From: Methylophilaceae bacterium 11 | GTDB taxonomy: Bacteria > Pseudomonadota > Gammaproteobacteria > Burkholderiales > Methylophilaceae | Length of the DNA: 64,000 nucleotides | Reading direction: 5' to 3' | NCBI GenBank assembly: GCA_000525025.1 | Contig: JCKJ01000001.1 | Span: 310,001-374,000, forward strand | In this document: positions 1 to 64,000 of the stretch, piece by piece | Layout of the letters: each line of letters starts with the position of its first letter | How positions within the stretch are numbered: position 1 is the first letter of the stretch | Notes under the pieces: generated by a model | Database searches by the model: none | The model's input: only the letters and a program-made list of their open reading frames with translations | What the model was told of the DNA's origin: nothing | Program-made: the position numbers and the translations under genes

Positions 1-255
1 GTGATTGGTCTATCTAAAACTGGATTTATCAACGAGGCAGGGCGCTGTTTGGTCATGCAGGCGCAATTGGCAGGTGAGCCGGTGATTATCGTGCTACTGG
101 ATTCTTATGGAAAATATTCCAGAATTGGTGATGCAAACCGTGTGAGAAAATGGATTGAGCATAATACCGAGACGAAGCCTACTCAGGCGCAAGATGCCGA
201 TGTGGTGCCCGTGACTTTAGGTCAAACAGCCACTATTTCATCCGATATTAATTAG
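1..255 (+). CDS. pbpG: D-alanyl-D-alanine endopeptidase, PBP7-like (C-terminal fragment)
   Basis: The reading frame is already open at base 1, so this is the C-terminal end of a gene that begins outside the window. The visible 84 residues contain a K-T-G triad near the start (SKTGFINEAG), the third conserved motif of serine-type D-Ala-D-Ala peptidases, followed by the GRC and LLDSYGKYSRIGDA region typical of the PBP7/PBP8 endopeptidases of family S11. The family acts in the periplasm and trims peptidoglycan cross-links. The catalytic SxxK and SxN motifs lie upstream and cannot be checked. It converges on topA across a bidirectional terminator. Confidence 0.8.
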   Translation: MIGLSKTGFINEAGRCLVMQAQLAGEPVIIVLLDSYGKYSRIGDANRVRKWIEHNTETKPTQAQDADVVPVTLGQTATISSDIN

Positions 256-335
256 AGAGAGATGCATTGGCGGCGACATTCATTTAAGTATGATTGATTA
301 GAGTAAGCCAGTGGTATCCTCATAATAAGATGCAT

Positions 336-366
336 AAAAAAACACGCTTACTAGCGTGTTTTTTTA
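336..366. terminator. Bidirectional rho-independent terminator between pbpG and topA
   Basis: An 8-bp perfect stem (AACACGCT at 341-348, AGCGTGTT at 353-360) with a 4-base loop is flanked by A residues on the left and T residues on the right. It can therefore end transcription from both sides, serving the convergent pbpG and topA genes. Confidence 0.85.
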
Positions 367-394
367 TGGGTGAAAGTGATGTGCTAGCGAACAG

Positions 395-3025
395 TTAAGC
401 TGCTGCGCCCGGTTTCTTAGTGGAAGATTTCTTAGTCGCGGTTTTCTTAGCACTGACTTTTTTTGCAGTCGCTTTTTTAGCAGCCCCTGCTTTTATGATT
501 GTTGCAGTTTCTGTTTTGGTGGTTTTAGCCGTCGTTGTTTTCTTAGCCGTAGTCTTTTTGGTACCGGTTTTCTTCGCAGGTGTTTCTTTAGCCGCTTTTT
601 CTGTCAGCAGCGCTAATGCTTCTTCCAAGGTTAACTCTTCTGGTGTAACGCTCTTAGGCAGTGTGGCACGTACTTTGGCATGCTGTACATATGGACCATA
701 ACGTCCTGCATATACTTCAATACGCCCCTCTCCACTTGGGTGCGGGCCTAAGTCAGCGATAGGTGCAGGGCCAGTGTTGGCTGCTGCAAGTAATGTCACA
801 GCACCGGCTAAATCAATACTAAATACGCTTTCTGATTTTGGAATAGATTTGAATTTGCCATCATGATTCACATACGGGCCAAAGCGACCAATGTTGGCGA
901 CAATCTTTTTACCCGTCTCCGGATGTTGTCCTAGATCACGTGGCAATGACAGAAGCATATTAGCAATATCAATATTGACGTTAGCGAGTGGCACCTCTTT
1001 AGGAATACTGACGCGTTTTGGTTTTTTCTTTTCACCTTCGACTGCAACGCCCACTTGTAAATAAGGGCCATAAGGACCATTCATTAAGTAAATCTCTTTG
1101 CCTGATTCAGCATCCGTACCAATAGTCACAGGATCAGAGCCTGCTTGTGCGGCACCATTCATGCTGCGTTTATAATCACATTTCGGTTCTGCGTTGTAGC
1201 CGGTACAGCCAATAAATGTACCAAATCGGCTAAGCTGCTTTTGTAACTGTCTGCCACATTTTGGGCAAAGCTCATCAATTAGCTCATTGCCCGGTCTGTC
1301 TACATCGGCTTTGTTGATGATTTGTTGGTTGAATCCTTGCCAGAATTTATCCATGACCGGAATCCAGTCACGATTGCCTTCGGCAATTTCATCCAGCTCA
1401 TTTTCTAGTTTGGCCGTAAAGTCGTAATCCACATATTGCGTAAAGTGTTCAGTCAAAAACTTGTTCACCACACGACCCACATCGGTGGGCGTAAAGCGTT
1501 TTTTATCCAGCAATACATATTCACGGTCTTGTAATGTGCTGATAATACTGGCGTAAGTGGAAGGGCGGCCTATGCCATACTCTTCAAGCGCTTTCACCAA
1601 GCTGGCCTCTGAGTAGCGGGGTGGTGGCTCGGTAAAATGTTGATCGCCATAGATTTTTTCGACGTTGAGTACTTCACCAGTTTCAAGATGCGGTAATTTG
1701 GCTTCACTTTCTTCTTCAGCGTCATCGGTGCCTTCCATGTACACCGCAATAAAGCCAGGGAACACTAAGGTTTGGCCAGATGCACGGAATAATGTGGCAT
1801 CGGTACCCACGGATAGGTCTACGCTCACTGCATCATACTTGGCCTGTGTCATTTGGCATGCCAACGTACGTTTCCAAATCATTTCGTACAATTTGAATTG
1901 TTCGTCATTCAAGTATTGACGCACGCTAGCTGGGCTGCGGAAGATATCAGTGGGGCGAATCGCCTCATGCGCCTCTTGTGCATTTTTGGCTTTGGTTTTG
2001 TACATGATGGGCGACTTTGGCAAATAATCCGCCTCAAAATTCTTCTTCACGTAATCGCGGATTTGCATCACGGCTTCTGCAGCCAAGCTGAAGGAGTCAG
2101 TACGCATGTAGGTAATTAAACCCACTGTACCGCTGCCTACATCAATACCTTCATACAATTGCTGGGCAATACGCATGGCACGGCTGGTAGTAAATCCTAG
2201 CTTCCTCACTGCCTCTTGTTGCAATGTAGAGGTGGTAAATGGTGCAGCAGGGCTGCGGCTGCGTTGTTTTTTCTCGACACGGCTGACGGTGGTTTTGCCA
2301 GCAGAAGCGATGAGTAATTTACCCACAATATCTGCTTGCTGGTCATGATTAATCACGCTGAATTGTTCTATTTTTTCGCCATTAAGTTGAATTAACTTGG
2401 CATTAAAACGATGCGCGTGTTTTAACGCATCTAAATGAATAGACCAATATTCTTGCGAGGTAAACGCTTCGATTTCTAGCTCACGTTCCACTATCAAGCG
2501 TAATGCTGGGCTTTGCACGCGGCCTGCAGATAATCCACGGCGGATTTTTTTCCATAGCAATGGCGATAAATTAAAACCCACCAAATAATCCAATGCACGG
2601 CGTGCTTGTTGCGCATTGACCAAGTTCATGGCGATATCGCGTGGATGATCAATCGCATATTTCACGGCCGTTTGTGTGATCTCGTTAAATTCCACACGTT
2701 TGAGCAGCTTGTTCTTGAGTAATTTTTTATCTGCCAATATCTCTGCGATATGCCATGAAATGGCTTCCCCTTCACGGTCCGGGTCGGTTGCCAGGTAGAT
2801 GCTGTCTGCAACTTTCACCGCTTTGGCAATGGCGTCTACGTGTTTGCTATTTCGGTCGATGATGTCATATTTCATCGCAAATTGTTGTGTAGGATCCACC
2901 GCCCCATTTTTTGGAATGAGGTCGCGCACATGGCCATAAGAGGCCAGTACTTCAAAATCGCTGCCTAAGTATTTTTTGAGCGTTTTTGCTTTGGAGGGAG
3001 ATTCAACAATGAGCAGTTTAGACAT
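395..3025 (-). CDS. topA: DNA topoisomerase I (type IA)
   Basis: The 876-residue protein relaxes negatively supercoiled DNA. The N-terminal Toprim domain has the VESPSKAK motif (about residues 7-14) and DPDREGE (81-87) for Mg2+ binding. The catalytic tyrosine is in LITYMRTDS (about Y306). A C4 zinc finger (CPKCG ... C ... C, near residue 590) is followed by three glycine/tyrosine-rich repeats (GPYGPYLQ, GRFGPYVN, GRYGPYVQ). The last ~60 residues are a Lys/Ala/Thr-rich, histone H1-like tail, presumably unstructured and DNA-binding. It lies downstream of ttcA on the same strand with a gap of about 110 bases, so it may be read partly from its own promoter. Confidence 0.97.
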   Translation of the reverse strand: MSKLLIVESPSKAKTLKKYLGSDFEVLASYGHVRDLIPKNGAVDPTQQFAMKYDIIDRNSKHVDAIAKAVKVADSIYLATDPDREGEAISWHIAEILADKKLLKNKLLKRVEFNEITQTAVKYAIDHPRDIAMNLVNAQQARRALDYLVGFNLSPLLWKKIRRGLSAGRVQSPALRLIVERELEIEAFTSQEYWSIHLDALKHAHRFNAKLIQLNGEKIEQFSVINHDQQADIVGKLLIASAGKTTVSRVEKKQRSRSPAAPFTTSTLQQEAVRKLGFTTSRAMRIAQQLYEGIDVGSGTVGLITYMRTDSFSLAAEAVMQIRDYVKKNFEADYLPKSPIMYKTKAKNAQEAHEAIRPTDIFRSPASVRQYLNDEQFKLYEMIWKRTLACQMTQAKYDAVSVDLSVGTDATLFRASGQTLVFPGFIAVYMEGTDDAEEESEAKLPHLETGEVLNVEKIYGDQHFTEPPPRYSEASLVKALEEYGIGRPSTYASIISTLQDREYVLLDKKRFTPTDVGRVVNKFLTEHFTQYVDYDFTAKLENELDEIAEGNRDWIPVMDKFWQGFNQQIINKADVDRPGNELIDELCPKCGRQLQKQLSRFGTFIGCTGYNAEPKCDYKRSMNGAAQAGSDPVTIGTDAESGKEIYLMNGPYGPYLQVGVAVEGEKKKPKRVSIPKEVPLANVNIDIANMLLSLPRDLGQHPETGKKIVANIGRFGPYVNHDGKFKSIPKSESVFSIDLAGAVTLLAAANTGPAPIADLGPHPSGEGRIEVYAGRYGPYVQHAKVRATLPKSVTPEELTLEEALALLTEKAAKETPAKKTGTKKTTAKKTTTAKTTKTETATIIKAGAAKKATAKKVSAKKTATKKSSTKKPGAAA

Positions 3026-3136
3026 TTAAACCTAGGGTGTAAGGGTTGTGGTAGATAATAGCAAGCTAACTGCCGGATAGACAACATCAGGCGGGTATAA
3101 AGTCTATAAAAACCAATGAAGCGATAAAAAAATTAA

Positions 3137-4048
3137 TTAAGATTGTATCTTTCTAGCAAATTCAATGCGTTTGCCGTCATCAGTCGCAATGTTCAGCGCA
3201 GCGCCTTCGTTGGCAATATCACCAAATAGCGGGTCTTCGTCCTCTGGCTTGGCTTGACTCAGGTTTTTAAAATCATACAAATCAAAATCGGTGAGGTGCG
3301 ATGGCTCTACATTACCAATCGCACGGAAAATATTGTTGATGCGACCAGGTTGTTCACGCTCCCAAAGGTTAAGCATGTCTTTGACTTTTTGGCGCTGTAG
3401 ATTTTCTTGGCTGCCACATAAATCACAAGGAATAATTGGGAACTCCATTTGGCGTGCATAGCTCGCAATGTCTTTTTCAGCGCAATAAGCGAGCGGGCGA
3501 ATCACCATAAACTGGCCGCGGTTAGTCGCAAGTTTAGGCGGCATGGCTTTCATTTTTGCACCAAAAAACATATTTAAGAACAGCGTTTCTACAATGTCAT
3601 CACGGTGATGGCCTAGCGCAATTTTGGTTGCACCCAGCTGCTGCGCAGTGGTATAGATAATGCCGCGACGTAAGCGCGAGCAAAGGCTGCAGGTGGTTTT
3701 GCCCTCGGGAATCTTTTCTTTGACGATAGAGTAAGTGTCCGCTTCTACGATGCGGTACTCAACGCCTAGTTTTTCAAAATACGCAGGCAGAATATCTGCT
3801 GGAAACCCAGGTTGTTTCTGATCCAAATTCATGGCAATAAGCTTGAAGTTGATCGGTGCGCGCTCTTGCAGTGCTAGCAGAATCATCAACATGGCGTGAC
3901 TGTCTTTGCCACCGCTCATACAGACCAGCACGGTGTCGCCTTCCTCAATCATGTTGTAATCGCCAATGGCTTTGCCGGTGGCGCTGATGAGGCTGTTGCG
4001 TAACTTAATAAAGTTATTGGAGTGGTTGTCTGGTAAGTGTTTAATCAT
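3137..4048 (-). CDS. ttcA: tRNA 2-thiocytidine(32) synthetase TtcA
   Basis: The 303-residue PP-loop ATPase thiolates C32 of certain tRNAs. The PP-loop SGGKDS is at residues 45-50. The two CxxC pairs of the TtcA family are present (CSLC at 120-123 and CDLC at 208-211) and in the family bind the Fe-S cluster. Length matches the family. The gene is divergent from the GGDEF/EAL gene and precedes topA. Closeness to pteridine reductase and a MidA-like methyltransferase is a common betaproteobacterial neighbourhood. Confidence 0.95.
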
Positions 4049-4156
4049 GTGCGCTAATTATTACTGTAGTTACTCATTATAACGTGCGGAGGCGTTAATA
4101 GAGCTTTTGAGGGCTATATTTTACGCTGTTGTGGGTGTTTAAAGCTTAACAAGTGC

Positions 4157-6571
4157 TTGAATTGCCTCAAATATTTAAAAATTAACAATCATTTACTTTT
4201 GATTCTGAATAAGCAAGCGTTTAATGGGCAGTTAAATTGCGTAGTAATGATGGTAGGGGTTGGCAATATTCACTCAACGCACGCCATGGGTTTGTGTGGC
4301 GACTTTAAGAATAAAAATATTATGGTGAGTTGGAAGGCGTACTTAACACTAGGCGCATTGGCTACTTTATTGATACCGTTCTCGGCTCAGTTTGGTATGC
4401 GCGATACCTTGTATTTTACGATTGTTTTCTATAGCTTACTTTGCGCTGGCTGGGGCGTAAACCATTATCAGCCAAAAGTGCGTAGCCCGTGGATCTATTA
4501 TGTAGTTGCTATCGCATCACAATGTCTTGGTGCGTTGATTCAAGCCAATAGCGACGCGAGCGGTGCATTTGGGACACACATTTCAATTGCGGATGGCTTT
4601 CTCTTGCTAGGTCACCTGTGCATGGTTGTTGCGCTTTGGCAATTTGCCAGCAAACGGCATCGAGAATTTCCAAAGTACGGATGCTTCCAAGGCTGGATTT
4701 TGGCCACCAGTTTGATTCTGATCGGTTGGCAGTTTCTATTTTTACCTACCATTGTCCGCTACGGATTTTCGATTGATCGCCCGCAGGTTTTTAGAATGGT
4801 GTACCCCACCCTGTCTTATGTGGAAATTGGCATGTTGCTTTGGGTGTGGATCAGCAGTCATGCCAATCAATCAAAAGCATTTATTTTACTGGTCGTGGCG
4901 ACATTTTTTTTTGCCGCTGGGGAGTCTTTATTTCACGGAACCAGCCATAGTCTGGCTGTGCCCAATGATTTGAATTTAATGCTGTGGTTATTTGCTTATG
5001 TCATGTACGGTGCAGTAGCGCTGCACCCGGAAATGAAGCAATTGGCGGTGCCCAAGCGGAGCGAGGAAAGCAGCCATGTCAGCAATGTGCTAAGCCTGTT
5101 ATTGCTTTTGGTGTTATTGCTCCCGGTCACATTGCTCATTATTTATTTTAAGGCGCTCCATCCGGCCACTATTGGCATATTGGGTGGTTTCTTTTTAGTC
5201 ATTGTGGTTGGCTGGTATCAGCTGAGCACCTCCATGCAAAACATCATCCATGTGAAACGGCAATTAGAACAACAAAATAGAACGGACTACCTCACGGGTA
5301 TCCCGAATCGTAACCATATGGAACATGTGGTCGGCGCTAGTCTTTATCAGGCAGGTAAGCGCCATTATGGTGAAAACGGATTGCTGTTGATTGATATTGA
5401 CGGCTTTAAATCGATTAATAATATTTTTGGATTTGGTATAGGAGATGCGATTCTCAAGCACATTGCAAGGCATCTGTACGCTGAGAGTGTGAAGCGCGAG
5501 CACCACTTTGCCAGGGTGGATGGTGATGAATTTACACTGCTGATGCTGAATGTAGACAATAGATGTGCGATTGAGGCGCAGGCGTGGCAGATTCATCGCT
5601 TGTTGGATGACCCGATTAACATTGATGGCGTGACGGTGAAGGTGACATGTAGCATTGGTGTGTCGATTCACTATGCACTCAAGCAAGCAAACTTTGCCAC
5701 CATGCTCAAAGAAAGCGAGCGCGCCTTGGTGTGGGCAAAAGAGAATCAGTCCCAAGTGGAGATTTACGATAAACGTAAAGATATTGTTGAAGATAAAAGC
5801 TGGGTGTTAACCGAGTTTCGTCATGCGATTGCTGCGCATCAGCTAGAGGTGTTCTACCAGCCTAAAATTCAGGTTGGTAGCCAAACCGTGATGGGGGTAG
5901 AAGCGCTGATTCGCTGGCATCATCCTGAGCGGGGATTGGTCATGCCATGTGTGTTTATGCAGCAAATCGAGGCGACAGACCTCATTCATCATCTGTTTAC
6001 ATTGGTGCTCAATGACACCACCAAGCAATGGCCGGCTTGGCAAGCGCAAGGATTGTGTATCAGCATTGCACTGAACGTGACAGCGAGAGATCTGATTAAT
6101 TTTGATTTGGTCCATGAAATTAAAACAGCGCTTGAACAAAATCACATGCCCGCAAATTATCTGGAAATTGAAATTACCGAATCGAGTGCGCTTTCTGATC
6201 CGGCACGTGTCAAACATGTGTTGTCAGGTTTAATGGCATTGGGGATTAAAATCAGTATTGACGACTACGGCACCGGCTATAGCTCCCTGCTGTATTTGCA
6301 GCAGCTTCCATTGCATTGTCTTAAAATTGACCAGCAGTTTGTGCGGGAGATGCGCCATGATCAGGCCAGTGCGGCAATAGTGCGATCTACCCTAGAGTTA
6401 GCAAAAAATCTCAATATAGAGGTCATTGCCGAAGGGGTGGATGACGTTTGGGTCTATCAGCAACTCAAAGCATTGGGTTGCTATGGTGTGCAGGGGTTTC
6501 TATTTTCGCAAGCAGTAGCCGCTGCAAAGGTACTGGAAGTTGTGCAAGCCATTGAGGCTGCAGAGGTTTAA
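4157..6571 (+). CDS. Membrane-bound GGDEF/EAL protein (putative cyclic-di-GMP phosphodiesterase)
   Basis: The frame from the first ATG gives 804 residues, but the start is uncertain. An ATG at 4322 (MVSWKAYLTLG) would begin directly at the first hydrophobic helix and is equally plausible; no strong ribosome binding site decides it. The N-terminal ~300 residues hold about eight membrane helices with no recognised sensor family. A GGDEF domain (about 375-535) has DGDEF instead of GGDEF, near residue 454, so cyclase activity is doubtful. The EAL domain (about 550-795) keeps its key motifs: EAL near 581, IEITES, DDYGTGYSS and KIDQQFV. The likely role is c-di-GMP hydrolysis, perhaps with the GGDEF part binding GTP. 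Confidence 0.9.
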   Translation: MNCLKYLKINNHLLLILNKQAFNGQLNCVVMMVGVGNIHSTHAMGLCGDFKNKNIMVSWKAYLTLGALATLLIPFSAQFGMRDTLYFTIVFYSLLCAGWGVNHYQPKVRSPWIYYVVAIASQCLGALIQANSDASGAFGTHISIADGFLLLGHLCMVVALWQFASKRHREFPKYGCFQGWILATSLILIGWQFLFLPTIVRYGFSIDRPQVFRMVYPTLSYVEIGMLLWVWISSHANQSKAFILLVVATFFFAAGESLFHGTSHSLAVPNDLNLMLWLFAYVMYGAVALHPEMKQLAVPKRSEESSHVSNVLSLLLLLVLLLPVTLLIIYFKALHPATIGILGGFFLVIVVGWYQLSTSMQNIIHVKRQLEQQNRTDYLTGIPNRNHMEHVVGASLYQAGKRHYGENGLLLIDIDGFKSINNIFGFGIGDAILKHIARHLYAESVKREHHFARVDGDEFTLLMLNVDNRCAIEAQAWQIHRLLDDPINIDGVTVKVTCSIGVSIHYALKQANFATMLKESERALVWAKENQSQVEIYDKRKDIVEDKSWVLTEFRHAIAAHQLEVFYQPKIQVGSQTVMGVEALIRWHHPERGLVMPCVFMQQIEATDLIHHLFTLVLNDTTKQWPAWQAQGLCISIALNVTARDLINFDLVHEIKTALEQNHMPANYLEIEITESSALSDPARVKHVLSGLMALGIKISIDDYGTGYSSLLYLQQLPLHCLKIDQQFVREMRHDQASAAIVRSTLELAKNLNIEVIAEGVDDVWVYQQLKALGCYGVQGFLFSQAVAAAKVLEVVQAIEAAEV

Positions 6572-6587
6572 GCGGATGCAGGGATGT

Positions 6588-7358
6588 TTACAAGTTTAAA
6601 CTTCGTCCGCCATCCACAGCCAATACGTGGCCGGTGACAAAAGGCGCATCATAAATTAAAAATTTAACGGCTTTGGCAATGTCGCTAGGGTTGCCAATAC
6701 GTTTTAATAAAGTCTGAGAGATCACGCGCTGCCGATACACTTCATCAAACTGCGGATTATTTTCGGGCCATTGTACTGGGCCAGGTGCGACTGCATTGAC
6801 GCGCACCTCTGGGCTCAACTCCAAGGCTAATGATTTGGTTAAGGTCACCAACCCTGCCTTGGCTACGCTGTATACCACATAGCCTTTTTTCGGGCGCTCA
6901 ATGTGCATGTCGGTAATGTTCACAATGGTGCCACCCTGTTTGCGTAACTCAGGCGCTGCTGCTTGTGCAAGAAACATCGGTGCTTTGAGATTGCTACCAA
7001 TTAAATCCAACCAGTTTTCCTCATTAATCTGACCGATTTCCGTGGCATAGTAACTGGAGGCATTGTTAATCAGCACATCCAGCCGGCCAAAATGACGGAT
7101 AGTCTCACTGACTAGGCTGGAAACAATGGCGGCGTTGAGTAAATCGCCCTGAATAATTGCAGCACTGTTTGGGCGCTGTAGATTAAACTCTGCTTGCAGT
7201 GCACGTGCCTCGGCCTGGCTTTGATTGTAGTGAATCATTAACAGCGCACCTTGAGCATGCAGCTCGCGGCAAATGGCTGCGCCAACGCGTTTGGCGCCAC
7301 CGGTAATCAACACCACTTTGCTTGTTAAATCCACTTGGTTTTCTAAATTAGAATGCAC
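6588..7358 (-). CDS. Pteridine reductase (short-chain dehydrogenase family, FolM/PTR1-like)
   Basis: This 256-residue classical SDR has the NAD(P)H-binding TGGAKRVG motif near residues 20-27, NNAS further in, and the catalytic YxxxK as YSVAKAG. GGAKRVGAAI at the nucleotide site and the PVQWPE segment after PG are typical of bacterial pteridine reductases, which reduce dihydropterins or dihydrofolate in the cytosol. The gene is divergent from the MidA-like methyltransferase with only 39 bases between start codons, and convergent with the GGDEF/EAL gene. Substrate specificity cannot be proven from sequence; a general SDR oxidoreductase is the alternative. Confidence 0.82.
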   Translation of the reverse strand: MHSNLENQVDLTSKVVLITGGAKRVGAAICRELHAQGALLMIHYNQSQAEARALQAEFNLQRPNSAAIIQGDLLNAAIVSSLVSETIRHFGRLDVLINNASSYYATEIGQINEENWLDLIGSNLKAPMFLAQAAAPELRKQGGTIVNITDMHIERPKKGYVVYSVAKAGLVTLTKSLALELSPEVRVNAVAPGPVQWPENNPQFDEVYRQRVISQTLLKRIGNPSDIAKAVKFLIYDAPFVTGHVLAVDGGRSLNL

Positions 7359-7397
7359 GGTTTACTCACTTCTTAATCACTCACATTATAATAGGGA

Positions 7398-8567
7398 ATG
7401 GCTTCTCTACCTATTCCGCCCGCGCAGGCGCAAACACAAAGCGAACAACTGCAATCACGCATTCGCAATACGATCCACGCACAGAATGATTGGATAGATT
7501 TTGCTACCTTCATGCACATGGCGTTGTATACACCTAACCTAGGATATTACAGCGGCGGCGCTAAGAAGTTCGGCATTGGTGGAGATTTTGTGACTGCACC
7601 GGAAATTTCTCCTTTATTTGCGCGTGCACTTGCTAAGCAAGTTGCACAAGTACTGACAGCTACACAGGGCGATGTACTGGAGTTAGGTGCTGGCACTGGT
7701 AAATTAGCAGCCGATTTGCTGCTGGCCTTACATGCGCTACAGGTGCTACCTCAGCGGTATTGTATTCTTGAAGTAAGTGACTACTTGCGTGAGTTGCAGC
7801 GTAAAAACTTGCAACTCTGGTTGCCAGAAACGCTGTTCAATCGTGTGGCGTGGTTAGATGCCTTACCAAATCAAATACGCGGTATGGTGTTAGGGAATGA
7901 AGTGCTAGATGCGATTCCCGTGCATTTGGTAGGTAAGCAAGCTGGCGTCTTAATAGAGCGCGGCGTCAGTTGGCAAGATGATTTAGGTCAGCAAAGTCAC
8001 TTGGTTTGGCAGGATCAACCATTAACAATGGGCGCGCTATTTGAAACGGTGACCAAGCTGGATTTTCCCGACAATTACATGACTGAAGTAGCGCCAGCCG
8101 CAACGGGTTTGATGCTCAGCATCGCTGATCGATTGGAACATGGTGTCATTTGCTGGGTAGACTACGGTTTTGGTGCACGTGAGTACTATCACCCACAACG
8201 CAGTACAGGCACATTGATGTGCCACTACCAGCATTATGCGCATAGCGACCCACTGATTTATTTGGGGTTGCAAGACATTACCGCGCACGTTGATTTTACA
8301 GCGATAGCCGAAGCGGCTGTCTCGCGGCAGTTGGCTGTCATGGGTTATGTCAATCAAGCCAGTTTTTTAATTAACTGCGGCATATTGGACTTACTTGCCG
8401 AAGTTTCTCCCAGTGATATGGCCACTTATGCGCCGATGGTGTCTGCAGTGCAAAAACTGCTCTCGCCTGCAGAAATGGGAGAGTTATTTAAAGTGATGCT
8501 GCTAGGTAAGGGTATGCAGATGCCGTTAATAGGTGCCACACAAGGCGATAAAAGGCACATGCTCTAG
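7398..8567 (+). CDS. SAM-dependent methyltransferase of the MidA/NDUFAF7 (COG1565) family
   Basis: The 389-residue protein has the family hallmarks: [25 protein letters not shown], the SAM-binding loop [21 protein letters not shown] and WVDYGFG. Mitochondrial homologues methylate an arginine of a complex I subunit; the bacterial target is unknown. The ATG at 7398 lies only 5 bases after a TATAAT hexamer (7387-7392), so the message may be nearly leaderless. trmB follows with a 13-base gap, which suggests co-expression. Confidence 0.88.
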
Positions 8568-8580
8568 TATAATGTGCGCC

Positions 8581-9303
8581 ATGACGCAAACACCTAACAC
8601 CCCCAACACCCCTGAATCCACAGAAGAACAGGCATCGCATCGCCGCATCCGTAGCTTTGTGCTGCGCCAAGGGCGGCTGACCAAAGGTCAGGAGCGTGCG
8701 CTGGAAACAGGCTGGCCAGTCTTTGGTATTGATTACACGCCGCAGCCACTGGATTTAGTACAAACGTTTCAACGTGAGCACTCCCCTAAAATTCTAGAGA
8801 TTGGTTTTGGCATGGGTGAGAGCTCGGCCAAAATTGCACAAACCCTGCCGGAGCGTGATTTTTTGGCCGTAGAGGTGCATACACCTGGCGTGGGGAGTTT
8901 GCTTAAACTGATTCAAGAGCAGGCCATTGCTAATATTCGTATCGTGCAACACGATGCAGTTGAAGTGCTACAAAATATGCTGGCTGAGCAAAGCTTGGAT
9001 GGTGTGCATATCTTTTTTCCAGATCCATGGCATAAAAAGCGCCATCACAAACGCCGCTTAATTCAGGCTGAGTTTGTTAAGTTGCTGTGCAGTAAGCTGA
9101 AAGTGGGTGCTTACATTCATGTGGCAACAGACTGGCAAGAGTACGCGGAGTGGGTGTTAGATGTGCTAAACGCAGAGCCGATGTTGAAAAACACGGCGGA
9201 AAGTTACGCAGAAAAGCCAAGTTATCGGCCTTTGACCAAATTTGAAAATCGTGGCATTCAATTAGGCCACGGGGTTTGGGATTTGATTTTCAGACGTATC
9301 TGA
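8581..9303 (+). CDS. trmB: tRNA (guanine-N7-)-methyltransferase TrmB
   Basis: The enzyme makes m7G46 in tRNA. It has the SAM-binding GFGMGES loop and the TrmB signature [15 protein letters not shown], and it ends in the usual VWDLIFRR. The start is taken at ATG 8581 (MTQTPNTP); an in-frame ATG at 8572 is possible and would add three residues. A TATAAT at 8568-8573 sits immediately upstream. The last 42 bases overlap the 3' end of engB on the other strand. Confidence 0.95.
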
Positions 9304-9903
9304 ATTGTCTGAAAAAAACCAGTGCCCCAATACTTTTTCAGCTTCTTCCACGCCCTGTTTTTTCAGGCTGGAGAATAATTGCACGGTGATATTGTCCCCC
9401 CAGCCTTCTTTGAGCTCTTTACGCACCTTGTTCAAGGTAAGCGTTGCTTCGCTGCGGGATAATTTGTCTGATTTTGTTAATAGCACATGCACGGGCCTTC
9501 CGCTTGGGGAAAACCAATCCAACATTTGACGGTCTAGTGGCGTGAGTGGGTGGCGGCTATCCATGACTAGTACTAATCCAGCCAGACTGCTACGCTCACT
9601 TAAATAGCGCGATAATACGCTTTGCCAGTGGTTGCGCATGGCTTCTGGTACTTTGGCATAACCATAGCCGGGTAAATCCACCAAATGCTTATCGTTGCCT
9701 AGCGTGAAAAAATTAATCAGTTGTGTGCGGCCAGGTTGCTTACTCACAAACGCCAAACGATTGTGGTTGGCCAGTGTGTTTAACGCGCTCGATTTTCCTG
9801 CATTAGATCGGCCAGCAAATGCCACCTCTATACCACTTGCAGGAGGTAAGTCGCGTAAGTGATGTGCGGAAATAAAAAAAGCAGCGTTTTGAAAAATAGG
9901 CAT
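9262..9903 (-). CDS. engB: Ribosome biogenesis GTP-binding protein EngB (YihA/YsxC)
   Basis: This 213-residue small GTPase has G1 GRSNAGKSS (about 30-38), a switch region with [13 protein letters not shown]3 [10 protein letters not shown] and G4 TKSDK. The family is needed for late large-subunit assembly in many bacteria. The C-terminus carries a polar tail (about [16 protein letters not shown]) encoded antisense to the end of trmB, giving a 42-base convergent overlap. Cytochrome c4, resB and ccsA follow divergently, a common betaproteobacterial order. Confidence 0.96.
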
Positions 9904-10015
9904 GATAGATAAGCATTGTTTTAAGGCCGAATGCTATCACGAACAAGGGATTTTTGATAAAATATTCAATTAATTAAAACAGTTATGCTATTCAGAATAA
10001 TCGAGAAAGTTAGTA

Positions 10016-10672
10016 ATGAAAAATTTATTCAAGTTAGGTTGGGTAATCAGTGGGATGTTAGTGGCAGTGATGGCGGTTGCGGCAGAGAAGGCAGCAGTAA
10101 AGCCAGAAGCTAAAGCAGAAGCGGTTCCAGTTGCGGTAGAGAAAAAAACAGCAGATCAAATTGTGCAAAACGTATGTGCGGCATGTCACGCGCCAGACGG
10201 TAACAGCGTGATTACGCTGAATCCAAAATTAGCGGGTCAGCATCCGGAATACTTATTTAAGCAGTTAAATAACTTTAAAGAAGGTAGCCGTGCTAACGCG
10301 GTCATGTCTGGCATGGTCGCCAATTTATCGCCAGAAGATATGCAAAGTTTGGCGCAATATTTCTCACAGCAGACCATTACATTAGCGAAAGCAAAATCGA
10401 ATGGTAAGGGTTCCTTGGGTGAGAAGATTTACCGTGGTGGTATTGCCAAAACCAATGTGCCGGCCTGTGCGGCGTGCCATGGTGCCAATGGTGCAGGTTT
10501 GCCAAAACAGTTTCCACGTCTAGCCAGTCAGCATGCCGATTACACCTATCAGCAGTTGAAAACTTTCCGTACCGGTGAACGTGCCAATGCACCGATGATG
10601 ATGGTCATTGCTGCAAAAATGACAGATGCAGAAATGCAGGCAGTTGCCGATTACATACAAGGCTTGCGTTAA
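10016..10672 (+). CDS. Cytochrome c4 (periplasmic dihaem c-type cytochrome)
   Basis: The 218-residue precursor starts with a signal peptide (MKNLFKLGWVISGMLVAVMAVAA) followed by an Ala/Lys/Glu-rich linker. It carries two haem c motifs, CAACH in each half (VCAACHAPDG and ACAACHGANG), each followed by a methionine-containing segment (AVMSGM and APMMMV) that can supply the sixth ligand. This tandem two-domain layout is cytochrome c4, an electron carrier to terminal oxidases or other acceptors. The two genes downstream are needed to attach its haem. Confidence 0.93.
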   Translation: MKNLFKLGWVISGMLVAVMAVAAEKAAVKPEAKAEAVPVAVEKKTADQIVQNVCAACHAPDGNSVITLNPKLAGQHPEYLFKQLNNFKEGSRANAVMSGMVANLSPEDMQSLAQYFSQQTITLAKAKSNGKGSLGEKIYRGGIAKTNVPACAACHGANGAGLPKQFPRLASQHADYTYQQLKTFRTGERANAPMMMVIAAKMTDAEMQAVADYIQGLR

Positions 10673-10683
10673 TCGGCGCAAAA

Positions 10684-10712
10684 TATAAGGTGGCTACGCC
10701 ACCTTTATTTTT
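10684..10712 (+). terminator. Terminator after cytochrome c4 gene
   Basis: A stem AAGGTGGC (10687-10694) / GCCACCTT (10698-10705) with a 3-base loop is followed by a T/A-rich run, 14 bases after the stop codon. It separates the cytochrome gene from resB. Confidence 0.8.
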
Positions 10713-10781
10713 ATAAATACTTTTATAAACATTTATTCTGTCTTGTAGTCCAATCCAAACTTCATTCGTTAAATTTCTATC

Positions 10782-12740
10782 TTGAAACCGCCCAATACTA
10801 TTCCTTCCAAGCTGTATGAATTGCTAAGTTCTATGCGATTCGCCGTGAGTATGCTCAGTGTGCTGGGCATTGCTTCTATCATCGGTACCGTGCTTAAGCA
10901 AAATGAGCCGTATGAAAATTACATCATCAAATTTGGCCAGTTTTGGTTTGAAGCCTTTGAAAAACTAGGTTTATACGATGTCTATCACGCAGCATGGTTT
11001 TTGCTGATTCTATTGTTTTTGGTGATTTCCACCAGTCTATGCATTTATCGCAATACACCGCTGATGCTCAAGGAATGGAAAACATACAAAGAACATGCGG
11101 CAGAAAAATCATTGCGTGCATTTAGCCATCAAGCCAGTTATTCAGTGCAAGCGCCTGCTGAACAGGTACAAACCAAGCTGGCGGATTATCTGGGCGGGCA
11201 AGGCTTTACCTATAAGCTTAAACCGCAAGACAACGGGGATGTGTTGATCGCAGCAAAAGCCGGAACACACCAACGTTTGGGCTATATTTTTACCCATGCC
11301 GCCATCGTGATTATTTGTTTTGGCGGGATTTTGGATGGCAACCTGCCGTTCAAAATCCAGGAGATGTTAGGCCATAAAAAGATCGAAGTGCTGGATATCC
11401 CGGAAAGCCAAGTGCCGGCAGTCAGTCGCTTGAGTATAAGTAACCCATCCTTTCGCGCAAATATGACGTTGCCGGAAGGCGTGAGTGATGATGTAGCATT
11501 TGTGCGTGTACGCGATGGATATTTGGTGCAAGAGTTGCCGTTTCGGGTGGCATTAAAAGACTTTCGTATTGAACACTATGCCACTGGGCAGCCTAAGTCA
11601 TTTGAGAGTGATATTGTCATTACTGACCCTGAACTCGCAGCGCCATTGGAAAAAACCATTAGCGTCAATCATCCGCTTATCTATAAAGGCATTGCCATCT
11701 ATCAGTCGGATTTTCAAGATGGAGGATCTGAGCTCAAGTTTAAAGTGTGGGATCTTGCAGCTAATAAGCTGCTGAGCGGGCACATTGATGGTGTGGTAGC
11801 TAAAAAAGGCACCTTAGGCACGGGCGACCAAGCGCTAGCCGTGGAGTTTAATGAGTTCCGCAAATTTAATATCATGAACTTATCGCCAGATGGTAAAGGC
11901 AAGCCGCGCAACGTAGGTCCCAATACTACTTATAAATTGCGTGATCAAAGCGGGCAGGCACGTGAATATGTCACCTATATGCAGCCGCTAAAGTTGGATG
12001 GTAAAACCTATTTTGTATCCGGTATGCGTGAGACAGTACAAGAAGATTTCCGTTATTTGCGCATTCCGGCCGACGAAGATTTCAGCATTGATGGGTTTAT
12101 GCAGTTGCGTCAAGCCATGCGTGACCCAGCCAAACAGTTGGAGATTGCCAGACATTTAAGTAAGCAATCGCCCACTGCCGACCCTAAGTTGCAACAGCAA
12201 TTTGAGCAGAGTGTGCAACGTTTGCTTAGCACGTTTGCCAGTGGCGGCTTTACCCAGCTATCCCAAGTGATTGAAAAGGCTGTGCCAGAAGCTGAGCGTC
12301 AAAAAGCAGCAGATACTTATTTTAAATTATTGAATGCAAGTGCGTTAGAAGCGTATAACCTTAACCTTGCTGCACAAGGTAAGCCAGCTATGGCATTGAA
12401 TCCACAGACCTTGGCTTTTTTGCAAGACGCATTGAATGCAATGAATGATTTGTTTTATTACGGTACGCCGTATTACTTTCAGTTGGATGATTTTAAGCAT
12501 AAAGAAGCCAGTGGTTTGCAGCTGACCAAATCTCCCGGTCAAAAATGGGTGTATTTGGGCTCTGCGCTGCTGGTGTTAGGTATTTTTTCGATGTTTTATA
12601 TACGTGAACGTCGTGTGTGGTTGCTGATCAAAGCCAATACACAAGAGGTATTATTCGCCATGTCTTCGAATCGTAAAAACTTAGACTTCGATCAGGAATT
12701 TGATCGTACCCAACAGCAGTTAGGTCAGTTATTGTCTTAA
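10782..12740 (+). CDS. resB: Cytochrome c biogenesis protein ResB/Ccs1
   Basis: The 652-residue membrane protein belongs to System II cytochrome c maturation and works with CcsA in haem delivery and apocytochrome reduction on the outer face of the inner membrane. Three membrane helices lie in the first ~190 residues (SMRFAVSMLSVLGIASIIG is the first) and one near residue 595, with a large periplasmic domain between. The start is a TTG at 10782, which gives the expected LYELLSSMRFAVS opening; an ATG about 48 bases later would cut into that conserved stretch. ccsA follows after 20 bases. Confidence 0.93.
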   Translation: MKPPNTIPSKLYELLSSMRFAVSMLSVLGIASIIGTVLKQNEPYENYIIKFGQFWFEAFEKLGLYDVYHAAWFLLILLFLVISTSLCIYRNTPLMLKEWKTYKEHAAEKSLRAFSHQASYSVQAPAEQVQTKLADYLGGQGFTYKLKPQDNGDVLIAAKAGTHQRLGYIFTHAAIVIICFGGILDGNLPFKIQEMLGHKKIEVLDIPESQVPAVSRLSISNPSFRANMTLPEGVSDDVAFVRVRDGYLVQELPFRVALKDFRIEHYATGQPKSFESDIVITDPELAAPLEKTISVNHPLIYKGIAIYQSDFQDGGSELKFKVWDLAANKLLSGHIDGVVAKKGTLGTGDQALAVEFNEFRKFNIMNLSPDGKGKPRNVGPNTTYKLRDQSGQAREYVTYMQPLKLDGKTYFVSGMRETVQEDFRYLRIPADEDFSIDGFMQLRQAMRDPAKQLEIARHLSKQSPTADPKLQQQFEQSVQRLLSTFASGGFTQLSQVIEKAVPEAERQKAADTYFKLLNASALEAYNLNLAAQGKPAMALNPQTLAFLQDALNAMNDLFYYGTPYYFQLDDFKHKEASGLQLTKSPGQKWVYLGSALLVLGIFSMFYIRERRVWLLIKANTQEVLFAMSSNRKNLDFDQEFDRTQQQLGQLLS

Positions 12741-12760
12741 TATAGACAAAAGGAAATATC

Positions 12761-13906
12761 ATGAATACACAGACTTATGATTTTAAACAAAAAGCCATTT
12801 GGCAGACCTTGCGCGTACAGGATTGGCTGTATGCGTTGGTGTTGATGGCCGGTGCTGTTTTTGCCTATAGTCGCTACTCGCAGTATATGGATGCCTATGA
12901 ACTTGGCTTCTTGTTTGGCGCAGCGGCCACGTTTAGCTATTTAGGCTGGCGCTGGAAAGGCCTGGCTAAACTGGTGATAGGCATCGCTGTGTTAAGTCTG
13001 TTTGCCATTAATTTGTATCATGGTAGCCAAGCCCGCGCTGGTGAAAGTTTCTTTCTTAAGTACTTAATTTCAAGCCAGTCCGCAGTCATGTGGATGAATG
13101 TGTTGTTTATTTTGGCCATGTTGACATACTGGTTTGCATTGTTCAAGCGTAGTGAGTTTATAGGGCGCGTGGCATCTGCGCTCACTTGGGCTGCGGTGCT
13201 GTTTGGTTTTGTTGGGCTAATGGTGCGCTGGTACGAGTCTTATCTGATTGCACCTGATGTAGGCCATATTCCTATCAGCAACTTGTATGAAGTCTTTATT
13301 TTATTCTGCTTGATTACCGCATTATTGTATTTGCATTACGAATCTAAATTCAATACCAAGCAGTTAGGTGGTTTTGTGTTGCTGATTATCAATGCTGGTG
13401 TAGGGTTTATTTTATGGTACAGGTTTGACCGTGGTGCAGATGCCATTCAGCCGTTGGTTCCTGCATTGCAAAGTTATTGGATGAAAATCCATGTGCCGGC
13501 TAACTTTATTGGCTATGGGTCGTTCTCTTTGGCCGCTATGGTCGCTGCTGCCTATTTATTGGCAAAACGCGGTATCTTAGCAACGCGTTTGCCAAGCTTG
13601 GATGTGCTCGATGATGTGATGTACAAAGCCATTGCAGTGGGCTTTGCTTTTTTCACCATCGCCACTATTTTGGGCGCCATGTGGGCAGCTGAAGCGTGGG
13701 GTGGTTATTGGTCTTGGGATCCTAAAGAAACCTGGGCGCTCATTGTGTGGTTAAACTACGCGGCTTGGTTGCATTTGCGTATGGTCAAAGGCCTTCGCGG
13801 TCCGGTGTTGGCATGGTGGGCATTAGTCGGTCTCATCGTGACTACCTTTGCGTTCTTAGGCGTCAATATGTTCCTAAGTGGTTTGCATTCGTACGGCGAA
13901 CTCTAG
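12761..13906 (+). CDS. ccsA: Cytochrome c biogenesis protein CcsA (System II haem handling)
   Basis: The 381-residue polytopic membrane protein has the tryptophan-rich WWD haem-binding signature WGGYWSWDPKETW (about 309-321), followed by conserved histidines in the next helices. It is preceded by a good Shine-Dalgarno (AAAGGAAA). It forms the haem channel and synthetase with ResB and is probably co-transcribed with it. It converges on the histidine kinase gene with 21 bases between stop codons. Confidence 0.95.
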   Translation: MNTQTYDFKQKAIWQTLRVQDWLYALVLMAGAVFAYSRYSQYMDAYELGFLFGAAATFSYLGWRWKGLAKLVIGIAVLSLFAINLYHGSQARAGESFFLKYLISSQSAVMWMNVLFILAMLTYWFALFKRSEFIGRVASALTWAAVLFGFVGLMVRWYESYLIAPDVGHIPISNLYEVFILFCLITALLYLHYESKFNTKQLGGFVLLIINAGVGFILWYRFDRGADAIQPLVPALQSYWMKIHVPANFIGYGSFSLAAMVAAAYLLAKRGILATRLPSLDVLDDVMYKAIAVGFAFFTIATILGAMWAAEAWGGYWSWDPKETWALIVWLNYAAWLHLRMVKGLRGPVLAWWALVGLIVTTFAFLGVNMFLSGLHSYGEL

Positions 13907-13927
13907 GGTTGCGATTAACACTAGGGT

Positions 13928-15658
13928 TTAATGATTCGCGGTAGTGTTATCTGTTGATAATGCTACCGTAAACTTAACCGCACCATTCAGATTGCTGCTT
14001 AAACTAAGCGTGTAACCCGCCTGCCTCGCGTCCTGCGCTGCATGGTACAAACCAACCCCTAAGCCATTTTGTGATTGAATGTGCTTTTTAAATAATTCAG
14101 CAGCGGTTTGTTGCGGCATGGCTTTACCGGTATCCGTCACTTCAATGCAATACTGGTTAGATGAGAGTTCGGTTACTTCTACTTTGATGAGCGTATTGGG
14201 CTCATATTTGGTTTTCTCAATGGCATTCCCCAGCAAGTTATCCAGCACGCTGTCCAGCACCTCTGCATTGATATCGTGCTTGGGTAAATGTGACGCCACA
14301 AACTCCACTTGCGGCTGTGTATAGCGCAACCGTAGATTTTTCCACCATGCCGATATTTTCTCTTGCCGCTTTTTCTCTTCACTTGGCGCTTTGAGCTTGT
14401 CTAGCGTTGAGGCAATCCGCTGATTGAGCACCGGTAGCTGCTTTTTAATCAGCTTGAGTAAAGCGTCGGTGTCGGACTCATGCGTTTGCTCAGCTGCCGT
14501 CACCAAGGTGCCCACCGATTGCAGAATATTTTTAATATCATGCGTCAGGCGCGAGCCTGTCTCATAAAAGGCCTGCATGTAAGTGTTTTGGCGCAAGGTC
14601 TCTTCACGGCGTTTGGCTTCGTAGAATTCGCCCATAATTTGCGTGAGTAGCTTCACGTGCACATACAACGCGGGTGACATTTGCCAGCGTGTATGCAGGG
14701 TCATGTAAAAGTCTTTAAAGTTAAAGTCAGTAGAGTAATTGGTGTGATGGCCAAGCTTGCCTTGTGTTTCATCTGCCAGCCAAGAAATGCCGGAAACCCA
14801 TTCCAGTTTCATCATCTCGTTCATGGCGGCCTGGGTAAAGCCGTTGGGTGTGGATTCATGTTCGGCAAGGGTGGCAATATTTTTAACCCATTGTTCAAAG
14901 GGCATGCCGATACTTAATAAGTAGCGCGACATCAGCAACTCTACGCCAGAAAATTTGGTGCTGGGGCGCCATAAATAGCTTAAGCCAAATAAAATCACAG
15001 ACAGGCCGGATATCGTATAAAACATCACTTGTATGTAATTGACGTTTTGCAACGTACCAATCGCATAGCTGCCTAACACAATAATAATCGCCAGCATAAA
15101 TAGCACAAGCGTGTAGAAAAAGTCGACTACGGGTGTATTGTCAGTTGGCCCTGCGCTATTTTTTATAAACAGAATGGCCACAGGCAATAATGGCATAAAG
15201 TAGAAAATGACAAACTCAGCAGCTAATAAATCGTTAGATGCATTCAGTAGTTTTGGCACCACCCAAAGTAAGAGCATAGCGAGTAGATAACTCGCAGCCA
15301 AAATATGAATTAGTCGATTCTTTTTAGAATCACCCGAGAAAATCCGGCCGCCCAATAAGCCAAATAATATGGCTAACCAAATGGCGGTAAGCCACCAATT
15401 AAAGTATAAAAATCCTAATAGCCCCACTCCAACCAGTGCAATAGAAGCAATGATGGAAAGTTTTTGGCTGCCGCGCCAAATCGGCTGCCAAATGAGAAAG
15501 ATGCCAAACGATAAAAAGTAAAACATTTGCCGATACACTTCATCTTGGTCAAAAAAGATGAGGAATGCATGCAGCGATAGCAACATCAACGCCATGATAC
15601 GGTGAGAGTTTTTGAGTAGCTGTTGACTAATATTGCGTTTATTTAGAAAATTCATCAT
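13928..15658 (-). CDS. Membrane sensor histidine kinase, PrsK-like
   Basis: The 576-residue protein has about eight N-terminal membrane helices (residues 15-245), a cytoplasmic middle region without an obvious named domain, and a kinase core. The H-box is LTHDIKN (histidine near 371), an HD(I/L)KN form also used by PrsK-type kinases. The N-box is LDNLLGNAIEK, G1 is DTGKAM (the usual DxGxG has lost its second glycine) and G2 is GLGVGLYHA. No response regulator gene is adjacent, so it is an orphan. It is divergent from the prepilin gene with its sigma-54 promoter. PrsK assignment is by motif resemblance only. Confidence 0.8.
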   Translation of the reverse strand: MMNFLNKRNISQQLLKNSHRIMALMLLSLHAFLIFFDQDEVYRQMFYFLSFGIFLIWQPIWRGSQKLSIIASIALVGVGLLGFLYFNWWLTAIWLAILFGLLGGRIFSGDSKKNRLIHILAASYLLAMLLLWVVPKLLNASNDLLAAEFVIFYFMPLLPVAILFIKNSAGPTDNTPVVDFFYTLVLFMLAIIIVLGSYAIGTLQNVNYIQVMFYTISGLSVILFGLSYLWRPSTKFSGVELLMSRYLLSIGMPFEQWVKNIATLAEHESTPNGFTQAAMNEMMKLEWVSGISWLADETQGKLGHHTNYSTDFNFKDFYMTLHTRWQMSPALYVHVKLLTQIMGEFYEAKRREETLRQNTYMQAFYETGSRLTHDIKNILQSVGTLVTAAEQTHESDTDALLKLIKKQLPVLNQRIASTLDKLKAPSEEKKRQEKISAWWKNLRLRYTQPQVEFVASHLPKHDINAEVLDSVLDNLLGNAIEKTKYEPNTLIKVEVTELSSNQYCIEVTDTGKAMPQQTAAELFKKHIQSQNGLGVGLYHAAQDARQAGYTLSLSSNLNGAVKFTVALSTDNTTANH

Positions 15659-15805
15659 AGTGAAAGTGTTATAAATTAAAGTAACTTACGGTCAACAGTT
15701 AAAGTTCGGTGTCATCAAGTCAACACTATTGACGAAATTTCAACAAAGCCTGTCATGAAATCTGCGATTTAAGTCCTAATTTTATGCTTTATTTGGTTTT
15801 TTGAT

Positions 15806-15821
15806 TGGCATAAAACTTGCA
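15806..15821 (+). promoter_or_regulatory. Sigma-54 (RpoN) promoter for the prepilin gene
   Basis: TGGCATAAAACTTGCA has GG at 15807-15808 and GC at 15819-15820, exactly 10 bases apart, and matches the -24/-12 consensus TGGCAc-N5-TTGCA closely. Transcription would start near 15832, about 58 bases before the prepilin ATG. The AT-rich 130 bases upstream could hold an enhancer-binding site. Confidence 0.85.
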
Positions 15822-15889
15822 AGTTACGAACTAACAATAATAATGCTTTAAGTGACATAACTAAAAAAACAAACAATTAGGATACCACA

Positions 15890-16519
15890 ATGAAAAAACA
15901 AACAGGGTTTACCTTAATCGAACTGGCGATAGTGCTAGTGATTATAGGTTTGCTACTAGGCGGAGTGCTGAGGGGGCAGGAGCTAATTAATGGTGCGCGT
16001 GTTACAAACCTAACACGTGATTTTCAGAATACACAAGTCTATCTTTATACATATCAAGATCGCTTCAGGGCGATTCCAGGCGATGATGCGCAGGCAAATA
16101 ATCACGTGCCTGGGGGGCAATTAGGTACTAACGGAACATTAGGCAATGCACGTATTGAAGGGCAATGGAACTCTCCCCCCGGCCTGAATGAAGCGTTTCT
16201 GTTCTGGCAACATGTGCGATTGGCAAATTTGGCACCAGGCAATCCAGCGCTAGCTGCTACTAATACCAATGGTGGGGCATTGGGTATTCAAAGCTTAGGT
16301 GCAGGCTTTACAGAAATTACAACTTTAGTGAATGGATCATTCGCTATTTGCTCAGGTGGAATTTTGGGTAGAGATGCGTTGCAGATTGATACACGGATAG
16401 ATGATGGGATTCCTGATACAGGCTCTATTCAAGCTTCGGCGGCTCCCGGCCCAGCTAGTACACTTGCTGCAATTAACTTAGCACCAGCTGCACAATATAC
16501 GGTGTGTATGGCCATTTGA
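15890..16519 (+). CDS. Type IV prepilin-like protein
   Basis: The 209-residue protein has a short leader MKKQTG followed by FTLIELAIVLVIIGLLLGG, the class III prepilin signal cut by PilD before phenylalanine, with the conserved Glu5 of the mature protein. The rest is a small globular domain with two cysteines (ICSGG and a C-terminal VCMAI) that could form the usual C-terminal disulfide, and an IDTRIDDGIPDTGSI stretch often found in PilE- or GspG-like pilins. No other pilus genes are nearby. Minor pilin, major pilin and pseudopilin are all possible. An AT-rich leader and a strong terminator frame it as a single-gene unit. Confidence 0.85.
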   Translation: MKKQTGFTLIELAIVLVIIGLLLGGVLRGQELINGARVTNLTRDFQNTQVYLYTYQDRFRAIPGDDAQANNHVPGGQLGTNGTLGNARIEGQWNSPPGLNEAFLFWQHVRLANLAPGNPALAATNTNGGALGIQSLGAGFTEITTLVNGSFAICSGGILGRDALQIDTRIDDGIPDTGSIQASAAPGPASTLAAINLAPAAQYTVCMAI

Positions 16520-16540
16520 GCAGTATGAAATGATTTTGAT

Positions 16541-16568
16541 AAAACCCGCGTAAGCGGGTTTTTTGTTT
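16541..16568 (+). terminator. Terminator of the prepilin gene
   Basis: A perfect 7-bp stem AACCCGC (16543-16549) / GCGGGTT (16554-16560) with loop GTAA is followed by TTTTTGTTTT, 22 bases after the stop codon. Confidence 0.9.
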
Positions 16569-16587
16569 TCCGAACCTATTTATATTT

Positions 16588-16615
16588 TTGCGTGTGAGTC
16601 ATTTTGATTTAGAAT
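16588..16615 (+). promoter_or_regulatory. Probable sigma-70 promoter of the mla operon
   Basis: TTGCGT (16588-16593) and TAGAAT (16610-16615) are 16 bases apart and lie 26 bases upstream of the mlaF ATG, after the prepilin terminator. Confidence 0.55.
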
Positions 16616-16640
16616 AAGTCAAATTCAAATTAACGCACAA

Positions 16641-17444
16641 ATGACTCCCAATATCGTCGAAATAGATAATCTTTCCTTTGGTTACAAAGGACGCATGTTG
16701 CATCAAGGCATCAATATGGTGTTCCCGCGTGGTAAGGTTACTGCCATTATGGGCGGTAGTGGCAGTGGTAAAACTACGCTACTGCGCCTAATCGGCGGGC
16801 AAATCAAACCTACTAAGGGGCAGGTGCGTGTGGATGGTGATGTAGTACATCAGCAGGATCGCACCGGTATTTATCGTATACGCCGTAAAATGGGCATGCT
16901 GTTTCAACAAGGTGCTTTATTCACAGATCTGTCTGTGTTTGAAAACGTTGCTTTTCCCATGCGTGAACATACCGATTTACCGGAAAGCATGATTCGCGAT
17001 TTGGTGTTGATGAAACTGAATGCCGTAGGTTTGCGTGGCGCGCATCAACTGATGCCTACTGAATTGTCGGGGGGAATGGCTAGACGCGTGGCATTAGCAC
17101 GGGCGATTGCATTAGATCCCAGTATTATTATGTATGATGAGCCATTTGCCGGCTTAGACCCTATTTCAATGGGGGTGATTTGCCATTTGATTCGTACACT
17201 GAACGATGCGCTTGGAGCAACCTCTATCATTGTCACGCACGATGTTGAAGAAACCTTCCGTTTTGCTGACTATATTTATTTTGTGGCCAATGGCGTGGTA
17301 GCGGCAGAGGGTACGCCGGATGAACTCAGAAACTCTAACTTGCCGTTTGTACATCAATTTGTGTATGGCGAGAAAGATGGTCCGGTGCCATTTCATTACG
17401 CAGCAGATGATTACGCACGCTCTCTATTGGAACACAAAGCATGA
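16641..17444 (+). CDS. mlaF: Phospholipid transport ABC ATPase MlaF
   Basis: This 267-residue cytoplasmic ATPase belongs to the Mla system, which moves phospholipid between outer and inner membrane to keep outer-membrane asymmetry. Walker A is GGSGSGKTT (38-46), the signature is LSGGMARR, Walker B is IIMYDEPFAGLDP, and the switch histidine is in VTHD. It overlaps mlaE by 4 bases. The order F-E-D-C-B with close spacing indicates one operon. Confidence 0.95.
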   Translation: MTPNIVEIDNLSFGYKGRMLHQGINMVFPRGKVTAIMGGSGSGKTTLLRLIGGQIKPTKGQVRVDGDVVHQQDRTGIYRIRRKMGMLFQQGALFTDLSVFENVAFPMREHTDLPESMIRDLVLMKLNAVGLRGAHQLMPTELSGGMARRVALARAIALDPSIIMYDEPFAGLDPISMGVICHLIRTLNDALGATSIIVTHDVEETFRFADYIYFVANGVVAAEGTPDELRNSNLPFVHQFVYGEKDGPVPFHYAADDYARSLLEHKA

Positions 17445-18247
17445 TTAAATCAGGATTGTTGATCGGTTTAATCCGGGTGTTCAGAAACATAGGCCACAGA
17501 TTTGTAGATGGTATTTGGCGTTTAGGCGCTGGTATGCGTTTGTTTTGGCTGACGCTAACATCATCTGGTGAAAGCTTTAGACGTTTTCACCTGACTATTC
17601 GTGAAATTTATTTCACTGGGGTGATGTCGCTCATTATTATTCTTGTTTCGGCTTTTTTTGTTGGTATGGTGCTTGGTTTACAGGGCTATCATACTTTACA
17701 AAGATACGGCTCATCCGAGGCAATTGGTGTGTTGGTAGCATTGGCGCTGGTGCGCGAATTAGGCCCGGTAGTGACGGCTTTATTGTTTGCTGGCCGTGCC
17801 GGTACTGCTATTACTGCTGAAATTGGGTTAATGAAAGCTACAGAGCAGCTTTCAGCCATGGAGATGATGGCAGTGAACCCGATTGCGCGTGTGATTGCGC
17901 CGCGTTTCTGGGCTGGCGTAATCGCTATGCCAATCTTAGCCACTTTGTTTTCTATGGTCGGTGTTTTGGGCGGCTATCTAGTGGCTGTGCCTGTCATTGG
18001 CGTAGATGCAGGTGCATTTTGGTCGCAAATGCAGGCCAATGTGGATTGGCAACATGATATTTTGAATGGGGTAATTAAAAGCATGGTGTTTGGCGTAGCC
18101 TGCACCATGATCGCCTTATTTGAAGGATATGATGCACCCCCCACTGCGGAAGGTGTGAGTCACGCCACAACAAGAACAGTAGTGACCTCTTCACTCGCAA
18201 TATTGGGTCTGGATTTTATATTAACCTCATTTATGATCAACGTATAA
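17441..18247 (+). CDS. mlaE: Phospholipid transport permease MlaE
   Basis: The 268-residue inner-membrane permease has conserved MlaE segments: GMVLGLQGYHTL, LVRELGPVVTALLFAGRAGTA, EIGLMKATEQLSAMEMM and a GYDAPPTAEGVSHATTRTVV end. About five or six membrane helices are visible. It pairs with MlaF and holds the MlaD hexamer. It is translationally coupled to mlaF by a 4-base overlap. Confidence 0.95.
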   Translation: MIKSGLLIGLIRVFRNIGHRFVDGIWRLGAGMRLFWLTLTSSGESFRRFHLTIREIYFTGVMSLIIILVSAFFVGMVLGLQGYHTLQRYGSSEAIGVLVALALVRELGPVVTALLFAGRAGTAITAEIGLMKATEQLSAMEMMAVNPIARVIAPRFWAGVIAMPILATLFSMVGVLGGYLVAVPVIGVDAGAFWSQMQANVDWQHDILNGVIKSMVFGVACTMIALFEGYDAPPTAEGVSHATTRTVVTSSLAILGLDFILTSFMINV

Positions 18248-18263
18248 GCAAGCAGGAGCAGCA

Positions 18264-18833
18264 ATGGATAGAACAACAATTGATTTATGGGTGGGTGTGT
18301 TTGTAGCGTTAGGTGTTGCCGCGTTGCTTGGTTTGGCCATGAAAGTGGGCAACCTAACCACTGCTAATATTGGTGAAACCTATACGGTAACTGCCAACTT
18401 TGAAAATATTGGCGGCTTAAAGCCAAGAGCCCCGGTGAAAAGTGCGGGCGTGGTGGTGGGGCGCGTAGCGGGGATTACTTTTGATTCTGCAACTTATGAG
18501 GCGGTCGTGAGTCTGAACATCGACAAACGATATGCTTTTCCTAAAGATACCTTTGCAAATATTTACACTGCAGGCTTGTTGGGCGAACAATATGTGGGGC
18601 TCGAAGCAGGTGGAGATGACGTACAATTAGCCAATGGCGACAAGATTACACAAACGCAAGATGCCGTTGTGTTGGAAAAAATGATTAGCCAGTTCTTGTA
18701 TAACAAAGCTTCTGAATCGACAGACGACAAATCAAAGGCGTCTTCCGAATCAACCAAATCGGAAGAAGATACGTTAGGTGCAAGTCCATTGGATAAGATT
18801 GGCAAGTCTTCTGCAGATAAAGCCGAAAAATAA
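18264..18833 (+). CDS. mlaD: Phospholipid-binding MCE-domain protein MlaD
   Basis: The 189-residue protein has an N-terminal membrane anchor (DLWVGVFVALGVAALLGLAM) and one MCE domain (about 38-120; NIGGLKPRAPVKSAGVVVG and AGLLGEQYVGLE). In the family it forms a hexameric lipid pore in the periplasm. The C-terminal ~50 residues are a Ser/Lys/Glu-rich tail of low complexity. It sits 16 bases after mlaE. Confidence 0.95.
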   Translation: MDRTTIDLWVGVFVALGVAALLGLAMKVGNLTTANIGETYTVTANFENIGGLKPRAPVKSAGVVVGRVAGITFDSATYEAVVSLNIDKRYAFPKDTFANIYTAGLLGEQYVGLEAGGDDVQLANGDKITQTQDAVVLEKMISQFLYNKASESTDDKSKASSESTKSEEDTLGASPLDKIGKSSADKAEK

Positions 18834-18869
18834 TAAATTTACAGCATCAATGAAAAGGAATTAAACAGC

Positions 18870-19478
18870 ATGAAACAATTAATAGCAGCATTTGGCCTGT
18901 TACTGGCCAGTAGCTTAGCAATTGCGGGCGAAGGCCCTGATGAGTTGGTAAAAAGAACTGCAGATGATGTACTTGCGGTAGTAAAGTCCGACAAAGACAT
19001 TCAAGCAGGTAACCAAGACAAGATTTTCAAATTGGCGGAAGAGAAAATTCTGCCTAACTTCAACTTTGAAAAAGTATCACGTTTGGTATTGGGTAAAAAC
19101 TGGACCAAAGCGACGCCAGAGCAGCAAGCTGCGTTTCAAAATGAGTTTAAAACCTTATTGTTACGTACTTATGCAACAGCGCTTTCTAAATACAAAAATC
19201 AGGTGATTGAGTACAAGCCTTTGCGTTTACCTGAGGGTTCAACTTCTGCAACAGTGAAGACATCCATCGTGCAGCAAGGCGGTCAGCCGATTGCTGTAGA
19301 TTATGCGCTGGAAAAGAAAGCAGACGACTGGAAAGTGTATGACATTGTGATTGAAGGCGTGAGCTTGGTCACTAACTATCGTAGCCAGTTTGCACAAGAA
19401 ATCCGTCAAAATGGTTTGGATAGTTTAATTAAAAAGTTGGCCGAGAAAAATGGTGCGTCAGCTGCAAAATCAAGTTAA
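18870..19478 (+). CDS. mlaC: Periplasmic phospholipid carrier MlaC
   Basis: The 202-residue precursor has a signal peptide (MKQLIAAFGLLLASSLAIAG) and the MlaC/Ttg2D fold signature (LVLGKNWTKATPEQQAAFQNEF, LLRTYATALSKY, YDIVIEGVSLVTNYRSQF). It ferries phospholipids between the outer-membrane MlaA complex and MlaFEDB. No mlaA lies in this operon, though in many relatives it is nearby. Confidence 0.95.
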   Translation: MKQLIAAFGLLLASSLAIAGEGPDELVKRTADDVLAVVKSDKDIQAGNQDKIFKLAEEKILPNFNFEKVSRLVLGKNWTKATPEQQAAFQNEFKTLLLRTYATALSKYKNQVIEYKPLRLPEGSTSATVKTSIVQQGGQPIAVDYALEKKADDWKVYDIVIEGVSLVTNYRSQFAQEIRQNGLDSLIKKLAEKNGASAAKSS

Positions 19479-19531
19479 ATGCATTCACTTGATTTGTCGC
19501 GCTTAAATTACATGTTTTGGGAGTGCGTGTT

Positions 19532-19819
19532 TTGATAGACATCACACAAGAAGCCAATCGCTGGCAATTGTCTGGCGATTTGGTGATTCAGAATATCAGC
19601 CAGGTATTGGATGCCAGCAGAGCGCTTACCTTAACGGATGCTACAGCGTTGGATTTTGCCAAAGTGACCGATGTGGATACTTCGGCCATCAGCTTGATTC
19701 TAGAGTTGAAGCGCCGTGCCAGTGCTGAACATGTAGCGTTGTCATTGGTCAATGTGCCAGCAAATTTGGTGAGCTTAATGCAACTGTATGGTGTAGATGA
19801 TTTTGTATTGCCAAATTAA
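19532..19819 (+). CDS. mlaB: STAS-domain protein MlaB
   Basis: This small STAS-domain protein binds MlaF in the family and supports transporter assembly and activity. The segment LDFAKVTDVDTSAISLILELKRR is the STAS core with its conserved D-T/S-S. A TTG at 19532 is preferred as start because GGGAG (19519-19523) lies 8 bases upstream; this gives 95 residues. A longer TTG start at 19517 would swallow that ribosome binding site. A strong terminator follows. Confidence 0.85.
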   Translation: MIDITQEANRWQLSGDLVIQNISQVLDASRALTLTDATALDFAKVTDVDTSAISLILELKRRASAEHVALSLVNVPANLVSLMQLYGVDDFVLPN

Positions 19820-19845
19820 TTGTAACTGAGTAGTTGTTTTGGGTG

Positions 19846-19886
19846 ACCCCAGTCCTTATTTAAAGGGTTGGGGTTTAGTTTTTTTA
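19846..19886 (+). terminator. Terminator of the mla operon
   Basis: An 11-bp stem, ACCCCAGTCCT (19846-19856) with AGGGTTGGGGT (19864-19874), containing two G-U pairs, is followed by a T-rich run. It lies 27 bases past the mlaB stop. Confidence 0.8.
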
Positions 19887-19931
19887 TCTATGCTTTAACT
19901 TTATTAACACCTAAACGGATGAACGTTTGTT

Positions 19932-20837
19932 TTGAAAACACCAGCAATACAAATACATGATGTACATAAGCAATTTGGGCAACTCAATGCGCTGAATGGC
20001 ATTGACTTAAGCATTGAGCAGGGCGAGTTTTTTGCACTGCTAGGCCCCAATGGCGCAGGCAAATCTACGCTGATTAATATTATGGCAGGTCTGCTTAGGC
20101 CTACTATAGGTCACGTAAGTATTATGGGGCACGATGTTATAGCCGATTATCAACAGGCGCGCATGGCTTTGGGCGTGGTGCCACAGGAGTTGGTGTTCGA
20201 TCCCTTTTTTAATGTGCGAGAAATGTTGCGATTTCAAGCGGGTTATTTCGGCCACGGTCCTGAAAATGATGCCTGGGTGGATCAGGTGATTGAAGGGCTC
20301 GGCCTGACCGATAAAGCACACACCAATATGCGTAAACTATCAGGCGGGATGAAGCGGCGCGCACTGATTGCGCAAGCGCTTGCGCATCGTCCCCCAGTAA
20401 TTGTGCTAGATGAGCCGACCGCGGGTGTGGATGTGGAGTTGCGTCAAATGTTGTGGGGCTTTATCAAGCAACTCAATCGCGAAGGGCACACCATTATTCT
20501 CACCACGCATTATTTGGAAGAAGCGGAAACCTTGTGTGAGCGCGTGGCGATGATGAAACAAGGCAAAATAGTCGCGTTGGATACTACCGCTAATCTACTG
20601 AAATCACACGCAGGTAAAAATCTGCGCTTGACGCTCAAAGGCGCACATTTGCCGCCAGCTTTATTGCCTATGCTTAAACACGGCGAGCTTGGCGTGTTTA
20701 CACTCGCGTTATCAGATTTGACGCAAGTGGAATTTGCCTTGGCGGAGTTACGAAAAGCCAATGTTGACATCGAAGATATGCAATTGATAGAAGCGGACTT
20801 GGAAGATGTGTTTATGTCGCTGGTGGGAGGGGTATGA
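19932..20837 (+). CDS. ABC-2 type transporter ATP-binding protein (YadG-like)
   Basis: The 301-residue ATPase has Walker A GPNGAGKST near 39-47, signature LSGGMKRR, Walker B VIVLDEPTAGVD and an HYLEEAE switch, typical of the DrrA/CcmA-like exporter class. The start is TTG at 19932, since no in-frame ATG precedes the conserved IQIHDVHKQFG opening. It overlaps the permease gene by 4 bases. The substrate is unknown; homologues sit beside mla and murA in many betaproteobacteria. Confidence 0.9.
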   Translation: MKTPAIQIHDVHKQFGQLNALNGIDLSIEQGEFFALLGPNGAGKSTLINIMAGLLRPTIGHVSIMGHDVIADYQQARMALGVVPQELVFDPFFNVREMLRFQAGYFGHGPENDAWVDQVIEGLGLTDKAHTNMRKLSGGMKRRALIAQALAHRPPVIVLDEPTAGVDVELRQMLWGFIKQLNREGHTIILTTHYLEEAETLCERVAMMKQGKIVALDTTANLLKSHAGKNLRLTLKGAHLPPALLPMLKHGELGVFTLALSDLTQVEFALAELRKANVDIEDMQLIEADLEDVFMSLVGGV

Positions 20838-21622
20838 AACTGATTGATGCAAATATCCCATCTGCTTGGCGCGGCCCTTACACTTTGTTTAAAAAGGAGC
20901 TGCTGCGTTTTTGGCGTGTTGCCTTCCAAACTGTCGCTTCTCCGGTACTCACGGCGCTGCTGTATTTGCTGATTTTTTCTCACGTGCTGGCTGATCATGT
21001 GCAAGTGTACAAAGGCGTGCCTTATACCGCATTTTTGGTACCGGGCTTGATTATGATGTCGCTATTGCAGAACTCGTTTGCCAATAGCTCATCTAGCCTT
21101 ATCCAATCTAAAGTAATGGGCAATGTGGTGTTTATTCTGCTCACGCCACTGACCTATCTGCAGTTTTTTTCGGCATTTCTAGCAGCATCTATTATTCGCG
21201 GCCTGTTTGTAGGTTTAAGTATTTATCTGGTGTCCATCTGGTTTGTGGATGTACCACTGGTGCATCCGATGTGGATATTCGTATTTGCCTTATTGGGCAG
21301 CGCCTTGCTGGGTACCTTTGGCATTATTGCCGGCATTTGGGCGGATAAGTTTGATCAAATGGCGGCGTTTCAGAACTTTGTCATCATGCCGCTTACTTTT
21401 CTGTCGGGCGTGTTTTATTCGATTCACTCTTTGCCGCCATTTTGGCAGGTCGTATCAAAATTCAATCCATTCTTTTACATGATTGACGGATTCCGCTATG
21501 GTTTTTTCGGTCAAGGTGATGTGTCACCATGGATTAGCCTAGTCGTGGTCATGGCATTTTTAATCGCATTAGCATGGGCATGCCTAAAAATGTTAAAATC
21601 AGGCTATAAATTGCGCGGCTAA
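20834..21622 (+). CDS. ABC-2 type transporter permease (YadH-like)
   Basis: The 262-residue membrane protein has six predicted helices and the ABC-2 signature region (FLSGVFYSIHSLPPFWQ, FNPFFYMIDGFRYGFFG) seen in NodJ/YadH-like permeases. It is coupled to the ATPase by a 4-base overlap. Substrate and direction are not evident; exporters of this class move lipids, polysaccharides or drugs. Confidence 0.9.
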   Translation: MKLIDANIPSAWRGPYTLFKKELLRFWRVAFQTVASPVLTALLYLLIFSHVLADHVQVYKGVPYTAFLVPGLIMMSLLQNSFANSSSSLIQSKVMGNVVFILLTPLTYLQFFSAFLAASIIRGLFVGLSIYLVSIWFVDVPLVHPMWIFVFALLGSALLGTFGIIAGIWADKFDQMAAFQNFVIMPLTFLSGVFYSIHSLPPFWQVVSKFNPFFYMIDGFRYGFFGQGDVSPWISLVVVMAFLIALAWACLKMLKSGYKLRG

Positions 21623-21660
21623 TACGTCGCCAAATGTAAATAAATTGAAGAGGTTAACGC

Positions 21661-21912
21661 GTGTTAAGTGCACAGCAATTAGAAAGTTATATACAGCAAG
21701 GCTTGTCCTGTGAGTTTATCCGCGTGCTGGGCGATGATGGCACCCATTTTGAGGCGGTGATTGTCAGTGCCGCGTTTGAAGGTAAACGCATGGTGCAACA
21801 ACATCAGTTAGTTTATCAAGCCTTGGGCGATCGCATGCGTGCTGAAATTCATGCGTTATCCATGCAAACCTATACCCCACAACAGTGGCAACAATTAAAC
21901 GCAACCGCATAA
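21661..21912 (+). CDS. ibaG: BolA family protein, IbaG-like
   Basis: The 83-residue protein has a BolA fold: the conserved FEAVIVSAAFEGKRMVQQHQ region and a conserved histidine that in the family helps bind a [2Fe-2S] cluster shared with monothiol glutaredoxin. The start is GTG, after AAGAGG. The next gene is exactly such a glutaredoxin, and murA comes after it, as for IbaG in other proteobacteria. Confidence 0.88.
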   Translation: MLSAQQLESYIQQGLSCEFIRVLGDDGTHFEAVIVSAAFEGKRMVQQHQLVYQALGDRMRAEIHALSMQTYTPQQWQQLNATA

Positions 21913-21956
21913 AAGCGATTGCGTAATATCAGATTCAGTTCGGAGAGTAAGTAAAA

Positions 21957-22271
21957 ATGGATACACAAGCAAAAATCAAAGAAACCGTTACCACCAATGA
22001 TGTGGTGCTATATATGAAAGGGAGCCCAAAGTTCCCACAATGTGGCTTTTCTAATTTGGCCACGCAGATTCTAGATGCATGCGGTGCACAATATACTGCG
22101 GTGGATGTGTTACAGGATCAGGAAATTCGCGAAGGCATTAAGCAATATGCTAATTGGCCAACAATCCCACAGTTGTACGTGAAAGGTGAGTTTATCGGCG
22201 GTGCTGATATTATGCGTGCCATGTACGAGAGCGGTGAATTGCAAACCTTGCTCGGCGGCACACAAAGCTAA
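21957..22271 (+). CDS. grxD: Monothiol glutaredoxin, Grx4/GrxD type
   Basis: The 104-residue protein has the CGFS active site (PKFPQCGFS, cysteine about residue 29), WPTIPQLYVKGEFIGGADI for glutathione binding, and usual family length. CGFS glutaredoxins carry and transfer [2Fe-2S] clusters and form heterodimers with BolA proteins. Direct adjacency to the BolA gene supports a working pair. Confidence 0.95.
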   Translation: MDTQAKIKETVTTNDVVLYMKGSPKFPQCGFSNLATQILDACGAQYTAVDVLQDQEIREGIKQYANWPTIPQLYVKGEFIGGADIMRAMYESGELQTLLGGTQS

Positions 22272-22287
22272 ATATCGGAACGGATAA

Positions 22288-23559
<1,272 letters not shown>

Positions 23560-23560
23560 T

Positions 23561-24196
23561 ATGATTACCATCGCCTTAAGTAAAGGTCGCATTTTTGAAG
23601 AAACCACGCCACTGCTAGCAGCGGCGGGTATCCATGCATTGGAAAATCCGGAATCTTCGCGCAAACTGATTTTACCTACCAACCGTGACGATGTACGCCT
23701 GATTATTGTGCGTGCTACCGATGTCCCTACCTATGTGCAATATGGCGCAGCCGATATTGGCATTGCCGGTAAAGATGTACTGGATGAGCATGGTGGCGAA
23801 GGTTTGTATCAACCGTTGGATTTAAATATTGCCAAATGCAAGATGATGGTTGCGGTGAGAGAGGGCTTTGATTACGAGGCCAGTATCCGTCAAGGCGCAC
23901 GCCTAAAGGTGGTGACCAAGTATGTGAAAACCGCACGCGAGCACTTTGCAGCCAAAGGCATGCATGTCGATTTGATTAAGTTGTACGGCTCGATGGAATT
24001 GGGCCCCTTGGTAGGGTTGGCTGACGCGATTGTAGATTTGGTGAGTACCGGTGGTACTTTACGTGCCAATCATCTACAAGCAGTAGAGGAGATTGGCGCA
24101 ATCAGCTCACGCTTGGTTGTCAATCAGGCTTCACTTAAGCTCAATCGCGCACAATTGCAGCCGATTATCGATAGCTTTGCACAAGCTATCCAGTAG
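23561..24196 (+). CDS. hisG: ATP phosphoribosyltransferase, short form
   Basis: First step of histidine synthesis. From ATG 23561 the protein has 211 residues, the short HisG form without the C-terminal regulatory domain, which needs HisZ as partner. Motifs include [21 protein letters not shown] and the PRPP-binding [14 protein letters not shown]. No hisZ lies in this window. The start codon is immediately after the murA stop, so the his genes may be co-transcribed with murA. Confidence 0.96.
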
Positions 24197-24215
24197 ATTT
24201 CGAAAGTAAATAAGC

Positions 24216-25511
24216 ATGAACATCAGACGTTTATCGACCTTAGACACCTCTTTTGACCAAGACTTAAAAGCCTTGCTGGCGTTTGAAACCGCACAAGACG
24301 ACAGTGTGGATACAGTCGTAGCCAATATCCTAAAGGATGTAAAAGCACGCGGCGATGCTGCGGTATTGGAATATACCAATCGCTTTGATAAAACCAATGC
24401 TCAAAGCATGGCTGAATTAGAGCTATCCCAAGCTGAATTAATTGTAGCGTTAGAAGGTTTGCCCGCAGCGCAGCGCGAAGCTTTGCAAGCAGCTGCAGAC
24501 CGTGTACGTAGCTATCATGAGAAGCAAGTGATGCAATCATGGAACTACACAGAAGCCGATGGTACGCTGTTGGGTCAGCAAGTGACTGCATTAGACCGGG
24601 TGGGCTTGTACGTGCCCGGTGGTAAAGCGGCATACCCCTCTAGTGTATTGATGAATGCCATCCCTGCCAAAGTGGCGGGCGTAAAAGAGCTCATCATGGT
24701 GGTGCCAACGCCTAACGGTGAAAAGAATGCGTTGGTACTAGCAGCGGCAGCTATTGCTGGGGTAGACCGTGTATTCTGTATCGGCGGTGCGCAGGCGGTA
24801 GGTGCGTTGGCGTATGGTACAGAAACAGTACCGCAAGTCGATAAAATCACAGGGCCTGGCAATGCCTATGTGGCCGCTGCAAAACGTCGTGTGTTCGGCG
24901 TGGTGGGGATTGATATGGTGGCGGGACCGTCTGAGATTTTAGTCATCTGTGATGGCAAGACTAATCCGGATTGGATTGCGATGGACTTGTTTAGTCAGGC
25001 TGAGCATGACGAATTGGCGCAATCCATATTGCTATCACCAGATGCAGACTTTCTGGATGCGGTAGCAGTGAGCATTGAAAAACAATTGAAAGAGATGCCG
25101 CGCCAAGACATCATCCGCACTTCTTTGGAGAATCGCGGTGCACTGATTTTAGTGAAAAGTTTGGAAGAAGCGGCAGACATCAGTAACTACATTGCACCTG
25201 AGCATTTGGAGTTGTCTGTGGAGGAGCCATATGCTTTTAGCCAAAAAATTAAACACGCCGGTGCTATCTTTATGGGACGTGATACCTGTGAAGCGCTTGG
25301 CGATTACTGCGCTGGGCCTAATCACGTGTTGCCTACTTCGCGCACGGCACGCTTTAGCTCACCGTTGGGTGTATATGATTTCCAAAAGCGCTCAAGCTTG
25401 ATTATGGTGTCATCCGCTGGCGCGCAAACGCTAGGTAAAATTGCCTCTACACTGGCATATGGTGAGGGCTTGCAAGCGCATGCCCGTTCTGCTGAATATC
25501 GTTTGAAGTGA
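24216..25511 (+). CDS. hisD: Histidinol dehydrogenase
   Basis: Catalyses the last two oxidation steps of histidine synthesis. The 431-residue length is standard. Visible motifs are [55 protein letters not shown], and the metal/catalytic SQAEHDE and APEHLEL segments. It is followed by hisC after 10 bases. Confidence 0.97.
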
Positions 25512-25521
25512 GTTGTGTGTA

Positions 25522-26580
25522 ATGAGTAAGTATTGGAGCCCAATCGTACACCAGCTGACACCTTATGTGCCAGGCGAGCAGCCTAAACTCACTAACTTAG
25601 TCAAACTGAATACCAATGAAAACCCTTATGGTCCAAGTCCTAAGGTGATTGCTGCATTGCAGGCAGAGGCGGCAGAGACGCTGCGCTTGTATCCGGATCC
25701 AAATTCTGACCGGTTAAAAACCGCGATTGCCGAATATCATGGACTGCAAAACAATCAAGTGTTTGTGGGCAATGGTTCGGATGAAGTGCTCGCACACGCT
25801 TTTCATGCGCTGTTTCAGCATGAGCAACCTCTATTATTCCCAGATATTACTTATAGCTTTTACCCGGTGTATTGTGGCCTGTATGGTATTGAATATGCGC
25901 CAATTGCGCTGAATGAGCGCTTTGAAATCAACATCGACGACTATTTGCGGCCTAATGGTGGCATCATTTTCCCTAACCCGAATGCACCTACTGGCATCCC
26001 GCTCGCATTGTCAGAAATAGAGCGCTTACTTAAAGCGAATCAACATTCGGTGGTGGTGGTAGACGAGGCCTATGTCGACTTTGGTACAGAGTCTGCGGTA
26101 CAGTTGATTCAGCAATATCCTAATTTGCTGGTAACACACACGCTTTCTAAAGCGCGCTCGCTTGCAGGTCTGCGGGTAGGTTACGCACTTGGCCATCCGG
26201 ATTTGATTGAGGCGTTGGTTCGAGTGAAAGATAGCTTTAACTCCTACCCGATAGACCGTTTTGCCGAAGCCGGTGCCGTAGCGGCGATGCAAGATCATGC
26301 CTATTTTAACCAAGCTTGCGCGCAGGTCGTGGCTACACGCACCCATTTAATTAAAGAGCTGCAAGCCTTGGGGTTTGAAGTGCTACCATCGGGCGCTAAT
26401 TTTATTTTTGCTCAACATCCTGCGCACGCAGGTGATGCACTCACCGCCAAGCTGCGAGAGCAAAATATCATTGTGCGGCACTTCAAAAAACCATCACGTA
26501 TTGCACCATATTTACGGATTACCATCGGCACCGATGCGCAATCAGAGTATCTAGTGAATGCATTAAAATCAATTGTTTAG
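25522..26580 (+). CDS. hisC: Histidinol-phosphate aminotransferase
   Basis: This PLP-dependent class II aminotransferase has [23 protein letters not shown], the PNPNAPTG segment, VVDEAYVDF and the PLP lysine in [17 protein letters not shown]. The ATG at 25522 is chosen over an upstream TTG at 25513 and gives 352 residues. It is the last gene before the hps transcription unit; the remaining his genes resume at hisB. Confidence 0.95.
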
Positions 26581-26652
26581 TCAAACTGGTCCAGTAAACC
26601 GGGCTTTTGCCTTCTATTTGTAACAAAATCTTAATTTGACGTGACTAAATTG

Positions 26653-26682
26653 TTGAAAAAACACATCAATTGCGGTTATGAT
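26653..26682 (+). promoter_or_regulatory. Sigma-70 promoter of hps, with structured leader
   Basis: TTGAAA (26653-26658) and TATGAT (26677-26682) are 18 bases apart. Transcription would start near 26689, giving a leader of about 100 bases before the hps ATG. The leader is AT-rich and contains two inverted repeats: TACAAAA (26692-26698) / TTTTGTA (26712-26718), and a perfect 10-bp AAAATTTAAT (26718-26727) / ATTAAATTTT (26745-26754). A strong Shine-Dalgarno GGAGGAAG lies at 26777-26784. Confidence 0.65.
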
Positions 26683-26791
26683 GCGAGAATGTACAAAACG
26701 TGCAAATGGTATTTTGTAAAATTTAATTCTACATACTACAAAATATTAAATTTTTAATCGAATATTGAGCGAGTTCGGAGGAAGAAGCATC

Positions 26792-27673
26792 ATGGCACAA
26801 ACCCAAATGGCATTAGATTCACTAGATTTTGACGCAACAGTTGCATTAGCGGCTAAAGTTGCTCCACATGTGGACATTTTAGAAATCGGTACACCTTGCA
26901 TTAAGCATAACGGTATTGAATTACTTAAGACTTTACGCGCTAAATTCCCAAACAACAAAATCTTAGTTGACTTGAAAACAATGGATGCTGGTTTTTATGA
27001 GGCTGAGCCTTTTTACAAAGCTGGTGCAGACATCGTGACAGTATTGGGTACAGCAGATATCGGTACAATCAAAGGCGTAATCGACGTTGCTAACAAATAC
27101 GGCAAACAAGCACAAGTTGACTTAATCAACGTTGCTGACAAAAAAGCCCGTACATTAGAAGTTGCTAAATTAGGCGCACACATCATTGGCGTACATACTG
27201 GTTTAGACCAACAAGCTGCAGGTCAAACACCATTTGCTGACTTAGCATTAATCACTGGTTTGAAAACAGGCGCTAAAGTATCTGTTGCAGGTGGTGTAAA
27301 AGCCGCAACTGTAAAACAAGTGGTAGATGCAGGTGCAGATATCGTAGTAGCAGGCGCAGCGATTTACGGTGCAGCAGATCCAGCAGCTTCAGCAAAAGAA
27401 ATTACTGGTTTAGCACACGGTGCTAGCGCATCAGCAGGTGGTTTTAAATGGTTGCCTTGGGCAATCGCAATCGGTGCAGCATTGTTAGTGTTGTCTTTAT
27501 TGAACAATAAAGCACCAGAAGAAGCAGCGGCAGAAGCGCCAGCAGCAACTGAGCAAGCGGTAGAAGCAGCTCCAGCTGAAGCGGCACCTGCAGAAGCAGC
27601 ACCAGCCGAGGCTGCGCCAGCAGCTGAAGCGGCTCCGGCAGAGGCAGCACCTGCAGAAGCAGCAGCACAATAA
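26792..27673 (+). CDS. hps: 3-hexulose-6-phosphate synthase with C-terminal membrane helix and PAEAA tail
   Basis: Condenses formaldehyde with ribulose 5-phosphate to hexulose 6-phosphate, the fixation step of the ribulose monophosphate cycle. ATG 26792 follows GGAGGAAG by 7 bases and gives 293 residues. Residues 1 to about 208 are a complete HPS barrel of the OMP decarboxylase superfamily, with the DxKxxD motif (D60, K62, D65), LEIGTPCIKHNG and VAGGVKAATV. HPS normally stops here, at about 210 residues. Instead a Gly/Ser/Ala linker leads to a hydrophobic helix (about 218-237, FKWLPWAIAIGAALLVLSLL), then NNK and an acidic Ala/Pro/Glu tail of PAEAA repeats (about 241-293). It lies between hisC and hisB with its own promoter and terminator. 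No phi (hexuloisomerase) gene is adjacent. Confidence 0.95.
   Translation: MAQTQMALDSLDFDATVALAAKVAPHVDILEIGTPCIKHNGIELLKTLRAKFPNNKILVDLKTMDAGFYEAEPFYKAGADIVTVLGTADIGTIKGVIDVANKYGKQAQVDLINVADKKARTLEVAKLGAHIIGVHTGLDQQAAGQTPFADLALITGLKTGAKVSVAGGVKAATVKQVVDAGADIVVAGAAIYGAADPAASAKEITGLAHGASASAGGFKWLPWAIAIGAALLVLSLLNNKAPEEAAAEAPAATEQAVEAAPAEAAPAEAAPAEAAPAAEAAPAEAAPAEAAAQ
27572..27667 (+). repeat. PAEAA-coding tandem repeat in hps
   Basis: Six consecutive coding units of five or six residues (PAEAA, with one PAAEAA and a final PAEAAA) fill the end of hps. Synonymous codons vary between units (CCA/CCT/CCG, GAA/GAG, GCA/GCG/GCT/GCC), so the peptide repeat is kept while the DNA copies have diverged. 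Confidence 0.85.
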
Positions 27674-27690
27674 TCGATTATTCGATTGAA

Positions 27691-27717
27691 AAGCCGACCG
27701 GTGGTCGGCTTTTTTAT
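27691..27717 (+). terminator. Terminator of hps
   Basis: A perfect 9-bp GC-rich stem AAGCCGACC (27691-27699) / GGTCGGCTT (27703-27711) with a 3-base loop is followed by TTTTTATTT, 17 bases past the stop. It insulates hps from hisB. Confidence 0.93.
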
Positions 27718-27809
27718 TTGCATTTTGCCAGCGTAGCGCTGTTTAGGTTAAAATGCTGTTAAATGATTGATTATCATAATTTTAGTTTGTAATTTTTTAT
27801 AAAGATGAC

Positions 27810-28403
27810 ATGGCTATGCGTCAAGCAGAAATATCCCGCAATACCTTAGAGACACAAATCACGGTTTCCATTAATCTCGATGGGTCGGGCGTTTCGCAAT
27901 TTAATACTGGTTTAGGCTTTTTAGATCACATGCTGGACCAGATTGCGCGTCACGGCATGATGGATATTCAAGTGCAGGCGAAAGGTGATTTGCATATTGA
28001 TGCGCATCACACGGTAGAAGACATTGGCATCACATTGGGCCAAGCTTTCTTAAAGGCATTGGGAGACAAGAAAGGCATTAACCGCTATGGTCATGCCTAT
28101 GTGCCATTGGATGAAGCATTGAGTCGCGTAGTGTTGGATTTGTCAGGCCGTCCCGGCTTGGAATTTAGCTGTGAATTTACGCGCGCCGCCATTGGTGAGT
28201 TTGATGTGGATCTGATCCATGAGTTCTTCCAGGGCTTTGTCAATCACGCACTGGTCACCTTGCATATTGACAATCTCAAGGGGCATAACTCGCACCACCA
28301 AGCGGAGACGATTTTTAAGGCGTTTGGCCGTGCTTTGCGCATGGCAGTGACGCATGACCCACGTATGGCAGGCATTATGCCATCCACCAAAGGCAGCTTA
28401 TAA
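27810..28403 (+). CDS. hisB: Imidazoleglycerol-phosphate dehydratase
   Basis: This 197-residue monofunctional IGPD shows the duplicated metal-binding histidine motifs [25 protein letters not shown] and [13 protein letters not shown]. An in-frame ATG two codons later (27816) is an alternative start. It heads the second his block and, because of the hps terminator, should have a promoter of its own in the AT-rich stretch at about 27720-27800; no convincing hexamer pair was found there. Confidence 0.96.
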
Positions 28404-28420
28404 CACTTGTTGCTACTGAA

Positions 28421-29065
28421 ATGAAAAATATCGATATCGCCGTAGTGGACTACGGCATGGGCAATCTGCGTTCGGTGTCTAAAGCACTGGAACATGTAGC
28501 ACCTGATTTGAATGTGGTCGTCACCAGTGACCCACAGCAGATTCACCAAGCGAATCGCGTCGTATTTCCGGGACAAGGGGCGATGCCTGATTGTATCCGT
28601 GAGTTGGACTCGCGTGGCTTAAGGCAGGCTGTGATTGAAGCGACGCAACAGAAACCATTTTTAGGTATTTGTATCGGCCTGCAAATGTTGTTTGAGCGCT
28701 CAGAAGAAGGAAACGCAGCAGGGTTGGGTGTGTTTGCGGGGCAAGTGAAACGTTTTGCCGCAGTAGATATGCATGATACAGAAGGCCGCAAGCTGAAAGT
28801 CCCGCACATGGGATGGAATCAGGTGCAACAACCAAATCAGCACCCTTTATGGCAAGATATCGCAGACAATGAGCGCTTTTATTACGTGCATAGCTACTAT
28901 GTATGCCCAGATGAATCTGGGTTGGTCACGGGTATCACGGACTACCCTAAGCCATTTACCTGTGCCATTGCCAAAGATAATTTGTTTGCAGTACAGTTTC
29001 ACCCTGAAAAAAGTGCAAAAGCGGGGTTACAATTATTACGTAATTTCGTACACTGGAACCCTTAA
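28421..29065 (+). CDS. hisH: Imidazole glycerol phosphate synthase, glutaminase subunit
   Basis: The 214-residue class I glutamine amidotransferase supplies ammonia to HisF. The nucleophile cysteine lies in FLGICIGLQMLF, and the catalytic His-x-Glu in QFHPEKS. VDYGMGNLRS near the start is diagnostic. It follows hisB by 17 bases. Confidence 0.96.
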   Translation: MKNIDIAVVDYGMGNLRSVSKALEHVAPDLNVVVTSDPQQIHQANRVVFPGQGAMPDCIRELDSRGLRQAVIEATQQKPFLGICIGLQMLFERSEEGNAAGLGVFAGQVKRFAAVDMHDTEGRKLKVPHMGWNQVQQPNQHPLWQDIADNERFYYVHSYYVCPDESGLVTGITDYPKPFTCAIAKDNLFAVQFHPEKSAKAGLQLLRNFVHWNP

Positions 29066-29114
29066 CCGTTTACGCTTGTTTTATTGATTTTTCTAACGCC
29101 TATTTATCACTACC

Positions 29115-29855
29115 ATGCTTATCATTCCCGCAATCGATCTCAAAGACGGCCACTGTGTTCGTTTAAAACAAGGTTTAATGGAGGAGTCCACAGTCTTTTC
29201 TGAGGACCCCGGCGCTATGGCGCGACACTGGGTGGATCAAGGTGGAAAACGCCTGCACTTGGTGGATTTAAACGGTGCCTTTGCAGGTAAGCCGGTGAAC
29301 GAAGGGGCGATTAAGTCCATCGTCAGTGCAGTGGGCGGTGACATTCCTATCCAGTTGGGTGGCGGTATTCGCGATTTAGATACGATTGAGCGCTATTTGG
29401 ATGATGGCATTAGTTACGTCATTATCGGTACTGCGGCTGTCAAAAATCCTGGCTTTTTGCACGAAGCCTGCTATGCATTCCCCGGCCAAATTATGGTAGG
29501 GCTAGATGCAAAAGATGGCAAAGTTGCTGTGGATGGTTGGTCCAAGCTCACTGGGCACGATGTGATTGATTTAGCCAAGAAGTTTGAAGATTATGGCGTT
29601 GAAAGTATTGTCTATACCGATATTGGACGCGATGGCATGTTGACGGGCGTCAATATCGAAGCGACTGTCGCATTGGCGCAGGCCCTGACGATTCCGGTGA
29701 TTGCCAGCGGCGGCGTGACCAATTTGGATGATGTGCGCAAATTATGCGCCGTGGCTAAAGAAGGCATCATTGGTACCATCACTGGCCGCGCCATTTACGA
29801 AGGCACTTTGAACTTTGCAGCAGCACAAGCCTTAGCGGACGAGCTGAGCGCCTAA
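29115..29855 (+). CDS. hisA: Phosphoribosylformimino-5-aminoimidazole carboxamide ribotide isomerase
   Basis: The 246-residue TIM barrel has catalytic aspartates in [17 protein letters not shown] and [12 protein letters not shown], and phosphate-binding glycine loops ([16 protein letters not shown]). It overlaps hisF by a single base (TAATG at 29853-29857), indicating translational coupling. Confidence 0.97.
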
Positions 29856-30619
29856 TGGGATTAGCCAAGCGCATTATTCCTTGTTTAGATGTCACCAATG
29901 GTCGTGTGGTCAAGGGCGTTAACTTTCTAGAGCTACGTGATGCAGGTGACCCGGTTGAGATTGCACAGCGCTATAACGATCAAGGTGCGGATGAGCTTAC
30001 CTTTTTGGATATCACTGCGAGTTCTGATGATCGTGATTTGATTTTACATATCATTGAAGAAGTTGCTTCCCAAGTGTTTATTCCACTTACGGTAGGTGGT
30101 GGTGTGCGGCAGGTGGAGGATGTACGTCGTTTATTGAATGCTGGTGCAGACAAGGTCAGTATTAACACGACTGCAGTATTGAATCCCCAAGTGGTTCAGG
30201 ATGCCGCCAGCCGCTTTGGCTCGCAATGTATCGTGGTCGCCATTGATGCGAAAAAGGTAGATAATCAACCGTTCGAGTGGGAAGTATTTACCCATGGCGG
30301 GCGTAAGGCAACAGGCTTGGATGCGGTGAAGTGGGCACAGCATATGGTGAGTTTGGGTGCGGGTGAGTTGCTGGTGACCAGCATGGACCGCGATGGCACC
30401 AAGATAGGATTTAACAACCCACTGAACCGCGCTATTTCGGATGCGGTGGATGTGCCACTCATTGCATCAGGCGGTGTGGGTAACTTACAACATTTGGTCG
30501 ACGGGGTGACGCTTGGTGGCGCCGATGCCGTGCTTGCCGCCAGTATTTTTCACTATGGTGAATACACCGTACAACAAGCAAAAACCTATATGCAGCAACA
30601 TGGTCTTGAGGTGCGATAA
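29855..30619 (+). CDS. hisF: Imidazole glycerol phosphate synthase, cyclase subunit
   Basis: The 254-residue TIM barrel is paralogous to HisA. Catalytic aspartates are in [18 protein letters not shown] and [26 protein letters not shown] and [12 protein letters not shown] are the phosphate loops. The stop overlaps the hisI start by one base. Confidence 0.97.
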
Positions 30620-31002
30620 TGGCTTGGCTGGATGAAGTGAATTGGGATGACAATGGCTTAGTGCCTGTAATTGCACAAGAACATGACACGGGTAAGGTGT
30701 TGATGTTCGCTTGGATGAATCGCGAAGCACTAAGACTCACAGAAGAGACGCAGCAAGCGGTCTATTGGTCACGTTCTCGTCAAAAATTGTGGCATAAAGG
30801 TGAAGAGTCCGGCCATATACAAAAAATTCATGAAATTCGATTAGACTGTGATGAAGATGTCATTCTGATACGCGTTGAGCAAGTGGGGGGTATTGCTTGT
30901 CATACGGGTCGTCATAATTGTTTTTTCAAAAAACTAGATAATCAAACTTGGTTGATTGACCAAGCGGTGAAAAAAGACCCCAATGAGATTTATCATGAGT
31001 GA
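30619..31002 (+). CDS. hisI: Phosphoribosyl-AMP cyclohydrolase
   Basis: The 127-residue stand-alone cyclohydrolase keeps the zinc and magnesium ligands: [15 protein letters not shown] and [13 protein letters not shown]. HisI and HisE are separate proteins here, as in many betaproteobacteria, not fused as in enterobacteria. The stop overlaps the hisE start region. Confidence 0.96.
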
Positions 31003-31315
31003 TGTCTTGAGTCGATTAGCAGAGTTGTTGGAGCAGCGTAAATCTGCAGATCCAACCACGTCCTACGTAGCCAAGCTGTATACCAAAGGTTTGGACAGCA
31101 TTCTCAAAAAGATTGGTGAGGAAGCGACTGAGACTGTCATCGCCGCCAAAGATGGACAGCGTGAAGCGATTGTGTACGAAACGGCAGACCTCTGGTTTCA
31201 TACATTGGTAATGCTGGCGCATCACAATATTCAGCCGCAAGAAATTCTAGATGAGTTGGCGCGCAGAGAAGGGTTGTCCGGCATTGATGAAAAGAATGCC
31301 AGACCTAAAGACTAG
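30995..31315 (+). CDS. hisE: Phosphoribosyl-ATP pyrophosphatase
   Basis: This MazG-like helical pyrophosphatase shows [24 protein letters not shown] and [13 protein letters not shown], the acidic metal-binding helices. The ATG at 30995 (MSDVLSRL) is favoured and overlaps the end of hisI by 8 bases; a start at 30983 would add four residues. Length is 106 residues. Confidence 0.95.
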
Positions 31316-31384
31316 GTGGTCAAAGATTAAATGTGATTGGTTGTGACTTAACCACAATTGTTTGGCAGTAACGGGGTGTAGGAC

Positions 31385-31717
31385 ATGGATGAAGATTGCA
31401 TTTTTTGTAAAATATTGGCGGGTAGTATCCCATCAAAAAAAATCTATGAAGATGAAGGTGTAATTGCGTTTTTTGATATCAAACCCATGGCCAAGGTACA
31501 TTTTTTAATTGTGCCGAAATTACATGTGCCTAGCCTGAAAGAGTGTAATGCAAGTCATCAAGACTTGTTGGGCAAGATGTTGCTACTGGTGCCCAAGCTG
31601 GCAGAGGCGCAAGGCTTGGCAGGGTTTAAAACGCTCATCAATACTGGCCGCGAAGGTGGGCAGGAAGTTTTTCATTTACATATACACGTATTTGGTGGCG
31701 GGCCTGCAGGCAGTTGA
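31385..31717 (+). CDS. hinT: HIT-family nucleotide hydrolase, HinT-like
   Basis: The 110-residue protein has the histidine triad FHLHIHVFGG near residues 97-106 and the CIFCKILAGSIPSKKIYED opening of HinT-type purine nucleoside phosphoramidases. It sits between hisE and tatA, a conserved betaproteobacterial order. Confidence 0.93.
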   Translation: MDEDCIFCKILAGSIPSKKIYEDEGVIAFFDIKPMAKVHFLIVPKLHVPSLKECNASHQDLLGKMLLLVPKLAEAQGLAGFKTLINTGREGGQEVFHLHIHVFGGGPAGS

Positions 31718-31756
31718 TGCCTGCGCCTAGACGTTACACAAATTAAGGAGATTATC

Positions 31757-31969
31757 ATGGGTTCTTTTAGTTTATGGCACTGGTTGATTGTGTTACTAAT
31801 TGTTGTGCTGGTATTTGGTACTAAAAAACTACGCAATATTGGTAGCGATGTAGGTGGCGCAGTAAATGAGTTTAAAAAAGCCGTGAAAGATGGTCAGTCA
31901 CCTGAAGTTGCTGATGAAAGTGCTGGCAAGACGATTGAAGGCGAAGTCACACATAAAACTAAGCAATAG
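31757..31969 (+). CDS. tatA: Twin-arginine translocase subunit TatA
   Basis: The 70-residue protein has one N-terminal membrane helix ([20 protein letters not shown]), the FGxKKL hinge and an amphipathic helix ([16 protein letters not shown]), then an acidic tail. It is preceded by AAGGAG. It forms the variable pore of the Tat export system with TatB and TatC. Confidence 0.96.
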
Positions 31970-31974
31970 TCGCC

Positions 31975-32394
31975 GTGTTTGATATTTCATTTTCGGAGTT
32001 GATTGTCATTGCAGTTGTGGCACTGTTGGTGATTGGTCCGGAGAAATTACCAAAGCTAGCGCGTACATTGGGTGCTTATACCGGGCGCATGCAGCGATTT
32101 GTTGCGCAGGTAAAAGATGAAGTGAATCGCGAAATGCGTTTTGAAGAGTTGCAAAAGCTCCAGCAAGAAGTCAATAGTGCTGCTTTGCAAACTGAATCCA
32201 GCATTATGGCGGGCGTACAATCTCTGCAAGACACCACTATGGATGATGTTGTAGCCCCTGTTTCCAAGCCTGCCACTAAAAGAAAAGCAAGCCCCAAAAT
32301 CAAAAAATCCCAACCTGCCGCCGGTGATGATGCGTTGTCTACGCCTAAGGTAAAACGTGCGCGTGTCAGCAAGAAACCTGCGCAGCCAGAATAG
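31975..32394 (+). CDS. tatB: Twin-arginine translocase subunit TatB
   Basis: The 139-residue protein starts with GTG five bases after tatA. It has the short helix FDISFSELIVIAVVALLVIGPEKLP with the TatB-specific Glu and GPEKLP hinge, an amphipathic helix, and a Lys/Pro/Ala-rich C-terminus. It forms the signal-binding complex with TatC. Confidence 0.95.
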   Translation: MFDISFSELIVIAVVALLVIGPEKLPKLARTLGAYTGRMQRFVAQVKDEVNREMRFEELQKLQQEVNSAALQTESSIMAGVQSLQDTTMDDVVAPVSKPATKRKASPKIKKSQPAAGDDALSTPKVKRARVSKKPAQPE

Positions 32395-32416
32395 CGCATT
32401 AGCAATAGACGCCGAT

Positions 32417-33148
32417 ATGACCCCAACAGAATCCTTTATCTCACATTTAATCGAGCTCAGAAACCGCTTGTTGCGGATTGTGCTAGGGTTTGTACTGGTG
32501 TTTATTGGGCTATTTCCGTTTGCAAACCGTATCTACAGCCTATTGGCAGCGCCCATGCTAGCCAAGCTGCCTGCAGGCGGCCAGATGATTGCCACTGCAG
32601 TGACAACACCGTTTTTTGTGCCGATGAAAGTGGCCATGATGGCGGCTTTTGTGATTTCGTTACCCCATACCATTTATCAAGTGTGGTCGTTTATTGCGCC
32701 TGGCCTGTATGCGCATGAAAAAAAGTTGATGTTGCCCGTGATTGTTGCCAGCACACTATTGTTTATGCTTGGGATGGCGTTTGCATACTTCTTGGTGTTC
32801 CCCGTGGTATTTGGCTTTATTGTGGGGAGCGCGCCAGCCGGGGTCGCGGTGATGACAGATATTTCCGAATATCTGGATTTTGTCATGACTTTGTTTATGG
32901 CGTTTGGCCTGGCGTTTGAAGTGCCGATTGCTGTCGTGCTGGTTGCCCGCTTTGGTTGGGTAACGGTAGCTCAGTTACAAGAGGCGCGTGGTTATGTAGT
33001 GGTGGGCGCGTTTATTTTAGGCGCTATCTTTACACCACCGGATATCATCTCGCAGTTTATGCTGGCAGTACCGCTGTGGTTGCTTTATGAGTTAGGTGTA
33101 TTGGTAGTGAAATACACGCAACCTAAAGCCAATAGTATACAAGCTTAA
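32417..33148 (+). CDS. tatC: Twin-arginine translocase subunit TatC
   Basis: The six-helix membrane protein that recognises twin-arginine signals. SFISHLIELRNRLLR at the N-terminus is the conserved signal-binding region, and the FAYFLVFP segment is typical. ATG 32417 (MTPTESFISHL) is preferred over an earlier ATG at 32357 inside tatB, giving 243 residues. Confidence 0.96.
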   Translation: MTPTESFISHLIELRNRLLRIVLGFVLVFIGLFPFANRIYSLLAAPMLAKLPAGGQMIATAVTTPFFVPMKVAMMAAFVISLPHTIYQVWSFIAPGLYAHEKKLMLPVIVASTLLFMLGMAFAYFLVFPVVFGFIVGSAPAGVAVMTDISEYLDFVMTLFMAFGLAFEVPIAVVLVARFGWVTVAQLQEARGYVVVGAFILGAIFTPPDIISQFMLAVPLWLLYELGVLVVKYTQPKANSIQA

Positions 33149-33152
33149 CTTA

Positions 33153-34307
33153 CTATCTTTTTGCCGCTACTGGTCTGGGGCGTTTTCCAACCAGCAACTC
33201 CACTTCAATCAATTTTCCCGTTCTGACAATGCCTAGCGTTGCTTTCTGCTTTGGCTGTAATACCGCAATCAGATTCAACATAGACTCGCTATCCGTCACC
33301 TTGTTGCCATTGATGGATACCAAAATATCGCCGGGCTTTAACCCTGCCGCATCAGCAGGGCTGTCACGCAAAATGCCAGCGATCAGAGAGCCTTCCGCTT
33401 TGTCCAGCTTAAAAGACTCAGCCAATTCCGGTGTAATGTCTTGCGCTTCAATCCCAATCCAGCCGCGGGTGACGCTGCCGGTGAGTGTGATTTGCTCCAT
33501 GACCTGCTTGGCGATGCTGACGGGGATGGCGAAGCCAATGCCCATGCTACCGCCGCTACGTGAGTAGATAGCACTATTGATGCCGATTAAATTACCATCG
33601 GCGTCAATCAGTGCGCCACCAGAGTTGCCTGGGTTGATGGAGGCATCGGTTTGAATGAAATTTTCAAATGTATTTATGCCCAAATGGTTGCGGCCAAGCG
33701 CGCTGATAATACCTTGCGTAACAGTTTGGCCAACGCCAAACGGATTGCCGATGGCTAATACCACATCACCCACTTTGAGTTTTTCGCTATTGGCAAACGT
33801 AATCGCAGGCAGGTTATCTGCATCCACTTTGAGTACGGCCAAATCCGTTTCTGGATCTGTGCCCACTACTTTGGCAGAAAGTTTGCGGCCATCGGCCAGT
33901 GCAACTTCAATCTCGTCTGCAGTGTTGACGACATGGTTGTTGGTCATGATCAGGCCCTGCGCACTGACAATCACGCCACTACCAAGGCTGCTTTCTGGCT
34001 GGGCTTCCTGATTATTCAGCTGATCGCCAAAAAAGTGCCTAAACAAGGGGTCGTCCAGATATTGTTGGTTAGGGTCTGTGCTGGCTACTTTGCTGGAGGT
34101 GAAAATATTGACGACGGTGGGCATGGCTTTTTCAGCCGCTAGACTGTAGCCTCCTTTAGTTTCTACTTTTGCTGTAGGCTCGACTTGTTTGATAATGACG
34201 GGAGCAGACTTGATGGCAAGCAGTTCCGGGTAGAACATTCTTAATACAAACAAAAGGCCCAAGCAGGCGGTCACAGATTGTGCAAAAATAAGCCAAATTT
34301 TACGCAT
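33153..34307 (-). CDS. Membrane-anchored HtrA-type serine protease (DegS/AlgW-like)
   Basis: The 384-residue protein has an N-terminal membrane anchor (IWLIFAQSVTACLGLLFVL), a trypsin-like domain with triad His125 (TNNHVV), Asp155 (ETDLAVLK) and Ser229 (NPGNSGGALI), and a single PDZ domain at about 280-370. One PDZ plus an anchor is the DegS/AlgW layout; those proteases start envelope-stress signalling by cutting RseA/MucA. No such regulator lies nearby, so a general quality-control role is possible. The gene converges on tatC with a 4-base gap. Confidence 0.92.
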   Translation of the reverse strand: MRKIWLIFAQSVTACLGLLFVLRMFYPELLAIKSAPVIIKQVEPTAKVETKGGYSLAAEKAMPTVVNIFTSSKVASTDPNQQYLDDPLFRHFFGDQLNNQEAQPESSLGSGVIVSAQGLIMTNNHVVNTADEIEVALADGRKLSAKVVGTDPETDLAVLKVDADNLPAITFANSEKLKVGDVVLAIGNPFGVGQTVTQGIISALGRNHLGINTFENFIQTDASINPGNSGGALIDADGNLIGINSAIYSRSGGSMGIGFAIPVSIAKQVMEQITLTGSVTRGWIGIEAQDITPELAESFKLDKAEGSLIAGILRDSPADAAGLKPGDILVSINGNKVTDSESMLNLIAVLQPKQKATLGIVRTGKLIEVELLVGKRPRPVAAKR

Positions 34308-34352
34308 AACACCTTCAGGTAAATAAAGATAACTCAGTATATTGGAAATGAT

Positions 34353-35099
34353 ATGAAATTAAGCGCACTTAACTTGTATTTGAAGGATATTTTACAGCCC
34401 GCTCGCTTTAATGACTACTGCCCAAATGGTCTGCAGGTAGAGGGAAAATCCGAGATACAACGTATTGTGACCGGGGTGACCGCTTCGCAGGCGCTGATAG
34501 ATGCGGCGGTTAAGAGAAATGCAGATGCAATTCTGGTGCATCATGGCTATTTTTGGCGCGGCGAGCCGCCGGAAATTGTGGGTATTAAAAAGCAAAGAAT
34601 CCAAACCCTGCTTCAGCACGACATCAATCTGTTCGCCTATCATTTGCCGCTAGATGCCCACCCACAATTTGGCAATAACGTGATGTTGGGACAGCAACTG
34701 GGATTTGATATAGAAGCATGGCTGGATGATAAGCAGATGATCGCCAAAGCGACGCTGGCGCAGCCGCTCTCTATTGAGCAACTTAGCCTGCATGTGGCTG
34801 AAAGATTGGGTAGAGTGCCACAAATTATTCCTAGCACCCGATCTTTAATCAAGACTGTGGCGTGGTGTACCGGGGCGGCGCAGCAGTATATTGATGTGGC
34901 GATTGCCGCCGAAGTGGATCTGTTTATCAGTGGTGAGATATCGGAGCAAACCGTCCATGCCGTGCGTGAATCCAATACGGCGTACATGGCAGCGGGCCAT
35001 CATGCAACCGAGCGATATGGTATTCAGGCCTTGGGCGTTCATTTAGCCAATCAGTTTGGTTTAAGTCACGAATTTGTCGATATTGATAATCCTGTTTAA
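34353..35099 (+). CDS. Nif3-like dinuclear metal-centre protein (YbgI family)
   Basis: The 248-residue protein shows the family metal ligands: LVHHGYFWRG (H63, H64), FAYHLPLDAHP and AGHHATERYG. YbgI/NIF3 proteins form toroidal hexamers with a dimetal site; the enzyme role is debated (GTP cyclohydrolase type 2 activity has been proposed). It is divergent from the HtrA gene and upstream of petABC, a common neighbour order. Confidence 0.92.
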   Translation: MKLSALNLYLKDILQPARFNDYCPNGLQVEGKSEIQRIVTGVTASQALIDAAVKRNADAILVHHGYFWRGEPPEIVGIKKQRIQTLLQHDINLFAYHLPLDAHPQFGNNVMLGQQLGFDIEAWLDDKQMIAKATLAQPLSIEQLSLHVAERLGRVPQIIPSTRSLIKTVAWCTGAAQQYIDVAIAAEVDLFISGEISEQTVHAVRESNTAYMAAGHHATERYGIQALGVHLANQFGLSHEFVDIDNPV

Positions 35100-35131
35100 T
35101 TGATATTTATCAAATACTTATCCAATAAAAT

Positions 35132-35160
35132 TTGGATGTGCCAATAAAAAAATGTATAAT
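35132..35160 (+). promoter_or_regulatory. Sigma-70 promoter of petABC
   Basis: TTGGAT (35132-35137) and TATAAT (35155-35160) are 17 bases apart, 56 bases before the petA ATG. The -35 box is the right arm of an inverted repeat ATCCAA (35120-35125) / TTGGAT (35132-35137), a possible operator half-site pair. Confidence 0.7.
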
Positions 35161-35215
35161 CCTGTTTTTGTTTAACCTGTAAAAATTGCTCCAAAAGAGC
35201 AAGTTAAGGAAGCCA

Positions 35216-35836
35216 ATGTCAGACACCAAACATGACGCCAACGGGCTCTCGTTTCAGCCGCCCTCCGAAGTTGATGTAGAAAAACGTAAATTCCTCATTC
35301 AGGCGACTGCTGCCACTGGTGCAGTCGGTGTTGCTGCCGTGGCCGTACCTTTTGTTGGCAGTATGTTGCCGAGTGAGCGTGCAAAAGCAGCAGGCGCGCC
35401 AGTTGAGGTGGATATTAGTAAAATTGAGGCTGGTAGCATGATGACGGCTGAGTGGCGTGGTCAACCGGTGTGGATTATCCACCGCACGGAGGAAATGCTT
35501 GCAAAGTTAGATGCGCACAAGAATCAGTTGTCTGACCCTGACCTGAATGTGCCGCAACAGCCTGAGTATTGTAAAAACAAAGGCCGCGCGATTAATGAAA
35601 AATACGCAGTGATGTTGGGTACTTGTACGCATTTGGGCTGCTCGCCTAATGCTAACTTTGCGGAGACGGCAGACTGGGATGGCGGTTTTGTCTGTCCATG
35701 TCACGGTTCTAAATTCGATTTATCCGGCCGTGTGTTTAAAGGCTCTCCTGCACCGACTAACTTGGTGGTGCCACCACATCAATATCTCACTGATACTACA
35801 TTGTTAATCGGCGTAGATAAAAAGGCGGAGGCCTAG
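35216..35836 (+). CDS. petA: Ubiquinol-cytochrome c reductase, Rieske iron-sulfur subunit
   Basis: The start is ATG 35216 (MSDTKHDANG) after AAGGAAG, giving 206 residues; an earlier ATG at 35186 has no such site. One N-terminal helix carries a Tat-like signal, EKRKFLIQATAATG, with KR in place of RR. The [2Fe-2S] ligands are CTHLGC (about 137-142) and CPCHGSKF (about 160-167). It carries electrons from ubiquinol to cytochrome c1 in complex III. A GGAGG before petB gives tight coupling. Confidence 0.96.
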   Translation: MSDTKHDANGLSFQPPSEVDVEKRKFLIQATAATGAVGVAAVAVPFVGSMLPSERAKAAGAPVEVDISKIEAGSMMTAEWRGQPVWIIHRTEEMLAKLDAHKNQLSDPDLNVPQQPEYCKNKGRAINEKYAVMLGTCTHLGCSPNANFAETADWDGGFVCPCHGSKFDLSGRVFKGSPAPTNLVVPPHQYLTDTTLLIGVDKKAEA

Positions 35837-35838
35837 AA

Positions 35839-37155
35839 ATGAAAAATAGTCCTATGGCAGAGCAAAAAGTCACCGCCACTACTACAGGCGGTCTGGCAGG
35901 TGTTGTGGATTGGGTGGATGCGCGTTTCCCACTCACCAGTAACATCAAAAATCACCTCACCGAATATTACGCACCTAAGAATTTTAACTTTTGGTACTTC
36001 TTTGGTTCGTTAGCATTGTTAGTATTGGTCATGCAAATTGTGACCGGTATTTTTCTGACCATGCATTACAAACCAGATGCGCAACAAGCGTTTGCCTCTG
36101 TTGAGTACATCATGCGTGATGTGTTTGGCGGCAATATTATTCGTTATATGCACTCCACCGGCGCTTCCATGTTTTTTGTGGTGGTGTATATGCATATGTT
36201 CCGCGGTTTGATCTACGGTTCATACCGCACGCCCCGCGAATTGATCTGGTTGTTCGGCGTAGGCATTTTCTTGGTGTTGATGGGTGAGGCATTTTTTGGC
36301 TACCTGTTGCCTTGGGGTCAAATGTCCTATTGGGGTGCGCAAGTAATTGTGAACCTATTCTCTACAGTGCCATTCATTGGTCCGGATTTATCTGAATGGT
36401 TGCGTGGTGACTATTTGGTATCGGATGCGACATTGAACCGTTTCTTTGCCTTTCACGTCATTGCTCTGCCATTGGTGTTGTTGGGCTTGGTAGCTGTGCA
36501 TTTGATTGCCTTGCATGAAGTGGGTTCAAACAACCCGGATGGCGTAGAAATTAAAGCGCACAAGGATAAGAAAACAGGCATTCCATTAGATGGTATTCCA
36601 TTCCATCCTTACTACTCTGTTAAAGACTTGGTAGGTGTGGTGGTGTTCTTGATGGTGTTTGCAGCCATTGTGTTCTTTGCGCCGGAGATGGGTGGCTACT
36701 TCCTAGAGGCCAATAACTTTGTGCCGGCAGATCCATTGAAAACGCCTGCGCACATTGCACCTGTTTGGTATTTCACACCTTACTACTCCATCTTGCGTGC
36801 TGTGCCACCAATTGGTATCTCACAGTTCCCTGGTGTAGTCGCCATGGGCTTGTCAGTTGTAGTATTTGCATTCTTGCCTTGGTTAGACAGAGGTGCGGTC
36901 AAGTCGATTCGCTACCGTGGTGCGCTCTACAAACGCTGGCTAGCTGCATTTGTCGTGAGCTTCTTGATATTGGGTTATTTAGGTACCGTGCCCGCAGATG
37001 TTTGGGGTCAGTTTGGCGCGTGGATGGGTAAGGCTGATCGTGCAACCGTGGTCGCACGTATTTGTATGACGGTGTATTTCCTGTTCTTTGCGTTAATGCC
37101 TTGGTATACCAAGCGTGATAAAACAAAGCCAGTGCCAGAAAGGGTAACGCATTAA
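35839..37155 (+). CDS. petB: Ubiquinol-cytochrome c reductase, cytochrome b
   Basis: The 438-residue membrane subunit carries haems bL and bH. Haem-ligating histidines lie in RYMHSTGASMFF, VVVYMHMFRG, FFAFHVIALP and VAVHLIALHEVGSNNPDG. The quinol-site motif reads PVWY (in APVWYFTPYYSILRAVP), in place of the PEWY of many species. Start ATG 35839 follows GGAGG. Two bases separate the stop from petC. Confidence 0.97.
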   Translation: MKNSPMAEQKVTATTTGGLAGVVDWVDARFPLTSNIKNHLTEYYAPKNFNFWYFFGSLALLVLVMQIVTGIFLTMHYKPDAQQAFASVEYIMRDVFGGNIIRYMHSTGASMFFVVVYMHMFRGLIYGSYRTPRELIWLFGVGIFLVLMGEAFFGYLLPWGQMSYWGAQVIVNLFSTVPFIGPDLSEWLRGDYLVSDATLNRFFAFHVIALPLVLLGLVAVHLIALHEVGSNNPDGVEIKAHKDKKTGIPLDGIPFHPYYSVKDLVGVVVFLMVFAAIVFFAPEMGGYFLEANNFVPADPLKTPAHIAPVWYFTPYYSILRAVPPIGISQFPGVVAMGLSVVVFAFLPWLDRGAVKSIRYRGALYKRWLAAFVVSFLILGYLGTVPADVWGQFGAWMGKADRATVVARICMTVYFLFFALMPWYTKRDKTKPVPERVTH

Positions 37156-37156
37156 T

Positions 37157-37849
37157 ATGAAAAGCATTTTATTAAGTTTGTTGCTGTTGCCAGTATTAGC
37201 GTTGGCGAATGAGGCTGAAATTACCGTAAAAGCGCCTGTGGACTTGGGTAATCATGAATCTTTACAGCGTGGCGCAAGAACGTTTGTGAATTACTGCCTC
37301 AATTGTCATAGTGCCAACTACATGCGTTATAACCGTTTGCAAGATATTGGCTTGTCTGAAAAGCAAATTAAAGACAATCTACTGCTGGCGGGCGATAAAG
37401 TAGGCGATACCATGCAAGTGGCGATTGACCCGAAAGACGCGAAAAAGTGGTTTGGTGCAACGCCGCCGGATTTATCGGTAGAGGTGCGTGCACGCGGTGC
37501 AGATTGGCTTTACGCTTATTTACGCGGATTTTATAAAGATGATACGCGTCCTACCGGTTGGAATAATACGGTATATGACAAAGTGGCCATGCCGCATGTG
37601 TTGTATGAGTTGCAAGGCGTACAAGTATTGAATCACGAAACCCATGCCTTGGAATTGGTCAAGCCGGGTAAGTTGAGCCCTGCCGAATACAATGAAATGG
37701 TAGGTGATTTGACTAACTTTATGGCGTTTATGGCGGAGCCCGCCAAACAAAGCCGCCAGTTCATTGGTATTTTTGTATTGCTGTTCCTTGGGGTGCTATT
37801 TGTACTCGTGAAGAAAATTAAAACCGAGTATTGGAAAGACATTAAATAA
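37157..37849 (+). CDS. petC: Ubiquinol-cytochrome c reductase, cytochrome c1
   Basis: The 230-residue precursor has a signal peptide (MKSILLSLLLLPVLALA), the haem c site CLNCH followed by SANYMRYNRLQDIG, the methionine ligand region KVAMPHVLYELQG, and a C-terminal anchor helix (FIGIFVLLFLGVLFVLVKK). It depends on the ResB/CcsA system encoded upstream in this window. Confidence 0.97.
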   Translation: MKSILLSLLLLPVLALANEAEITVKAPVDLGNHESLQRGARTFVNYCLNCHSANYMRYNRLQDIGLSEKQIKDNLLLAGDKVGDTMQVAIDPKDAKKWFGATPPDLSVEVRARGADWLYAYLRGFYKDDTRPTGWNNTVYDKVAMPHVLYELQGVQVLNHETHALELVKPGKLSPAEYNEMVGDLTNFMAFMAEPAKQSRQFIGIFVLLFLGVLFVLVKKIKTEYWKDIK

Positions 37850-37911
37850 GATGGAAGGCTGCTCAGTCCTTGAGTAGTCTATCTGTTGATATGAAGAGAG
37901 AAGCATAAATT

Positions 37912-38511
37912 ATGATGAAATTATATTCGGGGACAGTTGATCCCTATAGCCATCGCTGCCGTATTGTATTGTTTGAAAAAGGCATGGACTTTGAAGTGAT
38001 TGATGTGGATTTGGCCAACAAATCCGAAGACTTGGCTGTGCTTAACCCTTACGGTAGCGTGCCTGTGTTGGTGGAGCGTGACCTCATTTTGTCGGAGGCA
38101 AACATTATCAATGAATATATTGATGAGCGTTTTCCACATCCACAACTTATGCCTGCAGATCCAGTGATGCGTGCACGTGCAAGATTGTTCTTGTATAACT
38201 TTGAAAAAGATCTGTTTGACCACATCAAAGACATTGAGTCCGGTGACGATGCTAAAGCGGATGCTGCGCGTAAAACTATCCGTGATAACTTGACGCAAAT
38301 TGTGCCAATTTTTAGCAAGCAAAACTATTTGCTGGGTGATGAGTACTCCATGTTGGATGTGGCGGTGACACCATTGCTTTGGCGCTTAGGGCACTACGGT
38401 ATTGAGTTGCCAAACCAAGCGGCACCATTGTTGAAATATGCTGAGCGTTTGTTCTCACGTCCGCTGTATGCAGATGCGATGACGCCATCAGAAAAAGCAA
38501 TGCGTAAATAA
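37912..38511 (+). CDS. sspA: Stringent starvation protein A
   Basis: This 199-residue protein has a GST-like fold: a thioredoxin-like N-terminal half (LYSGTVDPYSHRCRIVLFEKGM) and an all-helical C-terminal half. In E. coli SspA binds RNA polymerase-sigma70 and acts in stationary-phase and acid responses; it lacks GST activity. Tandem ATGs at 37912 and 37915 are both possible starts. sspB follows after 119 bases. Confidence 0.92.
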   Translation: MMKLYSGTVDPYSHRCRIVLFEKGMDFEVIDVDLANKSEDLAVLNPYGSVPVLVERDLILSEANIINEYIDERFPHPQLMPADPVMRARARLFLYNFEKDLFDHIKDIESGDDAKADAARKTIRDNLTQIVPIFSKQNYLLGDEYSMLDVAVTPLLWRLGHYGIELPNQAAPLLKYAERLFSRPLYADAMTPSEKAMRK

Positions 38512-38630
38512 ATCGACGTGCTGAATGGAAATGATAAAGCGAGTGCATTGAAAGATGTGCTCGCTTTATACTTTCTGGCTTGCTGCCACACGCAGTAGTA
38601 TGATGAATAGCAATACCATAGGACACTCTC

Positions 38631-39053
38631 ATGACTGAACTTATTCCCACTAAACCTTATATGATTCGCGCCATTCACGAGTGGTGCGTGGACAATGGCT
38701 TGACGCCACATTTATTGGTGGTGGTAGGGCCGCAAACGCGCGTGCCTATGGCCTATGTCAAAGATGGGGAAATTGTACTGAACATCAACTATTCGGCCAC
38801 CAAAGATTTGCATATCGATAACGAAGCAGTTGTGTTTTCCGCGCGGTTCGGCGGCGTATCACAACATCTCTATATTCCGATTGGCGCTGTCAAAGGCATA
38901 TTCGCGCGTGAAAACGGACAGGGGATGTTCTTTGAGGTGGAGGATATTGCTGATGCCCCACAGGTGCCAACCCTCGAGCCGCAAGGTCAAATAGACAAAG
39001 CGGATGCATCGCCAAATGACAAACGTAAACCCACGCTTAAGATAGTCAAATAG
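38631..39053 (+). CDS. sspB: ClpXP protease specificity-enhancing factor SspB
   Basis: The 140-residue adaptor has the SspB fold region (TKPYMIRAIHEWCVDNGLTPHLLV, IPIGAVKGIFARENGQGM), a flexible acidic linker, and a C-terminal PTLKIVK that matches the ClpX-docking XB motif. It delivers ssrA-tagged proteins to ClpXP. Confidence 0.95.
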   Translation: MTELIPTKPYMIRAIHEWCVDNGLTPHLLVVVGPQTRVPMAYVKDGEIVLNINYSATKDLHIDNEAVVFSARFGGVSQHLYIPIGAVKGIFARENGQGMFFEVEDIADAPQVPTLEPQGQIDKADASPNDKRKPTLKIVK

Positions 39054-39170
39054 TATAGATGCAGGCCTAAAACGCATCGCTTCAAAAAATTGCAAAAAAA
39101 TTAAGTTTTTTTGTAAAAAGGGCTAGTCGAAAATTTAAAAATAGTGATATAGTCACGCCTTCAAGAAAAT

Positions 39171-39246
39171 GCCGGGTTAGCTCAGTTGGTAGAGCAGCGC
39201 ACTTGTAATGCGAAGGTCATCAGTTCGATTCCGATACCCGGCACCA
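39171..39246 (+). tRNA. tRNA-Thr (anticodon TGT)
   Basis: A 76-base cloverleaf with acceptor GCCGGGT/ACCCGGC, D-loop TAGCTCAGTTGGTAGAGC, anticodon loop CTTGTAA, T-loop GTTCGATTC and an encoded CCA end. It is the first of four tRNAs before tuf, in the order Thr-Tyr-Gly-Thr known from E. coli. Confidence 0.97.
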
Positions 39247-39267
39247 GATCTATACCATTCCAAATGT

Positions 39268-39300
39268 AAAAAACGCAGTCATAATAAATTGCGTTTTTTT
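39268..39300 (+). terminator. Terminator-like hairpin between tRNA-Thr(TGT) and tRNA-Tyr
   Basis: A 10-bp stem AAAAAACGCA (39268-39277) / TGCGTTTTTT (39290-39299) ends in a T run. It would separate the first tRNA from the next three, which have their own promoter. Confidence 0.7.
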
Positions 39301-39311
39301 AATGTGAGCAT

Positions 39312-39340
39312 TTGACAGAAAGTTGAAATGTAAGCATAAT
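39312..39340 (+). promoter_or_regulatory. Sigma-70 promoter of the tRNA-Tyr/Gly/Thr-tuf unit
   Basis: A consensus TTGACA (39312-39317) lies 17 bases before CATAAT (39335-39340). The start point would be near 39347, eight bases before tRNA-Tyr. Confidence 0.75.
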
Positions 39341-39354
39341 CGCGGGTTCGGTTA

Positions 39355-39441
<87 letters not shown>

Positions 39442-39532
39442 AATAAAGAAGTAAAGTTGTAGGGCTTGTTGGCTTGGCTTCAAGTGATTAAACCGGCGAA
39501 CAAAGTGTGAATGATGGCGTCGGATTAGTAAC

Positions 39533-39608
39533 GCGGGTGTAGCTCAGTTGGTAGAGCTTCAGTTTTCCAAACTGAATGTCGCGAGTTCGAGCCTCGTCGC
39601 CCGCTCCA
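39533..39608 (+). tRNA. tRNA-Gly (anticodon TCC)
   Basis: A 76-base cloverleaf with acceptor GCGGGTG/CGCCCGC (one G-U pair), anticodon loop TTTCCAA, T-loop GTTCGAGCC and encoded CCA. Confidence 0.96.
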
Positions 39609-39643
39609 AATATAGGGCGTTGCCTTAGTTGTGGAAGTAACGG

Positions 39644-39718
<75 letters not shown>

Positions 39719-39835
39719 TGTAAAGCGAATCAAAAAGTATGATTTGGGAAGATAAAGTTTTATTAAGTTGAATAAAGCTTTTACAAAAAAACCAATTTTT
39801 AAGTTGAAAATTAAGTTAATAAAATTTTAAAGAAA

Positions 39836-41058
39836 TTTAAAGACATTAAGGTAAAGGAAATCAATCATGGCAAAAGGCAAATTTGAACGTACCAAGCCAC
39901 ATGTGAACGTCGGTACGATTGGTCACGTTGACCACGGTAAGACGACATTAACAGCGGCGATTACTACAGTATTGACCAAGAAATTTGGTGGTGAAGCCAA
40001 GGCTTACGATCAAATTGACGCGGCGCCAGAAGAAAAAGCACGTGGTATTACCATTAACACAGCACACGTTGAGTACGAGACAGCCACACGTCACTACGCA
40101 CACGTAGACTGCCCAGGCCACGCCGACTATGTTAAAAACATGATTACCGGTGCTGCACAAATGGACGGCGCAATCTTAGTATGTTCAGCTGCTGACGGCC
40201 CAATGCCACAAACACGTGAACACATCCTGTTAGCGCGCCAAGTAGGTGTGCCATACATCGTTGTATTCCTGAACAAAGCAGACATGGTAGATGACGCTGA
40301 ATTGTTAGAGTTGGTTGAAATGGAAGTACGTGACCTATTGTCTAAATACGACTTCCCAGGTGACGACACCCCAATCATCAAAGGCTCAGCTAAATTAGCT
40401 CTAGAAGGTGACCAATCACCAATCGGCGAACCAGCCATCTTCGCATTGGCTGACGCACTAGACAGCTACATCCCAATGCCAGAGCGTGCAGTTGACGGTA
40501 CATTCCTGATGCCAGTAGAAGACGTATTCTCTATCTCTGGTCGCGGTACTGTAGTGACTGGCCGTATCGAACGCGGTATCGTTAAAGTAGGTGACGAGAT
40601 CGAAATCGTTGGTATCAAAGACACATTAAAAACAACCTGTACAGGCGTTGAAATGTTCCGTAAGTTACTTGACCAAGGTCAAGCAGGCGACAACGTAGGT
40701 GTATTGTTACGTGGTACAAAACGTGAAGAAGTGGAACGCGGTCAAGTATTGGCTAAATCTGGTTCTATCAAACCACACACAAAATTCACAGCAGAAATCT
40801 ACGTGTTGGGTAAAGATGAAGGTGGTCGTCATACACCATTCTTCCAAGGTTACCGTCCACAGTTCTACTTCCGTACGACAGACGTAACGGGCGCTGTAGA
40901 ATTGCCAGCAGGTACAGAAATGGTGATGCCAGGTGATAACGTATCGATCACTGTGACATTGATTGCCCCGATTGCGATGGAAGAAGGCTTACGCTTCGCG
41001 ATTCGTGAAGGTGGTCGTACCGTTGGTGCTGGTGTGGTCGCTAAAGTCATCGCGTAAT
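39836..41058 (+). repeat. tuf repeat, copy 1
   Basis: This 1,223-base stretch matches 56504-57726 with only two differences seen, at 40892 (C versus T) and 40946 (G versus T), both synonymous. Identity begins 31 bases before the start codon, includes the ribosome binding site, and ends one base after the stop. Confidence 0.95.
39867..41057 (+). CDS. tuf: Elongation factor Tu, copy 1
   Basis: This 396-residue GTPase delivers aminoacyl-tRNA to the ribosome. G1 is [10 protein letters not shown]3 DCPGHADY, G4 NKADM, and domains 2 and 3 follow. The protein is identical to copy 2 at 56535. It sits between tRNA-Thr and tRNA-Trp, the tufB position in E. coli, and may be co-transcribed with the tRNAs. 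Codon use is strongly biased, as in highly expressed genes. A terminator follows at 41071. Confidence 0.98.
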
Positions 41059-41070
41059 ACGCTTGATATG

Positions 41071-41102
41071 AAAGCCATGCCAGCAACCCGGTGTGGCTTT
41101 TT
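41071..41102 (+). terminator. Terminator after tuf copy 1
   Basis: An 11-bp stem AAAGCCATGCC (41071-41081) / GGTGTGGCTTT (41090-41100), with two G-U pairs, runs into TTTTT. tRNA-Trp starts 18 bases further on. Confidence 0.8.
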
Positions 41103-41120
41103 GAACAGTTAAAGTTGTAT

Positions 41121-41196
41121 AGGCCAATAGCTCAATTGGTAGAGTATCGGTCTCCAAAACCGAGGGTTGGGGGTTCGAGACCCTCTTGGCCTGCCA
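41121..41196 (+). tRNA. tRNA-Trp (anticodon CCA)
   Basis: A 76-base cloverleaf with acceptor AGGCCAA/TTGGCCT, anticodon loop CTCCAAA, T-loop GTTCGAGAC and encoded CCA. Position between tuf and secE is conserved in beta- and gammaproteobacteria. Confidence 0.97.
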
Positions 41197-41205
41197 AATA
41201 ACAAT

Positions 41206-41235
41206 GCAAACCATTTGAAAAAATGGTTTGCTTTT
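41206..41235 (+). terminator. Terminator after tRNA-Trp
   Basis: A perfect 11-bp stem GCAAACCATTT (41206-41216) / AAATGGTTTGC (41221-41231) with loop GAAA runs into TTTT. A TATAAT at 41235-41240 directly after it may belong to a secE promoter, but no good -35 box is visible. Confidence 0.8.
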
Positions 41236-41254
41236 ATAATTAAGTGAAACACTT

Positions 41255-41602
41255 ATGATGGATAAATTAAAACTAGTAGTATCTCTGTTGTTGGTTGTGG
41301 CGGGGATTGCTGGTTTTTATCTTTTGGAAGACAAGGCGCTCGTCTTACGCATTTTGGCGGTAATGGCGGGCATCGCGGCGGGCTTGGCAGTGATGTGGAC
41401 ATCGCCGCTGGGTAAGGACGCGCTTGGCTTTGTCGGTGATTCGGTTGCAGAAGCTAAACGCGTGGTGTGGCCGACACGTAAAGAAACGATTCAAACCACC
41501 ATTGCAGTATTTGTGTTGGTGCTGATTATGGCTGCCTTTTTGGCGGTGGTGGATATTGGCTTCGCTTACATGGTGCAATGGTTAATGGGACGGAGTGCTT
41601 AA
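41255..41602 (+). CDS. secE: Preprotein translocase subunit SecE
   Basis: The 115-residue membrane protein has three helices: two N-terminal ones, and a C-terminal one after the conserved amphipathic segment [23 protein letters not shown]. It clamps SecY in the Sec channel. Tandem ATGs (41255, 41258) are alternative starts. It overlaps nusG by one base (TAATG). Confidence 0.96.
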
Positions 41603-42138
41603 TGAGTATGCGTTGGTATGCAGTCCAAGCCTTTTCCGGAATGGAAAAATCTGTAAAGGCCGGCCTTGAGGAGCGTATTACGCGCTCAGGCTTGCAAGAT
41701 CAGTTTGGCGATATTTTGGTGCCTGTGGAAGAAGTGGTGGAAATGAAATCTGGTCAAAAGACCATTTCAGAGCGTCGCTTGTACCCAGGCTATGTGTTAG
41801 TGCAAATGGATATGACGGATGAAAGCTGGCACTTGGTGAAAAGTACGCCACGTGTGACTTCTTTCATTGGAGGTACTGCACAAAAGCCAACACCGATTAA
41901 AGATAAAGAAGTAGAGATTATTCTGAGACGTATGGATGACAGTAAGTCGAATCCGACGCAGAAACTGACCTTTGAAAAAGGTGAGTCTGTACGTGTGATT
42001 GATGGTCCGTTTAAAGACTTCTCTGGTGGTGTGGAAGAAGTGAACTACGAAAAAAGCAAATTGCGTGTTTCCGTGGTCATTTTTGGTCGCGCAACACCAG
42101 TAGAGTTGGACTTTAGTCAGATAGAAAAAGAAGTATAG
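41602..42138 (+). CDS. nusG: Transcription termination/antitermination factor NusG
   Basis: The 178-residue protein starts at ATG 41602 ([15 protein letters not shown]), overlapping the secE stop. It has an NGN domain ([24 protein letters not shown]) and a C-terminal KOW domain ([23 protein letters not shown]). It binds RNA polymerase and links it to Rho or the ribosome. A 9-bp hairpin (42146-42154 / 42159-42167) follows, perhaps a weak terminator before rplK. Confidence 0.97.
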
Positions 42139-42224
42139 TAGGTAGATTGCCTGCATTAGCGGGCAATTTGTGTTTAACGGGGAGCTTAAGTTAAAGCGTT
42201 TGTACCCATTTTAGGAGTGTTGTT

Positions 42225-42656
42225 ATGGCAAAAAAAGTCATCGGCTACATTAAACTGCAAATTCCTGCAGGTAAAGCCAACCCAAGTCCACCCGTAGGCC
42301 CAGCATTGGGTCAACGTGGTTTGAATATTATGGAATTCTGTAAAGCGTTCAACGCTGCAACACAAGGTGTTGAGCCAGGTCTTCCAATCCCAGTAGTGAT
42401 TACAGCGTTTGCGGATAAGAGCTTCACGTTTGTGATGAAAACACCGCCAGCGACGATTTTGATCAAAAAAGCGGCTAAATTGGACAAAGGCTCAGCGCGT
42501 CCACATACCGATAAAGTAGGCAAAATCACACGCGCACAAGCGGAAGAAATTGCTAAAACTAAAATGCCTGACCTGACTGCAGCCGACATGGATGCAGCGG
42601 TGCGTACGATTGCAGGTAGTGCGCGCAGTATGGGTATCGAAGTGGAGGGTGTATAA
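42225..42656 (+). CDS. rplK: 50S ribosomal protein L11
   Basis: The 143-residue protein of the GTPase-associated centre has [30 protein letters not shown] and the C-terminal RNA-binding end [13 protein letters not shown]. It is one base away from rplA. The ~86-base leader before it is the usual place for L1 feedback control; this was not demonstrated here. Confidence 0.98.
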
Positions 42657-42657
42657 C

Positions 42658-43341
42658 ATGGCGAAAAGAATTGATGCATTGCGCGCAAAAATTGACCGCA
42701 ATAAATTGTATCCAGTGCAAGAAGCATTGGGTTTGGTAAAAGAGGGCGCAACTGCCAAATTTAACGAGTCAGTTGATGCTGTGGTTAATTTGGGTATTGA
42801 CGCACGTAAATCTGACCAATTGGTACGTGGTGCTTTGGTATTGCCAAACGGTACAGGTAAAACAACACGCGTTGCGGTGTTTGCTCAAGGCGCGCAAGCT
42901 GAAGCTGCAAAAGCAGCGGGTGCGGATATCGTGGGTTTTGAAGATTTGGCTGAGCAAGTCAAGGCTGGTATGTTGGATTTTGATGTGGCGATTGCCACAC
43001 CAGATGCGATGCGTATCGTAGGTGCTTTGGGTCAAGTGCTGGGTCCACGTGGTTTGATGCCAAACCCAAAAGTGGGCACAGTGACTCCAGACGCGGCAGC
43101 TGCAGTTAAAAACGCAAAAGCTGGTCAAGTGCAATACCGTACTGATAAAGGCGGCATTATTCATTGCACCATTGGTCGCGCTTCATTCACATTAGAGCAA
43201 TTGCAAGGTAACTTGGCTGCATTGGTGGAAGCGTTGAATAAAGCAAAACCAGCCTCGACTAAAGGCGTGTACTTGAAAAAAGTATCTGTCTCTAGCACGA
43301 TGGGTCCTGGTGTGCGTGTGGATCAAGCCACATTAGTGTAA
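42658..43341 (+). CDS. rplA: 50S ribosomal protein L1
   Basis: ATG 42658 ([13 protein letters not shown]) gives 227 residues; earlier in-frame starts lie inside rpl[15 protein letters not shown] and [14 protein letters not shown] are family signatures. It forms the L1 stalk and in the family represses its own operon. Confidence 0.97.
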
Positions 43342-43382
43342 TTAGTAGTTAGGCAAATATTGCCTTAAAAAGAACTTTGGGA

Positions 43383-43416
43383 CTGCTGCATGTTTAAGTT
43401 ATTAAACATGCAGCAG
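43383..43416 (+). promoter_or_regulatory. Long perfect hairpin between rplA and rplJ
   Basis: A 14-bp perfect stem CTGCTGCATGTTTA (43383-43396) / TAAACATGCAGCAG (43403-43416) has a 6-base loop and no T run after it. It may be an RNase III-type processing or stability element or a partial attenuator in the L11-to-L10 interval. Confidence 0.7.
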
Positions 43417-43629
43417 GAACATCAAAGACCGTTGGTATCCTTAGGGATTTAATCAATACGGAAAATAAATGGGTGACGGGGCTTCTATGACCATTTCCTC
43501 TGTTTATTTAAAGTAAAGACCAACGCAGATGGCGAACCCGATACAGGATATGAATATGCCCTGAATAAGGACGCCGTGAGCGGTGCAACACAGTCGTGTT
43601 GTGCTTTATTAACGGAAGGAGAAAAGACC
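43417..43629 (+). promoter_or_regulatory. Putative rplJ (L10) mRNA leader
   Basis: These ~210 bases hold no gene. A long-range pairing CGTTGGT (43430-43436) / ACCAACG (43519-43525) encloses an inner AAATGG/CCATTT stem, and a CAACAC/GTGTTG hairpin lies near 43585. This is the place where L10-(L12)4 binds its own leader in E. coli. The Shine-Dalgarno AAGGAG precedes the TTG start of rplJ. Confidence 0.5.
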
Positions 43630-44121
43630 TTGAGTCTCAATCTTACAGAGAAAAAAGAAGTCGTTGCCGAAGTTAGTGCGCAAGTTGCATCAGCGCAAGC
43701 AATTGTTCTTGCTGAGTACCGTGGTATTGGTGTGGCAGATTTGACAGTATTGCGTGCGGAAGCACGTAAAGCTGGCGTTTATTTGCGTGTGTTGAAAAAT
43801 ACACTTGTACGCCGTGCGGTAGAAGGTACGCCATTTTCTGCTTTAGCAGACCAAATGGTAGGTCCATTGGTGTTTGGTATATCTACCGATCCAGTGGCCG
43901 CAGCAAAAGTGTTAAACAATTTTGCTAAAACTAACGACAAGTTCGTGATCAAAGCGGGCGCAATGCCAAATCAGGTGATGGATTTAGCTGGGGTACAAGC
44001 CTTGGCATCTACATTGGGCAGAGAAGAGTTGCTTGCGAAATTCGCACGTACACTCAACGAAGTGCCAACCAAATTTGCGCGCGCACTTGCAGCGGTTCGT
44101 GACGCTAAAGAAGCAGCTTAA
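43630..44121 (+). CDS. rplJ: 50S ribosomal protein L10
   Basis: The start is TTG at 43630, following GGAAGGAG; it gives the standard opening [19 protein letters not shown] and 163 residues. The next conserved part is [17 protein letters not shown]. The protein anchors L7/L12 dimers in the stalk through its C-terminal helix. TTG initiation may hold its output down relative to L7/L12. Confidence 0.95.
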
Positions 44122-44159
44122 TTCATACGCAACATTATTAAATTTTAGGGAATATTCAA

Positions 44160-44537
44160 ATGGCAATTTCAAATGCAGATATTTTAGACGCAGTTGGTTC
44201 AATGTCAGTGTTGGAGCTTTCAGCACTGATTAAAGAAATCGAAGAGAAATTTGGTGTATCAGCAGCTGCAGTAGCAGTAGCAGCTGGTGGCGCAGCAGGT
44301 GCTCCAGCAGCTGCTGCAGCAGAGCAAACAGAGTTCAACGTGATCTTGTTGGCAGCTGGCGAAAGCAAAGTGAACGTGATTAAAGCAGTTCGCGAATTGA
44401 CAGCTTTAGGCTTGAAAGAAGCGAAAGACTTAGTTGACGGCGCACCAAAAGCAATTAAAGAAGGCGTAAGCAAAGCTGACGCTGACGCAGCATTGAAAAA
44501 ATTGATCGAAGCTGGCGCAACTGGCGAAATCAAATAA
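44160..44537 (+). CDS. rplL: 50S ribosomal protein L7/L12
   Basis: This 125-residue stalk protein has an N-terminal dimerisation domain ([20 protein letters not shown]), an Ala/Gly hinge (residues ~38-53), and a C-terminal factor-binding domain ([27 protein letters not shown]). It recruits translation GTPases. Confidence 0.98.
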
Positions 44538-44556
44538 TCCTATTTTAGGACTAGGT

Positions 44557-44583
44557 GAGGCTGACGGGAGACCGTCAGCCTTC
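44557..44583 (+). terminator. Attenuator-like hairpin between rplL and rpoB
   Basis: A perfect 9-bp stem GGCTGACGG (44559-44567) / CCGTCAGCC (44572-44580) with loop GAGA has only a weak T run. It matches the position of the E. coli rplL-rpoB attenuator that lowers polymerase expression relative to ribosomal proteins. Confidence 0.75.
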
Positions 44584-44757
44584 GCCGTTTGTAGGTAGGT
44601 ACTATGTAACAAAATGTAACCTCCACCATATCAACGTATGGCGGGTCGCATTAGAAGTCAATAATTTCTATTTCACTTAAAAAAGAAGTTAGAAATCAAA
44701 ACATTGCAGTGGATGAAAAGTGTTTTGTCTTCTACCCTCAAAATTTCAGGAGACGCT

Positions 44758-47700
44758 ATGAGCTATTCCTTTACCGAAAAAAAACGCATTCGTAAAAGCT
44801 TTGCTAAACGAGAGAGCGTTCAAGAAGTTCCATATTTACTCGCGATGCAATTGGAGTCCTATAAGGCCTTTTTGCAGGCAGAGATTCCAACAGACAAACG
44901 TACCAATGATGGCCTAGAGTCAACATTCCGTTCCGTGTTCCCTATTGTGAGCCACTCAGGCAATGCACGTTTAGATTACGTGAGCTATCAATTAGGCGCA
45001 GAGCCATTTGATGTCAAAGAGTGTCAACAACGTGGCTTGACTTACGCTGCACCATTGCGCGTAAAAGTGCGTTTGACCATCATGGACAAAGAGGCTTCTA
45101 AGCCGACCGTGAAAGAAGTGAAAGAGCAAGAAGTGTACATGGGCGAATTGCCTTTGATGACTGAAAATGGCTCGTTCGTGATTAACGGTACAGAGCGTGT
45201 GATTGTTTCACAATTGCACCGTAGCCCAGGTGTGTTCTTTGAGCATGACCGCGGTAAAACACATAGCTCAGGTAAATTGCTGTTCTCAGCACGTATCATT
45301 CCTTACCGTGGTTCATGGTTAGATTTTGAGTTCGATCCTAAAGATTACTTGTACTTCCGTGTGGATCGTCGTCGTAAGATGCCAGTGACCATTTTGCTGA
45401 AAGCATTGGGTTACACCCCAGAACAAATTCTGCAGACATTTAACGATACCGATACGTTCCATATTGGCCCGAAAGGCGTGGAATTTACATTGGTAGCTGA
45501 CCGCTTACGTGGTGAAGTGGCTAAATTCGACATCGCTGATAAAGCAGGTGAAGTACTCGTTGCTAAAGACAAGCGCATTACGGTGAAACACATCCGTGAT
45601 ATTGAAAAAGCTGGCGTGACCAAAATTGTGGTGCCAACTGACTTTATTTTGGGTCGTGCAATCGTTGCCAATATCATCGACAAAGAAACTGGTGAAGTCA
45701 TTGCCAATGCCAATGATGAAATTACAGAAACATTGTTGGATAAGCTGATTGAAGCAAAAGTGTCTGAAATCAACACGTTATATACCAATGATTTAGACCA
45801 CGGTGATTTTATTTCTCAAACATTACGTATTGATGAAATCCCTGACCAATACAGCGCGCGCGTAGCCATCTACCGTATGATGCGTCCAGGCGAGCCGCCA
45901 ACCGAAGAAGCTGTAGAAGCGTTATTCAATGGCTTGTTCTTCTCAGAAGAGCGCTATGACTTGTCAGTGGTAGGCCGTATGAAGTTTAACCGTCGTGCCT
46001 ATCCAACCAAACAAGAAGAACGCAGTGCTAACTGGTTGCGTAATTTCTATGCCATGACAGGTGAGCAAGGCGACACAGGCGCTAACATCCTCAATACACA
46101 CGACATTCTTGCTGTGATTGGTGTGTTGATTGAATTGCGCAATGGTCGTGGCGAGATTGATGATATTGATCACTTAGGTAATCGTCGTATCCGCTCAGTA
46201 GGTGAGCTGGCAGAAAACCAATTCCGTGCCGGTTTGGTGCGTGTGGAACGTGCTGTAAAAGAGCGTTTATCACAAGCTGAATCAGACAATCTGATGCCGC
46301 ACGATTTGATTAATGCGAAACCAGTGTCTAGCGCGATTCGTGAATTCTTTGGTTCTAGCCAATTGTCACAATTTATGGACCAAACCAACCCATTATCAGA
46401 AATTACGCACAAACGTCGTATTTCTGCATTAGGGCCTGGCGGTTTAACGCGTGAGCGTGCAGGTTTTGAGGTACGTGACGTACATACAACACACTATGGT
46501 CGCGTATGTCCAATTGAAACGCCAGAGGGTCCAAACATTGGTTTGATCAACTCACTAGCGCTGTATGCACGTACTAACCAATATGGTTTCTTAGAAACAC
46601 CATATCGCCGTGTAGACGACAATAAAGTCACAGATAACATTGAGTTTTTATCTGCCATTGAAGAAAGCCAATACATGATCGCGCAAGCGAATACAGCATT
46701 GGATGCCAAAGGTGGCTTTAAAGAAGAGTTGGTGTCTTCACGTCATCACAATGAGTTTACGATGACGCAACCTGAACGTGTGCAATACATGGACGTGGCG
46801 CCAAGTCAAATTGTGTCAGTAGCGGCTTCATTGATTCCGTTCCTAGAACACGATGACGCGAACCGTGCATTGATGGGTGCCAACATGCAACGTCAAGCCG
46901 TGCCGTGTCTGCGCGCTGAAAAAGCAGTAGTGGGTACAGGCATTGAGCGTACTGTAGCAGTTGACTCTGGTACGACAGTGCAAGCACGCCGTGGCGGTAT
47001 TGTGGATTACGTGGATTCAAGCCGTATTGTGGTCCGTGTACACGATGCTGAAGCGCAAGCTGGCGAAGTGGGTGTAGATATTTACAACTTAATTAAATAT
47101 ACACGTTCTAACCAAAATACCAATATTAACCAACGTCCGTTGGTGAAGGTGGGTGAAGTGATTTCACGTGGTGATGTGGTCGCAGATGGTGCGTCAACAG
47201 ACATGGGTGAGTTAGCACTTGGCCAAAATATGTTGGTAGGCTTTATGCCTTGGAACGGTTACAACTACGAAGACTCGATCTTGATTTCAGAGCGCGTAGT
47301 AGCTGATGATCGCTATACTTCAATCCATATTGAAGAGCTGTCAGTAGTAGCACGTGATACTAAATTAGGCCCTGAAGAAATCACGCGTGATATCTCCAAC
47401 TTGTCAGAGCGTATGCTCGGTCGTTTGGATGACTCAGGCATTATTTACATTGGTGCTGAAGTAGAAGCTGGCGATGTGCTGGTAGGTAAAGTGACACCAA
47501 AAGGTGAAACCACACTGACACCGGAAGAAAAATTGCTGCGTGCGATTTTCGGTGAGAAAGCCTCTGACGTAAAAGATACTTCATTGCGTGTGCCATCTGG
47601 CATGAGCGGCACAGTCATTGACGTGCAAGTATTTACGCGTGAAGGCATTGACCGTGATGCACGTGCACAACAAATTATTGATGACCAGCTTAATGATTAC

Positions 47701-48930
47701 AAACAAGACTTGGCTGACCAAATGCGTATTGTGGAAGACGACACCTTTGGCCGTATCAGTCGTTTGTTAGCGGGAAAAGCCGCCACTGGCGGTCCTAATA
47801 AGCTGAAAAAAGGGGATGCATTAACACCCGAGTATTTAGCCTCTGTCGGTCGCTATGACTGGTTTGATATTCGTTTAAGCGACGAAGATGCAGCACGTCA
47901 ATTAGAGCAATTGAAAGACAGCTTAAGTCAAGCACGTATCGAATTTGACAACAAGTTTGAAGAGAAAAAACGTAAATTGACGCAAGGTGACGAATTGCCA
48001 CCAGGCGTACAAAAAATGGTAAAAGTATACTTAGCCGTTAAACGTCGTATTCAGCCTGGTGACAAAATGGCCGGCCGTCACGGTAACAAGGGTGTGATTT
48101 CAAAAATCTGCCCGGTAGAAGATATGCCACACATGGCAGACGGTACACCATTGGATATCGTGCTGAACCCACTAGGTGTTCCATCACGGATGAACATTGG
48201 TCAAATTTTGGAAACCCACTTAGGTTGGGCTGCCAAAGGGTTGGGCAAACGCATTGGTGATATGTTGCAAGCTGAAACCAAGGTGGCTGAGATTCGTCAG
48301 TTCTTAGACAAAATCTACAACAGCAGCACAGGGAAAAAAGAAGACATTGCATCATTCACGGATAAAGAAATATTAGAACTTGCGCAAAACTTGAAATACG
48401 GTGTGCCATTTGCAACGCCAGTGTTTGACGGTGCAGCCGAGTCTGATATTAAAGCGATGTTGGATTTAGCATTCCCTGATGATGACGAACACACGAAGAA
48501 ACTGCAATTCCACGCGGGTAAAACCCAAGTGAAATTATTTGATGGCCGTACTGGCGATGCGTTTGAGCGTCCAGTGACTGTAGGTTACATGCATGTATTG
48601 AAATTGCACCACTTGGTGGATGACAAGATGCATGCACGTTCTACTGGTCCTTACTCACTTGTGACACAACAACCATTGGGCGGTAAAGCGCAATTCGGTG
48701 GTCAACGTTTTGGTGAGATGGAGGTTTGGGCATTGGAAGCGTATGGTGCGTCATACACCTTACAAGAAATGCTTACCGTCAAGTCAGATGACGTCAACGG
48801 CCGTACCAAAGTGTATGAAAATATTGTGAAGGGCGAACACAAAATCGATGCTGGTATGCCAGAGTCATTCAATGTGTTGGTGAAAGAAATTCGTTCACTC
48901 GCTATCGACATCGATTTAGATCGTAATTAA
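44758..48930 (+). CDS. rpoB: RNA polymerase subunit beta
   Basis: ATG 44758 ([18 protein letters not shown]) follows CAGGAG and gives 1,390 residues; an upstream TTG at 44704 is not needed. The rifampicin region reads [20 protein letters not shown] then [10 protein letters not shown], with the wild-type Asp, His and Ser at the main resistance positions. [11 protein letters not shown] and [12 protein letters not shown] are other core motifs. It is 11 bases from rpoC. Confidence 0.98.
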
Positions 48931-48941
48931 GGAGAATTCAG

Positions 48942-51900
48942 ATGAAAGCTCTATTAGACTTATTTAAACAGGTAACACAAGAAGAAGAGTTTGATGCAAT
49001 TAAGATTGCATTGGCTTCGCCTGAAAAAATTCGCTCATGGTCTTATGGTGAAGTTAAAAAGCCAGAAACTATTAACTACCGTACCTTCAAGCCTGAGCGT
49101 GATGGTTTGTTCTGCTCAAAAATCTTTGGCCCGATCAAAGATTACGAGTGCTTATGCGGTAAATACAAACGCTTAAAACACCGTGGTGTGATTTGTGAAA
49201 AGTGTGGCGTTGAAGTCACGCTTTCTAAAGTGCGTCGTGAGCGTATGGGCCATATTGAATTGGCTTCACCAGTTGCGCATATCTGGTTCTTAAAATCACT
49301 CCCAAGCCGTCTGGGTATGGTGTTAGACATTGCGTTGCGTGACATTGAGCGTGTGCTTTACTTTGAAGCATTCATTGTGATTGACCCAGGCATGACACCG
49401 CTGACACGTGGTCAATTGCTGACGGAAGATGACTACCTTGCTAAAGTAGAAGAGTACGGTGATGAGTTCAATGCAGTGATGGGTGCAGAAGCGATTCGTG
49501 AATTGCTCCGCACTATGGACATCAATGACCAGATCGAAATCCTGCGCCGCGATCTAAGCGAAACTGGTTCAGAAGCGAAAATCAAGAAAATCGCTAAACG
49601 CTTGAAAGTGCTAGAAGCCTTCCAAAAATCTGGCATTAAACCAGAGTGGATGATTCTTGAAATCTTGCCAGTGTTGCCACCAGAGCTACGTCCATTGGTA
49701 CCATTGGATGGCGGTCGTTTTGCAACGTCTGACTTGAACGATTTGTATCGTCGCGTGATTAACCGTAACAACCGTTTAAAACGCTTGTTGGAGTTAAAAG
49801 CACCTGAAATCATCGTACGTAACGAAAAACGTATGTTGCAAGAAGCGGTGGACTCATTATTAGACAATGGCCGTCGCGGTAAAGTGATGACAGGCGCTAA
49901 CAAGCGTCCGTTAAAATCACTCGCAGACATGATTAAAGGTAAAGGCGGTCGTTTCCGCCAAAACTTGCTTGGTAAGCGTGTGGACTACTCAGGTCGTTCA
50001 GTGATTGTGGTTGGTCCGCAATTGAAATTGCACCAATGCGGTTTACCGAAAAAAATGGCGTTGGAATTATTCAAACCATTCATCTTCCATAAGTTGGAAG
50101 TGTTGGGTTTAGCGACCACCATTAAAGCAGCGAAGAAAAAAGTAGAAGAAGAAGGACCAGAAGTATGGGATATCCTCGAGGACGTGATCCGCGAGCATCC
50201 GGTACTATTGAACCGTGCGCCTACTTTGCACCGTTTAGGTATTCAAGCGTTTGAACCAGTATTGATTGAAGGTAAAGCCATTCAATTGCACCCACTCGTG
50301 TGTTCAGCGTTCAACGCCGACTTCGACGGTGACCAAATGGCGGTACACGTTCCATTGAGCTTAGAAGCGCAAATGGAAGCACGCACTTTAATGTTGGCAT
50401 CCAACAACGTATTGTCTCCAGCCAACGGCGAACCAATCATTGTGCCTTCACAAGATATCGTGTTGGGTCTTTACTACATGACGCGTGAAAAAGTGGCGGC
50501 ACGTGGCGAGGGCATGATTTTCAGTGATGTGAAAGAAGTGCAGCGTGTATTCGATCAAGGTTTGATTGATTTACATGCCAAAGTCACTGTACGTATCCGT
50601 GAATTCGAGATGGACGTAGAAGGCAATAAAACTGAAAAAATCAACCGTTATGAAACGACGGTGGGTCGTGCCTTATTGTCACAAATCTTGCCTGCTGGTT
50701 TGTCTTACAGTTTGATTGACAAAGCATTGAAGAAAAAAGAGATTTCAAAACTGATCAATGCGAGCTTCCGTAAAGTAGGTATTCGTGAAACTGTTATTTT
50801 TGCTGATAAATTGATGTACACAGGTTATACCTATGCGACTAAAGCAGGTATCTCCATCAGCATTAACGATATGTTGGTACCACCAGAAAAAGGTCAATTG
50901 ATTGCTGCTGCAGATGCAGAAGTGAAAGAAATTGAAGACCAATACGTGTCTGGCTTGGTCACGCAAGGTGAGCGCTATAACAAAGTGGTCGATATCTGGG
51001 GTCGTGCAGGTGATAAAGTGGCAGATGCCATGATGAAACAACTGCGTGAAGAAGATGTGTTAGACAACGATGGCAACACAGTCAAAAAAGATGGTAAAGC
51101 CTTACGCCAAGAATCATTTAATGCGATTTACATGATGGCTGACTCAGGTGCGCGTGGTTCTGCAGCGCAGGTACGTCAGCTGGCCGGTATGCGTGGCTTG
51201 ATGGCGAAACCAGATGGTTCGATCATTGAAACACCGATTAAAGCGAACTTCCGTGATGGCTTGAACGTGTTGCAGTACTTTATTTCAACCCACGGTGCAC
51301 GTAAAGGCTTGGCCGATACTGCGTTGAAGACAGCGAACTCTGGTTACTTGACACGTCGTTTGGTGGATGTAACGCAAGACTTGGTGGTAACTGAGACTGA
51401 TTGTGGTACGGTTGAAGGTTTAGTGACTAAAGCCTTGGTAAAAGGCGGTGAAGTGGTTGAGCCATTGCATGACCGTATCTTGGGTCGTACAGCCGCTTTA
51501 GACATCATTCATCCAGAGACGCAAGCTGTGGTATACCCAGCCGGCACACTGTTGACTGAAGATGAAGTAGAGAAAATCGATGCGTTAGGCATTGATGAAG
51601 TGAAAGTGCGTACAGCGCTGACTTGCGATACACGTTACGGCATTTGTGCAACATGTTATGGCCGTGACTTAGGTCGTGGTAAGTTGATTAGCATGGGTGA
51701 AGCGGTAGGCGTGATTGCAGCGCAATCTATTGGTGAGCCTGGTACACAGTTGACCATGCGTACGTTCCACATCGGTGGTGCGGTATCACGTGCAGCTTCA
51801 GTATCACAAGTAGAAAGTAAATCTAACGGTATATTAAGCTTTACCTCTACGATGCGTTACGTGACTAACTCACGTGGCGAGCAAATTGTGATCTCACGTA

Positions 51901-53204
51901 ATGGTGAAGTCATTATTGCGGATGATAATGGTCGTGAGCGTGAGCGTCATAAAGTGCCTTACGGTGCTACATTGACAGTGACCGATGGTAAAACAGTCAA
52001 AGCCGGTCAAGCGTTAGCAACATGGGATCCACATACCCGTCCAATTATTACGGAATATGCGGGCCGCATTAAGTTTGAGAACGTAGAAGAAGGCGTGACC
52101 GTTGCGAAGCAAATTGATGATGTGACTGGTTTGTCATCCTTGGTGGTGATTGATCCGAAACAACGTGCTGGCCAATCTAAAGGCTTACGTCCACAAGTGA
52201 AATTGCTGGATGCTGTAGGTAATGAAGTGAAGATTGCCGGTACAGAGACAAGCGTGAACGTGACGTTCCAACTGGGTTGTATTATTACGGTGAAAGATGG
52301 TCAAGATGTAGGCGTGGGTGAAGTATTGGCCCGTATCCCACAAGAGTCATCTAAAACGCGTGATATTACCGGGGGTCTTCCACGTGTGGCTGAGTTGTTT
52401 GAAGCGCGCTCACCAAAAGATGCCGGTATGTTGGCGGAAGTCACTGGTACCGTATCGTTTGGTAAAGATACCAAAGGTAAGCAACGTTTAGTGATTACAG
52501 ACTTAGATGGTCAATCTAGCGAATTCTTGATTGCTAAAGATAAGCACGTGACAGCACATGATGGTCAAGTGGTGACTAAAGGTGAGACGATTGTGGACGG
52601 TCCAGCTGATCCGCAAGATATCTTGCGCTTACAAGGTCGTGAAGCATTGGCGCGTTACATTATCGATGAAGTGCAAGATGTATATCGCTTACAAGGCGTA
52701 AAAATTAACGACAAACACATTGAAGTGATTGTGCGTCAAATGTTGCGTCGTGTACGTGTGACAGATGCAGGTGATACCAGCTTCATTCAAGGTGAGCAGG
52801 TAGAACGTGCGGACTTGTTGTCAGAGAATGAACGCGTGATTGCGCAAGATAAACGCCCAGCAACGTTTGAGTATGTGTTGTTAGGTATTACTAAAGCATC
52901 GTTGTCTACGGATTCATTCATCTCAGCCGCATCGTTCCAAGAGACTACACGTGTCTTGACCGAGGCAGCGATTTTAGGCAAACGTGATGATTTGCGTGGC
53001 CTGAAAGAGAACGTAATTGTGGGTCGTTTGATTCCAGCCGGTACCGGCTTGGCCTACCACGAAGCGCGTAAACGTGCGGCGATTGCAGCGTTGACGCCAA
53101 CAGTAGCAGAGCCATCAGCAGCAGCGATTGCAGCGGAAGCCCTGTTCACTGGAACAGATGAGGTTGTAGAAGAAACACAAGTGATTGAAACGCCAGCCGA
53201 GTAA
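48942..53204 (+). CDS. rpoC: RNA polymerase subunit beta'
   Basis: The 1,420-residue subunit has an N-terminal zinc site ([20 protein letters not shown]), the catalytic NADFDGD loop in [14 protein letters not shown], a second zinc site with [16 protein letters not shown], and the bridge/trigger region [19 protein letters not shown]. It ends the rplKAJL-rpoBC cluster. Confidence 0.98.
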
Positions 53205-53239
53205 TTGAATGTTTGGGATGTGTTTAGTGGAATTAGCGC

Positions 53240-53268
53240 TTGACACATCCTGCTGCACTAAATAGAAT
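53240..53268 (+). promoter_or_regulatory. Sigma-70 promoter of the str operon
   Basis: A consensus TTGACA (53240-53245) and TAGAAT (53263-53268) are 17 bases apart, giving a start near 53275 and a leader of about 104 bases before rpsL. Confidence 0.8.
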
Positions 53269-53280
53269 GCTTGGTTTTTT

Positions 53281-53318
53281 AGAATAGCCTTATTGTCCGC
53301 AATGAGGCCGTTCTGTTT
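53281..53318 (+). promoter_or_regulatory. Hairpin in the rpsL leader
   Basis: A stem GCCTTATTG (53287-53295) / CAATGAGGC (53300-53308), with one G-U pair and a 4-base loop, is extended by AGAA/TTCT and followed by GTTTTG. It lies just after the predicted start of transcription, so it may be an attenuator, or it may end rpoC read-through. Confidence 0.55.
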
Positions 53319-53378
53319 TGATTTAAATATATTTTTTGTAAAAGTTATTTTTATAGATATTCATAGAGGTTATAGGCA

Positions 53379-53765
53379 ATGCCAACCATTAATCAGTTAA
53401 TTCGCAAACCACGCGTTCAAGTGGTCACCAAAAGCAAGGTGCCTGCATTAGAAGCGTGTCCGCAAAAACGTGGTGTGTGTACCCGTGTGTATACCACAAC
53501 TCCTAAAAAGCCTAACTCTGCGTTACGTAAAGTGGCTAAAGTGCGTCTTACCAACGGCTACGAAGTTATTAGCTATATCGGTGGTGAAGGCCATAACTTG
53601 CAAGAGCACAGTGTGGTGCTTATCCGTGGTGGTCGTGTAAAAGACTTGCCGGGTGTGCGTTACCACATGGTGCGTGGTAGTTTGGATACGGCCGGTGTTA
53701 AAGACCGCAAACAATCACGTTCTAAATACGGTGCTAAGCGTCCAAAAGCTGCTAAAGCAGCATAG
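53379..53765 (+). CDS. rpsL: 30S ribosomal protein S12
   Basis: This 128-residue decoding-centre protein has [20 protein letters not shown] with the wild-type lysine at the K43 streptomycin site, and [13 protein letters not shown] with the K88 equivalent. First gene of the str operon. The 94-base gap to rpsG contains a TTGCTA (53811) / TAGCAA (53827) hairpin where S7 control is known in E. coli. Confidence 0.98.
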
Positions 53766-53859
53766 TTACTGTTTGTGTAGTGTTATTACATTGAAAGCGG
53801 CTGAGATGCCTTGCTAAAGCATTTGCTAGCAAAACTTATTAAATTGAATAGAGAAAATT

Positions 53860-54330
53860 ATGCCAAGACGTAGAGAAGTCCCCAAACGTAACATTCTTCC
53901 GGATCCAAAATTCGGTAGCCAAGAAGTGTCAAAATTTGTCAATGTGCTGATGACTGGTGGTAAAAAATCAGTTGCAGAACGTATTTTATACGGCGCATTT
54001 GATCAAGTGACCGCAAAAAGTGGTAAAGACGCGTTGGAAGTGTTTACAGTTGCATTGAATAACTTGCGTCCATTGGTTGAGGTAAAAAGCCGTCGCGTAG
54101 GTGGTGCTAACTATCAGGTGCCTGTTGAGGTGCGCCCAAGCCGTCGTAGTGCGTTGGCGATGCGTTGGTTGCGTGATGCTGCACGTAAGCGTGGTGAGAA
54201 ATCAATGGGTCTGCGTTTAGCGGCTGAGTTGGTGGAAGCTTCTGAAGGTCGTGGTTCTGCAATGAAGAAACGTGAAGAAGTTCACCGTATGGCAGAAGCG
54301 AACAAGGCGTTCTCACACTTCAGATTCTAA
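53860..54330 (+). CDS. rpsG: 30S ribosomal protein S7
   Basis: The 156-residue protein initiates assembly of the 30S head. It has [36 protein letters not shown] and [16 protein letters not shown]. It lies between rpsL and fusA in the standard order. Confidence 0.98.
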
Positions 54331-54406
54331 GTGTCTAAGTGTAGTTGAAAATTGGTTGTTCGCTCTTTAAGAATTTAGATTGAATTGATAGCAAAGGTAT
54401 AGAATC

Positions 54407-56497
54407 GTGGCTCGTAAAACCCCTATTGAACGCTACCGTAATATTGGTATTTCTGCACACATTGACGCTGGTAAAACAACGACAACTGAGCGTATTCTTT
54501 TTTACACAGGCGTAAACCACAAAATTGGTGAAGTGCATGATGGCGCGGCCACTATGGACTGGATGGAGCAAGAGCAAGAGCGTGGTATCACGATTACCTC
54601 TGCGGCCACGACCTGTTTCTGGAAAGGGATGGCTGGTCAATTCGATCAACACCGTATTAACATCATTGACACCCCTGGGCACGTAGACTTCACGATTGAA
54701 GTGGAGCGTTCTATGCGTGTGCTGGATGGCGCATGTATGGTGTACTGTGCGGTAGGTGGTGTGCAGCCACAATCTGAAACTGTTTGGCGTCAAGCCAACA
54801 AGTATAAAGTGCCGCGTTTAGCGTTCGTCAACAAGATGGACCGTGCTGGCGCTAACTTCTTCAAAGTGTACGATCAAATGCGTGCACGTCTTAAGGCTAA
54901 TCCTGTGCCGCTTCAAGTGCCTATCGGTGCTGAAGACAAATTCGAAGGTGTGGTTGACTTGATTAAGATGAAGGCCATCTTCTGGGATGAGGCTTCACAG
55001 GGCATGAAGTTCGACTATCGTGATATCCCTGCCGATTTAAAAGCAGATTGCGACAAATGGCGCTCAAATATGGTAGAAGCAGCAGCGGAAGCCAATGAAG
55101 ATCTGATGAATAAATACCTTGAAGAAGGTGAATTGTCAGAAGAGGATATTTTGCTAGGTTTGCGTACGCGCACTATCGCTTCTGAAATCGTACCAATGAT
55201 GTGTGGCTCAGCCTTTAAAAACAAAGGCGTGCAAGCGATGTTGGATAAGGTGATTGAATTGATGCCTGCGCCAACCGATATTCCGCCAACACGTGCAGAA
55301 GATGAAGATGGTAAAGAAATGTTCTTGAAGGCGTCTGATGATGAGAAATTCTCAGCATTGGCTTTCAAAATCATGACAGACCCGTTTGTTGGTCAGTTGA
55401 TCTTCTTCCGCGTGTACTCTGGCGTGGTGAATGCTGGTGACACTGTATACAACCCGCTAAAAGGTAAAAAAGAGCGTATTGGCCGTATTGTGCAAATGCA
55501 TGCGAATACGCGTGAGCCGCTTGAAGAAGTGCGTGCGGGTGACATTGCAGCTGCAGTTGGTTTGAAAGAAGCAACTACAGGCGATACCTTGTGTGCATTG
55601 GGTCAAGAAATTATTCTTGAACGTATGATTTTCCCTGAGCCTGTGATTCACGTTGCGGTTGAGCCAAAAACAAAAGCTGACCAAGAAAAAATGGGTATTG
55701 CTTTAAACCGTTTGGCACAAGAGGATCCTTCTTTCCGTGTGAAAACAGATGAAGAGACTAACCAAACCATTATTTCTGGTATGGGTGAGTTGCACTTGGA
55801 AATTCTGGTGGATCGTATGAAGCGCGAGTTTGGCGTGGAAGCTAACGTGGGCGCACCACAAGTGGCTTACCGTGAAGCATTCAAGAAAACGATTGAAATC
55901 GAAGGTAAATTCGTTAAGCAATCCGGCGGTAAAGGTCAATATGGTCACGTTTGGCTCAAAATGGAACCAAATGAAGCTGGTAAAGGCTTTGAGTTCGTGG
56001 ATGCGATTAAAGGCGGTACCGTGCCGCGCGAGTTCATCCCGGCAGTTGAAAAAGGTTTGCGTGAAACCATTCCTTCAGGCGTGTTGGCAGGCTTCCCGGT
56101 TGTGGATGCAAAAGTCACCTTGTTTGACGGTTCTTACCATGACGTTGACTCGAACGAAAACGCTTTCAAAATGGCTGCTTCGATTGCATTTAAAGATGGT
56201 ATGCGTAAAGCAGACCCAATCTTGCTTGAGCCGATGATGGCGGTTGAGGTGGAAACGCCAGAAGACTACATGGGTGATGTGATGGGTGACTTGTCATCAC
56301 GTCGTGGCATGATTCAAGGGATGGATGACAGCGCCTCTGGCAAAATTATCCGTGCAGAAGTGCCATTGGCTGAGATGTTCGGTTATTCAACTGTAGTGCG
56401 TTCATTGTCGCAAGGCCGCGCAAGCTACAGCATGGAATTTAAGCATTACTCTGAAGCACCAAGAAACGTGGCTGATGCCATTATGAACAAGAAATAA
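54407..56497 (+). CDS. fusA: Elongation factor G
   Basis: The 696-residue translocation GTPase starts with GTG ([14 protein letters not shown]). G1 is [14 protein letters not shown]3 DTPGHVDF, G4 NKMDR. The C-terminal domains are complete. tuf copy 2 begins 37 bases after the stop. Confidence 0.98.
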
Positions 56498-56503
56498 TTT
56501 AAT

Positions 56504-57726
56504 TTTAAAGACATTAAGGTAAAGGAAATCAATCATGGCAAAAGGCAAATTTGAACGTACCAAGCCACATGTGAACGTCGGTACGATTGGTCACGTTGAC
56601 CACGGTAAGACGACATTAACAGCGGCGATTACTACAGTATTGACCAAGAAATTTGGTGGTGAAGCCAAGGCTTACGATCAAATTGACGCGGCGCCAGAAG
56701 AAAAAGCACGTGGTATTACCATTAACACAGCACACGTTGAGTACGAGACAGCCACACGTCACTACGCACACGTAGACTGCCCAGGCCACGCCGACTATGT
56801 TAAAAACATGATTACCGGTGCTGCACAAATGGACGGCGCAATCTTAGTATGTTCAGCTGCTGACGGCCCAATGCCACAAACACGTGAACACATCCTGTTA
56901 GCGCGCCAAGTAGGTGTGCCATACATCGTTGTATTCCTGAACAAAGCAGACATGGTAGATGACGCTGAATTGTTAGAGTTGGTTGAAATGGAAGTACGTG
57001 ACCTATTGTCTAAATACGACTTCCCAGGTGACGACACCCCAATCATCAAAGGCTCAGCTAAATTAGCTCTAGAAGGTGACCAATCACCAATCGGCGAACC
57101 AGCCATCTTCGCATTGGCTGACGCACTAGACAGCTACATCCCAATGCCAGAGCGTGCAGTTGACGGTACATTCCTGATGCCAGTAGAAGACGTATTCTCT
57201 ATCTCTGGTCGCGGTACTGTAGTGACTGGCCGTATCGAACGCGGTATCGTTAAAGTAGGTGACGAGATCGAAATCGTTGGTATCAAAGACACATTAAAAA
57301 CAACCTGTACAGGCGTTGAAATGTTCCGTAAGTTACTTGACCAAGGTCAAGCAGGCGACAACGTAGGTGTATTGTTACGTGGTACAAAACGTGAAGAAGT
57401 GGAACGCGGTCAAGTATTGGCTAAATCTGGTTCTATCAAACCACACACAAAATTCACAGCAGAAATCTACGTGTTGGGTAAAGATGAAGGTGGTCGTCAT
57501 ACACCATTCTTCCAAGGTTACCGTCCACAGTTCTACTTCCGTACGACAGACGTAACGGGTGCTGTAGAATTGCCAGCAGGTACAGAAATGGTGATGCCAG
57601 GTGATAACGTATCTATCACTGTGACATTGATTGCCCCGATTGCGATGGAAGAAGGCTTACGCTTCGCGATTCGTGAAGGTGGTCGTACCGTTGGTGCTGG
57701 TGTGGTCGCTAAAGTCATCGCGTAAT
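56504..57726 (+). repeat. tuf repeat, copy 2
   Basis: Partner of 39836-41058 in direct orientation, 16,668 bases downstream. Two synonymous differences were found by reading both copies side by side. The sequences diverge abruptly at both ends. Confidence 0.95.
56535..57725 (+). CDS. tuf: Elongation factor Tu, copy 2
   Basis: The 396-residue protein is identical to copy 1, in the tufA position at the end of the str operon (rpsL-rpsG-fusA-tuf). It has the same upstream AAAGGAAA ribosome binding site. A 9-bp hairpin with a weak T run (57741-57766) separates it from rpsJ. Confidence 0.98.
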
Positions 57727-57740
57727 TTGTAGTTTAATTA

Positions 57741-57770
57741 AAGCGGCAGGCTGAAGTCTGCCGTTTCGCT
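57741..57770 (+). terminator. Weak terminator/attenuator between tuf copy 2 and rpsJ
   Basis: A stem AAGCGGCAG (57741-57749) / CTGCCGTTT (57758-57766), with one G-U pair, is followed by CGCTCTTTA. The interrupted T run suggests partial read-through into rpsJ. Confidence 0.5.
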
Positions 57771-57788
57771 CTTTATAAGGAAAAAAAC

Positions 57789-58097
57789 ATGGCTGCTCAA
57801 AAAATTCGTATTCGCTTAAAAGCATTTGACTATCGTTTGATTGATCAATCTGCTCAAGAGATTGTTGAAACTGCTAAGCGTACTGGCGCTGTGGTAAAAG
57901 GTCCTGTGCCATTGCCAACACGCATTGAACGCTTTGATATTTTGCGTTCACCACACGTGAACAAAACATCGCGTGACCAATTTGAAATCCGTACCCACCA
58001 ACGTTTGATGGACATTGTGGATCCAACAGATAAAACTGTAGATGCTTTGATGAAATTGGATTTGCCAGCAGGTGTAGATGTAGAAATTAAGCTGTAA
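57789..58097 (+). CDS. rpsJ: 30S ribosomal protein S10
   Basis: This 102-residue protein (also NusE, a transcription antitermination partner) has [21 protein letters not shown] and the signature [18 protein letters not shown]. It follows tuf and is separated from rplC by 113 bases that contain a promoter and a hairpin. Confidence 0.98.
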
Positions 58098-58114
58098 TTA
58101 CAACTAAATAATAG

Positions 58115-58143
58115 TTGTAAAATTTATGGGGGTTCGGTATAAT
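58115..58143 (+). promoter_or_regulatory. Sigma-70 promoter between rpsJ and rplC
   Basis: TTGTAA (58115-58120) and a perfect TATAAT (58138-58143) are 17 bases apart. The predicted start is near 58150, 60 bases before rplC. Confidence 0.75.
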
Positions 58144-58159
58144 CCGGCCTCTTTCATGG

Positions 58160-58187
58160 AAGTCGGTCAATTGTAATCGGCTTTTTT
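58160..58187 (+). terminator. Attenuator-like hairpin upstream of rplC
   Basis: A stem AAGTCGGT (58160-58167) / ATCGGCTT (58176-58183), with two G-U pairs and an 8-base loop, is followed directly by TTTT. It falls about 10 bases after the predicted start of transcription, so it would stop or pause new transcripts before rplC. Confidence 0.6.
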
Positions 58188-58210
58188 AACTAATAAATAA
58201 GGAATCGATC

Positions 58211-58861
58211 ATGAGCTTAGGGCTTATTGGTCGCAAGGTGGGGATGACCCGCATCTTTACTGAGGAAGGCGCAAGCATTCCAGTAACGGTGCTAGAGGTT
58301 GTACCTAACCGTGTGACACAGATCAAGACTGTCGAAAGCGATGGCTATACAGGCCTTCAAGTTGCTTACGGCGAACGTCGTGCAAGCCGCATCAACAAAG
58401 CGCTAACTGGGCATTATGCCAAGGCTGGCGTGGCTGCTGGTGCAGGTATCAAAGAATTCAATGTTTCAGCAGATGTGCTTGGCAACTATCAGGTTGGTGG
58501 CAATGTTACTGTTGAAATTTTCTCTGCCGGCCAAATGGTGGATGTGACTGGTACGTCGATTGGTAAAGGGTTTGCTGGTGCTATCAAGCGCCACCACTTT
58601 AGCTCTAATCGTGCGTCACACGGTAACTCACGTTCACATAATGTGCCTGGCTCTATCGGTATGGCGCAAGATCCTGGTCGAGTATTCCCAGGTAAGCGTA
58701 TGCCGGGTCATTTAGGTGATGTTAAAGTGACTACACAAAATCTAGAAGTAGTACGTGTGGATGCTGAGCGTAACCTCTTGTTGATTAAAGGTGCAATTCC
58801 TGGCTCTAAAGGTGGCGATGTTATTGTTCGCCCAGCTGTTAAAGCGAAAGGGGCTAAATAA
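58211..58861 (+). CDS. rplC: 50S ribosomal protein L3
   Basis: The 216-residue protein has [17 protein letters not shown] and the [21 protein letters not shown] loop reaching toward the peptidyl transferase centre. The stop overlaps the rplD start by one base (TAATG). Confidence 0.98.
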
Positions 58862-59487
58862 TGGAACTGAAATTAATCGATCAAAACGGTAAGGTTGCTA
58901 AAAAAGGCGTCGCTGTTTCTGATGTGACTTTTGGCCGGGAGTTTAACGAAGCTTTGGTGCATCAAGTGGTAGTAGCCTATATGGCGAATGCCCGTACAGC
59001 AACACGTGCTCAAAAAGGCCGTGATACTGTGGCGCATACTACACACAAACCTTATGCGCAAAAAGGCACTGGTAACGCACGTGCAGGTATGACTTCAAGC
59101 CCGATCTGGCGTGGAGGTGGTCGTGCATTCCCTAATTCCCCAAACGAGAACTTCAGCCACAAAGTAAACCGTAAGGCTTACCGTGCTGGTATGCAAACGA
59201 TTCTGTCTGAGTTGGCACGTCAAGAGCGTATCGTGGTGGTGGAAGACTTTAAAGTCGAATCACCAAAAACCAAACAGTTCGTTGAGAAAATCAAGGGTCT
59301 TGGTTATGCGGAAGGTGTACTTCTGTTGACGGATGGTTTTGATGAAAACTTATATCTGTCATCACGTAATTTAACTAACGTGATGGTGGTGGAAGCGCAA
59401 TATGCTGACCCAGTGAGCTTGGTGCGCTTTCCAAAAGTATTGGCCACTGCTGGTGCAGTGAAGAAACTTGAGGAGCTGTTAGCATGA
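58861..59487 (+). CDS. rplD: 50S ribosomal protein L4
   Basis: The 208-residue protein has [12 protein letters not shown] and [20 protein letters not shown], the exit-tunnel loop. In E. coli it represses the S10 operon through its leader. It overlaps rplW by 4 bases (ATGA). Confidence 0.98.
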
Positions 59488-59798
59488 TGAACGCTATTAC
59501 GAAAACTCAAGACCGTCTGTTGCAAGTGATCTTAGCGCCACAAATTACTGAAAAAGCAACTTATATTGCTGATAAGCATCAGCAAATCGCATTTAAAGTG
59601 CGCACAGATGCAACTAAAACTGAAATTAAAGCGGCTGTAGAGTTGGTCTTTAAAGTAGAAGTTGAAAAAGTTGCTGTGATTAATGTTGCAGGTAAGACAA
59701 AACGTGCCGGCCGCCGTATGGGTCAGCGTAGCGACTGGAAAAAAGCTTATGTAAGCTTGAAGCCAGGTCAAGAAATTAACTTCGCAGCGGGCGAATAA
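59484..59798 (+). CDS. rplW: 50S ribosomal protein L23
   Basis: This 104-residue protein at the tunnel exit has [20 protein letters not shown] and the [18 protein letters not shown] end. Tandem ATGs at 59484 and 59487 are alternative starts. Confidence 0.97.
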
Positions 59799-59809
59799 GG
59801 AGAGAAGAC

Positions 59810-60643
59810 ATGGCATTAGTTAAAGTCAAACCAACTTCCCCCGGCCGTCGTGGTGTATTGAAAGTTGTTACACCAGATTTGTACAAAGGCAAGCCACACG
59901 CGCCGCTGTTGGAAAGTCAAAGTAAAAACGCAGGCCGTAATAACAACGGTCGTATTACTACACGTCATCAAGGTGGTGGTCATAAACAGCATTACCGTTT
60001 AATCGACTTCCGTCGTAACAAAGATGGCATTCCGGCAACAGTTGAGCGTATTGAGTACGATCCAAATCGTACGGCTAATATTGCTTTATTGTGCTACGCA
60101 GATGGTGAGCGCCGTTACATTATTGCGCCGCGTGGTGTAGCTGCTGGCTCACAATTGGTGAGTGGTGCTGAAGCGCCAATCAAAGTGGGTAATGCATTGC
60201 CGTTGCGTAATATTCCTGTAGGTAGCACGATTCATTGTATTGAATTGCAGCCTGGTAAAGGTGCGCAAATTGCGCGTTCTGCAGGTACTTCTGTACAGCT
60301 ATTGGCACGTGAAGGTGCGTATGCGCAGTTGCGTTTGCGCTCTGGTGAAGTGCGTCGCGTACATGTTGACTGTAAAGCAACATTAGGCGAAGTGGGTAAT
60401 GAAGAGCATTCACTACGTTCAATTGGTAAAGCTGGTGCAATGCGCTGGCGTGGTGTTCGCCCAACCGTTCGCGGTGTGGTGATGAACCCGGTTGATCACC
60501 CGCACGGTGGTGGTGAAGGTAAAACAGCTGCTGGTATGAATCCAGTAAGCCCATGGGGTCTTAAAACTAAGGGTTATCGTACACGTAGTAATAAGCGTAC
60601 TGATAACATGCGCGTTAGTCGTCGTCCAAGAAACGTAAGGTAA
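59810..60643 (+). CDS. rplB: 50S ribosomal protein L2
   Basis: The 277-residue protein has [20 protein letters not shown] and the conserved C-terminal [14 protein letters not shown] with the histidine important for peptidyl transfer. Followed by rpsS after 5 bases. Confidence 0.98.
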
Positions 60644-60648
60644 TCGAT

Positions 60649-60924
60649 ATGGCACGTTCAATTAAAAAAGGCCCATTTGTAGATGGGCATTTGGTAAAAA
60701 AAGTAGAAGTTGCTGCGGCAGCTCGTGATCGCAAGCCAATTAAAACTTGGTCACGTCGTTCTACCATCTTGCCAAATTTTATTGGTTTAACCATCGCAGT
60801 GCACAATGGTAAGCAACATGTGCCTGTGTTGATTTCTGAAAACATGGTTGGTCACAAGCTCGGTGAATTTGCGTTAACACGTACATTCAAGGGTCACGCG
60901 GCTGATAAAAAAGCGAAGAAATAA
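60649..60924 (+). CDS. rpsS: 30S ribosomal protein S19
   Basis: This 91-residue protein has [17 protein letters not shown], the [20 protein letters not shown] core and [10 protein letters not shown]. Confidence 0.98.
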
Positions 60925-60934
60925 GAGGCTAATG

Positions 60935-61273
60935 ATGCAAGTAACTGCAATATTAAAAGGCGTTCACCTCTCTCCGCAAAAAGCGCGTTTGGTGGCCGAT
61001 TTAGTACGTGGCAAGAAAGTAGATCATGCTTTGAATATTCTTAACTTCACCCCTAAAAAAGGTGCTGAGATTATTAAAAAAGTAGTGGAATCTGCAATTG
61101 CTAACGCTGAACACAATAATGGTGCTGATATTGATGAATTGAAGGTTACTTCAATTTATGTGGATAAAGGTATTGTGTTGAAAAGAATCCGTGCTCGCGC
61201 AAAAGGCCGCGCTGGGCGTATTACTAAACCAACCTGTCACATTCATGTGACAGTCGGCGACTCAAAGGCATAA
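60935..61273 (+). CDS. rplV: 50S ribosomal protein L22
   Basis: ATG 60935 is preferred ([18 protein letters not shown]) because GAGG lies 6 bases upstream; ATG 60932 would add one methionine. The long beta-hairpin [13 protein letters not shown] lines the exit tunnel. Confidence 0.96.
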
Positions 61274-61274
61274 C

Positions 61275-61997
61275 ATGGGACAAAAAATTCATCCAATTGG
61301 GTTCCGTTTGAGTGTTCAAAAAAATTGGGCCTCACGTTGGTACTCTAATAGCAAAAACTTTCCAGCGATGCTGCAGAGTGATATCAAAGTACGCGAATTC
61401 TTAAACAAGAAATTAGCAAGTGCAGCAGTGAGCAAGATTATTATTGAGCGTCCTGCAAAAAATGCAAAAATTACCATTTACAGTGCACGCCCAGGCGTGG
61501 TGATCGGTAAAAAAGGTGAAGACATTGAGTCATTGCGTTCTAGCTTGCAAGGTTTGATGGGCGTGCCTGTTCATTTAAATATCGAAGAAGTGCGTAAGCC
61601 GGAAATTGATGCGACATTGATTGCACAATCGATTGCACAACAACTAGAAAAGCGTGTGATGTTCCGTCGTGCCATGAAGCGTGCGATGCAAAATGCAATG
61701 CGTTTAGGCGCACAAGGCATCAAGATCATGAGTTCTGGTCGTTTGAACGGTATCGAGATTGCGCGTACTGAATGGTATCGCGAAGGTCGTGTGCCACTTC
61801 ATACATTGCGTGCTGATATTGATTACGGTGTTGCTGAAGCGTCAACAACATACGGTATTATCGGTATTAAAGTATGGGTATTCAAAGGTGAAATTTTTGG
61901 TGATAACGCACAAGCACAAGCTGCGCAAGTGACTGCTGATGCTGAGCCAGAAAAAAAAGTAAGAAAGCCGAGGGCTAAAGATGCTACAACCGTCTAG
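61275..61997 (+). CDS. rpsC: 30S ribosomal protein S3
   Basis: The 240-residue protein has [18 protein letters not shown] and a KH domain with [12 protein letters not shown]. It ends in an Ala/Lys/Pro tail and overlaps rplP by 17 bases, so translation of the two is coupled. Confidence 0.97.
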
Positions 61998-62397
61998 ACA
62001 AAAATACCGCAAGATGCAGAAAGGCCGTAACAAGGGCATTGCAACAACCGGTAATAAAGTAAGTTTTGGTGATTTTGGTTTAAAAGCCATTGGCCGCGGT
62101 CGTTTGACTGCACGTCAAATTGAGGCTGCACGTCGCGTGATGACACGTCACATTAAACGTGGTGGTCGTGTATGGATCCGTATTTTCCCAGATCAGCCAA
62201 TTTCTAAAAAACCTGCTGAAGTACGTATGGGTAACGGTAAAGGTAGTACCGAGTACTACGTAGCACAAATCCAGCCAGGTAAAATGTTGTACGAAATGGA
62301 TGGTGTGAGTGAAGAGTTGGCGCGCGAAGCGTTCAGACTGGCTGCTGCAAAGTTACCAATCGAAACGACCTTTATGACACGTCAAATTGGTAGTTAA
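61981..62397 (+). CDS. rplP: 50S ribosomal protein L16
   Basis: The 138-residue protein has [39 protein letters not shown] and [20 protein letters not shown]. The start lies inside rpsC. Confidence 0.98.
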
Positions 62398-62413
62398 GGA
62401 AAGGTAAGCTAAG

Positions 62414-62608
62414 ATGAAAGCCACCGATTTAAGAGCAAAAAGTGTTGATGAGTTAAATGCTGAGTTGATTGAGTTGCGCCGTGCGCAATTCTCTCTACGT
62501 ATGCAATTGGCAACGCAACAATTAAATAAAGTAGATCAGCTAGGTAAAGTGCGTAAAGATGTTGCGCGCGTTAAAACTGTATTGGCTGAGAAAGCGAAAC
62601 AGGCATAA
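62414..62608 (+). CDS. rpmC: 50S ribosomal protein L29
   Basis: The 64-residue two-helix protein has the signature [21 protein letters not shown]. Two bases separate it from rpsQ. Confidence 0.97.
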
Positions 62609-62610
62609 AC

Positions 62611-62868
62611 ATGACGGAAACAGCAAAAGTTGTACGTAGCTTAAGCGGTCGCGTAGTTAGCGATAAAATGGATAAAACCGTTACCGTGTTGGTTGAGCGT
62701 AAAGTTAAGCACCCAATGATTGGTAAAGTGGTTGTGAAATCAAATAAATTTCATGCCCATGATGAAAATAACGAGTGTAAAGAAGGTGACCTCGTGACTA
62801 TCGTTGAGAGCCGTCCATTGTCTAAAACAAAGACATGGGTAGTGAGTAAAGTAGACGTAAAGGCTTAA
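62611..62868 (+). CDS. rpsQ: 30S ribosomal protein S17
   Basis: The 85-residue OB-fold protein has [23 protein letters not shown] and [15 protein letters not shown]. It is the last gene of the S10 operon; a new promoter follows before rplN. Confidence 0.97.
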
Positions 62869-62902
62869 GCCTTGAATGCCTAAAAATAGTTAGATATTCA
62901 TC

Positions 62903-62932
62903 TTGCTATAGATGAAATCTATCAGTTATAAT
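62903..62932 (+). promoter_or_regulatory. Sigma-70 promoter of the spc operon
   Basis: TTGCTA (62903-62908) and TATAAT (62927-62932) are 18 bases apart, in the same interval as the E. coli spc promoter (rpsQ-rplN). The predicted leader is about 140 bases long. Confidence 0.75.
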
Positions 62933-62984
62933 GTTGGACTTTTCGGCGCTCGTGTAACTTAATTTTAAGAAGCACATAAAGCAA

Positions 62985-63055
62985 GCGCCCCAATACTGAC
63001 CGTGGTCTACTGGCCGTACTAAGATGCTAAGTCTTGTAACGGCCGGTGTTGGTTA
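62985..63055 (+). promoter_or_regulatory. Structured leader of the spc operon
   Basis: Within the leader an 8-bp stem CTGGCCGT (63010-63017) / ACGGCCGG (63039-63046), with one G-U pair, is flanked by a partly complementary CCAATAC ... GTGTTGG pair. No open frame or terminator T run is present, so a protein-binding or stability role is more likely than termination. Confidence 0.45.
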
Positions 63056-63082
63056 AAACGGATTAAGTTGGAGATTATTCTC

Positions 63083-63451
63083 ATGATTCAAATGCAGTCT
63101 CGGTTAGAAGTGGCCGATAACACTGGTGCGCGTTCAGTACAGTGCATTAAAGTGCTTGGCGGTTCAAAACGTCGTTACGCTAGCATAGGTGACATTATCA
63201 AGGTCAGCATCAAAGATGCTGCGCCGCGTGGTCGTGTAAAAAAAGGTGAGGTCTATAGTGCTGTAGTTGTACGTACAGCCAAAGGCGTTCGTCGTCCAGA
63301 CGGTTCACTTGTAAAATTTGACACCAATGCCGCGGTTTTACTAAACAACAAATTAGAGCCAATTGGCACACGTATCTTTGGGCCGGTCACACGCGAATTG
63401 CGTAGTGAGCGTTTCATGAAGATTGTGTCTCTTGCGCCTGAAGTGTTGTAG
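63083..63451 (+). CDS. rplN: 50S ribosomal protein L14
   Basis: ATG 63083 ([16 protein letters not shown]) gives the standard 122 residues; an ATG at 63068 lies upstream of the natural start. [25 protein letters not shown] is the family core. First gene of the spc operon. Confidence 0.97.
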
Positions 63452-63474
63452 TTCTAGGCATAAGGATAGTTAAG

Positions 63475-63792
63475 ATGAGCAAAATTCATAAAGGCGACCA
63501 AGTAATCGTCAATACAGGTAAAGACAAAGGCAAGCGCGGTACAGTATTGCGCACGCTCGATTCTGGCCATGTGGTGGTTGAGGGCATTAATGTTGCAAAA
63601 AAACATGCCAAGCCAAATCCGATGAAGGGTATCACTGGCGGTATCGTTAGCAAAGAAATGCCGATTGATGTTTCAAATGTTGCATTGTTCAATCCGGCGA
63701 CGCAAAAAGCGGATCGCGTGGGTTTTAAAGTGTTAGAGGATGGCCGTAAGATTCGTGTTTACAAATCTAATGGCGAATCAGTGGACGCATAG
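63475..63792 (+). CDS. rplX: 50S ribosomal protein L24
   Basis: The 105-residue protein has a KOW motif near the start ([20 protein letters not shown]) and [15 protein letters not shown]. Assembly initiator protein of the 50S subunit. Confidence 0.97.
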
Positions 63793-63800
63793 GATAAATT

Positions 63801-64000
63801 ATGGCGCGTTTAAAACAATTTTATAAAGACTCAGTTGTAAGCAAGATGACTGAGCAATTTGGTTACACTTCAGTGATGCAAGTGCCTCGCATTGAAAAAA
63901 TCACCTTGAATATGGGTGTTGGCGAAGCGGTTGCTGATAAAAAAGTGATGGAACACGCAGTAGGCGACATGGAGAAGATTGCTGGTCAAAAAGCGATCGT
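63801..64000 (+). CDS. rplE: 50S ribosomal protein L5 (N-terminal fragment)
   Basis: The frame opens with [16 protein letters not shown] and continues [21 protein letters not shown], the L5 N-terminal region. It runs off the end of the window after 66 codons. It follows rplX by 8 bases, as in the standard spc operon. Confidence 0.96.

Follow-up and report, generated by a model that had tools for sequence, protein, structure and literature searches.

One hexulose-6-phosphate synthase paralogue of Methylophilaceae carries a C-terminal appendage suggestive of membrane tethering

3-Hexulose-6-phosphate synthase (HPS) forms dimers and is usually regarded as a soluble enzyme, and its second copy in the methylotrophic Methylophilaceae has seemed redundant. 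The solved stand-alone soluble HPS, 3ajx (207 aa), ends at its catalytic barrel, without helix or tail. HPS-HPI fusions (9lj9, and those in genomes G729 and G837) likewise bear a C-terminal addition, but this is a second enzyme and not a membrane-type module. The HPS of Methylococcus capsulatus was reportedly found to be particulate in early work, its activity sedimenting with membranes; the HPS sequences read outside the family carry no appendage of the kind described here. Classical tail-anchored proteins have about 30 residues or fewer after their helix, and membrane targeting of the MinD/FtsA kind uses a short cationic amphipathic helix at the extreme C-terminus, with a flexible linker before it.

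Two hps loci have been described in Methylophilaceae: the histidine cluster contains the first, and the second belongs to an H4MPT cluster together with HPI and transaldolase (PMC4109929). They are the same two loci as those treated below; the section of that paper on the loci is silent on C-terminal extensions, and a search of it for the terms C-terminal, transmembrane and extension gave 0 uses. The known facts thus concern the enzyme and its two loci, and the open-access literature searched held no mention of a tail or anchor on HPS, a weak absence because subscription papers lay outside the search. The relevant passages of PMC3728764, PMC4109929, PMC11978286, PMC8879981, PMC7588473 and PMC5120137 likewise contain none. 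Synthetic methylotrophy is concerned as well, because the hps copies of the family differ at the C-terminus; a Methylobacillus flagellatus hps has been used in E. coli, with the copy unspecified in the passage concerned (PMC7588473).

The window analysed here is a 64,000-nucleotide stretch from Methylophilaceae bacterium 11 (contig JCKJ01000001.1, positions 310,001 to 374,000). Its hps gene occupies 26792-27673 (+), an open reading frame of 293 aa with an ATG start and zero internal stops on translation, and a ribosome-binding-like stretch, GGAGGAAG, recognised by eye, lies 7 bases before the ATG at 26777..26784 (+). Residues 1-206 (26792..27409, +) correspond to the catalytic barrel: NCBIfam TIGR03128 (RuMP_HxlA) covers residues 5-206 with 249.9 bits against a cut-off of 200, and the top ranks of a fold search are 3f4w (TMt 0.92) and 3ajx (TMt 0.93), the latter aligning with residues 4-205 at 46% identity. 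Residues D60, K62 and D65, which we take to be the DxKxxD active-site motif of the OMPDC superfamily, are invariant in 47/47 aligned sequences. By family match and fold, the barrel is a complete 3-hexulose-6-phosphate synthase, as the first-pass annotation, which let it end at about residue 208, had recognised.

Unlike 3ajx, the window protein continues past the barrel. A Gly/Ser/Ala linker (residues 207-219; 27410..27448, +) leads into a hydrophobic helix (residues 220-238; 27449..27505, +), the proposed membrane anchor, followed by an acidic Ala/Pro/Glu-rich tail (residues 239-293; 27506..27670, +). The helix sequence, WLPWAIAIGAALLVLSLLN, is the most hydrophobic 19-residue stretch of the C-terminus in a hydropathy scan, and its LPW core is conserved in relatives. 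AlphaFold2, supplied with an alignment of 47 family sequences, predicted a confident barrel and a helix at 221-238 (block pLDDT about 75), with low confidence at 213-218 and 240-293 and predicted disorder (pLDDT 32-38) from 240 on. The linker, hydrophobic segment (218-240) and 53-residue tail proposed earlier were correct within a few residues, and the observation of a tailed HPS is confirmed. With 55 residues after its helix, the protein falls outside the classical tail-anchored type.

The barrel and the tail have a similar codon bias (GC3 0.27 and 0.26) that is unlike that of the his genes (hisC 0.46, hisD 0.48, hisB 0.53), which argues that the tail belongs to the hps gene. The earlier judgement that the extension is in frame, with the same codon use, and not a frameshift therefore stands, and an intrinsic-terminator-like stem follows at 27688..27714 (+; 12 pairs, 6 G-C, T-rich run next). 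The tail-less hps copy of the same genome has a GC3 of 0.32. From its codon bias, the window gene looks strongly expressed; promoter-like sites near it showed no excess (3 versus a shuffle mean of 3.4). An antisense open reading frame of 119 residues overlies the tail (27364-27723, -) and is probably a by-product of repetitive codons.

A histidine cluster, which the first-pass annotation had missed, surrounds the gene, with hisG, hisD and hisC upstream and hisB, hisH, hisA and hisF downstream (NCBIfam); the direct neighbours are hisC (25525..26580, +; TIGR01141, 307.7 bits) and hisB (27810..28403, +; NF002106, 373.1 bits). Relatives show a median distance of 226 bases from hisC to hps (n = 110) and of 151 bases from hps to hisB (n = 111); within 120 bases downstream of the his-linked hps, 56/113 have a terminator-like stem, versus 1/113 in one single-base shuffle. 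By this spacing, the his-linked hps looks like a separate unit inside the his cluster. The first-pass annotation had advised a search for a second, tail-less hps, and one is present in the same genome at C1:1483591-1484220, beside genes for 6-phospho-3-hexuloisomerase (TIGR03127) and transaldolase (TIGR00874). Its barrel is 88% identical across residues 1-210, and it has neither helix nor tail. We refer to the hpi-linked product as HPS1 and to the his-linked one as HPS2. A HisA-like open reading frame, identified by eye, adjoins the hpi-hps-tal cluster at L002:10-786 (+).

Among 187 Methylophilaceae genomes, 142 were examined; the other 45 belong to the two streamlined genus groups and have 0 or 1 HPS match each. 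The genus group of the window was taken as Methylophilus, and counts refer to distinct rows of open reading frame plus context (n=183). All 114 his-linked rows carry a C-terminal appendage (59 of a transmembrane or TM type, 55 of an amphipathic type, 0 bare), whereas all 68 hpi/tal-linked rows are bare, with 0 tailed; the one further row is unplaced and tailed. Classes were assigned by script, TM by a 17-residue tail window above 1.6 with a tail above 45 residues and amphipathic by an FGW-like motif, and L234 (LLGWLKKLFS) was moved by eye from the remaining class to the amphipathic one. A set of 80 named loci, which overlaps the 183 rows, gives the same picture: 79 of them yield 80 open reading frames, comprising 64 his-linked ones that are all tailed (47 TM, 17 amphipathic) and 16 bare hpi/tal-linked ones (0/16 tailed), and the 80th, L134, is amphipathic without a neighbouring probe gene. 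The last 23 genomes added 16 more his-linked rows, every one with an appendage, and 14 hpi-linked open reading frames plus 2 fragments, all without, part of these hpi-linked rows having been counted earlier. L377 ends inside the helix at a contig end, and L367, L383 and L385 are likewise cut. By these counts, the division holds family-wide: one hps copy bears an appendage and the other is bare. The extension, which was to be sought in HPS homologues, is thus conserved in many Methylophilaceae species and not peculiar to this genome.

Tailed copies also occur without an adjoining his probe, in G032, G204 and G104 (14, 14 and 6 kb read) and, on short or cut contigs, in G093, G029 and G102, which suggests that the appendage tracks the paralogue and not the his cluster. 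The tailed copy is absent in 7/142 genomes examined, namely G034 and G036, which are streamlined and closed with one contig each, and G011, G094, G125, G182 and G209, which are 74-91% complete; since two of the seven are closed, the copy appears dispensable in streamlined relatives. In 8/8 streamlined genomes inspected, only about 70-80 bases separate the hisC match from the hisB match. At one locus of an incomplete genome (L376, G181), a TM-type hps has tal on its upstream side and hisB on its downstream side; this is probably an assembly chimera that joins two nearly identical barrels, or else a real recombinant.

In the 59 TM rows, the best 19-residue hydropathy ranges from 1.67 to 2.66 (median 2.31), and 30-110 residues (median 53; 55 in the window) follow the helix. 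These tails have a net charge of -3 to -21 and consist of 44% Ala, 17.5% Glu and 13.5% Pro, with no Cys, and the flanks ASAGG, K, LPW and often KK are conserved. The window protein has no N-terminal signal room and one C-terminal helix (AlphaFold2, 221-238), yet the Kyte-Doolittle mean of this helix, 1.85, does not stand above the most hydrophobic barrel windows (maximum 1.87 over 183 rows), and 10/59 TM rows, the window's included, lie at or below that maximum. The predicted TM segment is set apart by the absence of charges, by the conservation of its flanks and by its position beyond the fold, and less by mean hydropathy. Mean Lys/Arg counts are equal on either side of the helix (1.58 versus 1.56), so charges alone leave the topology undecided; the Asp/Glu means are 0.02 on the barrel side versus 2.22 on the tail side. 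In six Methylophilus pairs, dN is below dS in the barrel, in the helix segment (dN 0.024-0.054, dS 0.287-1.189) and in the tail (dN 0.055-0.242, dS 0.545-1.288), the dN of the tail being above that of the barrel.

A profile of the helix found HPS2 in 22/61 genomes, always with an E of 3.2e-14 or better; nothing else in these 61 genomes matched better than E 0.0019. Five weak matches were opened, and three held an open reading frame; these presumably encode one peptidase and two proteins resembling signal peptidase II. As a donor family for the helix module, Pfam and NCBIfam offered weak matches alone (best E 0.0074 and 0.0047, respectively), to small membrane proteins and peptides. The single other match of the HPS2 tail in the window's genome is a small predicted lipoprotein (E 0.0074). 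This lipoprotein (MTRSALLAALLALALTAC...; L003:1489-1716, +; C1 about 2359382-2359609), with signal and lipobox assigned by eye, has a mature part made almost entirely of PAEAA repeats, as in the HPS2 tail, and PAEAA-type repeats also occur in several sister genomes. Weakly, this lipoprotein is in keeping with a periplasmic spacer role for the HPS2 tail. Some Methylotenera tails (L070, L078, L101, L370) end in a GLVGAAKDATGKA-like motif and are not plain Ala/Pro/Glu.

In other genera, the his-linked HPS ends in a short amphipathic helix such as GGLFGWLKKLFS. The commonest endings among the 56 rows of this form are SGGLFGWLKGLFS and TGGLFGWIKKLFS, with 9 each, and FGW and KLFS are very constant within it. 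Six typed variants have a hydrophobic moment of 0.28-0.54, and the charge of the ends is +1 to +2; in the model of this form, the helix is of low confidence, with pLDDT under 50 across most of 213-222. MinD/FtsA helices resemble this end by description, whereas the window's own form would be a span instead. A DNA pattern for the amphipathic end occurs a single time in each of 53/187 genomes, with 0 occurrences of the reversed control pattern, and 20/20 fetched places are HPS ends. The 187-genome pattern scan and the 61-genome helix profile thus revealed no tag common to other proteins for either module. A divergent HPS (about 66% identical) with an amphipathic end lies away from his and hpi genes at L226:6335-7030, L227:6332-7030 and L394:1609-2328.

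The barrel and the appendage have evolved apart. A barrel-only tree of the 183 rows, built by a quick method and with 14/148 inner branches strongly supported, interleaves tailed and bare copies: the bare label changes 15 times, at least 4 of them forced by strong branches, the TM label 6 times (2 forced) and the amphipathic label 17 times (5 forced). In G100 (L192:4992-6789, -; the same genome as L128), a single his cluster holds two neighbouring hps genes that are identical over their first 629 bases, beyond which one has an amphipathic end and the other a helix and tail. The interleaved tree and this tandem together show that the appendage is independent of the barrel. In G022, the genome's own two copies are 83% alike at third codon positions, against 70.5% and 71.5% for the best same-locus partners of these copies in other genomes. 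Most of the 56 genomes in this comparison show the opposite, a copy being closer to the same locus of another genome (median within-genome third-position agreement 63%). Conversion between copies is thus occasional.

With two unlike membrane-binding devices on a single paralogue, tethering to the membrane is the best reading of the appendage, and we regard a membrane association of HPS2 as probable on sequence grounds. The first strand of the barrel starts at residue 3, leaving no room for a signal peptide, and the sugar-phosphate substrate that HPS requires, ribulose 5-phosphate, is cytoplasmic, so the barrel is expected to remain on that side. The helix at 220-238 would hold HPS2 in the inner membrane. 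With the barrel inside and a single span, the acidic tail would extend into the periplasm and act there as a flexible spacer, a role that would fit its disorder and its length range of 30-110 residues. Many other genera would tether the same paralogue more lightly, by a cationic amphipathic helix lying against the membrane surface, and HPS1 would be the soluble isoform. Methanol and methylamine dehydrogenases are periplasmic and produce formaldehyde on the outer side of the inner membrane, so an HPS held at the membrane would be the first to encounter it; HPS2 would fix the formaldehyde arriving from these dehydrogenases and keep the level of free aldehyde near the membrane low. Soluble subunits could be recruited there through mixed HPS1-HPS2 oligomers.

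A membrane-tethered isoform that captures formaldehyde at its entry is, in our view, the best explanation overall and a reasonably probable one, although formaldehyde fixation at entry, taken by itself as the purpose of HPS2, is a tentative proposal with somewhat less than an even chance, and docking to a dehydrogenase is unlikely. The membrane tethering put forward by the first-pass annotation gained a second device on the same paralogue, while the helix hydropathy within the barrel range counts against it, and the earlier interpretation is partly supported as a whole. A rule by which one copy carries a membrane-type anchor would offer a testable role for the second hps, and it is relevant to the way in which cells cope with a toxic intermediate produced on the outer side of the inner membrane. 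An extended version, which we consider improbable, is a membrane-spanning formaldehyde relay, in which the acidic periplasmic HPS2 tail, or the membrane face in the amphipathic form, would hold the barrel under methanol or methylamine dehydrogenase and mixed HPS1-HPS2 oligomers would bring HPI, formaldehyde being fixed during its passage across the membrane. It would add that genera swapped anchors on a barrel sometimes kept alike by inter-copy conversion.

HPS2 might instead be soluble or loosely peripheral, its appendage being a tag by which it docks to HPI, to a further RuMP enzyme or to itself, and the hydrophobic helix a stronger version of this tag. The constancy of FGW and KLFS is what a docking site would show, short amphipathic helices such as this one bind proteins too, and hydropathy is modest in some TM rows; however, the about 19 uncharged residues of the TM rows, followed by 30-110 disordered ones, are hard to fit, and a swap between unrelated devices suits membranes better than one protein partner, so that we consider this reading rather unlikely. 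HPS2 could also be membrane-bound for another reason, either as an isoform for formaldehyde stress or dissimilation that shields membrane proteins, or because the anchor only sets the place of storage. The gene forms a unit by itself within the his cluster, so its regulation may differ from that of the hpi-linked copy, but its strong codon bias (GC3 0.27) suggests abundant expression and not rare stress use; we give this possibility a small chance.

Short amphipathic C-terminal helices after Gly-rich linkers are typical of shell cargo tags; nevertheless, the amphipathic pattern is confined to one protein, and shell genes were found in 0/187 family genomes in both searches (PF00936 for microcompartments and PF04454 for encapsulins, with positive controls present), so that a cargo role in a microcompartment or encapsulin is very improbable and nearly excluded. 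A frameshift artefact or neutral low-complexity drift, to which the repetitive, length-variable tail with its dN above that of the barrel might point, is ruled out for practical purposes by the conservation and uniform composition of 59 distinct open TM rows, by tail dN below dS and by a codon bias equal to that of the barrel.

A sample of 398 genomes from the phylum contained, beyond the family, just 29-38% identical relatives, in 7 genomes, and the 188 records from a search for plasmid-borne HPS included none with at least 80% query coverage, all being below 60% identity. A class sample of 369 genomes (E 1e-40) contained 5 genomes besides the window's with an HPS, at 59-67% identity; of their HPS places, 9 are stand-alone and end at the barrel, and 2 continue into an HPI-like domain, as judged by eye. 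In G837, three hps genes stand at an exact spacing of 5,189 bases (L353, L357 and L360; C1 3513213, 3518402 and 3523591), and a fourth is fused to an HPI-like domain. We read this as a recent tandem amplification.
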